This document shows positions 1 to 62,264 of a stretch of 62,264 nucleotides of DNA, one piece after another. A program made the translations under genes and the position numbers. This stretch comes from Terriglobia bacterium (GTDB lineage: Bacteria; Acidobacteriota; Terriglobia; Terriglobales; Acidobacteriaceae): contig JAIQFA010000024.1 in the NCBI GenBank assembly GCA_020073525.1, forward strand, positions 1 through 62,264. The letters run 5' to 3'. Within the stretch, counting starts at the first letter, position 1; every line of letters starts with the position of its first letter. The notes below the pieces were generated by a model. The model saw nothing but the letters and a program-made list of their open reading frames with translations. It ran no database searches and had not been told where the DNA came from.

Positions 1-246
1 ATAGCCCAGTTCAGCTTCCCTTTTTCCGCTCCCTGGACGACTGCCTGGTGGTCGTGGCATGCGCTTCGCCTCATGGCATATGCTTTGGTATTGGGATTCG
101 CGGTATTCGAGCGCAAGGAGGTGGAAGAGGCGATCGGGAAACTGAATAAGGACCTGCAAACCCGTGCGGCAGCTTTCGTCTTGTTTGAGGGGATGTGCGG
201 AACCCCCTTGCCTTCTCGCTTGAGCAGGTGTCAATGCGAATGCTGA
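1..246 (+). pseudogene. C-terminal stump of a membrane sensor (histidine kinase-like)
   Basis: The frame is open from the window edge to a TGA at 244-246. It reads as the last hydrophobic segment of a membrane domain (Trp-rich, then LRLMAYALVLGFAVFERKEV) followed by a charged coiled stretch (EEAIGKLNKDLQTRA). This layout is usual just before the HisKA or PAS part of a sensor kinase. The reading frame then degenerates into a Cys/Arg-rich tail and stops, with no H-box or ATPase domain in any frame downstream. The sensor half and linker are seen directly. That it was a kinase is inferred from the architecture. The 5' end lies outside the window. Bases 247-349 hold nothing I recognise. Confidence 0.4.
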
Positions 247-349
247 GAGAAGAGCGACTGAAAGAAGCAGGACCCCACAGCGGATGTTCCATCGTCTGGC
301 GATTTCTGAGCTTGGCATCCTCTTCGACAAACCTGCTCTCCCCTCCGGC

Positions 350-1798
350 CTACTTCATGCCCAGGTCAGTCAAGACCTTGGGTTTTTCTTCCCCTGCCGC
401 CAAAACTTCATGGCACGCGGAACAATCATTGGTGATGGTTTTGCCGTCGGCGCTGGTATGACTGCCGTCATGGCAGCGGAAGCAGCCCGGTGAATCATTG
501 TGGCCAAGATTGTTGGGGTGGGTGCCCCAGGTGATGCGCATGTCCGGGAAGATGTTGCGAAGGTAAATCTTCGCAACCTCCTCGCCCGCCTGTTCCACCA
601 GCGTGCGGCGCGTCTGATAGAGATTCGAGTAATTGGTCCGGTAGAAATTGTTGAGCTCTTCCTTAATGCGGCGCTCCGCCACATCGCGAGCGGAGTAATT
701 CACCTTGAGAACCTCTACCGCCTTTTTCCGGATATAGGGAAGCTCGGGGCTGATGCTCCCGTGCGACATTGCCTTGTCCACCGCGTTTTCCGGCAGGTCG
801 AAGGCATGCGTGGGCCGGTTATGGCAATCCACGCAATCCATCACACGATGCTCTCCCTTGTCCAATTGTTCTTTGGTGGGCTTGGTATCGGTGGAAATAA
901 ATTCGGTGGTCTTTCCCTGGTCGTCGGTGTAATAGACGGCCGCGATCGTCTGCCGCTCGGGGTCGGTAGAGATGTACTGGATGCGCGCATTGTCGGCGAG
1001 ATGGCGTCCGTGAATGCCGACCGAGCCCTGCCACGTGCGGCCACCCACTTTCAGCAGCAATACGTCCGTTTGCGGCGTGTTTTTTTCGTCGTCCTTGTAG
1101 CTGGTGTTTACCAGGAACTTGTCGCCGGTAAAGCGCTGGGGCCAGTGACACTGTTCACAGGTCTCGCGCGCCGGGCGGAGGTACTTGACTGGTGAAGGAA
1201 TGGGGCGCGAATAAGTATGGAAGGTGACCGCGAAAACCTGCCGCAGACCGGAAAGCTTGGAGCGCACAAACCAGCCCGCGCCGGGTCCGATGTGGCACTC
1301 CACACAAGCCACCCGCGAGTGCGGAGAATTCTGATAGGCCGTGTACTCCGGGTCCATTACGGTATGACAAGTCTGCCCGCAGAAACTCGTCGAATCCATG
1401 TACTCGACACCGCGATACGATGCGGTCCCAACAATCAGGAGATTGAGTATGGTTGCCGCGCTCACATACTCCAGGGTGCGGCGCACCACGGGCAGCCCGA
1501 GGTCGATGGGGGGGAAAACCGCTGGCAGTTTCCCGCTGGCGCGCAAAGTTCGCCGCCTGAGCCAGATGCCGATTGGAATCAGCACCAAGCCGAGCACAAA
1601 GATGCCCGGAAGGATTAGAAAGACCAGAAGGCCAATATAAGGATGCACCGGTCCCGGCAGGAAAATCTCATAGAACCAGAAGGCGATGGTGGTGAGCGCC
1701 GTGCTTGTCGTGATCACGGCGCCCACAAGTGTGATGGGATTCTGCCCCAGAAAATAGATTGGTTCCGACCACTCTCGGATGCGTTCTCGCAGACTCAT
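350..1798 (-). CDS. NapC/NirT-type membrane multihaem cytochrome c
   Basis: This 482-residue protein starts with two long hydrophobic segments (about residues 20-85) and a third one (about 110-130). The haem domain follows, opening with FCGQTCHTVMDPEY. That is a CxxxCH first site followed by Met and the Pro-Glu-Tyr context typical of NapC/NirT/NrfH quinol dehydrogenases. Five ordinary CxxCH sites come after it (CVECH, CEQCH, CVDCH, CFRCH, CSACH), so up to six haems. Such proteins oxidise membrane quinol and pass electrons to periplasmic partners. It is longer than NapC (about 200 residues) because of extra haem sites at the C-terminus. A small cytochrome c gene lies 120 bp upstream on the same strand and could be its partner. 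The terminal reductase is not encoded nearby. Confidence 0.85.
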   Translation of the reverse strand: MSLRERIREWSEPIYFLGQNPITLVGAVITTSTALTTIAFWFYEIFLPGPVHPYIGLLVFLILPGIFVLGLVLIPIGIWLRRRTLRASGKLPAVFPPIDLGLPVVRRTLEYVSAATILNLLIVGTASYRGVEYMDSTSFCGQTCHTVMDPEYTAYQNSPHSRVACVECHIGPGAGWFVRSKLSGLRQVFAVTFHTYSRPIPSPVKYLRPARETCEQCHWPQRFTGDKFLVNTSYKDDEKNTPQTDVLLLKVGGRTWQGSVGIHGRHLADNARIQYISTDPERQTIAAVYYTDDQGKTTEFISTDTKPTKEQLDKGEHRVMDCVDCHNRPTHAFDLPENAVDKAMSHGSISPELPYIRKKAVEVLKVNYSARDVAERRIKEELNNFYRTNYSNLYQTRRTLVEQAGEEVAKIYLRNIFPDMRITWGTHPNNLGHNDSPGCFRCHDGSHTSADGKTITNDCSACHEVLAAGEEKPKVLTDLGMK

Positions 1799-1919
1799 TG
1801 GAAAGCGCTACTCCCTTTTCTCTACGCACCGCGGCGTAGACACACTCTCGCTCTCGCCGCCGGATCATCCGCCGCGCTGGACAATCTACCTAAATCTTTG
1901 TCGCAAAAAGCAGCCAGGA

Positions 1920-2240
1920 TTATTTTTTCAACGTGCGGATGTGAGCGACCAGGCCCTTAACCTCTTCCGGCTTCAACTTATCTCCATACTTGGGCATCTT
2001 GTTTTTGCCGTTCGTAATGACTTCGGTGAGTTCCGCGTCCGACATTTTCTGCACTTCGGCACTCGTGAAATCATGGGCGCCCATCTTTTTCCCGACCGCC
2101 GAACCGGTTCCGTCAGCACCATGGCAGGCGGCACATTTTGACTTGAACGTATCTGCGCCGCTTTGCGCCTGAGCTGACAAGGAAAGGGTGAGAACAAGGG
2201 CTATTGCGAAAATAAACATCTGAACGTTAATTTTCTTCAT
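1920..2240 (-). CDS. small periplasmic class I cytochrome c
   Basis: The product has 106 residues: a signal peptide (MKKINVQMFIFAIALVLTLS, cut near AQA-Q) and one monohaem domain. The haem site is CAACH, with a downstream MPKYGDKL methionine region that would supply the sixth ligand. This is a soluble electron carrier of the cytochrome c6/c551 type. The start is supported by GGAGAG seven bases upstream of the ATG. It precedes the multihaem quinol dehydrogenase on the same strand, so shuttling electrons away from that protein is plausible. A perfect Crp-type palindrome lies about 105 bases upstream of the start. Confidence 0.85.
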   Translation of the reverse strand: MKKINVQMFIFAIALVLTLSLSAQAQSGADTFKSKCAACHGADGTGSAVGKKMGAHDFTSAEVQKMSDAELTEVITNGKNKMPKYGDKLKPEEVKGLVAHIRTLKK

Positions 2241-2344
2241 CGTTACTCTCCGTTCGAGTCTCTCGTGCCAAGCATCGGCAGCGAGGGTGTTTAATTATTC
2301 CGCACTAATATAGTCCAATTTTGAAGGGTTTGCGGGCGCTGTTC

Positions 2345-2360
2345 TGTGACCGCTGTCACA
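2345..2360. promoter_or_regulatory. Crp/Fnr-type palindrome
   Basis: TGTGACCGCTGTCACA is an exact TGTGA-N6-TCACA dyad and matches the classical CRP consensus. The palindrome extends one base on each side. The only gene that starts nearby is the minus-strand cytochrome c at 2240, about 105 bases away; on the other side acetate kinase ends. The match is direct; use by a Crp/Fnr protein is inferred. Confidence 0.5.
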
Positions 2361-2475
2361 GGTGAATGTAATCCCAAATTGTCGGGAAATCAGAGGTCCA
2401 AAGGGCACGGCGTAAATCTTTGCTTACTTAGCGGTTGGAGCCATCTTCGGCGATTTGCAGGTCCTTGCCTGGCTG

Positions 2476-2494
2476 GACGGGCGAGACGCCCGTC
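2476..2494. repeat. palindromic repeat, copy 1
   Basis: GACGGGCG-AGA-CGCCCGTC is a perfect 8-bp-arm hairpin with a 3-base loop, between acetate kinase and the cytochrome c gene. A near-identical copy (one substitution, with similar flanks GGACGGG...CCGTCNCTCC) lies at 12072-12090 inside a coding region. It could also stop transcription after acetate kinase, but no T-run follows. Confidence 0.6.
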
Positions 2495-2504
2495 GCTCCA
2501 CTGC

Positions 2505-3743
2505 TTAACTACGCAGCGTAGCCGTTCGCACAAGATTCCAGCATTGTTGAGCGATCATCCAATCTTCCTGGGCGCGAATGATTAGGACGCGTACCGCCGC
2601 ATCTGGAACAGAAATATCCGTGTCCCCGGGCGATTGTGGGTTCTTCCCCGGGTCGAGCCTCATGCCCAGGAAGGCAAAATTCTCACACACGGCAGCGCGG
2701 ACTTCGGGTGAGTTTTCGCCGACTCCCGCGGTGAATACCAGGGCGTCCACTCCCCCTAGCACGGCAATCATCGCCCCGATCCCCGACTGCAGGCGATGAA
2801 CATAGACGTCGAACGCCAGCTTGGCGCGCGCCATTTTTGCGGGTTTGTTGCCGTTCTGGCTGGCGGCAAGAATCTCCCGCATGTCGCTGGAAATTCCCGA
2901 CACACCGAGCAGTCCCGACTTCTGATTCAGAACCTCGTCCAGTTGCTGGCCCGACAGGTGCCTCTGCCGCATCAGATAAGTAAGGATGCCCGGGTCCACG
3001 GACCCCGACCGGGTTCCCATCATGAGACCCTCCAGGGGAGTGAAACCCATGGTGGTATCCACGCTTCGCCCGTCGCGAATCGCCGCCAGTGAGCAGCCAT
3101 TCCCCAGGTGACAAGTCACGAGTTTTAGCGAACTCAGGCTCTTGCCCAGCAACTGCGCCGCACGTTGCGCGCAATACTGATGATTGATGCCGTGAAATCC
3201 GTAGCGTCGAATTCCCTGCTCGAACCACTCATAAGGACCGGGGTAGGTAGCCGCCGCTAAAGGCATGGTGAGATGAAAGCCGGTGTCGAAGACGGCGACC
3301 TGTGGCACCGGGCCCAGCAGTTTCGCGACAATTTCCATGCCCTCCAGTTCCGCGCGGTTGTGGAGAGGCGCAAAAACGGAAACGCCTTCGATCGCCGCCT
3401 TCACCCCGGCGGTAACGAATGCGGGCTCGAGAAATTGCGGACCGCCGTGGACCACCCGATGCCCCACGACATCAACATCGGACGGGCTGGAAATCGCCTG
3501 CGTCTCGCCGCTCCACAAGCTGCGCAGCAAAACTTCGATGGCTTCTCCACGAGAGCGCGACGAGGTCAGATCCTGCCGGAAAACTCCGCGGGAACTCTTG
3601 ATTGTGAATTGGGCCTTGTGATCGATCCACTCGATCTTGCCCTCCCAAACGCAAGCCGGCGGAGCATCGGGAAGTGTATCTCCCATCGCGTAGAGACAGC
3701 TCTTCTGGCTGCTGGAGCCGGAGTTCAGAACAAGCACGTTCAT
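2505..3743 (-). CDS. ackA: acetate kinase
   Basis: It converts acetyl phosphate and ADP to acetate and ATP in the cytosol. The 412-residue product has the family hallmarks in order: NSGSSSQK at the N-terminus, VGHRVVHGG, VFDTGFH, HLGNG, a TTMGFTPLEGLMMGTRSG signature and the C-terminal FTAGVGENS. I chose the ATG at 3743, which overlaps the phosphoketolase stop by one base (TGATG), over a TTG four codons upstream. The family motif begins only a few residues after this ATG. Coupled translation with phosphoketolase means the acetyl phosphate made by one is used by the other. The length is normal. Confidence 0.95.
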   Translation of the reverse strand: MNVLVLNSGSSSQKSCLYAMGDTLPDAPPACVWEGKIEWIDHKAQFTIKSSRGVFRQDLTSSRSRGEAIEVLLRSLWSGETQAISSPSDVDVVGHRVVHGGPQFLEPAFVTAGVKAAIEGVSVFAPLHNRAELEGMEIVAKLLGPVPQVAVFDTGFHLTMPLAAATYPGPYEWFEQGIRRYGFHGINHQYCAQRAAQLLGKSLSSLKLVTCHLGNGCSLAAIRDGRSVDTTMGFTPLEGLMMGTRSGSVDPGILTYLMRQRHLSGQQLDEVLNQKSGLLGVSGISSDMREILAASQNGNKPAKMARAKLAFDVYVHRLQSGIGAMIAVLGGVDALVFTAGVGENSPEVRAAVCENFAFLGMRLDPGKNPQSPGDTDISVPDAAVRVLIIRAQEDWMIAQQCWNLVRTATLRS

Positions 3744-6139
3744 CAGTAGGGCCAAGTCCAGTCCCGGATTTCCGGCAGATCGTCTCCGCGCTCGTGAATG
3801 TATTGCCGATGCTCGACCAGCTTGTTCCGTAGCAACTGCTTGAAATGCCCTCCGACGCTCTGCAGTCTGGGGACCCGGTCCACCACATCCCCGGCCAGAT
3901 GGAAGCGATCCATATCATTCATGACTGTCATATCGAAGGGCGTTGAGGTCGTCCCCTCCTCTTTATAGCCCCGTACGTGGAGGTTGTCGTGATTGTGCCG
4001 GCGATACGTGAGGCGGTGAATCAGCCAGGGGTAGCCGTGATAGGCGAAGATCACCGGCTTGTCCACCGTGAACATGGAATCGAAATCCAAATCGGAGAGA
4101 CCGTGCGGGTGCTCACTCGAAGGCTGAATGGTCATCAGGTCAACCACGTTCACCACGCGAATCTTTATGTCGGGAAAATGCTGCCGCAGGAGATCGACTG
4201 CCGCCAACGTTTCGAGCGTCGGGACGTCCCCGGCGCAGGCCATCACCACATCGGGTTCGGCTCCTTTGTCGTTGCTTGCCCACTCCCAGATGCCAATCCC
4301 GGTAGTGCAGTGCTCGATAGCGGACTGCATGTCGAGAAACTGCAGCGCCGGTTGCTTGCCGGCTACGATCACGTTCACATAGTTTCGGCTCTGCAGGCAA
4401 TGATCGGCCACGGAAAGCAGGCAGTTGGCGTCGGGCGGAAGGTATACGCGGACGATATCCGCCTTCTTGTTCACCACATGATCGATGAAGCCGGGATCCT
4501 GATGGGTAAATCCGTTGTGATCCTGCCGCCATACGTGAGAGGTCAACAGGTAATTGAGTGACGCGATCGGACGCCGCCACTCGATCTCGCGGGTAACCTT
4601 CAGCCACTTCGCGTGCTGGTTGAACATGGAATCCACAATGTGAATAAACGCTTCATAGCAGGAGAAGAAGCCATGGCGTCCGGTGAGCAAATAACCTTCC
4701 AGCCAGCCTTGGCACATATGTTCACTGAGCATCTCCAGCACACGGCCGCTCTGCGAGAGGTGTTCGTCCACCGGAAGGATGGGCTCCATCCATTGCTTGT
4801 CAGTTACTTCAAAGAGCGCCTCCAGCCGGTTCGAGGCCGTCTCATCCGGGCCGAAGACGCGGAAGTTCTGGGCGTTCAGCTTCATTACGTCGCGCAACAA
4901 TCCGCCGAGCACTCGCGTAGCTTCGGCATTCTGCGTGCCCGGCTTCGGAACGCTGACGGCATAATTGCGAAAGTCGGGCATGACCAAATCGCGCAACAAC
5001 AAGCCGCCATTGGCGTGCGGATTCGCTCCCATCCGGCGCTCGCCCTTGGGAGCCAATTCCGCGAGTTCCGAAATCAACTTCCCGTTCTCGTCAAACAATT
5101 CCTCGGGCCGGTAACTTCTCATCCAGTCTTCGAGGATCTTCAAGTGTGCCGGTTTCGACTGCAGGTCCGCCACTGGCACCTGGTGGGCACGCCACGTGTT
5201 CTCGATGGGCTTGCCATCGACGACCTTCGGTCCTGTCCACCCCTTCGGACTTCGCAGCACGATCATCGGCCAATGGGGCATGCCTGCATCTCCCCCGCGG
5301 CGCGCCTTGTCTTGAATTGATCGAATTTCGTTGACGATCGTATCCAAAGTTCCAGCCATCAGCTGATGCATGGCTTCCGGCTCGTGTCCCTCGACAAAAT
5401 ATGGTTTCCAGCCGTAGCCGGTGAAGAGGTGGGTGAGTTCCTCATCACTCATGCGGGCCAGCAGAGTGGGATTCGCGATCTTGTAGCCATTGAGATGGAG
5501 AATGGGCAACACTGCGCCGTCGCGCGCCGGATTCAGAAATTTGTTGCCATGCCAACTGGTGGCCAGCGGCCCGGTTTCGGCCTCCCCGTCTCCCACCACG
5601 CAGCAGGCGATCAGATCGGGATTGTCGAACACTGCGCCGCACGCATGCATGATCGAATAACCCAGTTCCCCGCCTTCGTGGATCGAGCCGGGAGTTTCGG
5701 GCGCCGCGTGGCTCGGAATTCCTCCGGGAAAGGAAAACTGTTTGAACAGCTTTCGCAGGCCCTCCTCGTTCTGTGTGATGTTCGGATAAAACTCGCTATA
5801 GCTGCCCTCGAGGTAGGTATTGGCAACCATCCCGGGCCCGCCATGGCCCGGGCCAGCCAGGTAGATGACATTCAGATCGTCATTCTTGATCAGGCGATTG
5901 AAGTGGACGTAGATGAAGTTCAGACCGGGCGTCGTTCCAAAGTGTCCCAGCAGTCGAGGCTTGACGTGCTCGACCTTCAGTGGCTCGCGCAGAAGCGGAT
6001 TGGCGTACAGATAAATCTGGCCAACGGAAAGATAGTTGGCCGCGCGCCAGTAAGCATCGATCTTGCGCAATTCTTCAGGCGTCAGGGGCTGTGTGGAAAT
6101 ACCATAGTGAGTGGAATCTACTGCGGCTGGGGGAGTCAT
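3743..6139 (-). CDS. xfp: xylulose-5-phosphate/fructose-6-phosphate phosphoketolase
   Basis: This thiamine-diphosphate enzyme splits xylulose 5-phosphate (and often fructose 6-phosphate) with phosphate to give acetyl phosphate plus glyceraldehyde 3-phosphate or erythrose 4-phosphate. The 798 residues match the family length. Visible family stretches include [38 protein letters not shown], the ThDP-binding region [38 protein letters not shown] and [16 protein letters not shown]. The start ATG follows a weak AGGCAGGA site. It forms a two-gene operon with acetate kinase and gives a route from pentose or hexose phosphates to acetate with one ATP. Whether fructose 6-phosphate is a substrate cannot be read from the sequence. 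Confidence 0.95.
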
Positions 6140-6323
6140 CGAATCCTGCCTTTCTATTCCATGCTGTCTTCTATCTTAATTTCCCTGAGTCGCCTCCGCC
6201 AACACCCGAAAAGTCGCACCTCCGCACCTTTGTTTACCTAAAGAGTCGTGGGCGTCTTTCGCCGCTTAAATACGAGGCGAAAGCATCCAATCGCCAGACG
6301 GCCCGCATCCCATCTTGAACACT

Positions 6324-7691
6324 ATGTCAACAATTGTTTCGCCTCCAGTTTCGACATCCACGTCCAACTACCAGGATTACGTGAACCCGCAGTGGGTCAC
6401 ACTGCTCAACTTGCTGGGCATGAATGTCGAGTACGAGCGCTGCCTGGGCTGTGAGTTGTTCGCGAAGGACGGCCGCCACTTCCTGGACTTTTTGTCGGGC
6501 TACTGCGTTCACAATGCGGGTCACAATCATCCCGACATCATTCAGGCTTTAAAGGACGAAATGGATCGTTGTGGCCCGGCGATGCTACAAAGCCACGTGC
6601 CCGAGATCGCCGGTGAACTGGCGCGGCAGTTGTGTGAACGGGCTGGCGGGGAAGTGGAAAAAGTGTTTTTCGGCAGCAGCGGCAGCGAGGGTGTGGAGGC
6701 GGCGATCAAGTTTGCGCGAGCTACGACTGGCCGCGCCGGTATTGTTTACGCAAAGAGCAGTTTTCATGGACTGACCAGCGGCGCGCTCTCGCTGATGAAC
6801 GATGCATTTTGGCGCGAGGGGTTCGGTCCGCTATTGCCGGATACGCACGGTGTGCCCTTCGGTGATATTGCGGCCCTGGAGAGCGCGCTAGCGAGCAAGC
6901 GACACGCCGCCTTTGTCGTCGAACCCGTGCAGGCGGAAGGTGGGATTCAGGTGCCCACGCGCGCCTACCTGCAGCAAGCGCAGGAGGCGTGCCGGCGGAC
7001 GGGCACCCTTTTCGTCCTCGATGAAGTGCAGACGGGAATGTATCGCACCGGAACTTTCCTGGCGGCGCACCAATTTGACGTGCAGCCCGACATGGTGGTC
7101 TTGGCCAAGGCGCTCAGTGGCGGACTCATGCCGGTCAGCGCGGTTTTGATGACCAACCGGATTTACCACGCGGTTTATTCCTCATTGAGACGGGCCATCG
7201 TCCACACTTCGACGTTCAGCGAAAATAGTCTCTCGATGCGTGCCGGCCTGGCGACGCTGGAGGTTCTCGAACGCGAGCAACTCGGCCCGCGCGCGCTGCT
7301 GCTCGGCGAAGAATTTCGCGCCAAGCTGCGCCGCGAACTGGCGGACTTCGACATGGTGAAGGAAGTGCGCGGCATGGGCCTCTTGAACGGAATTGAATTT
7401 GTTCCGCCAAAGAAACTCGCATTTCGCGCTCTCTACGAAGCATTTAACAAAATCCATCCCGCCATGTTTGGGCAGATTGTGGTCATGCGCATGTTCCGCG
7501 AGAAAGGCATCCTCACACAAATCTGCGGCAACAATTTCATGGTCCTGAAAGCCGCGCCGCCCCTGATGGTGACGGAAACCCAGCTCGACGAATTCGTGGC
7601 AGCCATTCGCGACGTGGTCGAAATGGCCGAGACATCGCCATCTTTCTGGACCGAGGCGTTGAGCATGGTGCGCCGCGCGGTAAACATTTAA
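6324..7691 (+). CDS. class III PLP aminotransferase
   Basis: The 455-residue protein belongs to the ornithine/acetylornithine/aspartate aminotransferase family (fold type I). It shows the substrate-loop GSSGSEGVEAAIKFAR, the aspartate that holds the pyridine nitrogen in FVLDEVQTGMYRTG, and the Schiff-base lysine in VLAKALSGG. An unusual Cys-containing YERCLGCELF stretch lies near the N-terminus. I prefer the ATG at 6324 over the TTG at 6315; neither has a clear ribosome binding site. It diverges from phosphoketolase and is followed after 25 bases by the YceI-like gene. The substrate is unknown. Similar proteins are annotated as ornithine aminotransferase-like, including the hopanoid enzyme HpnO, but no hopanoid genes are beside it. 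Confidence 0.85.
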   Translation: MSTIVSPPVSTSTSNYQDYVNPQWVTLLNLLGMNVEYERCLGCELFAKDGRHFLDFLSGYCVHNAGHNHPDIIQALKDEMDRCGPAMLQSHVPEIAGELARQLCERAGGEVEKVFFGSSGSEGVEAAIKFARATTGRAGIVYAKSSFHGLTSGALSLMNDAFWREGFGPLLPDTHGVPFGDIAALESALASKRHAAFVVEPVQAEGGIQVPTRAYLQQAQEACRRTGTLFVLDEVQTGMYRTGTFLAAHQFDVQPDMVVLAKALSGGLMPVSAVLMTNRIYHAVYSSLRRAIVHTSTFSENSLSMRAGLATLEVLEREQLGPRALLLGEEFRAKLRRELADFDMVKEVRGMGLLNGIEFVPPKKLAFRALYEAFNKIHPAMFGQIVVMRMFREKGILTQICGNNFMVLKAAPPLMVTETQLDEFVAAIRDVVEMAETSPSFWTEALSMVRRAVNI

Positions 7692-7716
7692 GGCAATTCA
7701 ATAATTAAGGAGAACG

Positions 7717-8343
7717 ATGAGGGTTTCTGGGGCAAGATCTTTAGGTATTTGGGCAGTGACCATTTTCTGCGTCGCCATTTTTCTCGCCGCGGCGCCTTTG
7801 CCGCAGGAACACGCGGCTCCGACCAGCAACTCGGAAATTGTTTTGACCCTCGATCCAGCACAATCCCGAGTGCATTACTCGGTGGAAAGCACGCTGCACA
7901 CGGTACACGGCACCTTCGCGCTGAAAAGTGGGACCGTACATTTTGATCCCCAGACGGGGAAAGCCGGCGGCGAGATTATCGTTTACGCGCCCAGCGGCGA
8001 AAGCGGAAACAATTCGCGCGACAAGCGCATGCACAAAGAGATTCTGGAGACGGCAAAATATCCCGAAGTGATTTTCCGACCAACGCAAATCGAAGGCAAA
8101 GTTAGCCAGTCCGGGCCGTCGGACATAAAGCTAGGCGGTGTCTTTTCCATTCATGGCTCCGACCATGACGTTAGCGCACAAGTTCACGCCGAATTGACGG
8201 GAGACCACTGGAGCGGGACCAGCAAGTTCGAGATCCCCTACGTAAAGTGGGGCATCAAAGATCCCAGCAATTTCCTGCTAAGAGTGAAGCCGGTAGTAAA
8301 TGTGGAATTAGAAATGTCAGGCGGGGTCAAGGCCACAAACTAG
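7717..8343 (+). CDS. YceI-like secreted protein
   Basis: The 208-residue protein has an N-terminal signal segment (about residues 10-30, ending APLPQEHA) and a YceI lipocalin-like barrel. The barrel starts with LDPAQSRVHYSVESTLHTVHGTF and continues with RDKRMHKEILETAKYPEVIFRP and a C-terminal WGIKDPSNFLLRVKP strand. YceI proteins bind isoprenoid-like lipids in the periplasm, although the role of most is unknown. The start has a strong AAGGAG seven bases upstream. It may be cotranscribed with the aminotransferase. Confidence 0.85.
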   Translation: MRVSGARSLGIWAVTIFCVAIFLAAAPLPQEHAAPTSNSEIVLTLDPAQSRVHYSVESTLHTVHGTFALKSGTVHFDPQTGKAGGEIIVYAPSGESGNNSRDKRMHKEILETAKYPEVIFRPTQIEGKVSQSGPSDIKLGGVFSIHGSDHDVSAQVHAELTGDHWSGTSKFEIPYVKWGIKDPSNFLLRVKPVVNVELEMSGGVKATN

Positions 8344-8771
8344 ACTCGGCTTGAAGTGCTGCGAGTTCACAAATTGCAGAAGAAGTGCTGAAGTCGCATC
8401 CTTCGCACAAGCGCTCTCCACGCTGTTTCAGTAGCTATCACGCCAATCCCCAATGGATTGCGCGTTAGGGCCGTCGATTGTCTGGTGTCGATCCTGTCCT
8501 TCAGGCCGTTAGCTCGGCGCAGGTCCCGAGTTCAGATTTAGAACGGAAATCCGATTCAGGTTCCCGCTCCGGGAATGAACCAGCAGCGACTCTGGCCAAC
8601 CCGCTCATAACCCCAACGAGCGAAACAACCAAACACAAATCCACAAATGCAACCGCAGTGGTTGGGTACTTGCAATAGATGATGTGGGTAGTCATTCCCA
8701 GGATTTGAAAGTTCTAAACCAACCTCGCTAAGCGGGGCTAGCGAAGCTGCACCCGAAGGGGAAGGCAAATC
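8344..8771 (+). other. leader region of the exopolysaccharide locus
   Basis: There are 428 bases without a convincing gene. I see two short stem-loops: 8559-8581 (GGTTCCCG pairing with CGGGAATGAACC) and 8725-8744 (TCGCTA pairing with TAGCGA), the second just before the antiterminator gene. A short open frame at 8478-8678 (TTG start, low complexity) is not supported. Since the first downstream gene encodes a NusG/UpxY-like factor, this leader is where a recruitment element would be expected. I do not see an exact match to the enterobacterial ops sequence. Confidence 0.35.
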
Positions 8772-9389
8772 ATGCAGACCGGCTTGGCAGCAAGACAACC
8801 AGCTGCAGAGAAGATGGCGGCCGCACCTCGAGACCTTTCTGCAAACTGGTTTGCAGTCTACACCAATTCGCATCACGAAAAACGCGTGGCCGCGCGTCTG
8901 GCCGAGCGACAGATCGAATCGTTCTTGCCGCTCTACATCGCCCGCCACCATTGGAAGAACCGGTGCGAGATGAACCTCGATCTGCCACTTTTCCCTAACT
9001 ACGTGTTCGTCCACATCCATCCGCGGGAGCGCGTGCGCATCCTGGAAGTACCGGGCGTGCTGTCGCTGGTGGGCTTTGGACGAACCCTCGCACCGCTCCC
9101 CGATTTTGAGATCGAAGCGCTCCGCTCCGGGCTCGGACAGCGGCGAATCGAGCCCCACCCCTACCTCGTGATCGGTGAGCGCGTCCGCATCAAGGCCGGT
9201 TCCATGACGGGGCTGGAAGGCGTGCTGGTCCGCAAGAAGAGCAACTTTCGCGTGGTGCTCGCACTCGACGCCATCCTGCAAAGCGTGGCGGTGGAAGTCG
9301 ATGCGGACGATTTGGAGCCGGCGTCAAAGTACTCCGGCGGCGGAATCCTGCCGCCCGACTTTGCGGCCCAGTCGTACAGGCTGCTCTAG
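8772..9389 (+). CDS. NusG-like transcription antiterminator (UpxY/RfaH type)
   Basis: The 205 residues comprise an NGN domain (NWFAVYTNSHHEKRVAARLA at about residues 24-45, FLPLY, LFPNYVFVHI) and a C-terminal KOW region (VRIKAGSMTGLEGVLVRKKS). Specialised NusG paralogues of this kind travel with the elongating polymerase and let it read through long capsule or exopolysaccharide operons. Its position as first gene of an 17-kb co-directional polysaccharide locus is the hallmark of the UpxY class. GAAGGGGAAGG before the ATG at 8772 serves as ribosome binding site. The general nusG is elsewhere, since no secE or ribosomal genes are near. Confidence 0.85.
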   Translation: MQTGLAARQPAAEKMAAAPRDLSANWFAVYTNSHHEKRVAARLAERQIESFLPLYIARHHWKNRCEMNLDLPLFPNYVFVHIHPRERVRILEVPGVLSLVGFGRTLAPLPDFEIEALRSGLGQRRIEPHPYLVIGERVRIKAGSMTGLEGVLVRKKSNFRVVLALDAILQSVAVEVDADDLEPASKYSGGGILPPDFAAQSYRLL

Positions 9390-9392
9390 AGC

Positions 9393-12011
9393 ATGTTTTC
9401 CCTCAACAAATTCCGGGGTCGTTGTTACCAGCCTATGTTTGTAGCTCTACTCTGCGGCGCTGCGGGAAACTCCACCTGGGCATCCAATCCTGAAATTCTG
9501 AACCCCTGTACCAGTCAAAGCGACCGTCAAAGTGCAGGTCCCACCATCCGCCAGCGAATCAGCGCAGCAGAAGACAGCCCTTCGGCCCAGGCGCCCGGAG
9601 CAGATGCGGCGGAAGGAAATCGAGCGGGACGGAAAAGTCCCGGTCTCTGTCTGGCGCACTTCGCACAAAATCTGGTGTCGGATCAGAAAACGATTTGGAC
9701 CAGTCCGTTACACCTGCACTCCAGAGTTTCAGGACCCGATAGAAACTGGCTCGTGCCCTTCGCGGCTGGCACCTTCGGCCTGGCGGCGGCCGACCGCGAC
9801 CTCATGCGGCATTTTGGAAATTCTCCGCCTGCCCGCAGCGGAAGTATCAGCAACTACGGACTGGCAGCCATGATGGGTACAGCTGCGAGTTTGTACCTGC
9901 GCGGGGCAACCATGCACAACGATCACAGCCGCGAGACCGGTCTTCTCGCGGGTGAAGCGGCGTTGAACAGCATGATCGTGGGGGAGACCATGAAATTCGC
10001 TTTCCAGAGGCCGCGTCCGAACGCCGCAAATGCCGGCAGCTTCGGAGCGGGAGGCACCTCATTTCCCTCGGAGCATGCCCTGGCCGCCTGGTCAATCGCA
10101 AGCGTCATCGCCCACGAATATCCCGGACCCCTCACGAAGGTATTAGCCTACGGCGGGGCGGCCGGGGTCAGCCTGTCGCGCGTGGCGGCCCAGCAACATT
10201 TCCCCTCCGACGTGGTTGTAGGTAGCGCCCTCGGCTATCTGATCGGCCGACACGTGTACCGGGCGCACCACGACCCGGAGCTGCCGGGCGCGAGCACGAA
10301 CGATTACGCTTTCGACGAACCATCGCTACCGCGCTCGCGTACACCGGCGGAACTCGGATCGCCCTACGTCCCCCTGGACTCCTGGGTGTATGCCGCGTTC
10401 GACCGCCTGGCCGCGCTCGGCGATGCGCCGAGCGCCTATGCCAACCTGCGGCCCTGGACGCGCATGGAGTGTGCCCGGATTGTCGCAGCCGCCGCGGACG
10501 ACCTTCAGATCGACGATGTTCGCATAGACGATGTTCCCAGGAATGATTTTCAACCCAACGGTCCTTACAAACGACGTCGGAGCGCCGGAGCGGCTCCCAG
10601 CGCTGAACGCGGCTTAGAAGCGTACAACCTTTACGCGGCGCTCAAGACCGAATTTGCGAACGACCTTCGGCGCCTGAACGGTTCCGGGACTTCCGAAATC
10701 CGGGTTGAGAGTATTTACACTCGCTATCTCGGCATCGCCGGCGCGCCGCTCGACGACGGTTATCACTTTGGCCAGACCCTCATGAATGACTATGGCCGCC
10801 TCTACGGCGAGGGTTCGAACCTGGTCAGCGGAGCTTCGGCGTCGGGATCGGCCGGGCCGGTGGCGTTCTATGTGCGCGGCGAGTATCAGCACGCTCCTGC
10901 GCTTTCTGCCAACAGTCAGTCCGTCCAGCAGATGCTCGGCACAATCGATGGGACGACGCCGCAGCTTGCGACCCACACTACCGTCCTCGATCGCTTCCGG
11001 CTGCTCGACGCTTACGCCGCTTGGAATTTCAAGAGCATCCAGATCTCGGCCGGCCGGCAAAGTCTGTGGTGGGGTCCGGGCCACGGCGGGCCGGCGAACT
11101 TCAGCGATAACGCCGAGCCCATGGACATGCTGCGTCTGACCAACCCATCTCCCTGGAGGCTGCCAAGTTTCTTCAGCCACCTGGGCCCGATGCGCTGGGA
11201 ATTCTTTTTCGGATTGTTGGCCGGGCACCACTATCCTCCAGACCCTGCCGTCGATGGCCAGAAGGTCAGTTTCAAGCCCACGCCCAATCTTGAATTCGGG
11301 TTCTCGCGCACCATCGTGTTCCGTCCGGTCACGCTCGGCATGTTCTGGAGAGGGGTCAGCAGCTTTGGCGACAACAAAGGGACGATTCCCGGCAGCGTGG
11401 CCGACGTCGGCGACCGGCGCGGCGGCTTCGATTTCAGCTATCGCATTCCCGGCCTCCGGAAATGGCTGGTTTTGTACAACGATGGCATGACCGACGACGA
11501 CCCTTCGCCGCTCGCGGCGCCGCAGCGCGCGCTGATGAATCCGGGCATCTACCTGCCCCAGATTCCCCGGATCCGGAAACTTGATTTCCGCGCCGAGATC
11601 GCTTGGTCGGACCCTCCGGCGCTTTCCAACCGTGGAGGCAAGTACGTCTACTACAACGGCGCCTACCGCGACGCCTACCTGAACGGCGGACACCTGCTCG
11701 GTTCCTGGGTGGGCCGCGAGGGCCACGGCGTTCAGCTCTGGAGCACCTACTGGCTCTCGCCGCGTAACTCGGTGCAAGTGGGATACAGGCAGGCCCATGT
11801 CGACCGCGATTTTATTCCCGCGGGCGGCAATATTCAGGATTTCCTGGCGCGAGCGACTTTTCAATTGCGCCCAGAGATGGAGATGACCACATTTCTGCAG
11901 TACGAACGCTGGAACTTCCCCGTCCTATCCCCGCTTGTCAGACCGAACACCGTGGCCTCCGTGGAGGTCACTTACCATCCGGAGTGGCGCAAGGTGCTGA
12001 ACTTCCAATGA
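9393..12011 (+). CDS. PAP2 phosphatase fused to a Wzi-type capsule-assembly barrel
   Basis: The 872-residue protein has a signal-like N-terminus (about residues 12-30), then a PAP2 domain with all three motifs. These are K201-x6-R208-P209, PSEH at 225-228 (Glu where Gly is usual) and SR-x5-H-x3-D with S262, R263, H269 and D273. From about residue 310 it changes to a Wzi-like beta-rich region (AGRQSLWWGPGHGG, FFSHLGPMRWEFFFG, QVGYRQAHVDRDF). Wzi is an outer-membrane lectin that anchors group 1 capsule. PAP2 enzymes remove phosphate from lipid phosphates such as undecaprenyl pyrophosphate. It starts 4 bases after the antiterminator and overlaps the export gene by ATGA. The compartment of the PAP2 half is unclear. 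Confidence 0.85.
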   Translation: MFSLNKFRGRCYQPMFVALLCGAAGNSTWASNPEILNPCTSQSDRQSAGPTIRQRISAAEDSPSAQAPGADAAEGNRAGRKSPGLCLAHFAQNLVSDQKTIWTSPLHLHSRVSGPDRNWLVPFAAGTFGLAAADRDLMRHFGNSPPARSGSISNYGLAAMMGTAASLYLRGATMHNDHSRETGLLAGEAALNSMIVGETMKFAFQRPRPNAANAGSFGAGGTSFPSEHALAAWSIASVIAHEYPGPLTKVLAYGGAAGVSLSRVAAQQHFPSDVVVGSALGYLIGRHVYRAHHDPELPGASTNDYAFDEPSLPRSRTPAELGSPYVPLDSWVYAAFDRLAALGDAPSAYANLRPWTRMECARIVAAAADDLQIDDVRIDDVPRNDFQPNGPYKRRRSAGAAPSAERGLEAYNLYAALKTEFANDLRRLNGSGTSEIRVESIYTRYLGIAGAPLDDGYHFGQTLMNDYGRLYGEGSNLVSGASASGSAGPVAFYVRGEYQHAPALSANSQSVQQMLGTIDGTTPQLATHTTVLDRFRLLDAYAAWNFKSIQISAGRQSLWWGPGHGGPANFSDNAEPMDMLRLTNPSPWRLPSFFSHLGPMRWEFFFGLLAGHHYPPDPAVDGQKVSFKPTPNLEFGFSRTIVFRPVTLGMFWRGVSSFGDNKGTIPGSVADVGDRRGGFDFSYRIPGLRKWLVLYNDGMTDDDPSPLAAPQRALMNPGIYLPQIPRIRKLDFRAEIAWSDPPALSNRGGKYVYYNGAYRDAYLNGGHLLGSWVGREGHGVQLWSTYWLSPRNSVQVGYRQAHVDRDFIPAGGNIQDFLARATFQLRPEMEMTTFLQYERWNFPVLSPLVRPNTVASVEVTYHPEWRKVLNFQ

Positions 12012-14506
12012 GCCTCGCCATGCTGATCGCACAACTATTGTTCGTGGAGCGCCGGGTATCCCTGCCCGGCGGACGGGTGAGACGCCCGTCTCTCCCTTGT
12101 TTCGGTGTGGCGCTGCTCGGTTTACTCGTCTTCTCTAGCCTCGGATGGGCTCAAGTCACGCTACGCACGCCGGCCCAGAACGATCCGCAATGTACGGAGA
12201 ACGACTGTCCGAATGCGCTAACAAACTCCGAAGGCACGGCCAATTCATCGCCCCGCAAGTCTGAGAATTCAGCTGTGCCGCCCGCAGACGATGGCTCGTC
12301 GAACCGTTCCCTGCCAGATCGTTCCGGCCAGCCTCTGCTGAACAGTCCTAACAATCCCTGGCAGACCGACATGGCACAGGACCATGAAGCAGAACCAGCC
12401 CGACATCCAAAGCGGACTCTTGCCGTGAAGACGGACGGGATTCCGGAGCCAGCGCCCACGGAATTTCAGGAATTTGTTGCCAGCTCCGTCGGCCGCACGC
12501 TGCCCATTTATGGAACCAACCTCTTTGATCACGTGCCCACAACCTTCGCTCCCGTCGACCGGATTCCCGTGACCGATGATTACCGGATCGGACCGGGAGA
12601 CGAGATCCTGATCCGCGCCTGGGGGCAGATTGATCTGAATGGCAAACTGGTGGTCGACCGCGGCGGCGAGATCTTTCTGCCCAAGGTGGGCACGCTGTCC
12701 GTTGCCGGATTGCAATACCAGCAACTGCCGGACTACTTCCGGACGGCGATTGGAAGAGTGTTCCGCAATTTCGATTTAACAGTCGGCCTGGGCCAGCTGC
12801 GATCCATTCAAGTCTTCGTAGTGGGGCAAGCTCGCCGTCCCGGGAGCTACACCGTCAGTTCCCTGTGCACGCTGGTCAACGCCCTGTTCGCCTCCGGTGG
12901 GCCCTCGACGAGCGGTTCCATGCGGCACATCCAGTTGAAGCGCGACAACCACCTGGTCACGGAATTCGATTTCTATGACTTGCTCCTCGAAGGCGACAAG
13001 TCCAAGGACGCGAGATTGCTGCCGGGGGATGTCATCTATATCCCGCCCGCCGGGCCATCGATTGCCCTCGCCGGCAGCGTGAATGTGCCCGCGATTTACG
13101 AGTTGCGGGAGGGAATGAATCTAGGCGGAGCCATCGAGATGGCAGGAGGCCTGGCAACGACAGCGGATGGACAGAAGGCGATCGTCGAAAGAATCGAAGA
13201 CCACAATGTCCGCCGGGTCGAAGAATTTCCGCTGGATGGCGAAGGCTTCGAGCGGGCGTTGCAGGATGGAGACGTGGTCCGCATCTTCTCGCTCTCTCCC
13301 CGATTCGAAAACGCCGTAACCTTGCGGGGCAACGTCGCTCATCCCGGACACGTGGCCTGGCATAGTGGCCTGCGTTTGCGGGATGTGATCCCCAACCAGG
13401 ACGCTCTCGTCACCCGCGACTACTGGCGCGCTACCAACTCGGCTGCGAACGTGGCGGAGCCCTGGACTCCAGCCACCGAAAGACCGGCAGGCTCGGCCAA
13501 AGCCGCGACCGAGGCCACCACTGCGAAACTGCGTAACCGGATCACGCGCAATGCTCCGGAGATTAATTGGGACTACGCGGTGATTCAGCGGCTGCACCCG
13601 CAGGACCTGACCATGCGGCTGATCCCCTTCGATTTGGGAAAGCTCGTGTTGCAGGGAGACGAGCAAAACAACCTGGCGCTGGAGCCGGGCGACGTGATCA
13701 CGATTTTCTCCCAAAGCGATCTCGCGGTTCCTCTGGAAAAGCAGAGCAAGTTCGTGCGCCTGGAGGGAGAATTTCGCGCCGCTGGCGTCTATCAGGCCGA
13801 GTCCGGCGAAACCGTCCGCCACCTGGTCGAACGTGCCGGCGGATTCACTGCGAATGCGTATCTCTACGGAGCTGAATTTACGCGGGAGTCGGTACGCCTT
13901 GACCAGCAGAAAGGCTTGGATCAATTAGTCGGGAAGCTCGAGCAAGACATGACCCACAATGCGCTCGCGCCTTCCGGCGTCAATCCCGAAGAAGTTGCCG
14001 ACCACCGCGCGAAACTCGAAGCGCAGCGGCAACTGGTGGAGAAGCTTCGGCAAGTGAAGGCAGCCGGGCGCGTTGTCCTCGATCTGAGCCCGAGCTCGAC
14101 GGCGATAGGCGACCTGCCGGAGATTGCGCTCGAAGACGGCGACCGCTTCGTAATTCCCTACCGCCCGTCGACGGTCGCGATCCTGGGCGCGGTTTACAAC
14201 CAGAACTCGTTCCTGCACCGGCCTCAGGAGCGCGTGGACAGCTACCTGAAGCGGGCGGGAGGGCCTACGCGGGACGCGGACGCGAGCCGCATGTTTGTGA
14301 TTCGAGCCGACGGCTCGGTGGTCAGCAGCCAGGCGGTCAAGGGTTTGTGGAACGGGGGCTTCGCTTCCCTGCGCCTTATGCCGGGCGATGCCATCGTAGT
14401 GCCGGAACGCCTTACCCATGGCTCCTTCCTCCGCGGACTGAAAGACTGGAGCCAGGTCTTCTCGCAATTTGCCTTGGGCGCGGCGGCCGTGAGGGTCATT
14501 CAATGA
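12008..14506 (+). CDS. Wza-like polysaccharide export protein with several SLBB domains
   Basis: This is an outer-membrane channel subunit for exopolysaccharide export. After a signal peptide (hydrophobic CFGVALLGLLVFSSLGWAQ, about residues 34-53) and a low-complexity linker comes the polysaccharide-export domain (DYRIGPGDEILIRAWGQIDL). Repeated SLBB segments follow (VFVVGQARRPGSYTVSS, IALAGSVNVPAIYELREGM, VRLEGEFRAAGVYQAESGE, VAILGAVYNQNSFLHR). At 832 residues it is about twice the size of Wza. I chose the ATG at 12008, which overlaps the upstream stop as ATGA. The signal-peptide n-region contains a copy of the palindromic repeat, translated as GGRVRRPSL. No lipobox cysteine is visible. Confidence 0.9.
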   Translation: MSLAMLIAQLLFVERRVSLPGGRVRRPSLPCFGVALLGLLVFSSLGWAQVTLRTPAQNDPQCTENDCPNALTNSEGTANSSPRKSENSAVPPADDGSSNRSLPDRSGQPLLNSPNNPWQTDMAQDHEAEPARHPKRTLAVKTDGIPEPAPTEFQEFVASSVGRTLPIYGTNLFDHVPTTFAPVDRIPVTDDYRIGPGDEILIRAWGQIDLNGKLVVDRGGEIFLPKVGTLSVAGLQYQQLPDYFRTAIGRVFRNFDLTVGLGQLRSIQVFVVGQARRPGSYTVSSLCTLVNALFASGGPSTSGSMRHIQLKRDNHLVTEFDFYDLLLEGDKSKDARLLPGDVIYIPPAGPSIALAGSVNVPAIYELREGMNLGGAIEMAGGLATTADGQKAIVERIEDHNVRRVEEFPLDGEGFERALQDGDVVRIFSLSPRFENAVTLRGNVAHPGHVAWHSGLRLRDVIPNQDALVTRDYWRATNSAANVAEPWTPATERPAGSAKAATEATTAKLRNRITRNAPEINWDYAVIQRLHPQDLTMRLIPFDLGKLVLQGDEQNNLALEPGDVITIFSQSDLAVPLEKQSKFVRLEGEFRAAGVYQAESGETVRHLVERAGGFTANAYLYGAEFTRESVRLDQQKGLDQLVGKLEQDMTHNALAPSGVNPEEVADHRAKLEAQRQLVEKLRQVKAAGRVVLDLSPSSTAIGDLPEIALEDGDRFVIPYRPSTVAILGAVYNQNSFLHRPQERVDSYLKRAGGPTRDADASRMFVIRADGSVVSSQAVKGLWNGGFASLRLMPGDAIVVPERLTHGSFLRGLKDWSQVFSQFALGAAAVRVIQ
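12072..12090. repeat. palindromic repeat, copy 2, inside a coding region
   Basis: GACGGGTG-AGA-CGCCCGTC differs by one base from the intergenic copy at 2476-2494. It lies in frame in the signal-peptide n-region of the export gene and encodes basic residues, which suit that position. Confidence 0.6.
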
Positions 14507-14516
14507 GGACCGGGCA

Positions 14517-15812
14517 ATGAACAGCGTCACCACGGCTGAACCCGAGAACGGGGCCGCTGAATCCGCGAACGAGGATGGAGCGAACCTCGTCCCGCCCGGT
14601 TCGCGGAGGACATCGGGTAACGTCGAACCCTATGAGTCGCGCGTGCTCGATTTGCTGATCGTTCTATCGCAGCGCAAGCAGGTCATCCTGCGGACGACGC
14701 TGGTGGCAGCCGTTCTGGCCGCAGTCGTTTCCCTGCTCTTGCCCAATCGCTACACCGCCACCACCAAGATCCTCCCCCCGCAGCAAAGCCAATCGCTGGC
14801 GGCATCGATGATCGGGCAACTGGGCGCCTTGGGGCCGATGGCGACGATGGCGCAGAAAGATCTGGGGCTGAAGAATCCGAACGACCTGTATGTAGGCATG
14901 CTGCGCAGCCGCACGGCAGAAGATGCCTTGATCCGGCGCTTCGATCTACTTCGGGTGTATCGCGACAAACTGAAGATGTCCGATGCCCGCGAAGACCTGG
15001 AAGAATCCAGCAGCATCGTCCTCAGCAAGGAGGGCTTCATCACCATTTCGGTCGAAGACAAAGACCGCAGGCGCGCGCCCCAAATCGCCAACGCTTATGT
15101 CGACGAGTTGCGCCGGCTGACGCAAGACCTGGCCATCACCGAAGCCGGGCAGCGGCGGATATTCTTCGAGCGCCAGCTGGGAATGGCCAAGAACAACCTG
15201 GCCGACGCGGAACAGGCTTTGAAAGAAACCGAGCAGAAGACGGGGCTGATCCAGTTGGATGGTCAGGCCAAGGCGATCATCGAGTCGGTGGTCAAACTAC
15301 GGGCGGCCATCGCCGCCAAAGAAGTGGAATTGCACGCCATGCGGCTGTTTTCCACCGAGCAGAATCCCGACGTCCTGTTGGGCGAGCAGCAACTCTCCGG
15401 CATGCGCGGGCAATTGGCACGGCTCGAAACGCAAAGCCGGGGCCCAGCCGGCGTCCAGGTTCCGGCCAGCAACGTCCCGGAAGCCGGCTTGCAGTATGTC
15501 CGCAAACTGCGCGATCTGAAGTACGCCGAGACCATCTTCGAACTGCTGGCCAAACAGTATGAAGCCGCACGACTTGACGAAGCCAAAACCGCCGCCATCA
15601 TCCAAGTCGTCGACCCTGCCATCGAGCCCGACCGCAAATCCTGGCCGAAGCGGACTTGGATCGTTGGAATCGTGACTTTCCTGGGGTTTTTCGGTTCGGT
15701 GGGCTACGTCTTGTTGGTCGAGGCCCTCCGCCGGCTGCGTTTGAACCCCGAGGTCGATGCTCGCTGGACCACGCTGAGGACGTCAATGCCGGATCTCCAA
15801 CCCCACACTTAG
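14517..15812 (+). CDS. Wzz/GumC-type chain-length determinant
   Basis: The 431-residue co-polymerase has two membrane segments. The first is at about residues 55-75 (TTLVAAVLAAVVSLLLP), the second at about 382-402 (IVGIVTFLGFFGSVGYVLLV), and between them is a long coiled-coil periplasmic domain (ERQLGMAKNNLADAEQALKE). The YTATTKILPPQQS strand after the first helix is typical of Wzz. There is no C-terminal BY-kinase, so chain length would be set without the usual Wzc-type phosphorylation. GAGGACCGGG precedes the ATG, 10 bases after the export gene. Confidence 0.9.
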   Translation: MNSVTTAEPENGAAESANEDGANLVPPGSRRTSGNVEPYESRVLDLLIVLSQRKQVILRTTLVAAVLAAVVSLLLPNRYTATTKILPPQQSQSLAASMIGQLGALGPMATMAQKDLGLKNPNDLYVGMLRSRTAEDALIRRFDLLRVYRDKLKMSDAREDLEESSSIVLSKEGFITISVEDKDRRRAPQIANAYVDELRRLTQDLAITEAGQRRIFFERQLGMAKNNLADAEQALKETEQKTGLIQLDGQAKAIIESVVKLRAAIAAKEVELHAMRLFSTEQNPDVLLGEQQLSGMRGQLARLETQSRGPAGVQVPASNVPEAGLQYVRKLRDLKYAETIFELLAKQYEAARLDEAKTAAIIQVVDPAIEPDRKSWPKRTWIVGIVTFLGFFGSVGYVLLVEALRRLRLNPEVDARWTTLRTSMPDLQPHT

Positions 15813-15852
15813 CCCAGCCACACTCTGGGCCAATATCGAACTCTCGAATGCG

Positions 15853-17316
15853 ATGAGCTCTTTTCCTCCAAACTCCGCAACCGGCGCGGCCGCTTCCCCC
15901 AAACTCGGAGCCGCACTGGAAGTGCTCGGGTACCTGACCTTGATCGCTGCCGCCACCCTCTGCTACCTCATGGGTTGGCTCAGTTGCGAGGGAGCGGAGG
16001 TTCTCACCGCGCTGCTGCTGATTTCGCTGATTGGCCTGGCGTGGAAACGGTTCGATGGCGGACGGCATCCTTGTTTCTTCTTTCTGTGCACCTTGACTCT
16101 GTTCCAGGCCGGCCAACTGCTGGCGTACTGCGCCGGAGGAACGTCTGACATCTTTCATGTCACGCTGATGACGTGGTATCAATTTGGCCTGCCCCGCAAT
16201 GTGGCGGCGTTGGCGCTGCTGTCGCTTGCCCTCTCGGCCATCTGCATCTATGCGCCCTGCCGATGGAACTACCGCTCCTTTGCTCCGCCGCGCAGCGGAT
16301 CCTTCCGCCGCTTCTTGCCTTACCTTTACGTTCTGTTCTGGCTGAGCGTGCCCGTGCAGCTGTTCAAGAATTACCGCTACTACGAATACGCCAAGGAACA
16401 CGGTGGATATCTCGTCCTCTTTCTCGACCATGGAGGCATGGCTGCGAGCATCCCCATTGCGGTGCGTGCCATTTCGCTGATCAGCCTTCCCGCGTTCGTC
16501 GGCATCTTCGTCCTGGAGGGGCGGAAGAAGTTTCTCCGCGTTGCAACTGTGATCTACTTCTTGATTACGGCGCCGGTTCTCCTGACCGGGTCGCGAGGCG
16601 CCATTTTCAGTCTGGTGCTTTCGCTCTGGTATGTCGCGAAGGTGAAATCGGGCAAACCCGCCCGGCTGTACGCGCTGGGGCTGGTGGGAATCGGTCTCAT
16701 CCTGGTGGCGGCCTGGATCGGCTCGCTCCGCATCGAGAATGACAAATCCCGCCCGTTCGCCGCTCCTTCCCAGTTCCTGGCGACCCAGGGCGCATCCTTC
16801 AATGTCACCGAGGTTGCGATTGCTTATCGGCGGCATTTTGCTCCCTACATTCCTTCCTATCTTGCCAGCGAATTGCAGTCGGCGTTCGTCGCACCCGATC
16901 AGGCGAACTACAGGGTGGGGAAACATTTCAACGACGATGTTGCGATGTTTCTGAACCCGACGGACTTTCTCTTGGGACGGGGCACCGGCTCGGCGTATCT
17001 GGCGGAAGCGTATTTGGTGGGCGGACTCTGGGGAATCGTGCTCGTCTCCGGATTGCTGGGCGCTCTCCTCCACGGAATGCAGGCGCATTCCCGAAATCCC
17101 CTCACACTCTTCCTGGTCGCCATGATCCTGCCGGACGTGCTGTGGATGCCCCGGGGCGGGCTTTTGGACTGGGTATCGGCGTCGCTACGAGTTGGAATCT
17201 CGGTGCTCTTGCTGCTGCTGGGATGGTATTTCTACCGCGCCCTGGCCCGAATCGGCTGCGTTCTTTGGCGAGACTACTCCGCCGTCGACCACCGCGTGCC
17301 GACACTCGGCATTTAG
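15853..17316 (+). CDS. O-antigen polymerase-like membrane protein (Wzy candidate)
   Basis: A 487-residue protein with about 10-12 hydrophobic segments. A long extracytoplasmic loop around residues 300-370 is followed by a GRGTGSAYLAEAYLVGGLWG segment. This resembles the conserved tail of oligosaccharide repeat-unit polymerases, in which a Gly/Arg-rich loop precedes a membrane helix. Wzy proteins join lipid-linked repeat units in the periplasmic leaflet. The call rests on topology and on lying between Wzz and a glycosyltransferase, because sequence conservation in this family is very low. The start at 15853 has no strong ribosome binding site. Confidence 0.7.
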   Translation: MSSFPPNSATGAAASPKLGAALEVLGYLTLIAAATLCYLMGWLSCEGAEVLTALLLISLIGLAWKRFDGGRHPCFFFLCTLTLFQAGQLLAYCAGGTSDIFHVTLMTWYQFGLPRNVAALALLSLALSAICIYAPCRWNYRSFAPPRSGSFRRFLPYLYVLFWLSVPVQLFKNYRYYEYAKEHGGYLVLFLDHGGMAASIPIAVRAISLISLPAFVGIFVLEGRKKFLRVATVIYFLITAPVLLTGSRGAIFSLVLSLWYVAKVKSGKPARLYALGLVGIGLILVAAWIGSLRIENDKSRPFAAPSQFLATQGASFNVTEVAIAYRRHFAPYIPSYLASELQSAFVAPDQANYRVGKHFNDDVAMFLNPTDFLLGRGTGSAYLAEAYLVGGLWGIVLVSGLLGALLHGMQAHSRNPLTLFLVAMILPDVLWMPRGGLLDWVSASLRVGISVLLLLLGWYFYRALARIGCVLWRDYSAVDHRVPTLGI

Positions 17317-17346
17317 GACAATTCAGCCGCTATCCGGAGGAAACGT

Positions 17347-18183
17347 ATGATTTCACTCATCGTCGCTACCATGAACCGCGTGGCCGAACTTGACCGGTTG
17401 CTTTGCAGTCTCGAGGAGCAAAGTTACCGCGATTTTGAAGTCATCATTGTGGACCAGAATCCCGACGAGCGGTTGATCCCCATGTTGCACCGTCATACCA
17501 GCCTCGCGATTCAACATCTGCGGTCGGAACGCGGGGTCTCCCGGGGTCGCAATGTGGGCCTGCGCACCGCCAACGGGGACATCCTTGCCATTCCCGACGA
17601 TGATTGCTGGTATCCCCAGCATCTGCTGGCATCGGTCACGAGATGGTTCGAGGCCCATCCTGCAGTCGGGCTGCTGAGTGCCGCGCTGCGTACGGCGGAG
17701 AATCAGCCTTCCCTGCCCAAGCTGCCGGCTACGTCGTTTCGGTACACCAGCAGCCGTGTTTGGGGATGCACGATCTCTCCGGCTCTGTTCCTGCGACGGA
17801 CGGTCGCGCTCGCGGTCGGCGGTTTCAATGAGGACCTCGGCGTCGGTGCCGCCTCCGACTATCAGGCTGGCGAGGAAATCGACTATGTGCTCCGCGCCCT
17901 CGAGAGTGGGTTCCAAATGTGGTACGAACCTTCGTTGACGGTCCATCACCCGCCGTTCGCTTCGATCGAGCATCTCACCAGAACCACCTACTCGTATGCC
18001 CTAGGCACGGGGCGAGTGCAGCGGATCCATCACTATCCGCTGCATCAGTTCGGCTGGCATCTGATTCGCACCTTTGGCGGAGCCGCCGTCAGGCTGTGCC
18101 GTGGAGACTTCGTCCAAGCGCGGATGTATGTGCTGCGCGGAACGGGTCAACTGCTGGGTTATGTTTCCAATGCCGCCGTCTAA
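17347..18183 (+). CDS. GT2 family glycosyltransferase
   Basis: 278 residues with a GT-A fold: the nucleotide-binding start ISLIVATMNRVAELDRLLCS, EVIIVDQNPDE, and the metal-binding segment AIPDDDCWYPQHL (the DxD region). It transfers an activated sugar to the lipid-linked repeat unit at the cytoplasmic face. The start is well supported by GGAGGAAACGT before the ATG. The sugar donor and acceptor cannot be read from the sequence. Confidence 0.88.
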   Translation: MISLIVATMNRVAELDRLLCSLEEQSYRDFEVIIVDQNPDERLIPMLHRHTSLAIQHLRSERGVSRGRNVGLRTANGDILAIPDDDCWYPQHLLASVTRWFEAHPAVGLLSAALRTAENQPSLPKLPATSFRYTSSRVWGCTISPALFLRRTVALAVGGFNEDLGVGAASDYQAGEEIDYVLRALESGFQMWYEPSLTVHHPPFASIEHLTRTTYSYALGTGRVQRIHHYPLHQFGWHLIRTFGGAAVRLCRGDFVQARMYVLRGTGQLLGYVSNAAV

Positions 18184-18239
18184 GTCTTGCCGCGCTCGCT
18201 GCCGGCAAGCCGTCCCAATTGTCATCCCTCCGAACCTAA

Positions 18240-19520
18240 ATGAAGATTCCATTCCGCGGGCTGCTGAAGAATATCTTGCACCTCGGGTCGGGCGAACTCG
18301 TCAGCCGACTGTCCAATATTGCGACAGTGGTGCTGCTCGGCCGCCGCTTTGGAGTCGCGATCCTGGGGGTTTACGCGCTGGGCCAGACAGTGACGCAGTA
18401 CGCGCAACCGCTGATCGACTTTGGCTTGCGGCACGTGGGAGCGCGCTTGTTGGCCATGTATCCGCAGGCCGCGCGCGACGTTGTCGAGCGTGTGCAGCGG
18501 CGACGCCTCGGGATGGCAGTCTTGGTCCTGCCGTTGATCCTGGTTTACTCCCTGTGCGCAAATCTACCGGTGGAGATGAAGCTCTTCCTGTTCGCCTTTT
18601 CGGCAGTGGGAGTCTTGTATGCCATTTCACTGGACTGGGCCGCATGGGGCCGGGGGCAGTTGCAGATCGTGGGCTTGGCGAAATCTGCCGTGCCGCTCAG
18701 CATCCTGGCGTTTCTTGCGATTGGCAGGCCGCCAGCGGACCGCGTTCTTTGGTACGCAGTGGCCGGCAATGCCTTTGGGTTCCTCCTGCAGGGTGCGGTC
18801 TCCTGGGCGTGGTGGAACCGGCAGCCGGCACGGCTGGTACAGGCCGCAACACCGACCGAGGTCCACGAATCGCTGGCCTGGCGCCGCACCAGCATCATGG
18901 GGATAGCCTGGCTGTGCAATCTTGCCTTCAACAACATCGATATGCTGATGCTCGGCCTCATGTCGAACCCGGAGCAGGTTGGTCTGTATGGTGCCGCCTA
19001 CCGGGTGTTGAATCAGGTGCTAGCCACCTACTACTTGCTGACTCAGGTTCTCTATCCTCAGTTCGCCCGGCACGACATCAAACACCGCGCCCGCATGCTT
19101 CGGGCGCGCATCCTGCTGCCCCTGCTCGGGACTGGAATCCTAATCGCGGCCGCCGTCTCGCTTTCCCGCCGCATCGTGTTGACCACGGTGTTTGGACATC
19201 AGTTCCTGGCGGCAGGCCCATTGCTGATCTTGCTGGCCTGGTCCATACCACTTGACTTCATGACTTCCTATTTGAGCAACGCCTTTATTGCCTGGGGCAT
19301 GGAAAAGAAGATCCTGCTCTGCACTGGAATCGGCGCGGCCAGCAACGTCGTCTTGAACCTCGCTCTCATTCCCACCCAGGGAGCCCGCGGAGCCGCGGTG
19401 AACACCCTGCTTTCTTACGCAATATTTCTGATTGCCCTTTGCTTGGTCGGAAGGACCGCGAAAGAACTAGGTCCCCGAACTCGGCCCGAGACCGACGCCG
19501 TCATTGCTGCTCACGCTTAA
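18240..19520 (+). CDS. oligosaccharide flippase (Wzx-like)
   Basis: The 426-residue polytopic protein has about 12 predicted helices and the MOP/Wzx pattern. The N-terminus is LKNILHLGSGELVSRLSNIA, a central NNIDMLMLGLMSNPEQVGLYGAAYRV block is typical of PST exporters, and helix-rich C-terminal repeats follow. It moves the undecaprenyl-linked repeat unit across the inner membrane. The gene lies between two glycosyltransferases in the operon, as in Wzx/Wzy loci. The C-terminal tail is hydrophilic. Confidence 0.9.
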   Translation: MKIPFRGLLKNILHLGSGELVSRLSNIATVVLLGRRFGVAILGVYALGQTVTQYAQPLIDFGLRHVGARLLAMYPQAARDVVERVQRRRLGMAVLVLPLILVYSLCANLPVEMKLFLFAFSAVGVLYAISLDWAAWGRGQLQIVGLAKSAVPLSILAFLAIGRPPADRVLWYAVAGNAFGFLLQGAVSWAWWNRQPARLVQAATPTEVHESLAWRRTSIMGIAWLCNLAFNNIDMLMLGLMSNPEQVGLYGAAYRVLNQVLATYYLLTQVLYPQFARHDIKHRARMLRARILLPLLGTGILIAAAVSLSRRIVLTTVFGHQFLAAGPLLILLAWSIPLDFMTSYLSNAFIAWGMEKKILLCTGIGAASNVVLNLALIPTQGARGAAVNTLLSYAIFLIALCLVGRTAKELGPRTRPETDAVIAAHA

Positions 19521-19583
19521 TCAGCATGCCGAGTGGAGGATCGGAGAGATCCCGCTTGCTTCCTATCATTCTGTTTGGGAGAG

Positions 19584-20414
19584 ATGATGACCTGCGATGT
19601 AAGTGTTGTTATACCAACTTATAACTCGTCTACTACACTCAGAAGGGCACTGGGCTCGGTGCATGGCCAGTCATTGCTTCCGCGGGAGATCATTGTCGTG
19701 GATGACGGCAGTGATGATTGGGTACAGTCCCAGCTTATCGCCGCTTCCTATTCCGACATCATATCGACCCGCTTTATTCATCTGGAAGAGAATCGTGGAG
19801 TATCCACTGCCCGAAATGTAGGTGTCTCTGCCGCCGTCTGCCGTTACCTGGCATTTCTTGACTCGGACGACGTTTGGTTTAAGGACAAGCTCGCGATCCA
19901 ATATGGCCTAATGACGAGCCGCCATCTTGATCTTTCGATGCACCAGTATCGTGACGATCTAGGTTGCCCTCAAGGCGACGCGGAAGATCGTCAGGATGTG
20001 TCTTCGCCGTCGGTTTCCTCTCTCTCTGCGTGGACTCCTCTGCTCCGGAACGATAACACCAGTACGGTGATGGTATTACGGCAGAAGATGGTTTCCTATG
20101 ACACCTCGTTGCGAAGAGGCGAGGACTTTAAGTTGTACATGGAGCTGCTCTCAAGGCACAGGTGTAGAGGCGCTTATATTCGGCATGCCCTTGCCGGAGC
20201 ATTCAAGAGCACCATTGGTGCGTCGGGCCTAAGCCAGGATGTCAAGGGAATGCATCTGGGAAGAATGCTCGGACTTCAGAAGCTGATAAGTGAGAGCAGC
20301 ATTGACGTGCTTCAGTACATTTTCGGAGTCACCACGGAAACGGTGAAGTATCCAATTCGAGTTCTGAAGGTTTGGCTACGCAACCGCGCGGCGATGTCTG
20401 GGGGAGGAATGTAA
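19584..20414 (+). CDS. GT2 family glycosyltransferase, lower-GC gene
   Basis: 276 residues from the ATG at 19584, where the family start CDVSVVIPTYNSSTTLRRAL begins immediately and GGGAGAG lies upstream; a GTG at 19533 would add an unmatched extension. The metal-binding segment is FLDSDDVWFKDKLA. The C-terminal half is divergent. By eye its base composition is clearly lower in GC than its neighbours (for example ATAACTCGTCTACTACACTC near the start), which suggests separate acquisition. The stop is directly followed by the next gene's TTG start. Confidence 0.85.
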   Translation: MMTCDVSVVIPTYNSSTTLRRALGSVHGQSLLPREIIVVDDGSDDWVQSQLIAASYSDIISTRFIHLEENRGVSTARNVGVSAAVCRYLAFLDSDDVWFKDKLAIQYGLMTSRHLDLSMHQYRDDLGCPQGDAEDRQDVSSPSVSSLSAWTPLLRNDNTSTVMVLRQKMVSYDTSLRRGEDFKLYMELLSRHRCRGAYIRHALAGAFKSTIGASGLSQDVKGMHLGRMLGLQKLISESSIDVLQYIFGVTTETVKYPIRVLKVWLRNRAAMSGGGM

Positions 20415-21632
20415 TTGACCACTCCTAGGGTGCTGATCACCGGCGGTCTCGGCTTCATCGGCCTCGAAGTCGCTAAGCTGTTAGTCCGGCGGAAATATCC
20501 CGTCTTGCTGTTCGACAACCTAAACCCGCAGATTCACGGGGCCATTCCCGACTTCTGCGCGCTGCAACTGCTGCGCAGCGCCCAAGTGGAGGTGTTTCGC
20601 GGCGACGTTTCCAAGCCCTCCGATTGGGCGGCGGCGCTCGACAATGTCAGAGCGGTAGTCCACCTGGCAGCCGAAACCGGCACCGCGCAGTCCATGTATG
20701 AGATCTCCCGCTACGCCGAAACCAACGTCGGCGGTACCGCAGCGCTCCTCAATTACCTCGCCAACCACAAGCACGTGGTGTGTAAGATCATTCTCGCTTC
20801 CTCCCGGTCGGTGTACGGAGAAGGCGCGTATGAGTGCAGCCGTTGTGGCCTGGTGTATCCGCCAGCGCGGTCGGATGAAACTTTGCGGGCGGCCGCGTGG
20901 CAGCCCAGGTGCCCAACCTGCTGGCGCCCGATCGATGCTACGGCTACACCGGAGGACGCGAGGACAGCGCCCGCGTCGATCTACGCCGCCACCAAACTGG
21001 CGCAGGAAGACCTGGTGCGGGTGGCCGCCAGCGCTTTGGGGATTCCAGCGGTGGTCTTTCGCCTTCAGAACGTCTATGGCGAAGGCCAGTCGCTCAAGAA
21101 TCCTTACACCGGCATCCTCTCGATCTTCTCCAACCAGTTGCGCATGGGAAAGACCATCCACCTGTACGAGGACGGCCAGGAAACCCGGGACTTCGTGCAC
21201 GTTTCCGACGTAGCGCGGGCGGTCGCGCTCGGACTCGCGTCGGACGGAGCCGACGGTGCCACGCTCAATGTCGGGTCGGGGAAGCCAACTTCTGTCGAAC
21301 AGGTCGCTCTGCTTCTCGGGGAGCGCTTGGGCGCCAGGACCGCGCCACGGGTGACGGGTGAGTATCGGTTGGGCGACGTTCGCCACGGATACGCCGATCT
21401 CACCTCGATTCACACGCGCCTTCAATTTACGCCCGAGGTCTCGCTCGACGAAGGTTTGACGCGCTTCGTCGAATGGGTGCAAACCCAGCCCGTGGAACCG
21501 GATCGTCTGGACAAAGCCACCGGAGAACTCGTCGCGCGCGGCCTGATGCCGGCCCATCTTCCCGACGATGCCAGGGCCGATCTCACGGCCAAGGTGCAGG
21601 ACCATGCCCACGCTAAAGCAGCTTCTCGCTAG
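20415..21632 (+). CDS. NAD-dependent epimerase/dehydratase with zinc-ribbon insert
   Basis: The 405-residue extended short-chain dehydrogenase has the cofactor loop TGGLGFIG (residues 9-16) and the catalytic Tyr190-x3-Lys194 (YAATK). It probably makes or modifies the nucleotide sugar used in this polymer. Between the active-site Ser region (SSRSVYGEG) and the Tyr there is an insert with C141-x2-C144 and C166-x2-C169, a likely structural zinc site absent from GalE-type enzymes. The start is TTG, supported by GGGGGAGG ten bases upstream; the preceding gene ends on the base before it. The substrate is unknown. Confidence 0.85.
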   Translation: MTTPRVLITGGLGFIGLEVAKLLVRRKYPVLLFDNLNPQIHGAIPDFCALQLLRSAQVEVFRGDVSKPSDWAAALDNVRAVVHLAAETGTAQSMYEISRYAETNVGGTAALLNYLANHKHVVCKIILASSRSVYGEGAYECSRCGLVYPPARSDETLRAAAWQPRCPTCWRPIDATATPEDARTAPASIYAATKLAQEDLVRVAASALGIPAVVFRLQNVYGEGQSLKNPYTGILSIFSNQLRMGKTIHLYEDGQETRDFVHVSDVARAVALGLASDGADGATLNVGSGKPTSVEQVALLLGERLGARTAPRVTGEYRLGDVRHGYADLTSIHTRLQFTPEVSLDEGLTRFVEWVQTQPVEPDRLDKATGELVARGLMPAHLPDDARADLTAKVQDHAHAKAASR

Positions 21633-22203
21633 CGATCTCCAACGTCAGGCCGAACTCGAAGGCCGGCCCATCACGCGCCCCACATTTCTCGGGTTCCTCC
21701 GCCGCCTGCTGCACCACCGGTTTCTGCCTATCGTGCTGTGCCGCGGCAGCCGGGCCGCCATGCTCGCGAAAATTCCTCTTGTGCCCGAACTGCTGACCTA
21801 TCTCAACCTCGTGCTCTTCGGCCTGGAAGTCGCGCCGCGCTGCGAAATCGGGCCAGGGATTTTCTTTCCGCACCCATCCGGCACCGTGATTGGAGCATGG
21901 CGCATCGGCAGCCACGTAACCATCTTCCAGGGCGTCACTCTGGGCGCGAAAGAACTGGATATGAGCTTTGACGAGAGGCTGCGTCCGGACATCGGCAACA
22001 ACGTGATGCTCGGCGCGGGCTGCAAGGTTCTGGGCGGCATCCACGTTGGCGACAACGTGACCGTGGGCGCGAACTCAGTAGTAGTGAATTCGGTCGAAGA
22101 CGGCACTACAGTGGCTGGCATTCCGGCCCGCAAGTTAGAAAGCAAAGTTGAGCGACAACGGGCTCGAAGCCGCGACGTCAATGTGCCAGCACTGAGAAAT
22201 TAG
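21604..22203 (+). CDS. serine O-acetyltransferase-like left-handed beta-helix enzyme
   Basis: 199 residues from the ATG at 21604, which lies 29 bases inside the epimerase gene. The N-terminal helices (TLKQLLASDLQRQAEL) resemble a shortened CysE. Hexapeptide repeats follow (PRCEIGPGIFFPHPSGTVIG, IGNNVMLGAGCKVLGGIHVG, DNVTVGANSVVV), with the active-site His in FPHPSG. Serine acetyltransferase makes O-acetylserine for cysteine synthesis. In an exopolysaccharide locus such proteins are usually taken as sugar or polymer acetyltransferases. Which applies here is undecided. Confidence 0.8.
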   Translation: MPTLKQLLASDLQRQAELEGRPITRPTFLGFLRRLLHHRFLPIVLCRGSRAAMLAKIPLVPELLTYLNLVLFGLEVAPRCEIGPGIFFPHPSGTVIGAWRIGSHVTIFQGVTLGAKELDMSFDERLRPDIGNNVMLGAGCKVLGGIHVGDNVTVGANSVVVNSVEDGTTVAGIPARKLESKVERQRARSRDVNVPALRN

Positions 22204-22245
22204 TCCTGCGTGTTTCCTGCTACCGATCAGGCAAAGTCTTGCTCA

Positions 22246-22353
22246 TGTAGCGCCACCGGCCTCGGCGACGTTCGGCGGGCATCCGCGCCTGCCGCGCCTG
22301 CCGTGCCGAGGCCGAGACGGCCTCGGGACAGCCGGCAAGATGCCGGCGCTACG
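22246..22353. repeat. GC-rich palindromic element with 8-bp terminal inverted repeats
   Basis: The element starts GTAGCGCC and ends GGCGCTAC, and contains GCCGGCAAGATGCCGGC (22331-22347, a 6-bp-arm hairpin) and nested GGCC/CCGAGGC stems. An AATTTTT run follows, so the last hairpin could act as a weak terminator inside the operon. It fills most of the gap between the acetyltransferase and the next glycosyltransferase. The look is of a small non-coding mobile repeat. Confidence 0.5.
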
Positions 22354-22401
22354 AATTTTTCACAGCTCTGCGAGGGGCCAGAAGTAATACAGGAGAAGTG
22401 G

Positions 22402-23328
22402 ATGGACAATCTCTTAGATCTTACCGTCATCATTCCCAGCTACAACACCCGGCGCCTGCTGCACGATTGCATTTCCTCGATCTATGAGCACACGCGCGGC
22501 CTCCACTTTGAAATCATCTGCATCGACGACCATTCACCGGACGGCAGCGCCGACATGGTGGCCGAAACGTTCCCTGAGGTCATCCTCGTCCGCAACCCAA
22601 CCAACCAGTTCTATGTCAAAAACAACAATCTCGGGATGCGGATGTCGCGCGCTCGCTATGCCTGTCTGTTGAACAGCGATACGCGGCTGATCGGCAATGC
22701 CTTCGCGGCGCTCGTCCAATACATGGACGAGAACCCGCAGGTTGCTGCCTGCGGCCCGAAGCTGCTGAACCCCGACGGCTCGGTGCAGCACTGTATCCGC
22801 CATTTTTCCGGGCCCGCCACCATGGTGCTGCAAGCCCTCAACTGGCACAAACTGTTTCCCCGGAGCCGCCTGACCGATCGTTACTATGCCACCGGCTTCG
22901 ATTACTCGAAAGCCCAGCCCGTGGACAGCATTGGCACGACCGCCTACGTGATCCGCCGCTCGACCTGGGAGAATGCCGGCATGCTGGATGAACGTTTCCG
23001 GCTCTTTGTCTCCGATCTGGCCTACAACTTCATGCTGAAACAAAAGGGCTACATGGTGCACTACACCCCGTGTGCGGAGATCATCCACTTCGGGAGTCAA
23101 AGCGTCAATCAGCAGGCGCAAAACTCTCTTCGCGAACTGCACGAGGCGCTAATCGCGTTCAACGAAGCCTACAACTACTTTGGCAAAAGCGGCGCCAGCA
23201 AGTGGCTGGTTCGTCTCGCGGTGAAGGCGCGCGATTACTGCAAGCGCGCCGAATACTACCTGGGTTCGGATAAACGCGTGATCAAGGGACCGGGCGCGCC
23301 TCCAAAAGCGCGGGCTTCCGTATCGTAG
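22402..23328 (+). CDS. GT2 family glycosyltransferase (rhamnosyltransferase-like)
   Basis: 308 residues from the ATG at 22402, which has AGGAG seven bases upstream. An upstream GTG would translate the palindromic element and is rejected. Family marks are LTVIIPSYNTRRLLHDC, the FEIICIDDHSPDGSADM strand and the LLNSDTRLIG metal-binding region. The FEVVVVDN...G(S/D)..M-type layout is common in rhamnosyltransferase-like proteins. It adds a sugar to the repeat unit; donor unknown. Confidence 0.85.
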   Translation: MDNLLDLTVIIPSYNTRRLLHDCISSIYEHTRGLHFEIICIDDHSPDGSADMVAETFPEVILVRNPTNQFYVKNNNLGMRMSRARYACLLNSDTRLIGNAFAALVQYMDENPQVAACGPKLLNPDGSVQHCIRHFSGPATMVLQALNWHKLFPRSRLTDRYYATGFDYSKAQPVDSIGTTAYVIRRSTWENAGMLDERFRLFVSDLAYNFMLKQKGYMVHYTPCAEIIHFGSQSVNQQAQNSLRELHEALIAFNEAYNYFGKSGASKWLVRLAVKARDYCKRAEYYLGSDKRVIKGPGAPPKARASVS

Positions 23329-23399
23329 CTTCCGCATTCCCGAAACACCATTTCGCAAACCACCCAGCCTTCCGGCAGATGGAGGGGCTCTATTTTTTC

Positions 23400-24017
23400 A
23401 TGGTCACGACCTTAGTCACCTCAACTCCCGCTCTTTCGGCATACAAACTGCCGGCATGGAAGCGGGCGATGGATCTGGTCTTGGGCGGAACGCTCCTGGT
23501 CCTGTTCAGCCCTCTTTTTGTGCTGTGCTGGGCCGCGGTGCGTCTAACCTCGCGCGGCCCCGCTCTGCACTGGTCACGGCGCGTAGGAAAAGACAACCGT
23601 CTCTTTGCCATGCCCAAGTTCAGGACGATGCGCATCGAGACGCCGCAACTGGCAACGCATTTACTGCAACAGCCGGAGCGCTATCTGACCCCGATCGGCG
23701 CCCTGCTGCGCAAGACCAGCCTCGATGAATTGCCGCAACTGATCAGTGTGTGGCGGGGTGATCTGAGTCTGGTGGGGCCTCGTCCGGCGCTCTTCAATCA
23801 GGACGATCTGGTCGCGCTTCGCACGCGTTACGGTGTGCATCACCTGGTTCCCGGCATGACCGGCTGGGCACAGATCAACGGGCGCGATGATCTGGAGATT
23901 CCGCGCAAGGTCGGGTACGACACCGCATACATGCAGGCACAGTCCCCTCGCCTGGATTTGAAGATTCTAATCCTCACCTTCTGGAAAGTGCTCCAGGCGC
24001 AAGGGGTGCAACATTAG
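23400..24017 (+). CDS. initiating sugar-phosphate transferase (PglC/WcaJ C-terminal type)
   Basis: A monotopic phosphoglycosyl transferase that puts the first sugar phosphate on undecaprenyl phosphate. In the 205-residue protein I see the single re-entrant helix ([20 protein letters not shown]), the KFRTMR segment, the catalytic Asp-Glu in [11 protein letters not shown] and the SLVGPRPAL and [13 protein letters not shown] signatures. I take the ATG at 23400, with GGAGGGG 13 bases upstream; an ATG at 23379 is also in frame. It is the short form without the N-terminal membrane domain of WcaJ. Confidence 0.9.
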
Positions 24018-24157
24018 GCCCTTCCTTGGACTCTCATCCAATCTCCCCCCGCCGCTCTACCCCGCGCATCCAATCGCGCCGGCCCCTCAAGCAACTGCCA
24101 CGCAATGACGATCAACACATTAACTGCCCACAAATGAGAAAGCGTCCTAGTTGTCCT

Positions 24158-26128
24158 ATGAAAGAAATCAGTAAGAAGTCTGCTGCGCGGTTACGATGCC
24201 GGTCCCTGCTGGTGCTGGCGTTGCAAATCGGTCTTATCCTTGGCTCTCTGGTGTGCGCCTGGCTCCTCGGCTCCGACTTCCGGATCCCGGACCCGAACCT
24301 GCTGTGGGCGGTCGCTCCCGTGCTCATCGCCGTCCGCCTCCTGGTCATGCCGCTTTTCAATCTGATGCACGGCTGGTGGAGATACACAGGAATCAACGAT
24401 GTGGTGGACGTCTTCAAAGCCACTCTCGCCGGTTCGTTCCTGTTCTTCGTCATCGTGCGCTATGGCTGGGGGCCGAAAACCATTGCGATGTCGGTATATG
24501 CCTTGGAGGCGCTGATCACCTTTATGTTCTTGATGGGCGTCCGCATACTTTCCCGCGTGCTTGCGGAAACGGTGCGGGCAGACGCAACCTCGAAACGTCT
24601 GCTCCTGGTGGGTGCAGGCCATGCCGCCCAGATGATCATTTGCGAAACCCAGGAAGTGGAAACCGGCTATCGGGTGATCGGCTGTGTCGATGACAATCCG
24701 CTCAAGGAGGGATTACGGGTTCTGGGCGTGCCGGTGCTGGGTCCGGTAGAGGCGCTGGCGAAAGTCGTCCACGAGCAGAGAATCGACGAAGTCCTGATTG
24801 CGATCCCGTCGGCGACTCACACCCAGATGCATCGGTTAGTGAAGATCTGCAAAGAGGCAGGCATTCCTTTCCGCACCGTCCCGGAACTGGCGGAATTGAT
24901 CGCCGGCCGCGTCATCCTGCAGCAGGTTCGGGAAGTTTCGCTCACCGATCTGCTGGGACGAATCCCGGTCGACCTCGACTTGGAACCGGTGCGCGAGCAT
25001 ATCCGGGACCGCGTGGTCATGGTGACCGGCGCGGCGGGATCGATTGGCTCCGAACTCTGCCGGCAAATCAGGACGTTCCAACCAAAACTTCTGTTGTGTC
25101 TCGACCAGAATGAAACTGGAATCTTTCACCTGCAGCACCAGCTTGCCCAGGGAGACGGCGACGCGCAAAAAGTATTTTGCGTTGCCGACTTCTGCCACCC
25201 GGACCGCATGCGCAACATATTTCTGACCTACGGAGTGGAGATGGTTTTCCATGCCGCCGCCTACAAGCACGTGCCGGTCATGGAAGAGAACGTGGAAGAG
25301 GCGGTAAGCAACAACATTTTCGGCCTGCTGTCGTTGCTGAACGTGGCCCAGAGCGCGAATTGCTCGACCTTCGTGATGATCTCGTCCGACAAGGCGGTGA
25401 ACCCGACCAACGTCATGGGCTGCACCAAGCGAGTGGGAGAATTAATCCTTGCCGCCTGGCCGGGAGATCGGATGCGCTGCGTGTCGGTCCGCTTCGGGAA
25501 CGTCCTCGGATCGAACGGCAGTGTGATTCCGCTTTTCCAGGAACAGATCCGTCAAAACCAGCCTCTCACCATCACCCATCCCGAGATGACCCGCTTTTTC
25601 ATGACCATTTCGGAAGCGGTCAGCCTGGTGTTGCAGGCCTTCGCCATCGGCCGGCACGGCGACATTCTCGTGCTCGATATGGGAGAACCGGTTCGAATCG
25701 CGGACCTGGCGAAGACTCTGGTGCGGCTCTCGGGCAAATCCCACCAGGAATTTCAGTTCATTGGCCTGCGTCCGGGCGAAAAGCTCTTCGAGGAACTCTT
25801 TTATCCCGATGAGCGGGTTCTGCCCAGCGCCTGCGCCAAGATCGCTTGCACGGAAAGTGCGAAGCTGGACTGGCCGGCGCTGAAGCGTGGCTTGGACAAA
25901 CTCTATGTCGCAACGTCGCTCGGAAAGCGAGCTTCCATCCTGGCCCGTCTCCAGCAGATCGTGCCACAATTCGCATACGCGGATACGGATCAGGCGGGGA
26001 GCCTGGAAAACATGCCCTCGATCGCGGCCGATGCGCAGGTAGCCTCGGAGCCTGTGGATATGCCCTCGCCTACGGACTTGGTCGTCGACCCATTGTTGGG
26101 ACCAGTCGGTGGCTATCCTGGCGATTAG
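24158..26128 (+). CDS. nucleotide-sugar 4,6-dehydratase/epimerase of the CapD/WbpM type
   Basis: About 656 residues: four N-terminal membrane helices, a CoA-binding-like Rossmann domain (LLLVGAGHAAQMIICETQ), then the catalytic SDR domain with TGAAGSIGSELCRQI and the DKAVNPTNVMGCTKR segment. WbpM-type enzymes convert UDP-GlcNAc to the 4-keto-6-deoxy sugar in making N-acetylfucosamine, quinovosamine or bacillosamine precursors. In the CapD group the Tyr of the Tyr-x3-Lys motif is Met (here MGCTK), as expected. The start is uncertain (ATG at 24134 or 24158, neither with a good ribosome binding site). It is the last gene of the exopolysaccharide locus. Confidence 0.88.
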   Translation: MKEISKKSAARLRCRSLLVLALQIGLILGSLVCAWLLGSDFRIPDPNLLWAVAPVLIAVRLLVMPLFNLMHGWWRYTGINDVVDVFKATLAGSFLFFVIVRYGWGPKTIAMSVYALEALITFMFLMGVRILSRVLAETVRADATSKRLLLVGAGHAAQMIICETQEVETGYRVIGCVDDNPLKEGLRVLGVPVLGPVEALAKVVHEQRIDEVLIAIPSATHTQMHRLVKICKEAGIPFRTVPELAELIAGRVILQQVREVSLTDLLGRIPVDLDLEPVREHIRDRVVMVTGAAGSIGSELCRQIRTFQPKLLLCLDQNETGIFHLQHQLAQGDGDAQKVFCVADFCHPDRMRNIFLTYGVEMVFHAAAYKHVPVMEENVEEAVSNNIFGLLSLLNVAQSANCSTFVMISSDKAVNPTNVMGCTKRVGELILAAWPGDRMRCVSVRFGNVLGSNGSVIPLFQEQIRQNQPLTITHPEMTRFFMTISEAVSLVLQAFAIGRHGDILVLDMGEPVRIADLAKTLVRLSGKSHQEFQFIGLRPGEKLFEELFYPDERVLPSACAKIACTESAKLDWPALKRGLDKLYVATSLGKRASILARLQQIVPQFAYADTDQAGSLENMPSIAADAQVASEPVDMPSPTDLVVDPLLGPVGGYPGD

Positions 26129-26150
26129 AATTGCCCAGGGTCAGCGCCGG

Positions 26151-26397
26151 TCACTGCATCCTGACCGCCAGCCGAGCCGCTCCGCACTCCTTCAGTTTTA
26201 CAAATGCTTCCTGAGTCAGCAGAGGGGTGGTATTCGGAGTCATGGAAATCCGTGCACCGCAGGTTGTCGCGTATTCGACAAGCTCAAAGATGTGGGGGCG
26301 CTTCGGGGGATCTCCGCCGGCTAGAACAAAGACGGGAGCTTCGAGCGCGGCCACCCGTCGATAAGGCGTTTGGCTTCATTGGTGCTCAACTCCGGAA
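26151..26397 (-). pseudogene. internal fragment of a radical SAM protein, frameshifted
   Basis: On the minus strand one frame reads ELSTNEAKRLIDG and, after a shift near 26356, another reads VAALEAPVFVLAGGDPPKRP and continues through EYATTCGARISMTPNTTPLL to RLAVRMQ and a stop. Together they match an internal block of radical SAM/SPASM proteins (after the Cys cluster, around the GGDP glycine-rich strand). The N-terminal CxxxCxxC part and everything after are missing. It overlaps the 3' end of the next minus-strand gene, so the break point lies at the tail of the nitrate-reductase-like operon. Confidence 0.65.
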
Positions 26398-26642
26398 CGG
26401 CGAACTTCCGAATCCACTCGATCGACGAAGAGATAGAGTCCGAGGCAAATGAGAAACATCACTCCTGAGAACACCGCCGCGGGCAGAGCCGTGTGGTGAT
26501 TGCCGGCCAGGAACGATTCGAGAGCCGCGCTCAGCAGCCAAACCTGCACAATCAGCAAGACAACAATCAGGGCCATTGCTCCTGCGATCGCCGTCAGTCC
26601 GCGAGCCTTCGGAGGTACGTCAAAAGATTCTTGCATGGTCAT
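26376..26642 (-). CDS. small two-helix membrane protein of the reductase operon
   Basis: The 88-residue protein starts at an ATG that overlaps the Rieske stop (TGATG). After a short polar N-terminus it has two hydrophobic helices (about residues 15-38 and 53-72) joined by ESFLAGNHHTALPAAV. It resembles the small DUF6755-type membrane proteins found beside Rieske proteins, though I cannot confirm this by search. The last residues (VRRSGVEHQ) are translated from radical SAM remnant sequence, so the native C-terminus was probably replaced. The role is unknown; an assembly or anchoring function is possible. Confidence 0.7.
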   Translation of the reverse strand: MTMQESFDVPPKARGLTAIAGAMALIVVLLIVQVWLLSAALESFLAGNHHTALPAAVFSGVMFLICLGLYLFVDRVDSEVRRSGVEHQ

Positions 26643-27145
26643 CACACCTTCACGTCCACGGCTATGACTTGTTCGCCGCGTGTCTCCAGAACGATGCGGG
26701 GCAACGGCCGCGATGGAGGTCCCTGAAGCACCGCGCCGTCCTTGATGGAGAAGAAGCCCTGGTGGCAAGGGCATTCGAGCTGGTTGCTCGCCTGAGAATA
26801 GTACACCGCGCAAGACAGGTGCGTGCATTTCTGGCTGTAGCTCACGTACTCGTTCTCGCCCGTCCGCACCATGATGCAATGGTCTTCTTGGGTCGGATAC
26901 GCGAACAGCTTCACTCCCCCCACCGGAATCTCTCCCACGCGTGCCACGGGCTGTTGTGGATACGAGGGAGCTTTATAGAAGATCGATTTGATCAAAATCC
27001 AGACGTTTCCGACGAACATCCCGAAGCTCGTCAGCACCAAAAACTTGGTCAGCTGTCTGCGGGTAACGTAGCGCTCGTCGGCCGCATGGATGGAAAATTC
27101 TTCTTTCCACAGCGGTTCGTTATTCGGGCGTCGCAGCCAATTCAT
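26642..27145 (-). CDS. membrane-anchored Rieske [2Fe-2S] protein
   Basis: 167 residues from the ATG at 27145, which has GGGAGG six bases upstream. One N-terminal helix ([20 protein letters not shown]) carries the anchor, then the Rieske fold with its two cluster-binding boxes: CTHLSC and CPCHQG (ligands Cys-x-His and Cys-x2-His). No twin-arginine pair is obvious beyond VTRRQLTKF, which could act as one. It overlaps the Fe-S subunit gene by 26 bases. In this operon it could carry electrons between the cytochrome b and the Fe-S subunit. Confidence 0.88.
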
Positions 27146-27716
27146 GCTTGTCCTCCCACATGTAGTCCACGACGTCCAAGGCGATAGCATCCCGTTCCGC
27201 GGGCGCCATCATGTAAACCTTGGTCGTGATTTTCTGGTTGCCGAAATAGAAGGTGTTGGTGGGTTTCTCCCGGCGACCGGCAATCTGCTCCGGCCTCACA
27301 TAAGCCAGCGCCTGGCTCGGACACACCGTCGCGCACATCGGCCGTTTCCCCACCGAAGTGCGGTCATAGCACATGTCGCACTTCATCATCTGCTGCTCAG
27401 GCTCCATCATCTTCGGTATGCCGAACGGACAGGCCAGCACACAGTTGTTGCAGGCGATACATCGCGGTTTTAGCGACGAATGGACGATCCCATCCTCACC
27501 CTTCTTGATCGCATCTGCCGGACAAACCTGAGCGCAGGTAGGTTCATCGCAATGCCAACACACATAGGCTGCGGAGCTGATGCTCTCGCGCCGCTCGATG
27601 AAATCAAAGTTGATCATCGACTTTCCGCGGTGGGTTTCGCATTCCTCGCATGCCTGCAAGCAGGAGCGGCAACCGATACAGCGCGAGGGGTCGACATAGA
27701 ACTCGTAGCCGAACAC
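27120..27716 (-). CDS. four-cluster ferredoxin subunit (DmsB/NrfC type)
   Basis: 198 residues with the full cysteine pattern of an oxidoreductase electron-transfer subunit: [37 protein letters not shown] and CDMC...CATVCP. This allows four [4Fe-4S] clusters. No signal peptide is present, so it is cytoplasmic like the catalytic subunit. The GTG start at 27716 overlaps the upstream TAG and has GGGGAGG ten bases before it. It would link the catalytic subunit to the membrane components. Confidence 0.9.
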
Positions 27717-29953
27717 TAGGCGCCTCCCCGCAAAGCGCCGTCAAGATGCGGGCCACGATCATCCGGCGATGGGTCTGCCGCAGTGGCCTTGGCAATCCTG
27801 CACGCCGAAACTTTGAATTCGGGGATCTTGCTGCGTGGATCGAGAGTTCGATGCGTCAGCCGGTTGGCGCTTCGAGTTCCGGCCCAGTGGTACGGAATGA
27901 AAACGGTATCGGGGCGAATGGTCTTCACCACCAGGGCGCGAATCGTCAGATCGTCGCGGCGAGTGGTCACTGTTACCCAGTCTCCGTCTTTGATGCCGTG
28001 CTGTTCGGCCAAGCGAGGATGGATCTCTGCCCGCGGCTCCGGATTCTGATCGACCAGCGCGCCGATGCGCCGCGTCTGCGTCCCCGACAAATATTGGCTT
28101 ACGACCCGGCCGGTGGTTAGAAATATTGGGTATTCGTCATTGACCGGATCACCGCTCGGACGCCATTCCGTTACGTTGAAGTGCGCCTTGCCATCCTGGG
28201 TATAAAACTTTTTGTCCGCGAAGAGGCGGGGTGTTCCAGGGTGTTCGAGTGACGGGCATGGCCAAAAAATGCCCATCTCCTTATCCACTCTTTCGTAGGT
28301 AATCCCGTAGTAATCAGCCACGCCGCCGCGCGAGGCAATCCGGAGTTCTTCAAGAATGTCCGAGGGATTCTTAAACGGGAAGTACTGGCCGCGCCCTAAT
28401 CGATGCGCCAAATCGATGATGATGTCGGAATCGGTTCGAGCTTCCCCGGGAGGATCGATACTTTTCTGCCAGTGAATGACTCGTCCCTCGGCGCTACAAC
28501 CGAGCCCGTCTTCTTCCTCGTGCAAGCTGCCGGCCAGAACCACGTCGGCATGGTGGGCGGTCTCGGACAAGAAAAAATCGACGACGCCGAAGAATTCCAG
28601 TTTCGACAATGCCTCTCGCGTGAAGTTGGCGTCGGGAAGTGAAACCAGAGGATTGAAGCACATGGAAAGCAGGCCTTTGATTTCACCGCGATGAATCGCG
28701 TTCATGATTTCTTGCGCGCTGTAACCCGGTTGGGGCAGTTCGTCAGGCCGGATGCCCCAGACTCCCGCAACGTACTCGCGGGCCGCGGGATCCGCGAGTG
28801 AACGCTGGCCGGGGAGTTGGTCACACTTCTGTCCGTGCTCTCGTCCACCCTGGCCATTGCCCTGGCCGGTGATCATGGTGGGGCCCGCGCCCTCGCGCCC
28901 GACGTTTCCTGTCGCCAGCGCAATGTTCACCACCGCCAAACAGTTCTCCACACCTTTCGACTGGTGTTCCAGACCGCGAGCGTGCATCAGGATCGCCCGC
29001 TTGGACTTGCCAATCCAGCGCGCTGCTTTTTCGATCGCTTCGGGCGGGACGCCTGTCATCTCGGCAGCCTTGCGAAGGTCCCACTGCCTGGCGGATTCTG
29101 CTACCGCCTCAAAACCAGTCGTGTACCGGTCGATGAACTCGCGGTCCTCAAGACCGTCTCGCAAGATCACGTGCAGCATTCCCATCAATAATGCGAGGTC
29201 GGTTCCGGGTCGTAGCGGGAGATAGAGATCCGCGTTCCGCGTAATCGGCGTCATGCGGGGATCAGCGACGATCAGCCTGCCGCCAATATCGCGGCAGCGC
29301 CAGACATAATCGGTCGTGATGGGAGCGCAGTCGCCGATGTTCGCGCCAATCACGAACAGAACTTCGGCTTTGGGAATCTCGCTCCAGGGAAGCGTGCTGC
29401 GGTCGATGCCAAAAGCGAGTTTGTATGCCGTCCCGGCTGACACCATGCAGAGTCGCCCGTTGTAGTCGATATGCCGGGTTCCGAGCGCTACGCGGGCGAA
29501 TTTCCCCAGCAGATACGATTTCTCGGTCGAGAGCGACGCGCCTCCATAGATCGCAAAGGCATCCTTGCCGTACTTGGCCTGGATTTCGCGCATGCGGCTC
29601 ACGGTAAAATCCAGAGCCTTGTCCCAGCTTGCCGGCTGAAAACCATTCTCCCGCCGCATCAGAGGTGTAAGCAGACGATCAGGATGGCCGCTCTGCATGT
29701 AGCGCTTCACACCTTTTGGGCAGAGCATGCCACGGTTGAAAGGAAAATCTTCCCACGGCTCAAAACCGATGATGCGATTCTCCCGGACCTTGAGCTGGAT
29801 GCCGCACTGCTGCCCGCAGAAGCAGCAATGGGTCTTCACCAGTTTCTCCGCCGGATGGATCGATTCATCTTTCCACCCGCCGGGTGGGACGTAGTTAAGG
29901 TGCGGCCCGAACTGTTCTTTGAGCGTCTCTTCGGAGACAGGAGCCTTAGCCAT
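27716..29953 (-). CDS. molybdopterin oxidoreductase, assimilatory nitrate reductase-like
   Basis: 745 residues of the NapA/NasA/formate dehydrogenase branch. The [4Fe-4S] site is C43-x2-C46-x3-C50-x27-C78. The likely molybdenum ligand is Cys169 in [11 protein letters not shown], as in NasA/NarB and NapA enzymes. The C-terminal molydopterin-dinucleotide domain starts near [19 protein letters not shown]. No Tat signal, so cytoplasmic. Its ATG has GAGGAAG upstream and overlaps the transporter gene. With a NarK-like partner, nitrate is the best substrate guess, but formate dehydrogenase-like proteins share these motifs. Confidence 0.85.
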
Positions 29954-32174
29954 TCGCTTCCTCTTTTAATCGCAATTGCACGAGGGAAAGTGATTTGCGC
30001 TTGCAGGACGGACAAAGTTCCTGCCAATTGCTCACGGGTCCCGACATGGAATAGTTGAATCCCACCTGCGGGAGAACACGTTCGAGGTCATCGATGTGCA
30101 TCCGGGAGGCATAGCGCTCGCCGCAACGCGCACAGTTCGCGCCCTCGCCCTCCGCTCCCGCCTGCTGGTACAGTTTCACTCCCAATTGTGCCGGCCTCTG
30201 AAAGATGTGAAAGAACTTTCCAAATGGAAGATAAAGCAGAGCGGCAATCACCGTGATGGCGTGCAAGATGGCGATGAAATCGTAGAAACTGCCACCCAGC
30301 CAGACTTGCGAAACGGTCAAAGCCAAGCCGGTGATCGATATGGCAAAAAGCAGGATCAGCGGCCAGAAATCCATGGCAAGGGTCTGCACAGCGCGTGCGC
30401 CTTCATCGCGCATTCGTCGCCACAACGAGAGACCGATGCCGCCCAATACCAGGACCGCCGCTATGTCCAGGCCATGAAACAGGACCAGGGCCGTGAACGT
30501 GTGCAGATGGAATCTGCCGGCGGGATATCCGAACAGATGAGTGACATACACCATCTGATCGTCAGGGGCGCTGGTGAAATGAATCCAGCCGAACACAAGA
30601 GGGAAAGTGATCGCCACGGCAAGCAAACATCCCCAGAAAATCAGCTGATGCATGACCCAGCGCATTCGCGAACGTTTCGCGATAAATGTTTGGGCAAGCA
30701 GATGGGTTCCTGCCGATTCGACCACGCGCCCCAAACTGCGGACGACGCCACGCTCCCGGACTAATTGCCAGCCGCGCCGCCAATACACGTAGGTCGGAGG
30801 TTTTCGAATCCAGACCATGTAGTGATAAATCACACCCCAGGTCGCGAAAACGATTGCGAAGGTGTAGATGACCAGTGCGGGATCAAAGTTCTGAAGATTG
30901 CGCGACCCGAGCACGATGGCGGCGACCAACACTCCTGTCCACAAGGTCGCAAATGCCCCGGCGCGAACCCTGTCCGCGGTGCGCGTCAGTTCGGCGGGAA
31001 GCTTGGCCGCGAGCGCTTCTTCCTGTGGTAAGAAGACCCGTCCGTTCATCCACCACAGAAGACAAGCCACGACGGACAGCAGCAGGAACCCCGGCCAGAC
31101 TACTCCCAAGCGATCACGAAACACGCCCAGAAGCAACGGAGGGAAGAATCCCCCCATGCCGCCCATCGCACCAACCAACCCTGTGACGGTAGCCCTCTGA
31201 GCGGGAAAATATCGAGGCACGAGTTGGAACACCGCCCCGTTCCCGATGCCGAGCAATGCTGCGCAGCCGAGTGCTCCAACGGTGAACGGCAGCATCGTGG
31301 GGATGCCAAGCAACAAACCAAAAGCTGCGATGGCGGGCAGAATCCACGAGAGCACCCGCGCCCCGCCAATCTTGTCGGATAGCCATCCCCCGAGAGGACG
31401 GCACAGTGTCGCAAGCACGACGAATCCAGCGGTCCGGAAGCCGGCATCGGCGGGTCGAAGGCCAAACTGATCCCGCAGAAGTGTGGGCAGGTAGATCGAG
31501 AAGGCGACAAAGCCGCCAAAAGTCAGGAAGTAGAAGCCCGCGAGCGCCCACGCCAGAGGCTCGCGTCCGAGGACGCCCAGCATCTCCGATACACTCTTAG
31601 GGCGAACCGTCTCGGCGGCGTTTCTGCCGTAGATAGCGAACACTGCGGCCCACACCAGCAAAATGACCGACATCCCCCAATACACCGCGCGATATCCGTA
31701 GGCGGCAGCCACCACTGGTCCAAGAAATACCGCAGCGGACTGGCCAATATTTCCGAGACCGTAGACTCCGAGCGCGCTGCCCTGGCGCTCCATCGAGAAC
31801 CAGCGGGAGACGTAGCCGACACCGATTGCGAAGGAGGATCCCGCCATCCCCAGAAAAAAGGCCACGATCAGCAAATTCTTGTAGCCGGCGGTGACCGGAA
31901 CCAGAGCCACAGGCGCAGCGACAAGAAACATCAAAGCCGTGAAAACCGCGCGGCCGCCGAGGCGGTCCGTCAGCATACCCATCGGAATACGCGCGAGAGA
32001 CCCGAGCAGCACCGGAACCGCGACCAGAAAGGCCGTCTGTGTCGCCGAGAGGTGGAGCAACTGGCGGAAATGGGGGGCGAAGGCGCTGATCAGGCCCCAG
32101 GCTGCGAAGCACACGGTGAAAGACACGGTGCCCAGCAGTAGATGCGTGTTCTGCGAACTTTGTATACGAGCCAC
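29946..32174 (-). CDS. NarK-like transporter fused to a membrane cytochrome b with zinc-ribbon tail
   Basis: A 742-residue fusion. Residues 1 to about 400 form a 12-helix MFS transporter with MGMLTDRLGGR and the nitrate-signature-like VGAMGGMGGFFPP. From about 410 to 690 there are five or six more helices with spaced histidines (VMHQLIFWG, FHLHTFTALVLFHGLD, FIAILHAITVIAALLYLPFGKFFH), the pattern of NarI/DsrM/HdrE quinol-oxidising cytochromes b. The tail has CARC and, 40 residues on, CPSC, a probable zinc ribbon. The GTG start at 32174 has AAGGAG six bases upstream. It is the first gene of the operon, so uptake of the substrate and quinol oxidation are covalently joined. Confidence 0.85.
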   Translation of the reverse strand: MARIQSSQNTHLLLGTVSFTVCFAAWGLISAFAPHFRQLLHLSATQTAFLVAVPVLLGSLARIPMGMLTDRLGGRAVFTALMFLVAAPVALVPVTAGYKNLLIVAFFLGMAGSSFAIGVGYVSRWFSMERQGSALGVYGLGNIGQSAAVFLGPVVAAAYGYRAVYWGMSVILLVWAAVFAIYGRNAAETVRPKSVSEMLGVLGREPLAWALAGFYFLTFGGFVAFSIYLPTLLRDQFGLRPADAGFRTAGFVVLATLCRPLGGWLSDKIGGARVLSWILPAIAAFGLLLGIPTMLPFTVGALGCAALLGIGNGAVFQLVPRYFPAQRATVTGLVGAMGGMGGFFPPLLLGVFRDRLGVVWPGFLLLSVVACLLWWMNGRVFLPQEEALAAKLPAELTRTADRVRAGAFATLWTGVLVAAIVLGSRNLQNFDPALVIYTFAIVFATWGVIYHYMVWIRKPPTYVYWRRGWQLVRERGVVRSLGRVVESAGTHLLAQTFIAKRSRMRWVMHQLIFWGCLLAVAITFPLVFGWIHFTSAPDDQMVYVTHLFGYPAGRFHLHTFTALVLFHGLDIAAVLVLGGIGLSLWRRMRDEGARAVQTLAMDFWPLILLFAISITGLALTVSQVWLGGSFYDFIAILHAITVIAALLYLPFGKFFHIFQRPAQLGVKLYQQAGAEGEGANCARCGERYASRMHIDDLERVLPQVGFNYSMSGPVSNWQELCPSCKRKSLSLVQLRLKEEANG

Positions 32175-32385
32175 GAAGCTCCTTACCTACATCCCATCCC
32201 AGAATTCTACGCTCAGAGTCTGTGTCGCAGAGATTCGCGACGACCAAGTCGCGCACTGCGCTGGCTAAAAGGCACTACGCCTTGTGTCGACGGCGGGCAA
32301 CGCGCGAACGTGGCTATATATTCTTTTGGTAACCCTCCAAAACACCGAAGTACTGCCGCGGGGTGCATTCACCTTGACGCTGTAC

Positions 32386-32403
32386 ATTCAAATATGCAAA
32401 TAT
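32386..32403. promoter_or_regulatory. putative ArsR operator, site 1
   Basis: ATTCAAATATGCAAATAT is AT-rich in a GC-rich setting and lies just before the ArsR start. It shares the ATTCAAAT core with a second site after the gene (32774-32795). Autoregulation is inferred from position only. Confidence 0.35.
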
Positions 32404-32411
32404 ACCTATTC

Positions 32412-32750
32412 ATGCCCGAGTTGAGTCAATTCAAGGCAGAGTTCTTCAAAGCTCTGGCTCACCCCTTACGAATCAGGATTCTGGACGAGTTACGCCGCGG
32501 CGAAGTCGGCGTGAATGAGCTTTCTGTGCGCCTGGACGTGGAACAAAGCACGTTGTCGCAGCAACTAGCCATCCTGAGGAACCGCAGCATTGTAGTAGGC
32601 AGGAAAGACGGACAGAGTGTCTTGTATTCGGTTCCCGATCCTGAAGTCTTCAAACTGTTGGATGTCGCCAAGAAGATATTTAACAACCACCTGATTGATG
32701 TAAAAAATCTGCTCGCGCAGTTAAGGGTCCCTTCTGCCAGCAGAGGCTAG
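32412..32750 (+). CDS. ArsR-family regulator
   Basis: 112 residues from the ATG at 32412. The winged helix is typical: FFKALAHPLRIRILDELRR, VNELSVRLDVEQSTLSQQLAILR (recognition helix) and the wing VVGRKDGQSVLYSVPD. I see no cysteine anywhere in the protein, so neither the ELCVCDL-type metal site nor the cysteine pair of sulfide-sensing members is present; the signal is unknown. An upstream ATG at 32394 lies inside the putative operator and is less likely. It is the first plus-strand gene before the cold-shock-like, MerR-like, SulP and complex-I-like genes. Confidence 0.88.
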   Translation: MPELSQFKAEFFKALAHPLRIRILDELRRGEVGVNELSVRLDVEQSTLSQQLAILRNRSIVVGRKDGQSVLYSVPDPEVFKLLDVAKKIFNNHLIDVKNLLAQLRVPSASRG

Positions 32751-32773
32751 GCCCGTATTTTTTGTGAACTTAT

Positions 32774-32795
32774 ATTCAAATCTCGTAATATTTGG
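32774..32795. promoter_or_regulatory. putative ArsR operator, site 2
   Basis: ATTCAAATCTCGTAATATTTGG contains an interrupted inverted repeat (CAAAT...ATTTG) and shares ATTCAAAT with site 1. It lies about 200 bases ahead of the cold-shock-like gene, so the regulator may also control the downstream genes. Confidence 0.35.
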
Positions 32796-32862
32796 CTCTT
32801 CAATTTTATTCGCCGACGACTTATTGCCGACACACGGCCGGATCGCCGCTTCTCTGGCTCCT

Positions 32863-32894
32863 CCTGTTTTGCAGGCGGTGCTCCCTGCAACAGG
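32863..32894 (+). other. stem-loop in the leader of the cold-shock-like gene
   Basis: CCTGTTTTGCAGG pairs with CCTGCAACAGG across an 8-base loop, giving an 11-bp stem with a 2-base bulge. It lies about 100 bases upstream of the cold-shock-like start. No T-run follows, so it is probably an mRNA structure and not a terminator. Confidence 0.4.
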
Positions 32895-32996
32895 GGGCCT
32901 GGGTGTGGCGCCTTCCAGAAGTCTCTCCGGTCAGCAGCAGGGTTCTGAAGTCAGCCGTTCCGACGCTTCACTTGCACCTTCAAGCAGAGTTGTCCG

Positions 32997-33248
32997 ATGC
33001 ACGGTTCGGTCACGCGGGTTTCGCGGAAAGACGGTTCGGGCTGCATTTTGGCCGAAGATGGAAATGAAGTTTGCTTTGAGCGGTCGGAGGCAAGCAGCGA
33101 AGGGGTGGACGAGGTCAGAGTAGGTCACTGGGTGGAGTTTGAACTTCAATACGGGTTTGAGCGGCCATGCGCAGTAAACGTCAAGCGATTACATAGCGAT
33201 GACGGCGGTTCTCGCCCGGTTGAGTTGGCTTACAAGGGGGGCCCTTAA
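32997..33248 (+). CDS. small cold-shock-like nucleic-acid-binding protein
   Basis: 83 residues with the beta-barrel pattern of a cold-shock domain: MHGSVTRVSRKDGSGCILAE at the N-terminus (the position of the KWFN...GFGFI strand), a VCFERSEA strand and VGHWVEFELQYGFERPCAVN near the C-terminus. The aromatic RNP residues of canonical CspA are only partly kept, so RNA binding is likely but not certain. The stop overlaps the next start (TAATG), meaning coupled translation with the MerR-like gene. Confidence 0.65.
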   Translation: MHGSVTRVSRKDGSGCILAEDGNEVCFERSEASSEGVDEVRVGHWVEFELQYGFERPCAVNVKRLHSDDGGSRPVELAYKGGP

Positions 33249-33490
33249 TGTACTTTCCTGCAGAACACATACTCGACAAGCTGCAAATTTCAGCCGAGGA
33301 ACTGGGCGACCTGGAGCAAAAGGGGATCGTTCAAGGACTCGCCAGAGGAGGGCGCGTCTTTTACTCGTCTCGGGATCTCTACCGGCTTAAGGGAATCCTG
33401 CTCTTCATTACTCGTGGTTTGACACTCGAAGAGGCGCAAAGCCGAGTTGACCACCCTGCGGAAACGTTTGCCGCTGAGAGTCGCAGATAG
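33248..33490 (+). CDS. MerR-like small DNA-binding protein
   Basis: 80 residues. The N-terminal helix-turn-helix reads ILDKLQISAEELGDLEQKGI, followed by FYSSRDLYRLKGILLFITRG and TLEEAQSRV, the layout of MerR winged helices. It lacks the long dimerisation coiled coil and any effector domain, so it is a minimal regulator. It begins inside the stop of the cold-shock-like gene. It lies 176 bases before the SulP gene; that gap has no recognisable element. Confidence 0.65.
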   Translation: MYFPAEHILDKLQISAEELGDLEQKGIVQGLARGGRVFYSSRDLYRLKGILLFITRGLTLEEAQSRVDHPAETFAAESRR

Positions 33491-33666
33491 AACGAGGGGA
33501 TACCGAGGCAAGCAAAGTCGCAATCAAGCAGTGGCGCAACGGGCGGGTCAATTTCCTTCCACTCTAGAAGCTTCTCTGCCGCTTGCCACTACACTCACTA
33601 TGAAAGTTTTTCAACTTCTTACCAAACGGGAGAGTATCCGGAACGATCGGCATTAGAAAAATAACT

Positions 33667-35427
33667 ATGAACAATTGGCTGCCGAAATCTGCGCTCTGTT
33701 TCAAGTCTTACACGAAGCGGATGTTCGTGTCGGACCTTCTTGCCGGCATCACCGTCGGACTCGTCGCCCTTCCCTTGGCGATGGCCTTCGCCATCGCTTC
33801 GGGCGTACCCCCTCAAACAGGTCTGTATTGCGCCATCGTCGCGGGCTTTGCGATCTCCGCTCTGGGAGGATCTTCCACGCAGATTGGCGGTCCGACGGGC
33901 GCATTCGTCGTGGTGGTTTTTGGCATTGTCGCGAAACACGGTGTTGACGGATTGTTCATGTGTACCCTGATGGCCGGGGTCATACTTCTGATCCTGGGCG
34001 CGACGGGTTTAGGGACGGCGGTCAAGTTCATACCGCGCCCCGTGGTTGTTGGTTTCACAAACGGCATTGCGGTCATCATCGCCAGCACCCAAATCAAGGA
34101 TTTCTTCGGGCTGAAAATCGACAAGGTTCCAGGTGAATTTGCGGCCCGAATTCTGACCTATGTGCACAACTTTTCGTCGTTCTCGCCGCTGGAAACAACC
34201 CTGGCGGTTGGTGCGCTGGTCGTGATTATCCTCTTCATGATTTTTGTGAAGAGAGTCCCAGGTTACATCGTTGCTCTATTTGTTGGGACAGCGGCGGTGG
34301 TTGTGTTCAAACTCCCGGTTGAGACGATTGGCACCCGCTTTGGCGGGATTCCCTCCGGATTTCCCAAGCTCATGATTCCACACTTTCGTGTGGATCTGCT
34401 GCGGCCGCTCATCTCCCCAGCCATCACCGTCGCCATGCTCGGCGCGATCGAATCGCTGATGTCCGCGGTGGTTTCCGACCGCATGAGCGGCGACAAACAC
34501 AACCCGAACGTCGAACTGGTAGGTCAGGGGGTCGCCAACATTCTTTCGCCGCTGTTCGGGGGACTACCGGCCACAGGAGCGATTGCTCGAACCGCCACCA
34601 ACATTCGCTCTGGCGCCAAGACGCCCGTCGCCGGAATCATCCACGCTCTCACCCTTCTCGCGATCATTCTCTTTGCCGCGCCCCTAGCCCGGTTCATTCC
34701 GCTGTCCGTTCTAGCGGCCATTTTGCTGGTGGTCTCCTACAACATGGGCGAATGGCGGGAGATTCCAGAGCTCTTCAAACAGTCCCGGTTCGAGATTGTC
34801 GCTTGGTTGGTCACATTTCTGCTGACCGTTTTTGCCGATCTCACTGTGGCTGTGGAAGCGGGTATGATTCTGGCGGTGCTGGTATTCATACGGAAGGTTA
34901 CACAAACCACCACGGTGTCAGAGGCGACCACCGAGTACATTCGCGAGGGGCATGTTCATATCCTGCAGCACAAGGAAATTCCCGCTTACGTCAGCATCTT
35001 CCGCATCCACGGCCCCTTCCTGTTTGGCGCAACCGACAAAATCGATGCGATCGTAAATCGTCTGCCCGATCTGCCGCCAATCATTATTCTTAGGCTCCGC
35101 AATATGACAGCCATCGATTCCACGGGCCTGCAGGCGCTGGAGAATTTTGCCGACCGCGTGCACGAATCCGGACGCCAGCTGATTCTTTGTGGGGCAAGGG
35201 AGCAACCGGCAATGCGAATGCATGAGGCCGAATTTCACGAGCATGTGGGTGAGGAGAATATCTGCGGTAGTGTGGCTGAAGCCCTGGACAGGGCCAAGAG
35301 CATGTACCCCGAAGCCTCAAAGCAAAGGCCGGCGGGGGTCACCTGGGGCAGACGAAGTACCGATGTTTCGCCGTCAACGCCAGCATTGGCCGTGGCGACA
35401 TCGTCGACATCCGGGCCCGAGAAATAG
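33667..35427 (+). CDS. SulP-family anion transporter with STAS domain
   Basis: 586 residues: about 12-14 helices starting with SDLLAGITVGLVALPLAMAF, the family signature GLYCAIVAGFAISALGGSS, and a cytoplasmic STAS domain (about residues 440-555, IILRLRNMTAIDSTGLQALE). SulP proteins carry sulfate, bicarbonate or other anions, often with sodium or protons. Directly followed by the complex-I-like operon, it may supply or remove an ion linked to that pump; bicarbonate is a reasonable guess, not shown. The tail after STAS is Ser/Thr/Ala-rich. Confidence 0.9.
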   Translation: MNNWLPKSALCFKSYTKRMFVSDLLAGITVGLVALPLAMAFAIASGVPPQTGLYCAIVAGFAISALGGSSTQIGGPTGAFVVVVFGIVAKHGVDGLFMCTLMAGVILLILGATGLGTAVKFIPRPVVVGFTNGIAVIIASTQIKDFFGLKIDKVPGEFAARILTYVHNFSSFSPLETTLAVGALVVIILFMIFVKRVPGYIVALFVGTAAVVVFKLPVETIGTRFGGIPSGFPKLMIPHFRVDLLRPLISPAITVAMLGAIESLMSAVVSDRMSGDKHNPNVELVGQGVANILSPLFGGLPATGAIARTATNIRSGAKTPVAGIIHALTLLAIILFAAPLARFIPLSVLAAILLVVSYNMGEWREIPELFKQSRFEIVAWLVTFLLTVFADLTVAVEAGMILAVLVFIRKVTQTTTVSEATTEYIREGHVHILQHKEIPAYVSIFRIHGPFLFGATDKIDAIVNRLPDLPPIIILRLRNMTAIDSTGLQALENFADRVHESGRQLILCGAREQPAMRMHEAEFHEHVGEENICGSVAEALDRAKSMYPEASKQRPAGVTWGRRSTDVSPSTPALAVATSSTSGPEK

Positions 35428-35572
35428 GCAATGATGCCCTGATACTGCGCTGCAGGCACGCGAGCGGAGATTGTACGAAGTCACAGCCTGGTAATAGGAG
35501 ATATGGCACGCACAGATTCGTTGAGCTAAGCTACCCGAGAATGCTTTCATCGAACAACGGTGACCAGGTCTC

Positions 35573-37618
35573 ATGAGCACGATGCCAGTTGTCGCGACCT
35601 TTGTGCTTGGTGTTGCGACCTATTCGACCGGGGCTTGCGCTTCTCTCGCGAGCTGGCGAAAGCCGGCCCTCGGTCGCTATATCTGTTGCGGCATGGCCTT
35701 GGCAGGTGCTGTCCTCGAAGGGTTCGCCGCCGTTCTCGGCATCCTTCAAGGAACCGCAATCCGCTGGTCGGTCCCCTCGGGCATTCCATTATTTGCATAT
35801 AGCTTCTCCTACGATGCCCTGGGCGGTTTCTTCAACTTGATCCTGGCGATTCTTACGATCGCAGTTTCAATCTACTCGCTCGGGTATTTGAAGGAATTCG
35901 AGGGGCGGAGGAACATCGGCTTCTTTGGGTTTCTGTTCCACCTCTTGCTTCTCAGCTTGACCATTGTTTTCACCGCTGACAATGCGTTTCTCTTCCTGAT
36001 TGCTTGGGAGGTGATGGCGCTGGCGTCCTACGGACTGGTGGCTTTTTACCACGAACAACGAGAGAGCCGGCAAGCGGGATTGCTCTATCTCATCATGGCC
36101 CATGCGGATGTTGGGTGCCTGCTCCTTGGTTTTGCCCTGCTGATCCAGGGGAGCGGCAGTGCGGAGTTCGCCAGCTTCCACGCCGCCGCAGCACACTTGT
36201 CCAGCACCCGGCAATCGGCCGCGTTTATCCTTTTCTTCCTGGGCTTTGGAATTAAGGCAGGTGTGATTCCCTTTCATATCTGGTTGCCGGCAGCTCACCC
36301 CGTGGCACCGAGTAACATGTCGGCGCTACTTTCCGGGATCGTGATCAAGACCGGCATCTACGGCATGACGCGCATTTTCCTCGATTCACTGGGAGGCGTG
36401 CCATCCTGGGCGGGCCTGGCAGTGCTCATCGTGGGAGTTGTCTCCGCCGTTCTCGGCGTCTTGTACGCCTTGATGGAACACGATCTGAAACGGCTACTGG
36501 CCTACCACAGCATCGAGAACATCGGCATCATTCTCATGGGGCTGGGCGCCGCTTTGATCTTCCGCGTGGCGGGGCATCCGGCGCTCGCGGGGATCGCTCT
36601 GATCGCCGCAATGTTTCACACCCTAAACCATGCCATCTTTAAGTGTCTTCTTTTCCTAGGAGCGGGGTCGGTGCTTCATTCGACGGGAACGCGCAACATG
36701 GAAGAAATGGGCGGCCTCATCCGTCCCATGCCGGTGACAGCCTTCTGTTTCCTGATTGGCGCGGTTGCTATCTCCGGGCTTCCTCCGCTGAACGGATTTG
36801 TCAGTGAGTGGCTGACTTACCAGAGTCTGCTCGCAGGTTTTGGCGCGACCGGAGGCTTGACGCGCATCCTGTTCCCGCTCGCCGGCTCGATGCTGGCGCT
36901 GACCGGTGCGCTGGCGGCGGCTTGCTTTGTGAAAGCCTTCGCCATCACATTCCTCGCTCTACCGCGCGGCGCCGAAGCCAGCCATGCGCACGAAGCGCCA
37001 CGCTCGATGTTGGTGGGCATGGGCAGCCTGACCACGCTTTGCGTAGCCCTGGGCTTAGGCGTCACTTGGTTCCTCCCGGTGTTCAACGCGATGACGGAGC
37101 AACTGCTTGGACAGCGAGTTGTCGCCAATCTGATTAGCGGTGGTGGATTCGTGCTTTCCGCTGGCACGCCCCATGGCGGCACAGTGTCCACCGCGATCAT
37201 CGCGGTCGGTCTCCTGGTTCTGACGCTTCCGGCTGCTTTACTGGCATCGAGGGCGACGAGGCAGTTCGGACGCAAACGCGGCCCGGTGTGGGACTGCGGC
37301 TTGCCTGGACTTTCGGAAGAAAATGAATACACCGCCACGGCATTTTCGAAAGCGCTGCGGATGATCTTCTCAGTCTTGTATAAGCCGCGCCGCGAGATTC
37401 AAGCCGTCTTCGACATCTCGCCGTATTTTCCGAGAGAGATCCGTTTCGAGAGTGAAATCGAGCCAACGTTCGAGAAGCGGTTGTATGCTCCTCTGCAAGA
37501 GTTCATCTTCCGGGTTTCCAGCAGAATGCGAACCATTCAGGCGGGAAGCGTTCATGCCTACCTGGCCTACATCTTTGTAACCCTCGTCTTGCTCTTGCTG
37601 TTCGGGGTGCGTAAGTGA
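35573..37618 (+). CDS. hyfB: antiporter-like subunit, HyfB type
   Basis: 681 residues of the NuoL/Mrp family in the HyfB/HycC form. Helices carry the core block LFLIAWEVMALASYGLVAFY, the WLPAAHPVAPSNMSALLSG loop (broken helix with the channel histidine) and LMEHDLKRLLAYHSIENIGI (the conserved Lys). It forms a proton path in the membrane arm. The GTG start of the next gene overlaps its stop. It is the first gene of the six-gene complex, 145 bases after SulP. Confidence 0.9.
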   Translation: MSTMPVVATFVLGVATYSTGACASLASWRKPALGRYICCGMALAGAVLEGFAAVLGILQGTAIRWSVPSGIPLFAYSFSYDALGGFFNLILAILTIAVSIYSLGYLKEFEGRRNIGFFGFLFHLLLLSLTIVFTADNAFLFLIAWEVMALASYGLVAFYHEQRESRQAGLLYLIMAHADVGCLLLGFALLIQGSGSAEFASFHAAAAHLSSTRQSAAFILFFLGFGIKAGVIPFHIWLPAAHPVAPSNMSALLSGIVIKTGIYGMTRIFLDSLGGVPSWAGLAVLIVGVVSAVLGVLYALMEHDLKRLLAYHSIENIGIILMGLGAALIFRVAGHPALAGIALIAAMFHTLNHAIFKCLLFLGAGSVLHSTGTRNMEEMGGLIRPMPVTAFCFLIGAVAISGLPPLNGFVSEWLTYQSLLAGFGATGGLTRILFPLAGSMLALTGALAAACFVKAFAITFLALPRGAEASHAHEAPRSMLVGMGSLTTLCVALGLGVTWFLPVFNAMTEQLLGQRVVANLISGGGFVLSAGTPHGGTVSTAIIAVGLLVLTLPAALLASRATRQFGRKRGPVWDCGLPGLSEENEYTATAFSKALRMIFSVLYKPRREIQAVFDISPYFPREIRFESEIEPTFEKRLYAPLQEFIFRVSSRMRTIQAGSVHAYLAYIFVTLVLLLLFGVRK

Positions 37619-38556
37619 CCGAATTGCTCACCAACTCGGGGCTGCAGTTAGTGCTGTTATTGCTAGTTGCTCCCTTGCTCAGCGGCGTGATCAAGACTCT
37701 GAAGGCCAGACTTCAGACCCGCCGCGGGCCGGGCGTCCTGCAATCCTACCGGGACATCTTCAAGTTGCTGCGCAAGGGAATGGTGATTCCAGAGACGGCG
37801 TCCTGGATTTTCTCTGCGACCCCGTACATGGTCTTTGGGACAGCCACGCTGGTCGGACTCATGATTCCCATGACTACAACCCACGCCCCTTTCAGCCTGT
37901 TCGGTGGCGTGCTCGCAGTGGTCTATCTTCTGGCGCTTGGTCGCTTCTTCCTCGCCCTTGGCGGGCTCGACACCGGAAGCTCGTTCGGTGGTTTGGGCAG
38001 CAGCCGGGAAATGACGATTTCTGCGATCGCGGAGCCAGCCATGATGCTTGCGATTTTCACCGTGGCTCTGGGAGCGAACTCGACCAACCTGAGTGAAATG
38101 GCGAAAGTTGCGGTCGGGCAGAGCTGGAGGTTTCTGGCTCCGTCGCAGATGTTGGCATTTGCGGCGCTTTTCATCGTGCTGATTGCCGAGACTGGCCGCA
38201 TCCCCGTGGACAACCCTGCGACCCACCTCGAATTGACCATGATCCACGAGGCGATGGTCCTCGAGTATTCGGGACCGTATCTCGCTTTGATCGAATGGGG
38301 CGCTTCGATCAAGCAACTGGTGCTCATGACGCTGCTGGTCAACACGTTCTTTCCGTTCGGTTTGAGTTCTGACTGGACGGCCCAAACAATCGTTGTGGGG
38401 CTGGTTTTTTATCTTGTGAAGTTGCTTCTGCTCGCCTGCCTCGTGATCCTGGTTGAAACCACCAACGCGAAGTTGCGACTATTTCGCGTACCGGAATTGC
38501 TGATGGTCGCTTTTATTTTGGGAGCGCTCGCGCTCATTTCGACGTTTCTGTTCTGA
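37615..38556 (+). CDS. hyfC: HyfC/NuoH-type membrane subunit
   Basis: 313 residues with eight hydrophobic segments. Characteristic blocks are LKARLQTRRGPGVLQSYRDI near the N-terminus (the quinone-tunnel helix TMH1 and loop) and AETGRIPVDNPATHLELTMIHE, the acidic loop that couples the peripheral arm to the membrane. The GTG start overlaps the upstream stop (GTGA). This subunit joins the hydrophilic module to the antiporter-like subunits. Confidence 0.9.
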   Translation: MTELLTNSGLQLVLLLLVAPLLSGVIKTLKARLQTRRGPGVLQSYRDIFKLLRKGMVIPETASWIFSATPYMVFGTATLVGLMIPMTTTHAPFSLFGGVLAVVYLLALGRFFLALGGLDTGSSFGGLGSSREMTISAIAEPAMMLAIFTVALGANSTNLSEMAKVAVGQSWRFLAPSQMLAFAALFIVLIAETGRIPVDNPATHLELTMIHEAMVLEYSGPYLALIEWGASIKQLVLMTLLVNTFFPFGLSSDWTAQTIVVGLVFYLVKLLLLACLVILVETTNAKLRLFRVPELLMVAFILGALALISTFLF

Positions 38557-38564
38557 GGCCGCGT

Positions 38565-39251
38565 ATGCCGTTTGTCCCCAATCCGGAGCTGGGCAACAGA
38601 ATCATTACCCTGATGGCGGCGCTGGTCCTGGTGCTGCAGATCGCCGCGGTCGGACAGCGCGGGCTCGTTTCCAGCATTCGCATTTTTGCGGTGCAGTCGT
38701 TTCTCTTGGGATCGATTGCGGCCGTCATTGCTTACTTCAACCACGCCAGCCACATCTATATTGCCGCTCTGCTCACGGTCTTCTTGAAAGCAGGACTGCT
38801 CCCCCGGTTGCTGGAGCGACTGGTGGGGAGGATCGGCATTCGACGCGAGATTGAGCCGCTAATCAATGTACCGCTGTCGATCCTGATCGCAGGCGGCCTG
38901 ACATTGTTGGGCTACGTGGTCGCGGAGTCCTTCTATCATCCGGAAGAGACTTCTGCCCGGGCGGCGCTGGGACACAACACGCTGGCTGTCGCCATCGCGC
39001 TATTCCTTATCGGCTTTTTTACCATGGTGAACCGGCGCAAGGCATTGACGCAGGTCCTGGGGCTGCTGTCGCTCGAAAATGGCCTCTTCCTGGCCGCGAT
39101 TTCGCTGACCTATGGAATGCCCTTGGTGGTTGAGCTTGGCATCTTTTTTGATGTTCTGGTCGCGGTCATGGTCCTCGGCATTCTCGTCTTCCGTATCCGT
39201 GAGACGTTCGACTCCATGGATGTCAGCAAGCTGCGGAAGTTGAGAGAGTAA
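38565..39251 (+). CDS. hyfE: HyfE-type membrane subunit
   Basis: 228 residues with about seven helices; residues 110-200 resemble NuoK (ALGHNTLAVAIALFLIGFFTMVNRRKALTQVLGLLSLENGLFLA contains the conserved Glu helix). HyfE is a fusion of a NuoK-like core with extra helices. GAGGCCGCGT lies before the ATG. It sits in the usual order between HyfC and HyfF. Confidence 0.88.
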   Translation: MPFVPNPELGNRIITLMAALVLVLQIAAVGQRGLVSSIRIFAVQSFLLGSIAAVIAYFNHASHIYIAALLTVFLKAGLLPRLLERLVGRIGIRREIEPLINVPLSILIAGGLTLLGYVVAESFYHPEETSARAALGHNTLAVAIALFLIGFFTMVNRRKALTQVLGLLSLENGLFLAAISLTYGMPLVVELGIFFDVLVAVMVLGILVFRIRETFDSMDVSKLRKLRE

Positions 39252-39260
39252 GCGCACCCT

Positions 39261-40760
39261 ATGATTCTGCTCGGACTCCTTATCGTCCCCTTGGCCGCCG
39301 GTCCCTTGGCCTTCTTCCTCAGGAAACGGCGCGCGATGGAACTGGTCAACCTTGCGGCCTTTGCCATTCTGCTTGGCATGGCCGCCGTGTTGGTCGCTCA
39401 AGTACTTCGCAGTGGTTCCGTTTCGCTCTGGAATGGATTCTTTTATGCCGACGCTCTTAGTGCGCTGGTCGTGCTCTTGTCAGCGTTTGTAGCCCTGGTC
39501 TGTTCTATCTATGCGGTCGGCTATTTTCGTCACGAGGAGAGCCACGGACTTCTGCTGGAGGCCGAGGAACTGAGCGGCCGCCTCGGCATCCACAAACTTC
39601 GAGAATATTACACTCTCACGCCGCTGTTTGTTTTCTCCATGATCCTGGTCGCGCTCGCCAACAACCTCGGAATCCTTTGGGTGGCAATCGAAGGAACCAC
39701 GCTGGCGTCGGTGTTCCTCGTCATGTTTTATGGACGCGAAACGTCTCTTGAAGCCGCCTGGAAATACGCCATCATCGGCGGCGTTGGCCTGTCCATGGCG
39801 TTGTTCGGTACGATTCTGACCTATTATTCCGCCTTTGGGGCACTCGGCACCGATGCGCTGGCAGGTTTGAACTGGTCCGTCCTCGCGGGAAACGCCACCC
39901 AGTTTGACAAGCCGACCATGCGGCTGGCCTTTATCCTTATTCTTCTGGGGTATGGAACCAAGGCCGGCATCGCTCCCATGCATACTTGGAAACCGGATGC
40001 CTATAGTGAAGCGCCGATTCCGGGGGCAGCGATGCTCGCCACCGGGGTCCTCAACTGCGCTCTCTACGGTCTGGTGCGGTTCTACATTCTTAGTTCGAAA
40101 TGCCTGGGCCCGCAGTTTGGTTCGCAGCTCCTGATCCTATTCGGGCTGCTCTCGATCGGAGTGGCCGTCCCCTTCATCCTTGTGCAGAAAAACTTCCGGC
40201 GGCTCTTGGCTTACTCGAGCATCGACCACAGCGGGATCATGGTGCTGGCACTGGGCTTCGGAGGGCCGCTGGGCATCCTGGGCATGCTTCTGCACATGAC
40301 CTTTCATTCGGTGACCAAGCCCTTGCTCTTCTTCTGTGCCGGAAATGTCCAGCAACATCTGAACACCGACCTGTTCCGGAAGGCGAAAGGCGGATTGATT
40401 CACTCGATGCCATTGACCGGAGCCGTATTTCTTATGGTGACTCTCGCGGTCACTGGCTCGCCTCCCTTCAGCTTTTTCCAGAGTGAGTTCACCATTCTGC
40501 GGGCAGGGTTCAACGGCGGCCATTTGGTGCTGGCGATCTTTTTTGTTTCCTTTCTCGTGCTGATTTTTTCCGGCTTCCTCGTGCACATCGCCGATCTGGT
40601 TCTCGGCGAGGACCCGGGCCTCCCTCGGACCGACATGTGCGGATGGAAAAAGTACTCTGTCGTGGGTTTGGCGGTAGTGGTGGTCGTGATGGGCTTCTGG
40701 ATACCCGCTCCATTGTTTAGGCTGATTCAGGGTGCAGTGGGCATCGTGGTGGGTGGATGA
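39261..40760 (+). CDS. hyfF: antiporter-like subunit, HyfF type
   Basis: 499 residues of the NuoN/NuoM family. Blocks: LGILWVAIEGTTLASVFLVMF, the broken-helix loop YGTKAGIAPMHTWKPDAYSE, and RRLLAYSSIDHSGIMVLALG. Second proton path of the membrane arm. The stop overlaps the next gene (ATGATGA), so expression of the membrane and hydrophilic parts is coupled. Confidence 0.9.
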   Translation: MILLGLLIVPLAAGPLAFFLRKRRAMELVNLAAFAILLGMAAVLVAQVLRSGSVSLWNGFFYADALSALVVLLSAFVALVCSIYAVGYFRHEESHGLLLEAEELSGRLGIHKLREYYTLTPLFVFSMILVALANNLGILWVAIEGTTLASVFLVMFYGRETSLEAAWKYAIIGGVGLSMALFGTILTYYSAFGALGTDALAGLNWSVLAGNATQFDKPTMRLAFILILLGYGTKAGIAPMHTWKPDAYSEAPIPGAAMLATGVLNCALYGLVRFYILSSKCLGPQFGSQLLILFGLLSIGVAVPFILVQKNFRRLLAYSSIDHSGIMVLALGFGGPLGILGMLLHMTFHSVTKPLLFFCAGNVQQHLNTDLFRKAKGGLIHSMPLTGAVFLMVTLAVTGSPPFSFFQSEFTILRAGFNGGHLVLAIFFVSFLVLIFSGFLVHIADLVLGEDPGLPRTDMCGWKKYSVVGLAVVVVVMGFWIPAPLFRLIQGAVGIVVGG

Positions 40761-42349
40761 TGACGCAAGCAATGTCCGCAATGTTTGAGGGTCTTCGGGA
40801 GAGGTTCGGCCAGCAGGTTCAGTCTGTGCGCGCTGACCGGGAAGATGAAATCTATCTTCTCCTCAGTGATCCTGACATTCGGCCCATCACAAAACACTTG
40901 CGAGACGAATTCGGGGGCAGACTGGTTACGGTATTCGCGGAGGACCGGCGTGCCACAGAAGGCGTTTTCTTCATCTACTATGTCTTCGAACAAAAGGATA
41001 GCGCTCCGTATTTGATCGTGCGGGCGCCGGTGCGGGCTGACAGTCTTGAGTTTCCCTCGCTCTCCGCCGAACTACCCGCGGTGAACTGGCAAGAGCGCGA
41101 AATCCAGGACTGGTTTGGTCTGAAGGCCGTGGGACACCCGAATCCCCGCCGGGTCGCCTTGCATGACAATTGGCCAGACGTTTATCCCTTGCGCAAGGAC
41201 TTTCCTCTCGCAACCGTGTTGCCTCCCTTCGAGGGAGAACGCCACATCTACCGGCCTGCTTTGGGCGAAGGAGTTTTTCAAGTGCCCGTAGGGCCGGTCC
41301 ATGCCGGAATCATCGAGCCGGGTCACTTCAATTTCGCAGTCGCGGGTGAACCCATCCTCTATTTGCAGCTGCGAATGTTCTACACCCATAAGGGCACCGA
41401 AAAACTCTTTGAGCAGCTGCCCATACACAAAGCCGTTTTCCTGGCAGAAAGCATTTCGGGCGATTCGAGTTTTTCCCACGGCACGGCGTTCTGTCAGGCC
41501 ATCGAACGCGCGGCCAGCATTGAAGTGCCGCTGCGCGGTCTGGTGATGCGGACCATCCTGCTGGAGCTAGAGCGAATCTGCAATCATGTCGGCGACATTG
41601 GGGCCATTGCGACCGATGTCGGCTTCGTCATCGCAAACGCCCATGCCAGCCGCTTAAAGGAGATGATGGTCACCGTAAGCGAGCAGTTGACTGGCAGCCG
41701 CCTCTTGCGCGGCATGGTCTGCATCGGTGGAGTGCGCAGGGGCTGGGACCAGGCACAACTGGATGTGCTGAGCAATGCAGTCGATTCTTTCGAGCGCGAA
41801 TTTCAGGACCTGATCAGTCTGGTGGATTCGTCGGAATCCACCCGCGACCGCCTGGAGCAAACAGGAATCTTGCGGCCCGACAAGGCACGCGATCTGGGCA
41901 TCGTGGGCGTGGGAGGACGCGCCTCCGGGGTCGATTTGGACGTGCGCCGCGATCACCCTTACGCCGCATATTCTCGCTACTCATTCCGTGTCCCGGTCTA
42001 CCACGCTGGAGACGTTTGGCACCGGATGCAGGTCCGCATCGATGAGGTGAACGAATCCATTGGCATCGTACGGAAGGCTATGACGGATGCGCTACGGAGG
42101 GAGTTCCGTGTGCCCGCGCCGGCCATCCCGTCAGACCGCTGTGCGCTGAGCGCCGTTGAAGGATGGCGCGGAGAAATCATCCATTGGATTCGTACCGGAC
42201 CTGACAATCGTTTGCAACGTTGCAGGATCAAGGACCCCTCGCTCAATAACTGGCCCGCCTTGGTCGAAGCAGTCCAGGGAAACATCATTGCGGATTTTCC
42301 GGTGATCAACAAAAGTTTCAATCTTTCCTACTCGGGGACGGACCGGTAA
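40757..42349 (+). CDS. NuoC-NuoD-like large subunit without NiFe ligands
   Basis: 530 residues: an N-terminal NuoC-like domain (about 1-175, ending in WPDVYPLRKDFPL) and a hydrogenase-4-large/NuoD-like domain. True group 4 NiFe hydrogenases have a CGIC-type pair near the start of this domain and a CxxC pair at the very C-terminus. Here the first pair is S234 and S237 (ESISGDSSF), and the C-terminal NLSYSGTDR aligns with DPCMSCTDR with both Cys replaced by S524 and G527. So no hydrogen chemistry is expected. It should hold the quinone- or partner-facing site instead. The overall type is that of energy-converting-hydrogenase-related (Ehr) complexes. Confidence 0.9.
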   Translation: MMTQAMSAMFEGLRERFGQQVQSVRADREDEIYLLLSDPDIRPITKHLRDEFGGRLVTVFAEDRRATEGVFFIYYVFEQKDSAPYLIVRAPVRADSLEFPSLSAELPAVNWQEREIQDWFGLKAVGHPNPRRVALHDNWPDVYPLRKDFPLATVLPPFEGERHIYRPALGEGVFQVPVGPVHAGIIEPGHFNFAVAGEPILYLQLRMFYTHKGTEKLFEQLPIHKAVFLAESISGDSSFSHGTAFCQAIERAASIEVPLRGLVMRTILLELERICNHVGDIGAIATDVGFVIANAHASRLKEMMVTVSEQLTGSRLLRGMVCIGGVRRGWDQAQLDVLSNAVDSFEREFQDLISLVDSSESTRDRLEQTGILRPDKARDLGIVGVGGRASGVDLDVRRDHPYAAYSRYSFRVPVYHAGDVWHRMQVRIDEVNESIGIVRKAMTDALRREFRVPAPAIPSDRCALSAVEGWRGEIIHWIRTGPDNRLQRCRIKDPSLNNWPALVEAVQGNIIADFPVINKSFNLSYSGTDR

Positions 42350-42352
42350 GCG

Positions 42353-43222
42353 ATGTTCAAGATTCTTCAAAAGACGGTAAGCACGGGAACGGTAACCGTA
42401 AACTATCCGGCCGAGACCGCTAAAATCTCCGAAAGGTTTCGCGGGCGTCCGAGGTTCGACTTCGAAAAATGGAAGGACGCACGACCGGCTGCCGAGGTGT
42501 GCCCAACCGGGGCCATTTCCCTGTCCGACAGCGATGATTCCCGGAAAGTCACCGTTGATTACGGCCTCTGCGTCTTCTGCGGCTTGTGCGCGGAGGCGTC
42601 GTCCGATCAGGCGGTGCGCATCACCCAGGAATTTGAACTGGCGACGCCGGATCGCCGCAGCCTGATTCTTACCGCGGAATACAGTCTGAATGCCGACCGC
42701 ACGCACCACGGGTTGCGTAAAGTTGATCGCCAGTTGGTGAATGCTGAAACGGACGTCGAGAGCCTGGGGAAGAAAGCGCGCGAAACCATCCAGAAAATTC
42801 TGGGACGATCTCTTGCCATCCGTGAGGTCGATGCGGGATCATGCAACGGCTGCGAACTGGAGATTGTTGCTCTGAACAATCCGGTCCACGACATCGAACG
42901 CTTCGGAATCCAGTTCGTTGCCTCTCCTCGTCATGCCGATATGCTCCTGGTCACCGGCCCAGTAACGCGGAACATGGAGCTTGCGCTTTCAAAGACGTAT
43001 CAGGCAATGGCAGACCCCAAGGTAGTCGTCGCGGTTGGCGCTTGCGGCATCAGTGGTGGCATCTTTGGCGAAACCTACGCGTCTTTGGGAAGAGTCGACA
43101 AGGTACTGCCGGTGGACGTCTACATTCCAGGATGTCCACCCCGGCCGCAAGCTCTTCTGCATGGAATCCTCCTTGCGATCGGACGTTTGGCGGAACGACT
43201 CCACGATGATCGCAAGGGTTGA
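42353..43222 (+). CDS. ferredoxin-NuoB fusion (HyfI-like) subunit
   Basis: 289 residues: a ferredoxin domain fused to a NuoB/HyfI domain. The ferredoxin keeps only C50 (CPTGA) and C73, C76, C79 (CVFCGLC), with Ser at the fourth position of the second motif (S83). The three remaining Cys plus C50 are exactly the set that makes one [4Fe-4S] cluster. The NuoB part has GSCNGCELEI, VGACGISGG and IPGCPPRP, all four ligands of the N2-like cluster. It brings electrons to the large subunit. No separate flavin or input subunit is encoded, so the electron donor is open. Confidence 0.88.
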   Translation: MFKILQKTVSTGTVTVNYPAETAKISERFRGRPRFDFEKWKDARPAAEVCPTGAISLSDSDDSRKVTVDYGLCVFCGLCAEASSDQAVRITQEFELATPDRRSLILTAEYSLNADRTHHGLRKVDRQLVNAETDVESLGKKARETIQKILGRSLAIREVDAGSCNGCELEIVALNNPVHDIERFGIQFVASPRHADMLLVTGPVTRNMELALSKTYQAMADPKVVVAVGACGISGGIFGETYASLGRVDKVLPVDVYIPGCPPRPQALLHGILLAIGRLAERLHDDRKG

Positions 43223-43249
43223 TCCGCTATTCGGATGTGGCTTGGTCAG

Positions 43250-43690
43250 GGATTCACGGGCTCGGAGCCCTGGCGTCTCTATTGGGTATTGTCTATGGTC
43301 AGATGGGGAGCGGGCCAGCGCGCCATAGCGGAACTAACCCAAGCCGAAACGCTGGAAAGGGATGACTCGATCACTCCAATTCTTCTTGAGTATGAACTGG
43401 CGCGGACTGGCAAGCGGGCCAAGGCGGCCAGAAACCTGGAAAACGTTCTGGCAAAATCCCATGGCGAGTGCATCCCTGACTGCTATCCGGCGGCGGTGTG
43501 GACCGCTATAGGCGACAAACGGGAAGCTTTACATTTTCTAGAGCGGGCCTACCATTTCCGCTCCAATTGGATCGTCTACTTGCAATACGATCCCCGCTTT
43601 GACGGCCTCCGTTCCGCTCCGCAATTCAAGGCGCTTCTTCATCATCAAGTTGCGTTTCCACCCAGCGACTCTCTCGCCATGCAGCGTTGA
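43250..43690 (+). pseudogene. C-terminal fragment of a TPR protein, frameshifted
   Basis: One frame reads SLLGIVYGQMGSG and, after a shift near 43312, the next reads QRAIAELTQAETLERDDSIT and on to IGDKREALHFLERAYHFRSN and DPRFDGLRSAPQFKALL. Together they match the C-terminal TPR repeats found in tetratricopeptide regulators (the ALxxLExAxxxRxxWLVYLxxDPxxDxLRxxPxF block). The N-terminal domain is absent. It follows the complex-I-like operon and marks a junction. Bases 43691-43793 hold no gene. Confidence 0.6.
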
Positions 43691-43793
43691 ACTCTCTTCC
43701 GCCTTACGTTCGAAATAGCGCGACAGCACTGCAGTGGATTCTTTCAGTGGAAGGGTAGCCGACCTTTCTTCGTCTTGGCTGAGCGTTCCTTCT

Positions 43794-44741
43794 TCAAAGA
43801 AAGGTATATACCCTCGATAACGCGTCGATCACCATTGCGGTCGTGAACAGATGGTTCTGGTCAGAGAACAGTTGGTCAGGATCTCCGGGCTTCCATGCTT
43901 CCAGGTGATCACGCCTGCTCACGCGCAACATCGGCCCACTTCTCCAGCTTCCATCGGACGCCTGATCTTCGATCAGTTCAACCACCAGGGGCCAGATGTC
44001 ATGGTCTTGCGGACAGCGTGGCAGGGACAGAAGGCTCGATACGAGAAGAGCAGACTCGAACGGATGCTGGGGACAAGTATCCAGCAGCGTTTCCCGTGTC
44101 CCCCGCAGGTTCATGTTCAGTCTGGCTGCCTTGAGCAGAAGCAGACTTATCTCTGTGCTATAGAGAAAAGAGGTCCACCAGAATGGGTGCCATATACCGG
44201 CAGGAGTTTTGTGGTTGAGAACAAATTGAAGACCGCGATCGACCGTCTCACCCGCAACACCGTATTTCGTCATCATCGCGAGAACTGCCGCCGGCGTCAC
44301 GTCCGTATGCGAGACAGCCCAAGATCCCAGATCCGGGTGGCCGCGATAGGTGGCAAAACCGCCGTCCGTGCATTGAAAGCTTTGGAGACATGCATAGGAG
44401 GCCTCACGGACTCTCTTTCCTTCAGACGCCAAGAACAATATCGCCAGAGCGGTCGAGTCGGCATCTGAGCCGACTTCTTCGTTGTATCCCCAGCCGCTGT
44501 CGGGAAACATTCTCTCGTCCAGCCAATCCGACGCAAGACCGGTCGAGACCGACGCCCGCTCCCTGAGACCGGGGGGGAGACCCCTCAACCTACAGCCGAC
44601 AAATGCGGTCGTCCAAATCGAGGACTCTCCTGGAGGCAGGTCCCAATCGACCCAACTCCCGTCGCGGCGTTGTTGGCTCAATATGTATTCCAGGGACCAA
44701 CCGAGAACGCGCTCCAGACCCTTTGTGCGCTCACAATTCAT
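43794..44741 (-). CDS. half-size terpene-cyclase-like toroid protein
   Basis: 315 residues built of alpha/alpha-toroid repeats with QW-like motifs (QQRRDGSW at 23-30, FQCTDGGF at 122-129, QASDGSW near 265). Residues 93-97 are DADST, at the place of the DxDDT catalytic motif of squalene-hopene and class II diterpene cyclases; the middle Asp, the proton donor in that family, is kept and the last Asp is Ser. A later SHTDVTPAA also fits. Squalene cyclases are about twice as long; this equals one toroid domain. It overlaps the upstream gene by 11 bases, the last of five coupled genes. Cyclisation of a prenyl chain is inferred. Confidence 0.6.
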   Translation of the reverse strand: MNCERTKGLERVLGWSLEYILSQQRRDGSWVDWDLPPGESSIWTTAFVGCRLRGLPPGLRERASVSTGLASDWLDERMFPDSGWGYNEEVGSDADSTALAILFLASEGKRVREASYACLQSFQCTDGGFATYRGHPDLGSWAVSHTDVTPAAVLAMMTKYGVAGETVDRGLQFVLNHKTPAGIWHPFWWTSFLYSTEISLLLLKAARLNMNLRGTRETLLDTCPQHPFESALLVSSLLSLPRCPQDHDIWPLVVELIEDQASDGSWRSGPMLRVSRRDHLEAWKPGDPDQLFSDQNHLFTTAMVIDALSRVYTFL

Positions 44742-45846
44742 CGGACGTGCTTGCGCAGGGGGGATGGGGTTTCAGGTAAATGGTGGTGTACTCCTGCTGC
44801 CCTTTCCATCCCAGTCCCGAATAGATGTGCGTGCTTACCTTGGCCGGACTCGTCTGCCCGGCGGCGATGACATCTAGCAGTTCCACGTAAGGAAGTGCAT
44901 CTACCTTTCGAAGTGCCAGCCAGCGCAGGCACCGGTCTCGGGCCTGCGAGTCACTCTGGAACAAACAATGACCGCAGAACTCGATTTTTGCATCCGTCCG
45001 CCGGCTTAGAGTTGTGCCAATTCCAACCGAGAAGACGACCGATTGTGTAGGGTACGCGCGGTCTTCCCCCAGCATCACTTCTGTGTATTGCGCGAACGCG
45101 TCTGCATACTGCTCGCCCCCGAAATGCTCAAGCAGGCCCTCATAATAGGGCACACGATTCCCGTAGCCGCTCAAGTAGACTCTGCCAGTCGGATTGTCGT
45201 CTCCACTCAGTGAGATCGCCATCCCGAGTGGCGACATTTTGCCTGCGACCAATCGCCTGAGTTCATGTTGTTGTTTGGGATCTCCAAAATGCGCCGCGAA
45301 GCGATCAAGCCTGTCCCATTGCTCGCTCTCTGTGCCGTTCTTGCCGTTGATGTAAACCTTGAGTCCGCACTTTCCTCCGGGCGCGAAACTCGCTCCGATC
45401 CAGAATGTTCCGCCACGATCGGGATCGGCTTCGTGGGCATTCACTGTCGCGCTTCTGTCGATCAGAGCGCCAATGTAATCCAGGTCTCCTTTAAGCCGCA
45501 GCAATGCCGAAAGTTCTCGTACCCTGCTGTCGATAAATTCTCTTCCGTCGGTATAAGACAACCCTGGATCGCCGGCCTCACTCAGAAATTGCAGCGGTAC
45601 AACTCCATGGCCCAATGCCAGCGCATACTGAATGGGCGTGCCGTCGTGGTTCAACGTTGAGGACCGAATTGCCTGTGCGCCTGGATGCAGACCCAAAGAC
45701 TCGCTGCATATGAGTTCATAGGCCCGATGGACCCGAGCCGATGCTCGCTCCAGCCCAAACCTGGGTATGAGCGCCTGAAGTTGCTCGGAAACGAGATCGT
45801 ACCAGGAGCTTTCCAGGCGCCCACGCGGTTGAGTGTTTTGCAGCAT
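44731..45846 (-). CDS. ABBA/DMATS-like prenyltransferase candidate
   Basis: 371 residues, starting at an ATG (45846) with AGGGGGCG upstream; a TTG two codons earlier is in frame. It is mostly beta strands alternating with helices. Repeated strand signatures (LKVYINGK, GRVYLSGYG, STHIYSGLGWKG, TIYLKPHP) resemble the phosphate-lining strands of ABBA-fold aromatic prenyltransferases. The N-terminal STLNHDGTPIQYALALG also fits the substrate-side region of the DMATS group. No signal peptide or membrane helix. Family assignment is from pattern memory, not a search; an unrelated beta-rich enzyme is possible. Coupled with the toroid protein it would prenylate and then cyclise a substrate. Confidence 0.5.
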   Translation of the reverse strand: MLQNTQPRGRLESSWYDLVSEQLQALIPRFGLERASARVHRAYELICSESLGLHPGAQAIRSSTLNHDGTPIQYALALGHGVVPLQFLSEAGDPGLSYTDGREFIDSRVRELSALLRLKGDLDYIGALIDRSATVNAHEADPDRGGTFWIGASFAPGGKCGLKVYINGKNGTESEQWDRLDRFAAHFGDPKQQHELRRLVAGKMSPLGMAISLSGDDNPTGRVYLSGYGNRVPYYEGLLEHFGGEQYADAFAQYTEVMLGEDRAYPTQSVVFSVGIGTTLSRRTDAKIEFCGHCLFQSDSQARDRCLRWLALRKVDALPYVELLDVIAAGQTSPAKVSTHIYSGLGWKGQQEYTTIYLKPHPPCASTSDEL

Positions 45847-45862
45847 GGTCAAGAGACGCCCC

Positions 45863-46630
45863 CTAGGCTTTCCCCTTCTTCTGCGGCAGCGCCGCCTTCT
45901 TCCATCCAGGCCTGGTGTGCTGATCGCGGCGGCCAGGACCGTCTTCCGCCTTCAACAGTTCAAGCTTGATTCGTGACGGGACCTTGCAGTGGAAAAGTAC
46001 GGCCTGACCCGGTTGCAGTTCCACCTTGCCAGGTTCGCAGCCGCGCTCGGAACACTCGACCTTCACCGGATTGGGCGGACGATACGGCGTCTTGCCAATC
46101 TTCGGGTAGCTGACGGTGACCTCTCCCTTTCCCTTGCCGAGCACGTTCGTAACGGAATAGGTTCCGGGACGGAGAATAACTGCCGAGAAAATGTCGTCGC
46201 CTTTCAGTTCGCGGCTGTCGAATTGGTTTTGTTCCTTGGGATCTTCCGCTGCCTTCCCGACGCGCACGGCATAACCACCAGCGCCCGCGGAGACGTGGAA
46301 CACGGCATATCCCTTGGGGTTGAGTTCGAATTTGGTCAGCGCCTGGGCGCCCTCCTCGTGGCAGCCGCAGCCACTATCCCCGCTATTGGCGGTAGGGGTC
46401 GCCGGACGGGTCCCGAAAGCTGCCAGATCAATGTTGGCCTGCGCCACCGCACTGTTCCTGTCCACATTGATGTAGAAGCCCCCCAGACTCTCCTTGCCCT
46501 GGTACACCACTCCCCTGTATTGACCCGGCTCCAGGAAGCGGTGTGTCACTCCTCCAAGCATGGTGAGTGAAGCGCTGTCCAATCCGATTTGAGTGAAGAG
46601 ATTCTTGTCAAAGGTCATTTTCATAGTCAT
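45863..46630 (-). CDS. unknown beta-rich protein of the five-gene cluster (orfC)
   Basis: 255 residues from an ATG that overlaps the upstream stop (ATGA). I do not recognise the family. Features seen: a Cys-rich stretch SGDSGCGCHEEG near residue 85, a Gly-rich HVSAGAGGYAVRV, beta-type segments such as IFSAVILRPGTYSVTNVLG, a later VECSERGCEPGKVELQPG and a basic, Gly/Lys-rich tail ending KKGKA. No signal peptide or membrane helix. The repeats of PGxY and PGQA turns suggest Ig-like or carrier-like beta domains. Its place between the two unknown genes and the prenyltransferase suggests a substrate-binding or structural role. Confidence 0.6.
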   Translation of the reverse strand: MTMKMTFDKNLFTQIGLDSASLTMLGGVTHRFLEPGQYRGVVYQGKESLGGFYINVDRNSAVAQANIDLAAFGTRPATPTANSGDSGCGCHEEGAQALTKFELNPKGYAVFHVSAGAGGYAVRVGKAAEDPKEQNQFDSRELKGDDIFSAVILRPGTYSVTNVLGKGKGEVTVSYPKIGKTPYRPPNPVKVECSERGCEPGKVELQPGQAVLFHCKVPSRIKLELLKAEDGPGRRDQHTRPGWKKAALPQKKGKA

Positions 46631-47538
46631 GCTCCCACATTCGCTTGGACGATCATTTCTTTCGGGGTGATGGTTGCGGCCAAGTCCCGGATGGGGATCT
46701 TCACCGGAATGAGTCCACCCGTCGCTGGAAGGATGGGGAACGGATCTTCGAACTGATAGATGGGATACTGGCTGGCAAAATAATCCGCAATTGCGGTCTC
46801 CAGTATTCCCACCAGACCGAAGACATTGCTCAACAGGTCCGAGAGCCATTCCGCGATGCTGGTCGTGATACCAAGCAGGCTCGTGATCAAGTCAACGATC
46901 GGCCCAAGGAACGCCATGATGATGTCGATCGCCCAACCTGGCAGCCACGACGGAAACAAGTTATGGATCGCGTTGTTGATCGCGTTGATCAGAATGTTCT
47001 CGACCGTGGCCGGAACGTCGATCAGCGCCACATTGACCCATTCCGGATCAATGAAAATCTGCCATTGGTTCGAGTGGCCGTTAAGCTCGGCATCCAGATC
47101 GGTCCAGTTCGGCAGACGGGCCGGATCGACGAAGTATTTCGGCAACAGGCTCGCCTTCAGATCGATGATCTTGGAAGTCAGGCCCGAAAGGTTCAGGTCC
47201 ACACAAATCGGACCGCCGATACAGAAGCCTGGAAATCCCACCAGACATCCGTTCCACGGGTCGGGAACGATGCAGAAGCTGGGAATACAGAACCCGGGCA
47301 AGTCGAGGCACAGTTTGAAGTCGAGGGTCCCAAAGACGATCTCGACATCCTGTAGTTCGATCGTGTTGTCGTTGTTCAACTGCAAGTTGCCCCCGGCGAG
47401 ATGCACGCTGACGGCATAACTGGCGGAGAACGGCCCGAAGTTGGCCGAGTCGGACTTGGAGAGGCTGAAGTTCTTCTCCACCTCGTTGAACAATTGTTGG
47501 AACGCTTTTGCTGAGGCTGCTATCGTGATGTGACTCAT
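46627..47538 (-). CDS. unknown amphipathic protein of the five-gene cluster (orfB)
   Basis: 303 residues; the ATG overlaps the upstream stop (ATGA). Unknown family. The first third is beta-like; then comes a compact Cys/Phe/Pro-rich stretch (LPGFCIPSFCIVPDPWNGCL, then GFPGFCIGGPICVDL, six Cys). It is followed by a long amphipathic helical region (about 170-255, with IDIIMAFLGPIVDLITSLLG) that could insert in or bind a membrane or lipid. A beta-like end IPIRDLAATITPKEM closes it. A lipid-binding fold such as TULIP is conceivable but not shown. No signal peptide. Confidence 0.6.
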   Translation of the reverse strand: MSHITIAASAKAFQQLFNEVEKNFSLSKSDSANFGPFSASYAVSVHLAGGNLQLNNDNTIELQDVEIVFGTLDFKLCLDLPGFCIPSFCIVPDPWNGCLVGFPGFCIGGPICVDLNLSGLTSKIIDLKASLLPKYFVDPARLPNWTDLDAELNGHSNQWQIFIDPEWVNVALIDVPATVENILINAINNAIHNLFPSWLPGWAIDIIMAFLGPIVDLITSLLGITTSIAEWLSDLLSNVFGLVGILETAIADYFASQYPIYQFEDPFPILPATGGLIPVKIPIRDLAATITPKEMIVQANVGA

Positions 47539-48359
47539 GGCGCCACCGTTAGAGTGATGAATACCTTCAATTGATCGTCTTCAATTGCAGGGTTGTTGGG
47601 AATTGGCGGATTCGGCGTGAGCTGCGCGGTGATGGTGGCGAGGCTCAGCAGCGGGATATCGAAGAGCATTGTGGAGATCGGGAAAATCAGCTTTTCCTTC
47701 AACAGCAATTCGAACGTCGTCTTCAAATAGCAGTTGATGTTGGCGGAAAGCCCTTTCGGCTCGATGCCGACGACATCCACGCCGTCCACGATGCCAACCA
47801 GACAAGGTTTCCCCCCGACGTTCTGCACCGCGACGTGGGCCACAAGAAAAGCGTCAAGGCAGAAACAAAGCAGCTTGCGGGTGGGTGGAACGACTTGTGG
47901 TGGCGGCTGTTTATTGTCCCTGGCAGGCGACTGATCCGGCGTCGGCAGGAACTTGTCGAGGAATTCAGACGGGCAATCCATCCCTCCGCAAATTCGCACG
48001 TGCATGGCAAGATGCTGTTGCGGAAGCGGGGGGTTGAGTGGCGCCGGCAGCTTCACCACATTCCCAGGGTAGAAATCCACTTCCGCCTTGACCAGTTGCA
48101 CGCAGAAATTCAGGCCCACCGGCGGCGAGTCTGCGCCCAGAATCGGAATTGGGCCTACAACGGTGAACAGTGGATTGTTGTGATTGGTGACATCGATGGT
48201 GTGGGCCACCGGGCTACAGGCAAGTTGTGGGTGGTCGTTCACATATTGCGTCGCATAGTTGAACCACGAAGGACGCTGTCGCATCACGTGCTGAGCAACG
48301 AGATTGATGCCGTCTTCATGGACTGCGGCGTACAGGTCGCATTGGTCGGTAAATGCCAT
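47535..48359 (-). CDS. unknown protein of the five-gene cluster (orfA)
   Basis: 274 residues from the ATG at 48359, with GGAG nine bases before it. Unknown family, first gene of the run. It starts AFTDQCDLYAAVHEDGINLV, an amphipathic helix, followed by a QRPSWFNY element, beta-like segments, a Pro-rich linker (KQPPPQVVPPTRK) and a Cys-containing LLCFCLDAFLVAHVAV. A C-terminal beta segment (VFITLTVAP) resembles the end of orfB in style. Scattered Cys (about nine) are not in a recognised metal motif. No signal peptide. Confidence 0.6.
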   Translation of the reverse strand: MAFTDQCDLYAAVHEDGINLVAQHVMRQRPSWFNYATQYVNDHPQLACSPVAHTIDVTNHNNPLFTVVGPIPILGADSPPVGLNFCVQLVKAEVDFYPGNVVKLPAPLNPPLPQQHLAMHVRICGGMDCPSEFLDKFLPTPDQSPARDNKQPPPQVVPPTRKLLCFCLDAFLVAHVAVQNVGGKPCLVGIVDGVDVVGIEPKGLSANINCYLKTTFELLLKEKLIFPISTMLFDIPLLSLATITAQLTPNPPIPNNPAIEDDQLKVFITLTVAP

Positions 48360-48802
48360 ACGCACTCCACTCGTACATTTGGATTTGGTCAACCGGACTT
48401 TTCAGTGGTCGACGGACCCAGCTACTGGCGAACACCAGACTGGTTCCATTTCCATCAAAGAGATAGTGCGTCGACGAGTGAATTCGTTTCATGCGGAAGA
48501 ACATTATCCCAACGAGGAGGCAAAGAAATTCCTTAGAACGTCTAACAAAACCTCGGTTCTCAGCAACCGCTGGAAAGGGGCAAAAGGTCGCTACGGGCGG
48601 GAGTTGTCAAATGGCCATCGATCTCTTGCCACGAAAGACGAGCGGGCCGACGTCACGGACGGCACGGCGGATCAAGTTGATCTGGGAGCGATGTTATTCT
48701 TGGACCGATATACAACTTGCCTTCGAATCGGTGATCCGGCACTGGCCTGCAACACCTCGGCTGAGCACTGTCGCAGATGTGCAACTTCCTACTATCCAGG
48801 GC
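48360..48802. other. intergenic region, probable promoter of the five-gene cluster
   Basis: There are 443 bases between the multihaem cytochrome gene and orfA (both minus strand). Open frames across it have no family look. I find no clear -35/-10 pair; TTGACC near 48395 (minus strand) is the best -35 candidate, without a matching -10. No hairpin with T-run is obvious. Confidence 0.3.
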
Positions 48803-50071
48803 CTAACTCTCGATCTTCTTGATGTACAGCCGAAGCCCGGCCAAGACTATCCCGATCGCGATGAGGGACATTCCCAACCCGACACGGCGATGGTTGCGCT
48901 CAACCATGGCTTCCTTCCCAGCTTGCAGGTTCTTGGCGGCGATCTTGAGGCCGGCTTGAATGTCCTGATCTACCAAGTCCGTCCGGAAGCTATGGATGGT
49001 GACTCGAGCCTTGGTCAGCGAATCCCGTGCCTGGTCCTGTCCCAGCCGTGCCTCGCTCACTTCCATGCCAGAAGACTCGGCGACACGGAGAACTGAGTCT
49101 GCGCTTTTAATGGCCGCGTCCAATCGAGTCAAGCTACTCAGTAATCCTGCCCTTGATTGATCACATGCGTCACCTGGGGTATGACACCGCATGCAGAGGG
49201 CGTCAGGACCCGTGCCAAGCTTCGCGTCGGTTGGATGGCTGATGCCGTGATTGCTGTGACACACGACGCATCCTGGAAGAGAAGCCGCTTGAAAGGCGTC
49301 TTTATGCGAACTTTTCTCGTACATCTGGGCTTGGAAAGTGTGACAGTTCGAGCACACATTCTGAACCTTGTCGACTCCGGGCGGCGCCGCGCCATGGTTT
49401 CCATGACACGTTGAACAGGTTGGCGCACTCAGATCGCCTCGCACCGCCAGCGCGTCGTGGTGCACGCTCGTGCTGTACTTCGCAAACTGATCCGTAGGAA
49501 TGGAGTAGCCCTTCATGTAATCGGCGTTAGCGTGGCAGCGAGCGCAGGTGTTCGCCACGTTGACCGGGTTCACCGTAGAACGGGGATCGCTCGGCGCCCT
49601 TAGATCGTGGACACTGTGACAATCCGTGCACACTGCAACCTTCGTGTCTCCAGCCGCAAAGCGCTTGCCATGCACGCTGGTGTGGTACTGGTCCAACTGG
49701 TCCGTGCGCAAGCTGGGGTTGAACTGCCGAATATAGGCCGGATCCGAATGGCAACTTCCGCATAGCTGCGGGATCTGCTTGCGCTCAATCTTGCCCTTCC
49801 ACCCAGCCTTCCGGCTCATGGCTTTGTCTGGATCGTCGCTGGTGGGGTCGCCTCCATGGCAACTGGCGCAACTCAAACCCTTTTGCGCATGGATGTCCTG
49901 GCTGAACTTCTCCGCGCTGACTCCCAAAGGATCAGGCAGGGCGGAGTGACAATCCAAACAAGAGTTCGTGGTTTGCCCGTAACCCAGGCACGTTGCGAGC
50001 AGGATGCAGCCAGCCAGCCCGACATAGCGGACTGCGCTGAACGGTCGGATCTTATTTCGCAAGATGGCCAT
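48803..50071 (-). CDS. membrane-anchored nonahaem cytochrome c
   Basis: 422 residues from the ATG at 50071 (a GTG at 50077 is also in frame). A signal segment ([17 protein letters not shown]) is followed by nine CxxCH sites (CLDCH, CASCH, CGSCH, CTDCH, CARCH, CSTCH, CSNCH, CVVCH, CMRCH), a helical region and one C-terminal helix ([20 protein letters not shown]). It would take the place of cytochrome c1 as electron acceptor of the adjacent Rieske/cytochrome b. It overlaps the cytochrome b gene by about 20 bases. The electron acceptor beyond is unknown. Confidence 0.9.
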
Positions 50072-51137
50072 AGACACTCATACCTGCCACGTACGCAAGG
50101 GCAAAAACGGCAAGCCCTGTGATCCACCCTTTCATGCGTGAAGGTTGGTCGCTCTCAAAGAACGGCAACAGAAGCCACAACAATCCAACCAGGCCGAAAC
50201 CAAGTACACCCATAACCTCCCCGTCGATGAACCACACTTTGGACGGGATCAGCTTGAGCGTCTGGAACATGAACAGGAAGTACCACTCGGGTTTGATTCC
50301 GGCTGGGGCAGGCACAAAAGGATCTGCCTTGACACCGAGGTTCCACGGGAAGACTGCTGCCAATGCGCCCAGCACTCCCAAACCCACGTACCAAGCCATC
50401 AGTTCCCGCAGCAAGAAGTTGGGAAAGAACTTCATTTCCCGCTTGGCAGCCGGATTCGCGGTCCACTGAAGTTCCAGTTTCGGGGGAATGCTCATGCCAA
50501 GACGTTGCACGAGCAACAGGTGCAGCAGGATCATCAAGGTTGCTAGTCCGGGCAGAACAGCGACATGGAACCCAAAGAACCTGGTAAGCGTCGCTCCCGT
50601 CACCTCTTCGCCACCGCGGAGAAAAATCATCATAGGCTTGCCGATGACCGGAACCTGTCCCGTAATCTCGGTGCCGACCTTGGTGGCAAAGAAGGCCAGC
50701 GTGTTCCAGGGCAAGAGATAGCCGCTGAACCCAAATCCCATGACAAGAAACAGAAGAAGCACACCACTGACCCAGGTCAGTTCCCTGGGTTTACGATAGG
50801 CCTTGAGAAACAGCACGCTGAACATATGCGCAAAAGCAGTAAAAATCATGAGATTGGCTGACCAGGAGTGGATGGAACGAATCAGCCAGCCAAACCGCAC
50901 CTGGGTCATGATGTACTGCACGCTTTCGAAAGCCTCATTGGCACCCGGACGGTAATAGAGAAGCAACAAGATTCCGGTCAACACCTGGACTACGAAGAGA
51001 AAAAGGGTGATGCCTCCCAGGAAATACCAATAGGACAGGCGATGAGTGGGGACGGTCTTGTGGCGGAGCGGGGCAGTGAGGTCGTCCCAATCCAGGCGTT
51101 CATCAAGCCAGCGGCGGACGGCGGCGAACAAGGTCAC
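50052..51137 (-). CDS. cytochrome b of a bc-type complex
   Basis: 361 residues with about eight helices. The four haem-b histidines sit on two helices ([18 protein letters not shown] and [20 protein letters not shown]). The quinol-site motif PEWY is present ([15 protein letters not shown]), as is [11 protein letters not shown]. It is a fused cytochrome b (b6 plus subunit IV parts) that oxidises quinol and pumps protons by the Q cycle. The ATG overlaps the Rieske stop (ATGA). Confidence 0.93.
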
Positions 51138-51595
51138 GCCTCCCGCTTCCGGCTGACGACAATCTCATCGCCGCGCAAGTGGACATCAAATACATCGAGT
51201 GGCCTGGGCGGAGGACCGGAAACGTTGCGGCCGTTGAGATCGTAGATTCCATTGTGGCAGGCACACCAGATCTGGCGCAGATCGTTGCGATACTGCACTG
51301 TGCAGCCGAGGTGGGTGCAAGTGGCGGAGAGCGCCCGATAAGTGCCATCGGCGTTCATGATCAACAGGCCGGGACGGCTGCCAAAACGGAAGATCTTGGC
51401 AGAATTCGCCTTCAACTCGGTTATCTTGGCGGCGACGATCTCGTCTCCGCCCAGATCTGCCACCGCCGGTGGGACAAGATAGCGCAGCACGGGATAGAAG
51501 AAAGAAGCAAAAGAGGCGAGTAGGCCGCCTCCGAGGAAGATTCCAATTACGCGGCGGCGCGTAGGTTCGGCTTGGGTGAGTTGGTCAGCGTTCAT
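51134..51595 (-). CDS. Rieske [2Fe-2S] subunit of the bc-type complex
   Basis: 153 residues from the ATG at 51595, with GGAGG eight bases upstream. An N-terminal helix with a preceding TRRRVIGIF stretch (possible Tat-type signal) anchors it. The cluster boxes are CTHLGC and CACHNG (Cys-x-His and Cys-x2-His), with the disulfide cysteines in place. It passes one electron from quinol to the cytochrome c. Confidence 0.92.
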
Positions 51596-51673
51596 CACCG
51601 CGCCTCCTGCCGCAGGAACCACTCAGGAATCCAGATAGCCAGCATCACGAATTTCATGGACCGATTCCTCGGG

Positions 51674-52138
51674 TTAAGCAGAACGTACTTCCACGGCACG
51701 CTGCATCTCGCGCACCCACATGGTTTGGAACAATTGCAGGCGATGTCCAATCACCACTGCCAGATTCAGGGCGATTTTGTGCCCAACCGCCGGATTCGCG
51801 GCAAAATACGCGCACAACGCCTCCCGCGGCAGGGCGATCACTTCCGCTTCATGCAGCGACGCGGTGGCGGTGAGGGTGAACCGGTAGGGCGGAATCAGGG
51901 CCGACCAGCCCACCGTCTGACCGGGGGATCTTTCTTCCACGAAAACATCTTCTTCCCGGCCCCGGACTTGCATCGGCAGCGTAAGCCTGATTCGGCCGCG
52001 CTGGGTCAGGAACAGGCGATCAGCTGGGTCTCCCAGCTGGAACAGCGAGGTTCCGCTGGGAACGATCAGCCTGGTGCCAAGAGCCAGAACTCGCTCGACT
52101 TCGGCAGAGGAGAGACCGTTCAGCAGTTCATGAGTCAT
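51674..52138 (-). CDS. cyclic-nucleotide-binding domain protein without a DNA-binding domain
   Basis: 154 residues covering a single CNB/Crp effector domain: LIVPSGTSLFQLGDPADRLF, RGRIRL, SPGQTVGWSALIPPYRFTLT (the phosphate-binding cassette place, with GWSA), and a helix at the C-terminus. It ends about where the Crp/Fnr helix-turn-helix would begin, so it cannot bind DNA itself. It lies inside the bc-complex operon. A role as a redox or nucleotide sensor for the complex, or simple regulation of a partner, is inferred. Confidence 0.8.
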   Translation of the reverse strand: MTHELLNGLSSAEVERVLALGTRLIVPSGTSLFQLGDPADRLFLTQRGRIRLTLPMQVRGREEDVFVEERSPGQTVGWSALIPPYRFTLTATASLHEAEVIALPREALCAYFAANPAVGHKIALNLAVVIGHRLQLFQTMWVREMQRAVEVRSA

Positions 52139-52150
52139 GAGCTTCCTCTC

Positions 52151-52489
52151 TCAGTTCACAAACGGCGTTGTTGTCTTGCTGTGCAACTGGGCGTGCGTGG
52201 GAGATGCCAGGAACGATTCCGCGGCAGCCTGCTCCATGCGAACGTGGTTTTCGATTTGCAGCAGCAGGACCTCAATAGGCACCTGCCGAGGCCGCACAAC
52301 CGGCGGCACATTTGGCGTGGCAGCAGCACGGTCTGAGAAGAAGTGGGCCGGGGCAACCGCCTTGACCAACGGAAGCTGGGGATGCACTGCTGAATCGGAC
52401 GACCTCGAACGCGTGGCCGCGCCAAACGCAACCGCCGCGATTGCCAGTCCAAATACGCTAAGGCACAAACCCATCAAGAGCATTTCCAT
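52151..52489 (-). CDS. small single-helix membrane protein, first gene of the bc operon
   Basis: 112 residues; unknown family. An N-terminal helix (LLMGLCLSVFGLAIAAVAFG) is followed by a polar tail with a Pro-rich part (PNVPPVVRPRQVPIEVLL) and a C-terminal helix. GGAGGG nine bases before the ATG supports the start. It is read from the sigma-54-type promoter at 52520-52534 and stands ahead of the CNB, Rieske, cytochrome b and cytochrome c genes. An assembly or anchoring role is possible. Confidence 0.6.
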   Translation of the reverse strand: MEMLLMGLCLSVFGLAIAAVAFGAATRSRSSDSAVHPQLPLVKAVAPAHFFSDRAAATPNVPPVVRPRQVPIEVLLLQIENHVRMEQAAAESFLASPTHAQLHSKTTTPFVN

Positions 52490-52519
52490 GGCAGAAACCC
52501 TCCATCGACATTTGTTATC

Positions 52520-52534
52520 GCACGTGCTATGCCA
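52520..52534 (-). promoter_or_regulatory. candidate sigma-54 (-24/-12) promoter
   Basis: On the minus strand TGGCATAGCACGTGC has the GG and GC doublets exactly 10 bases apart (consensus TGGCAC-N5-TTGC; mismatches at the sixth and twelfth bases). Its -12 end is about 31 bases before the ATG of the bc operon's first gene, leaving a leader of about 20 bases. A sigma-54 response regulator is encoded next to it. Confidence 0.5.
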
Positions 52535-52604
52535 ACGTTGGCCGCGCCTTAACTCCTTTCCTTCAGCCGATGTGAAGATGTGCGAAACAACCGGACTGCC
52601 ACAA

Positions 52605-52641
52605 TGTCAGGCGGAGCCTGACAATTCGTCAGTCGTTGACG
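52605..52641. promoter_or_regulatory. two dyads, candidate enhancer sites for the sigma-54 activator
   Basis: The first dyad is TGTCAGGC-GGA-GCCTGACA (52605-52623), a perfect 8-bp-arm palindrome. The second, CGTCA-GTCGT-TGACG, spans 52627-52641. Their centres (52614 and 52634) are 20 bp apart, two helical turns. The first centre is about 106 bases upstream of the predicted start of the bc operon transcript, a normal enhancer distance, and about 70 bases upstream of the kinase gene. Confidence 0.5.
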
Positions 52642-52684
52642 GCGATCCGCGCGTGTGCCATGATCCCGCCATCTCTTTGCCATC

Positions 52685-54559
52685 ATGATGAAGCTGCGTT
52701 TTGCCAGCATGACGGTTGGCCTCGCGCTGGGTGTCACTGCGGCGGTGGTTGTCGCCTGCACGGTCGCCTCCTACTTCTATTCGGTCCATCACTTTCAAAG
52801 CCTTCTCGAGACAGCGCGCACCAGTGCGCTCGCCGAAGGAGAATTAATCCGCACCGCGCTCGAGCACCAGATGCTGGAAAATGACCGCACCCTGATGGCG
52901 CAAATGATCGAGAGCTTCGGTAAACAGTCGAGCGTCGAACAACTCATACTGTTGGATCGCAGTGGTGTGGAACGCTACTCGAGCAAGCCGGGGACCGCGG
53001 GGAATGATTTCCGGATCGACTCTCCCACCTGTCAGGCCTGCCATCGCGACCCGCCGGAACGCCGCGGATCCAGCCGCGTGATCGAGACCCGCGGTGGAAC
53101 GATTCTGAGGACCGTCGTACCGATTCGCAACCGCGAGGAGTGCCACCGGTGCCACGATCCCCGCCAGAAGATCAATGGCATCCTGATTCTGGACTACAAC
53201 GCCGGAGAGGTCCGGGCCGCGATGACGCGGGACCTGCGTTGGATGGTTGCTGGCACGGGCGCCTTGACCTTCGTCATCGTGGGGGCTATCGCACTCGTGA
53301 TCCGGGTGTCGGTCTTGCGCCGCTTGCAGCGTTTTGAAACCACGGCGCGACTGATTTCCCAGGGCGACCTCGAACGTCGTGTGCCTGCGGAAGGCTCGGA
53401 CACCCTGGCGTGGCTGGCAAGCGAGTTCAATGCCATGGCCGACTCGGTGTCAGGTCTGGTCGGTGAAGTGCGTACCCAGCGGGAGCGGCTGGAAACCGTG
53501 ATCAACAGTATTGATGATGGGATCGTCGTCCTCGACGCGGAACGAAAGATTATGGCCGCCAACGACGCCTTTCTGCAGCGAGCCAGCAACTCGCGCGAGC
53601 AGGTTCTGGGCTGCTGCTGCTACGAAATCGGACCGAGGCCGTGCAACCTGTCCGACTGTCCCACCCTCGCCTGCCTGCGGTCGGGTGCGCGCCAGGTCCG
53701 GATCTGCGAGCGCAAAACCGGCAACGACACGGTAGCCTGGGAAGAAATCCACGCTTCCCCGATTCTCGACGCCTCGGGGCGGTTGGTTCAAGTAGTGGAG
53801 GTGTGGCGCGACATCTCTGAGCGCCGGGCGGCCGAGGCGAAACTGGCCGAGTCTTACCGCTTGGCGTCGGTCGGAGTTCTGGCCTCCGGGTTTTCGCACG
53901 AGATGAACACCCCTCTGGCAACGACCCTGATGTGCGTGGAGGGAATCCTCCGCGAGACTCCAGCCGGGCAGGGCGGGCAAATGGATCAGGCCAGAATCCG
54001 AGACAATGCGACGATCGCGCGCGACCAAATCCTGCGGTGCCGCGGTATCACCCAGCACTTCCTGCGCTTGTCGCGCGGACAGCGGCATGCCGGAGATATC
54101 GTGGACCTGTATGCCGCCATCGCGGCCGCCCAGAGACTCGTCGATCCGACGGCCCGCGCCAACTCCGTGGACGTCGTCGTACAACCGTTCACAACGACCC
54201 TGCACGTCCGGGCTGACGAGGCCGAGTTGCAGAACCTGCTGGTCAATCTTCTGCTCAACGCGATTCAGGCGTCCAAGCCGGGCGGTAAGGTCGTCGTTGC
54301 CACTCAAGGCGGTGATGCTGTGCACATTTGTGTCACCGATGAAGGATGCGGGATTGCCCCGGAATACCGTCAGAAGATCTTTGAGCCCTTTTTCAGCCTC
54401 CGCCAGGGTGGCACTGGCCTCGGTCTGTTCCTGTCGCTGAACGCTGTCCGGAGCTGGGGAGGCAACATCTTGGTTGAGAGTACTCCTGGCAAGGGGTCTA
54501 TATTCGAAGTCGTGATCCCGGTCATCGATCCCGGTCCGCAACCGAAGGACGGTCTATGA
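52685..54559 (+). CDS. dihaem periplasmic sensor histidine kinase
   Basis: 624 residues. After the first helix (VGLALGVTAAVVVACTVASY) comes a periplasmic domain with two c-type haem sites, C116-Q-A-C-H120 and C153-H-R-C-H157. Then follow a second helix (about 187-208), a HAMP-like linker, a PAS domain with an unusual Cys-rich segment (about 310-341, CCCYEIGPRPCN then DCPTLAC), the phospho-acceptor H-box SHEMNTPLATT (His about 405) and an ATPase domain (NLLVNLLLNAIQASKPGG, DEGCGI, GTGLGLFLS). The haems would sense redox state or a gas in the periplasm. It overlaps the next gene by ATGA, so the response regulator is its partner. Confidence 0.9.
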   Translation: MMKLRFASMTVGLALGVTAAVVVACTVASYFYSVHHFQSLLETARTSALAEGELIRTALEHQMLENDRTLMAQMIESFGKQSSVEQLILLDRSGVERYSSKPGTAGNDFRIDSPTCQACHRDPPERRGSSRVIETRGGTILRTVVPIRNREECHRCHDPRQKINGILILDYNAGEVRAAMTRDLRWMVAGTGALTFVIVGAIALVIRVSVLRRLQRFETTARLISQGDLERRVPAEGSDTLAWLASEFNAMADSVSGLVGEVRTQRERLETVINSIDDGIVVLDAERKIMAANDAFLQRASNSREQVLGCCCYEIGPRPCNLSDCPTLACLRSGARQVRICERKTGNDTVAWEEIHASPILDASGRLVQVVEVWRDISERRAAEAKLAESYRLASVGVLASGFSHEMNTPLATTLMCVEGILRETPAGQGGQMDQARIRDNATIARDQILRCRGITQHFLRLSRGQRHAGDIVDLYAAIAAAQRLVDPTARANSVDVVVQPFTTTLHVRADEAELQNLLVNLLLNAIQASKPGGKVVVATQGGDAVHICVTDEGCGIAPEYRQKIFEPFFSLRQGGTGLGLFLSLNAVRSWGGNILVESTPGKGSIFEVVIPVIDPGPQPKDGL

Positions 54560-55917
54560 AGGCTCCCTCCCTCCTTCTGGTCGATGACGATACAGCATTC
54601 CGGCAGGTGATGATGGGCGAACTGAGTCGTCTCGGCTACGAAGTTGACGCGGTGGGCACGGGTGAAGAGGCAATCCAGCGGGTGGCAGCGGCGGAACCCG
54701 AAGTCGTGTTGCTCGACTTGCGCTTGCCTGGTATGGGCGGGCTCGAGACGCTGAAGGCCATCCAGGCCGCCACGCCGGCAACCGAGGTCATCATGTTGAC
54801 CGGACACGGTTCCATCGATACCGCAATCGAATCGATCCGCATTGGCGCCTTCGATTACGTGGTAAAGCCTTGCCCGCTGGATGAACTCCAGATTCGCATT
54901 CAGAGGGCGCTCGAACGGCGATCACTGCGCCAGCGAGCGAATATTCTGGAGCATGGTCTGACTCCCCCCGATCTCGGCAATTCCTTCATCGGCGACAGTC
55001 CGGAATTCCGCCGCCTGCTGAGCCTGATCGATCGGGTAGCCCCCAGCGATTCGACCGTGCTCATAACCGGCGAGACGGGCGCCGGAAAGGAACGGGTAGC
55101 CAAGCTGATCCATGCGCGCAGCTCCCGCCGGTCGCGGCCGTTCGTGGTGGTCGAGTGCGCCGCGCTGCAGGAAAGCCTGCTCCAGAGCGAACTGTTCGGC
55201 CATGAGCGTGGCGCATTCACCGGAGCGGACCGCGCCAAGCCCGGATTGTTCGAAGTCGCCAACGCCGGAACGATTTTCCTGGACGAGATCGGGGAGGTGA
55301 GCCCAGCGACCCAGACCAAGCTGCTGCGCGTGCTCGACACCTCCACGTTCCGCCATGTCGGCAGCACCCGGGAAATTCGCGTGGATGTCCGGATTCTGAC
55401 CGCGACCAATCGCGATGTGCCATCCATGGTGCGGCAGGGCCTTTTCCGCGAGGACTTGTTCTACCGCCTAAGCACGATCACGGTGGAGGTGCCGCCCCTG
55501 CGCGCCCGAGGGGCCGACGTGGAGCTGCTGGCACAACACTTCGCGACCGTGCTTAACGAGCGCTTTGGCTCTAACAAACAGATCAGCGAAGCGGCCCTGC
55601 AACTACTGCGACGGCACAACTGGCCTGGGAACGTGCGCGAGCTCCTGCACGTGGTCGAAGCGGCCCTGGTGCTCGGTGAGGGATCTCTGGTTCTGCCGGA
55701 GCACCTCCCGGCCGCCTTGCGGAATTCGAAGCCTGTTCCGCTTGCCGGTCCTTTAGCGCAGGACGCCCCGCTGCCGACGCTCGAAGAAGCGGAGCTTACG
55801 CACATCCGATTGGCGATCGAGGCCAGCAAGGGTCACCGGGGAAACGCGGCCAGGATTCTCGGAATCAGCGAGCGGAATTTGTACCGGAAATTGCGCGAGC
55901 ACGGCCTGCTCTCGTGA
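54556..55917 (+). CDS. sigma-54-dependent response regulator (NtrC family)
   Basis: 453 residues: receiver domain with the phospho-acceptor Asp54 (VVLLDLRLPGM), a linker, an AAA+ domain with Walker A GETGAGKE, the intact GAFTGA loop that contacts sigma-54, Walker B FLDEIGE, and a C-terminal Fis-type helix-turn-helix (RGNAARILGISERNLYRKLR). The ATG overlaps the kinase stop. Its likely targets are the divergent bc operon and perhaps itself, because the enhancer dyads and a GG-N10-GC promoter lie just upstream of the pair. Confidence 0.95.
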   Translation: MKAPSLLLVDDDTAFRQVMMGELSRLGYEVDAVGTGEEAIQRVAAAEPEVVLLDLRLPGMGGLETLKAIQAATPATEVIMLTGHGSIDTAIESIRIGAFDYVVKPCPLDELQIRIQRALERRSLRQRANILEHGLTPPDLGNSFIGDSPEFRRLLSLIDRVAPSDSTVLITGETGAGKERVAKLIHARSSRRSRPFVVVECAALQESLLQSELFGHERGAFTGADRAKPGLFEVANAGTIFLDEIGEVSPATQTKLLRVLDTSTFRHVGSTREIRVDVRILTATNRDVPSMVRQGLFREDLFYRLSTITVEVPPLRARGADVELLAQHFATVLNERFGSNKQISEAALQLLRRHNWPGNVRELLHVVEAALVLGEGSLVLPEHLPAALRNSKPVPLAGPLAQDAPLPTLEEAELTHIRLAIEASKGHRGNAARILGISERNLYRKLREHGLLS

Positions 55918-56283
55918 TCCGGCGCGTTCTCGGATTTTTCTGAATCCCTGAGATCTTTATCGCCTTCCAGCACATCGAAGAATCCCGTGCCACCCCAATC
56001 CGGGTCCTTTCCGGCGGCAGGGACATCAAGGGGACGTGACAGAGGAACGGATTTATCGATCGACGTGTGAAGTTCGGTTTCTCAATATCGCAAGAACCTG
56101 CGGTAACAGTTCGTGGTTACTAGCGCGACTGCAATGGGCCAGTGGAATCTCGAGCCCGGACGGGGTTCCACGGTGTCAAAGAAAAAAGAGGGCACTGGAA
56201 ATGATTCCTGTTGCGGTTCGTGGCACTAAGGTGATTGATTCCATTCTGGCCAGATCAGTAACATTTGTTATCGGAGTGCTCCT
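55918..56283. other. intergenic region
   Basis: There are 366 bases between the response regulator and the secreted protein. I see no gene and no strong terminator. A TGGCAC at 56220 has no matching -12 GC, so it is not counted as a promoter. Confidence 0.3.
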
Positions 56284-57876
56284 ATGACCGTGCAAAACAT
56301 ATTGTTCTGCTGGATCTTAGTGACGTGTCTCCCAGTTGCTGCTCAGGTCCCGGCTTCGTCGTTTATTGAACCGGCGCAGGCATCTCTGGCCGTAGGACAG
56401 TCACAAACATTCCAATTGCTTGATCGTGATGGGCAAGAGATTGATGTTAGCGGCTGGAGTGTCAGCAATACCGACATCGCGGAGCTCCAGATCGATGGTG
56501 TACATGCCATTCTTACGTCTAAGGCAAGAGGGCATGTCGTGTTGCGAAGTGGCGACGGAGCAGAGGCCCAGATAAAAGTTGTCTCCGAATCTGACCTACA
56601 GGGGTGGCCTCCGACCCAAGCCCGATGGACCCTGCGACCTATCGACGGCGAGTTTACCTCTGTATTCTGGGCAACCGGTGCGTGGGGCGGCTCAGCTCCC
56701 GATGCTGATCCTGCGGGAGAAACTGATCCTTTCTATTTCTATGAAGACCGTGGCAACAGTGCGTCGCATTTGCGAGCCATCCGCAAGAGCGGATTGCAGG
56801 TCTGGCAATGGCCTGACCACGGTTCAGCGCCGGCACTGCGCCTGATTTGTGGCGATATCTACAACGGTGTTCTCATTCGCCTGGGCGAGGGGCAATCGAC
56901 CACTCTCGTCGACCTTGATTCAAACGGGCAGGAGCGCTGGCGCATTCCTGCTCCTGGCTTCAGCGGAAGAGAATTTGCTTACAACATGTCCGGCGCGTTG
57001 TATTTTGTCGAGGAAGACCACAATGCTACCTCCGTCCACCTGGTCGGAGTCGACGCCCATACCGGAGGTCAGATCTTCTCCTACAGCCTGCCAGGCTCGC
57101 GCGAGCGAGTTCGCAATTTCACGGTCCGCAATGGGAAACTGATTTGCTCGCCGGGTACGGAAACCTCGACGTCAACGCCTATTCACTACAGCAAAATGAT
57201 GAGCGACTTCGACAATGTTTCGCACTTCGTCTATTCCGAATCAACCCTGACCGCGGATGCCGGATGGTGCTCGCCAGGTACTATCCTCGATCCTGGGAAA
57301 GTACACATCGATGCTGTGCAGAAATTAGCGACTCTCCAAGTCTACGAAAACCATGCAGTGTCCACGCGGACTCTTGAGGAAAATAGGGCGCATGGTGAAG
57401 CGGCAACCACGCTGATCAGATCGGCTGTCCCCACCGGCGACATTACGTTTGACGAGCAGCAAGGAGTCGCAACCTTCTTTGCGGTTCGCATGACAACGGG
57501 GTACTGGCGCGGAGATAGCTCGGCAAAGATTGAGAATTTTCAATACCGCATCACAAATGAACCCGGAGTCAATTACCGATTTCCCGTGCCCGGCACCGGA
57601 AAACAGAACATCATGATGCTTGGTAGAGAGGGGCTGGGGTTTGTTACGTTCGGCAATACAGTCACGGCGTTCGAAGGTGAGACCGGACGAGAAGTTTGGC
57701 GCTGGCAATCGAAGAACAGTGACTTGATGCCCTATGAGGTCCTGGCAGATGGCGGGGTGGTTGTCCACGATGGCGACCGTTACACTGTCCTCAAAGACGG
57801 CAAGGCCCAGTTGCAGTTGGATGAAACTTATGTTCGTTTCGTTAAGATGTTCCGTCCACCTGAAGACAGTTTCTGA
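56284..57876 (+). CDS. secreted protein with Ig-like and beta-propeller-like regions
   Basis: 530 residues with a signal peptide (VQNILFCWILVTCLPVAAQ). The first 100 residues look like a bacterial Ig-like (BIG2) domain (EPAQASLAVGQSQTFQLLD, then TSKARGHVVLRSGDGAEAQI). The rest has repeated blocks of the PQQ/beta-propeller kind (LVDLDSNGQERWRIPAPG, VGVDAHTGGQIFSYSLPG, TAFEGETGREVWRWQSKN), each with a strand ending in a Trp or aromatic. No catalytic motif. Probably an extracytoplasmic binding or surface protein; function unknown. Bases 57877-58133 are without a gene. Confidence 0.7.
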   Translation: MTVQNILFCWILVTCLPVAAQVPASSFIEPAQASLAVGQSQTFQLLDRDGQEIDVSGWSVSNTDIAELQIDGVHAILTSKARGHVVLRSGDGAEAQIKVVSESDLQGWPPTQARWTLRPIDGEFTSVFWATGAWGGSAPDADPAGETDPFYFYEDRGNSASHLRAIRKSGLQVWQWPDHGSAPALRLICGDIYNGVLIRLGEGQSTTLVDLDSNGQERWRIPAPGFSGREFAYNMSGALYFVEEDHNATSVHLVGVDAHTGGQIFSYSLPGSRERVRNFTVRNGKLICSPGTETSTSTPIHYSKMMSDFDNVSHFVYSESTLTADAGWCSPGTILDPGKVHIDAVQKLATLQVYENHAVSTRTLEENRAHGEAATTLIRSAVPTGDITFDEQQGVATFFAVRMTTGYWRGDSSAKIENFQYRITNEPGVNYRFPVPGTGKQNIMMLGREGLGFVTFGNTVTAFEGETGREVWRWQSKNSDLMPYEVLADGGVVVHDGDRYTVLKDGKAQLQLDETYVRFVKMFRPPEDSF

Positions 57877-58133
57877 CGGAGGCCGGTACGCCTGAGCGCA
57901 GAATGCGTGTCCGGACGCGGGAATATTCTGAGAGTTCAATTTGTTCGAACCGCATCACGAGAACCGGCACGTTGCCTGACATCGACCGCGTTTCAACCTG
58001 CGCGGAGACGTCTGAAACCACTACTTCGTCGCAACAATCTTCACCGATTCCAGTTCCGACTGCTGTCTCGCTAGGACGTTGAAATCAGCTCGGCATCGAC
58101 GGAACAACGAAGATCCTCCCCGACGGAGAACGA

Positions 58134-59666
58134 TCAGTGTGTCCGGGCCTCTGTTCCAGCAACTTGGCTCAACACTCTGTCCGCCGCATGGACGCCCCGA
58201 TATTGCGCTTCCTCGAAGATGGAGAATCCGCTGAGATCCGAATTGGCGAACAGAATTCGCCCGTGCATTTTGGCAAGATTGCGGCGTTCGGCGGAGAAGA
58301 TAGCTCCGACCTTGGGGCGGGCCATGGCGTGTCCCAGGCGCATGATGTCTATGCGCGATACGCACTTGCGGATATCAGGATGCACGCGTTCGAGGTCGTG
58401 AAGAATCGCGTCCTTCCAGTAGTTCCAATCCTGGTTCAACAGCAACTGCCGGTTCTCCGACGGCAGTCCATCGGCCAAAGCCCAGTAGAACGTCCAGACG
58501 GTGCGGTCCACGTGAGAACGGAGGCTCTGATGGGTCGCATCCACGTAACCGAGTGTCGGGGATTCCATGAAGACGTTGTCCCAAGTAGGATCGGTACCGT
58601 AGGATTCGGGGAAATGTTCGAGCGTGAGATTGGCGGTCAGCCACGGCGAATATTCGAAATCGTACAGTGGAGCCATGCCCTCCATCAAGTACGGCGCCAG
58701 GAATGTTGGTGCGGCGAAGATTACAAATTCTGTTTGATATTCGGTGTCTCCGGCCAGAACGCTGAACCCCTTTCCGCGTTGCAGGATCTTGTGCACCATT
58801 CGGTTGGTATTTACAAAGCTTCCAACTCGTTCAAGGAGTCGGCGTACGATCCATCCGTTTCCTTCGGGCTAGGTTAGAGGTCCTTTTTCCTCTGGCTCGC
58901 GAGAGGCGAAATACTGGATTCCTGCCCATGCGGACGTGTTGTTGGTCATTGCGCCATAATCGTCGCGGCAGCAGTAGTTCATGTACCAGTTCACGATGCG
59001 AGAGTCCATTCGCTGCGCGTGGAGCCAGTCAGCAAACGAGAGTCGATCCAGGTCCGCCGTGGTATCGGACACCCCGATCTCCATGGGCACCGTAAACTTT
59101 CCTGTCGCGCGAAACTCGTGGATGCGGTCTTCCAGTCTTCGGAACTGATCGCGGTCGGCTGGAGTCAATCCGATGGCTGGCTCAATTCCTTCTTGCCATC
59201 TTCCATACAGAAACAAACGCTCCTGAGGAGTGAAGCAAAGATAACGTTCCTCCCATTGACCGTTCTTCAGCACCCCGAGGTCTTCAAACAGCTCGCGGAC
59301 ATAGATAGTCTTCGGCCCAGGTACTGGAACATAATGCGCAGCCCAAGGGTATGCCGTGATTTCGTTTTCACCCCAGCGTGAGTTTCCGCCGGGTTGATCG
59401 TTCATCTCAAGGAGAACGAAATCGGTGAAACCATTCTTATGAAATCGCCACGCAGAGCTCAGACCCGCAATTCCACCACCGATGATCACGACCGCGCGCT
59501 TCACGACCTGCTTGGGTTGAGAAAAGCGTTTCCGATCGCGCAGTTGATGGCCCATCTGGAATGAGTCATTCACGAATGTGCCAGCAACGGGCCGGCCTCC
59601 TTTGATCGACAGGCCAACTAGTGCCGCGCTTGCCGATTGCAGGAATTGGCGCCGTGAAGTTCTCAA
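58134..59666 (-). pseudogene. Tat-exported flavin amine-oxidase-like gene with an in-frame TAG
   Basis: I take the start as TTG at 59666, directly after a GGAAGGA and overlapping the upstream stop (TTGA). The product then begins MRTSRRQFLQSASAALVGLS, a twin-arginine signal. The FAD-binding motif VVIIGGGIAGLSSAW follows, with the amine-oxidase-like second half. Codon 266 (58869-58871) is TAG, within PLT-TAG-PEGNGWIVRRLLE. The reading frame continues without a shift to a normal C-terminus (FANSDLSGFSIFEEAQYRGV). A TGG to TAG change is the simplest reading; a sequencing error is possible. Without readthrough the protein loses its C-terminal half. Confidence 0.75.
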
Positions 59667-60250
59667 TGACTGATGTCCTTCCAGTCCTGGTCGTAGGCGC
59701 GAACCAACACCTGATCGCCCGTTGGCCCCTGTTGGTTCCCGATTGACTCCAACAGTAGGCATTGAATCGCGCCATCGTTCGGACAGCTGGCAGCGTCGGA
59801 GCCAGCGTCGATATGTCCCGTCGCTTTTGCCCACACCTTGCTGGTATCGAAGGAACTCTGCCACGTCGCGTTGCCACTGAGGGAAACCGGAATGGTAGCG
59901 TTCCCGTTGGGGTTTGCATCGATGCTGGTGAAGTGGGTGATGATCTGGACGGGCTGTCCGAAAACATTCGTAAAGAGGGTAGCTTCGGGACGGGCGGCGT
60001 TTACCGTCCAGGAGGTGTCACCTGTGGCCGTGGGCAGGCAAACATAGCCCTGAGTACCGAAGGCATGGCCGACCAAGAATGCAGAGTTTCCCTCCGGTAC
60101 TGCAATCGCGTCAGGAGTGGTTGGGGGCGTAACGTTCTGGGCCGCCGCACGGGTAACTGTGCCGAAGGCACAAGCGAGCACGAGAGCGGCCACGAACAGG
60201 CTCCGAACTCGCGCAATCTTTCTTGTTTGCTGACCAAGGTTGTAGCTCAT
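59663..60250 (-). CDS. DUF3455-like secreted protein
   Basis: 195 residues with a signal peptide (about residues 17-38, ending TRAAAQ). The domain starts with PDAIAVPEGNSAFLVGHAFG and has YVCLPTATGDTSWTVNAARP, then QPVQIITHFTSIDANPNGN and a C-terminal SVGNQQGPTG-like LLESIGNQQGPTGDQVLV. These are the marks of DUF3455, a family of unknown function found in bacteria and fungi. It is coupled to the flavin oxidoreductase gene by the overlapping TTGA. Start ATG at 60250. Confidence 0.8.
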   Translation of the reverse strand: MSYNLGQQTRKIARVRSLFVAALVLACAFGTVTRAAAQNVTPPTTPDAIAVPEGNSAFLVGHAFGTQGYVCLPTATGDTSWTVNAARPEATLFTNVFGQPVQIITHFTSIDANPNGNATIPVSLSGNATWQSSFDTSKVWAKATGHIDAGSDAASCPNDGAIQCLLLESIGNQQGPTGDQVLVRAYDQDWKDISH

Positions 60251-60577
60251 CTATTTGTTCTCCAGTTCTCTTGTTGTCAAGACACACAACTCGCTCGAAG
60301 GCCGTTCGCCACATTACTTGTACGAATCACAATGGACTGACATGTAATGAGTTGTTAGTGCCTTCTATTAGCAGTTACTTGGGAGGCATAATCGCCCTCA
60401 CTAGACATGACGAGATCACGGAGGAGTTTACTTTTCGCGGAAGCAAATTAATTCGGGTGTTAAGAGAATGCTATTGACGATCACGCGCAACGAAGGAATG
60501 CAGCTCGTCGAAGGCCTGGCATGCGGTATCTCTCTGTCGACACCGCCCGCCCAGGACTGCTGTATGGGTACAAGTAG
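60251..60577. other. intergenic region with probable promoter of the DUF3455 gene
   Basis: No gene is convincing in these 327 bases. The AT-richer part (60320-60470) lies upstream of the minus-strand DUF3455 gene and could hold its promoter, but I cannot name a -35/-10 pair. Confidence 0.25.
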
Positions 60578-60950
60578 TTACTGCAAGACGGGCTCAACAG
60601 CATTTCCGTCAGCACGTAAAGGAGTCGGCGTTTGGCTTAGGTCGCGGTCTCGCATAGCGGAATGGCAAACCATGCAGGATCGTTGCGTGCTATTTCCTTC
60701 CTGGGAAACCAGCGCATAACTGACCCCGTGCGCCGACCAGGTAACAACTCTGTAGCCCTCGACCATGCGGTAGTGCGAGAAGGCTCGCCCCACAGTGACG
60801 CCGTGCGCATGATGGTGAGGCTAATGGGCTTTCCGACCCGGAACACGAATTCCTCCCATGCCTCGTCATCACAAGGGCCGGCGCAGAGACAGACGACGTC
60901 TTTCAGGGACAAAGACGAATATCGCGTCGTTCTAGAGGTGTTCAACATTT
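60578..60950 (-). pseudogene. frameshifted fragment resembling an anti-sigma-factor C-terminus
   Basis: One minus-strand frame reads FRVGKPISLTIMRTASLWGE and, after loss of one base near 60785, the next reads FSHYRMVEGYRVVTWSAHGV, SYALVSQEGNSTQRSCMVCH and on to a stop. The GYxVVxWxxxGxxYxxVS stretch resembles the periplasmic end of anti-sigma factors common in Acidobacteriota and other soil bacteria. It also contains a CMVCH (CxxCH) site. The N-terminal part is missing or unrecognisable. Bases 60951-61259 hold nothing I recognise. Confidence 0.4.
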
Positions 60951-61259
60951 GTTATTTCTGCTCAGAGTCGGCAGGCAGTCCCCAAGCGCCACAGTACCGG
61001 TGTCGAAAACAAGTGTGACGCTTCTGTGAGTCTCAAATTCGAAAACGCTTCCCCGCGCCTCACGATTGGATGATTATGAATCCCTCTGGCTGTAAAAACT
61101 TTGTCAACTTTCGGTCAACAGTGGGTTGCCAGGCTTCTGTGGCACCCGACTCTTGGTGACCTTGCCCCAGTGTGTGGTCCCTGATCTGAATTCGGCCCTT
61201 GCCGCGTCTCGGCAGGGGACTGACGTCGGATGATGCCGTTCAATCGGCTGGTAGCCTGA

Positions 61260-61517
61260 TCAGACGGAGCCCTTCGCGCCCGCCTCCGGTCGGATATTCT
61301 GATTGACGCGGAAGAAATTACTTGGATCGTACTTCGCCTTTATCTGGGCCAGCCTCTCGTAGTTATTTCGGTACGTCGCACGAATGCGGTCTTTGCCTTC
61401 CATCATGAAGTTTACGTACGCGCCGCCGGCTCCGTAAGGATGCAGCGCCTCCCAGTAGTTCTTGGCCCAAGCGGTAATGCGATCCTTGTTGGGCGGATCT
61501 GGGGCCCACGCCGACAA
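61260..61517 (-). pseudogene. C-terminal remnant of a berberine-bridge-type FAD oxidase
   Basis: 85 codons matching the BBE tail of FAD-linked oxidases: ITAWAKNYWEALHPYGAGGA, YVNFM and NNYERLAQIKAKYDPSNFFR, ending NQNIRP. The FAD-binding domain and the substrate domain are absent; upstream on this strand is unrelated sequence, so it is a 5'-truncated remnant. Bases 61518-61638 have no gene. Confidence 0.7.
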
Positions 61518-61638
61518 TCACCTCTCTTCCGGGGGACCACTCCGGCTTATGACGCTGACGGCCGTCTCACCTTCTGGCTTGACCAAGTTGACAATTAGGG
61601 GCAATGCCCTCACAAGCGCTGATATGGGGGACAACTCT

Positions 61639-62264
61639 CTAGCCCCAGCGGGGTTGTTGATCCAGGCTGATATCCAGTGCGGTTTTCGCTACCACTTCAT
61701 GCGTGAGGAAGGAATTAGCGGGATGGATCCGGCCCAGACGCGCATCGCGGATCAATCGCTCGTAACCTGCCGAGCGAAAGATTCCGGTGCCGCCGGTCAC
61801 ATCGAGCCCCAGATCCACGACACGCCATGAGCCCTCGACCGCACGGTATTTGGCCGCAAAGATTTTTGATGGCCAATGAGCGCCGTGATCTACGCCATTC
61901 GACCAGTCCTCGGCGACCGTCTCCAGATGCGGTCCGATGGATTCAAGTTCGATGATCATATCGGCAATGGCGTGCTGGACCTCGGGGTGATATGCCATCG
62001 AACGGGAGAGCGCTAGTGAGCCTTTGCTCTTCACGGCGGTAATACTCTGATCCAGCGCGCGTTTTGCTAGTCCGTAGTAGACGTTTCCAAAACCCATCAG
62101 CGCCCAGGCAAAGACCGCGAGTACGAAAGGATCGATTCCCGCTACCCCAGCAGGCACGACCCGGGCGACATAGCTGTCCGGAATAAACGCATTCTCCAGC
62201 ACAGTGTCATCGCTGCGGGTCGCGCGCATGCCTAGTACATCCCAGGTTTCCTTGATGGTGTATC
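61639..62264 (-). CDS. acyl-CoA dehydrogenase, C-terminal part
   Basis: The frame is open to the window edge (reading back through IKETWDVLGMRATRSDDTVL), so only the C-terminal part is seen. It is the end of the middle beta domain (the WDVLGMRATRSDD strand), then the C-terminal four-helix bundle with FAD-binding (DLGLDVTGGTGIFRSAGYER, LIRDARLGRIHPAN). The family oxidises acyl-CoA thioesters, or related flavin chemistry. The position after IHPANSF fits a normal family end, with a slightly long tail to the stop at 61639. Confidence 0.8.
   Translation of the reverse strand, partial: YTIKETWDVLGMRATRSDDTVLENAFIPDSYVARVVPAGVAGIDPFVLAVFAWALMGFGNVYYGLAKRALDQSITAVKSKGSLALSRSMAYHPEVQHAIADMIIELESIGPHLETVAEDWSNGVDHGAHWPSKIFAAKYRAVEGSWRVVDLGLDVTGGTGIFRSAGYERLIRDARLGRIHPANSFLTHEVVAKTALDISLDQQPRWG

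Follow-up and report, generated by a model that had tools for sequence, protein, structure and literature searches.

A rare five-gene bacterial cassette linking a predicted aromatic prenyltransferase and a predicted terpene cyclase to a protein of predicted TULIP fold

We describe a five-gene cassette from a Terriglobia bacterium (contig JAIQFA010000024.1, of which the window is the whole stretch analysed, 62,264 nucleotides) and propose, at a little below even odds (about 45%), that it makes a prenyl-indole or prenyl-tryptophan with a cyclised chain, which OrfB, the protein encoded by the second gene, holds. A predicted DMATS-fold prenyltransferase would attach a long isoprenoid to tryptophan or indole, an MstE-like class II cyclase would cyclise the attached chain, and OrfB, with its predicted TULIP fold and probably together with OrfA and OrfC, would hold the oily product. 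The enzyme half of this proposal, taken alone, is highly probable. The tryptophan or indole acceptor is suggested by the nearest structures and by the fused enzyme NctPC discussed below, and a C15-C20 donor by the need of a class II cyclase for several double bonds in its substrate chain. Our only ground for including OrfA and OrfC in the complex is that they accompany OrfB in every untruncated locus seen. The features are as follows.

orfA, 48359-47535, minus strand: 274 aa, of no known family, with many invariant cysteines
orfB, 47538-46627, minus strand: 303 aa, predicted TULIP-type lipid-binding fold
PDPWNGC segment of OrfB, 47245..47265, minus strand: residues 92-98, with the Trp95 codon at 47254-47256
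orfC, 46630-45863, minus strand: 255 aa, of no known family
ABBA-like gene, 45846-44731, minus strand: 371 aa from ATG, predicted DMATS-type aromatic prenyltransferase
toroid gene, 44741-43794, minus strand: 315 aa, single-toroid class II (MstE-like) terpene cyclase by sequence
DADSTA acid motif of the cyclase, 44448..44465, minus strand: residues 93-98

The five ORFs were confirmed as the one-strand run, joined by ATGA overlaps or short gaps, that had been described from the letters of the DNA. The orfA/orfB and orfB/orfC junctions are 4-nt ATGA overlaps, a 16-nt gap separates orfC from the ABBA-like gene, and the prenyltransferase and cyclase genes overlap by 11 nt, as separate ORFs that are not fused, unlike an NctPC-type maturase. 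An in-frame TTG at 45852 would give the prenyltransferase 373 aa instead of 371. The listed contamination of the window's assembly is 5.65%.

The toroid gene is the only one of the five named by Pfam and NCBIfam (SQHop_cyclase_C, E = 2.9e-10; the NCBIfam squalene cyclase models fall below cut-off). Its profile matched the short single-toroid chains 8pak, 8paj, 6ij1 and MstE (names as deposited) before squalene-hopene cyclase, and these proteins are likewise a single toroid over nearly their full length. The DADSTA acid motif, common to 8pak, is invariant in all 12 aligned rows; in sequence alignments both the acid motif and the YWW of the cassette cyclase recur in 8pak and 6ij1. Judged by sequence, the product is a single alpha-alpha toroid monodomain class II terpene cyclase of the MstE-like kind, and the toroid anticipated for this gene was thus recovered, with an acidic motif. 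The cassette cyclase differs in its length, 315 aa against 346-367 aa for 8pak, 8paj and 6ij1, and in being coupled to a DMATS-type partner.

The product of 44731-45846, which matched no Pfam or NCBIfam family, had been read as an aromatic prenyltransferase, and its predicted model bears this out with an ABBA barrel of five repeats, as expected of a DMATS-type enzyme. Tyr167, Tyr226 and Tyr359 are present in 50 of 50 aligned rows and Arg224 in 47, while no more than 42 have Lys or Arg at position 165; we take these to be the diphosphate-binding residues. Position 92 (Glu in 45 rows and Asp in 4 of the 50) falls at, or next to, the LVEPG Glu of solved enzymes in the alignments and is presumably the catalytic acid near the indole. 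The cassette enzyme is only 15-20% identical, in the rows compared, to the bacterial tryptophan prenyltransferases 5-DMATS, 6-DMATS, IptA, CymD and PriB. We assign it as a predicted DMATS-type aromatic prenyltransferase, with prenyl transfer itself putative.

The two enzymes are also found as one polypeptide. In a related genome (G358) a single ORF of 678 aa encodes both, ABBA first and toroid second, with a sub-threshold Pfam match to Trp_DMAT. The fusion follows a Gly-rich protein of 224 aa that has just one Trp, possibly another protein acceptor. Two further genomes (L034 and L035) carry the toroid fused to a different N-terminal domain, not detectably ABBA, next to Transglut_core3 and asparagine-synthase genes, a setting which to us has the look of a lasso-peptide cluster. 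When 396 genomes of the phylum were queried with the fusion, seven matched, and in the six besides the window's own genome the match was confined to the toroid half or its vicinity. A maturase of this kind, NctPC, was reportedly described in 2024 (Chem) as prenylating a peptide tryptophan and then cyclising the chain. In the available part of its description, NctPC is a fused ABBA prenyltransferase and MstE-like cyclase that acts on tryptophan of ribosomal peptides (PMC13290415), and the G358 fusion fits that account as far as it goes. NctPC therefore has the same two domains as the cassette pair; the cassette differs in having two separate genes, no precursor peptide that we could find, and the additional partners OrfA-C. 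The drimentine enzymes DmtA and DmtC were considered as a match for the pair and set aside as different kinds of enzyme, being, in the part of the source available, a membrane cyclase and a phytoene-synthase-like enzyme (PMC6173783).

The first three genes had been said to belong to no recognised family, and this holds in Pfam and NCBIfam for all of them. OrfB has no Pfam hit up to E = 1, and by sequence returned one chance-level row among PDB chains (E = 1.5), with no P47/OrfX chain. Its structure model is of moderate quality (pLDDT 75.9, pTM 0.64). Foldseek gave a weak best match, to CETP (E = 0.019), and VIA-align returned BPI (11.4; rmsd 5.0), LBP (11.3), YceB (10.1), CETP (9.5) and juvenile-hormone-binding protein (8.2), scores to be read against a background whose upper end the tool states as 8 and which only the first eight rows exceed. 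By name, we take the first 35 of 50 VIA-align rows to be TULIP or TULIP-like proteins. OrfB is thus predicted to have the fold of the TULIP superfamily, to which BPI, LBP, YceB, CETP, juvenile-hormone-binding protein and P47/OrfX belong, and the original prediction that it could hold a lipid is plausible on this model. No signal peptide was seen by eye. Bacterial TULIPs, in the part of the source available, include P47, OrfX2, YceB, DUF4403, DUF2140 and DUF2993 (PMC6791001); Pfam assigns OrfB to none of these.

OrfA likewise has no Pfam hit up to E = 1 and no match to a PDB chain, P47/OrfX included, and among the 120 relatives listed of 1167 every given name is 'hypothetical protein'. OrfC has one sub-threshold Pfam match, to PKD. 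In profile comparisons neither OrfA nor OrfC was related to OrfB; OrfA was accordingly rejected as an OrfB paralogue on profile similarity, a result compatible with a shared fold.

Conservation of the gene order outside this strain was observed directly. We scanned 84,980 named species genomes for orfB with two peptide motifs, one of them (V/I)PDPWNGC, so that the scan favours OrfB proteins with Trp95 and may miss other loci. Of the 11 loci obtained, ten carry the five genes complete, with order and strand unchanged; in the eleventh (L013) the contig end cuts inside orfB, and orfC, the ABBA-like gene and the toroid gene are present. Such recurrence makes the arrangement more than chance. Intergenic spacing in the ten complete loci ranges from -22 to +23 nt, leaving out two L007 values (-59 and -88) where the chosen start is probably too far upstream. 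By record title the hosts are Acidobacteria (L003, L004, L013), Terriglobia (L007), Nitrosomonas (L005, L006), Dormibacterota (L008), Pseudonocardiales (L009, L011), and Paracoccus luteus and P. endophyticus (L010, L012), so that one gene order spans bacteria of four phyla. Neither outcome that would speak against the original prediction, folds lacking a link to prenyl or terpene chemistry or a gene order confined to the strain, was what we found, the folds of OrfA and OrfC aside.

The cassette is nonetheless rare. At E = 0.001 or better the protein collection holds 721 relatives of OrfB, 1167 of OrfA (profile) and 90 of the ABBA protein, and among 297 genomes of the phylum the ABBA-like gene occurs in one and orfB, by profile search, in two, one with the enzymes adjoining and one without. 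In 398 family genomes, ABBA was found in five and orfB in three, counted in samples that agree in size and genome handles, and all three orfB genomes carry ABBA; of the other two, G505 has a contig that starts inside orfC and G358 carries the fusion. The contigs of loci L003 and L004 equal in length those of family genomes G395 and G447, so that the named-species and family scans are not independent at these points.

Mean between-group identity is highest for orfB (60.5%), followed by orfA (49.5%), orfC (47.4%), the toroid gene (41.4%) and ABBA, the least conserved (32.8%). Trees of all five genes recover the same close groups; deep nodes disagree, and Mantel p was under 0.05 in four of ten between-gene comparisons (six groups), which leaves joint inheritance of the whole set unproven. 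The two halves can occur apart: L016 retains orfA-B-C on an 11-kb contig where the best ABBA or toroid match does not improve on E = 0.7 (assembly 83% complete), and L025 keeps fused enzymes with no orfA-C within 18 kb. A search of nine genomes of the L016 class for further enzyme-less relatives returned one, the case already known.

To look for a RiPP precursor, we compared ORFs of at least 20 codons in the flanks of 12 loci, as far as 3 kb out in either direction (E = 0.001), leaving out three near-identical locus pairs; the upstream reach was under 160 bases for L004 and L011 and nil for L013. Six matches resulted, none recurring as a precursor, and within this reach a RiPP precursor was set aside. 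Three of the six lie immediately upstream of orfA and join the window with L004, but the frames differ, which indicates conserved DNA; two join L003 and L007 (an ECF gene and the ORF facing it), and one is a weak L008/L004 match (5.9e-4).

That no conserved short precursor ORF was found beside the cassette, and that the fused relative NctPC acts on tryptophan of ribosomal peptides, speak for OrfB itself as a candidate substrate, with the ABBA enzyme prenylating Trp95 and the cyclase folding the chain to yield a TULIP protein that carries its own polycyclic lipid. We regard this as improbable, while counting it the foremost alternative. Trp95 lies in PDPWNGC, for which the moderate model predicts a turn flanked by strands 88-93 and 97-102, and within the most conserved ten-residue stretch of OrfB; all 34 rows of one alignment (A2) and 19 of 20 of another (A6) have Trp here, and a pattern containing it occurs in 119 of the 120 OrfB relatives listed. 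Among OrfA-C, only OrfB has an invariant tryptophan in these alignments. The one exception in A6 (L015, part of L016) has Phe at position 95 and is the sole relative seen without the enzymes. Against this reading, that is a single enzyme-less relative, and the contrast is weak, L015 keeping 4 of 9 invariant positions in the Trp95 stretch versus 47 of 67 elsewhere, in rows that include metagenome proteins with unknown neighbours; loss of Trp95 there is a lead, not proof. Trp159 (20 of 20 rows, L015 included) and Trp198 (34 of 34 rows of A2) are conserved too, and OrfA has a tryptophan in 108 of the 120 wider relatives listed, at a position where the window has Ala. The solved DMATS enzymes closest to the cassette protein, moreover, use free amino acids or small indoles, and the case for an exposed Trp95 depends on a model of moderate quality. 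The specific form in which OrfB would be geranylgeranylated on Trp95 and the chain cyclised in place, so that a protein of full size bears a polycyclic terpene and serves a TULIP complex as an internal lipid ligand or as an anchor, we hold to be unlikely.

The preference of DMATS enzymes for free tryptophan derivatives, usual among the nearest structures, also raises the prospect of a soluble meroterpenoid pathway, in which a small prenyl-indole would be made from free tryptophan or indole and OrfA-C would serve export, self-protection or stabilisation with no direct binding of the product. In its favour, a P450 and a glycosyltransferase follow the cassette in Pseudonocardiales (L009, with similar ORFs in L011); the best NCBIfam match of the P450 is pentalenolactone synthase, at 220 against a 700-bit cut-off. 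This reading too appears unlikely to us, since OrfA-C are better conserved than the enzymes, which is odd for accessories, and since the 11 compared loci share few neighbours. Their neighbours mostly differ, the common elements being an ECF sigma gene (45% identical) and a short ORF in L003 and L007, a transporter-like ORF pair in L003 and L004 (446/455 aa, 28% identical, several kb off), and a 763/780-aa protein (55% identical) that precedes orfA in L012 and follows orfC in L016; of 14 sequences searched for this protein, the remaining 12 lack it. In L005, from Nitrosomonas, radical SAM and heparinase-like genes lie upstream of the cassette.

A phage or plasmid element was rejected, since searches of 50,697 phage and 72,556 plasmid records returned nothing for orfB; ABBA had no match in plasmids, a motif scan of viral contigs turned up no relative of it, and none of the five proteins matched PHROGs or PADLOC. 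The neighbours of a toroid on a Deinococcus plasmid include no named partner in PLSDB's incomplete table, and a hypothetical protein adjoins it. That OrfA-C form a P47/OrfX-like TULIP assembly with a separate role in lipid uptake or delivery, the enzymes supplying only one of several possible lipids, is very unlikely: P47/OrfX score lower for OrfB than BPI, LBP and YceB, neither OrfA nor OrfB has a sequence match to Pfam families or PDB chains beyond the chance-level row, and the enzymes are complete in ten of the 11 named loci, though the motif scan may miss others.

The preferred reading is thus a prenyltransferase and cyclase whose cyclised prenyl-indole or prenyl-tryptophan product would be held by OrfB. 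The set had been put forward as an undescribed isoprenoid-modifying system; since the enzyme pair is of the kind described, in the available part of the source, for NctPC, only the five-gene partnership looks new, and among the publications open to our search we recognised none describing it. This rare, four-phylum cassette would bring to light either a carrier of bacterial meroterpenoids or a novel form of protein lipidation, and its presence in named Paracoccus strains should make it testable at the bench.

An ABBA prenyltransferase and a class II cyclase are naturally fused (678 aa) in a related genome. The genes preceding this fusion encode two proteins without a Pfam family: one of 224 aa, which is Gly-rich and contains only one Trp, and one of 243 aa. 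At two other loci, the toroid cyclase domain is joined to an N-terminal domain of unknown kind and adjoins Transglut_core3 and asparagine-synthase genes, surroundings that we take to have a lasso-peptide look.

L025:7487-9520 (-), prenyltransferase-cyclase fusion
L034:6597-8879 (-), toroid fusion
L035:6796-9135 (-), toroid fusion

The genes adjoining the cassette differ from locus to locus. ECF sigma genes adjoin it in Acidobacteria (L003) and Terriglobia (L007), sharing 45% identity, and one similar-looking by eye adjoins a lone toroid gene (L036); L003 and L036 each carry a large TPR/CHAT-like protein as well. In Pseudonocardiales, a P450 lies directly 3' of the cassette, together with a glycosyltransferase. 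In two distant hosts, orfA-C is flanked by a protein of 763/780 aa that carries the PQPxPP motif once or twice and matches nothing in Pfam or NCBIfam.

L003:7781-8356 (-), ECF sigma
L007:8397-8969 (+), ECF sigma
L036:7641-8387 (+), ECF sigma-like by eye
L009:13907-15226 (+), P450
L009:15415-16356 (+), glycosyltransferase
L012:6783-9071 (+), 763/780-aa protein
L016:1297-3636 (-), 763/780-aa protein

Near-invariant cysteines are numerous in OrfB (window:46627-47538) and OrfA (window:47535-48359), a richness that is unusual, as neither protein has an evident signal peptide.
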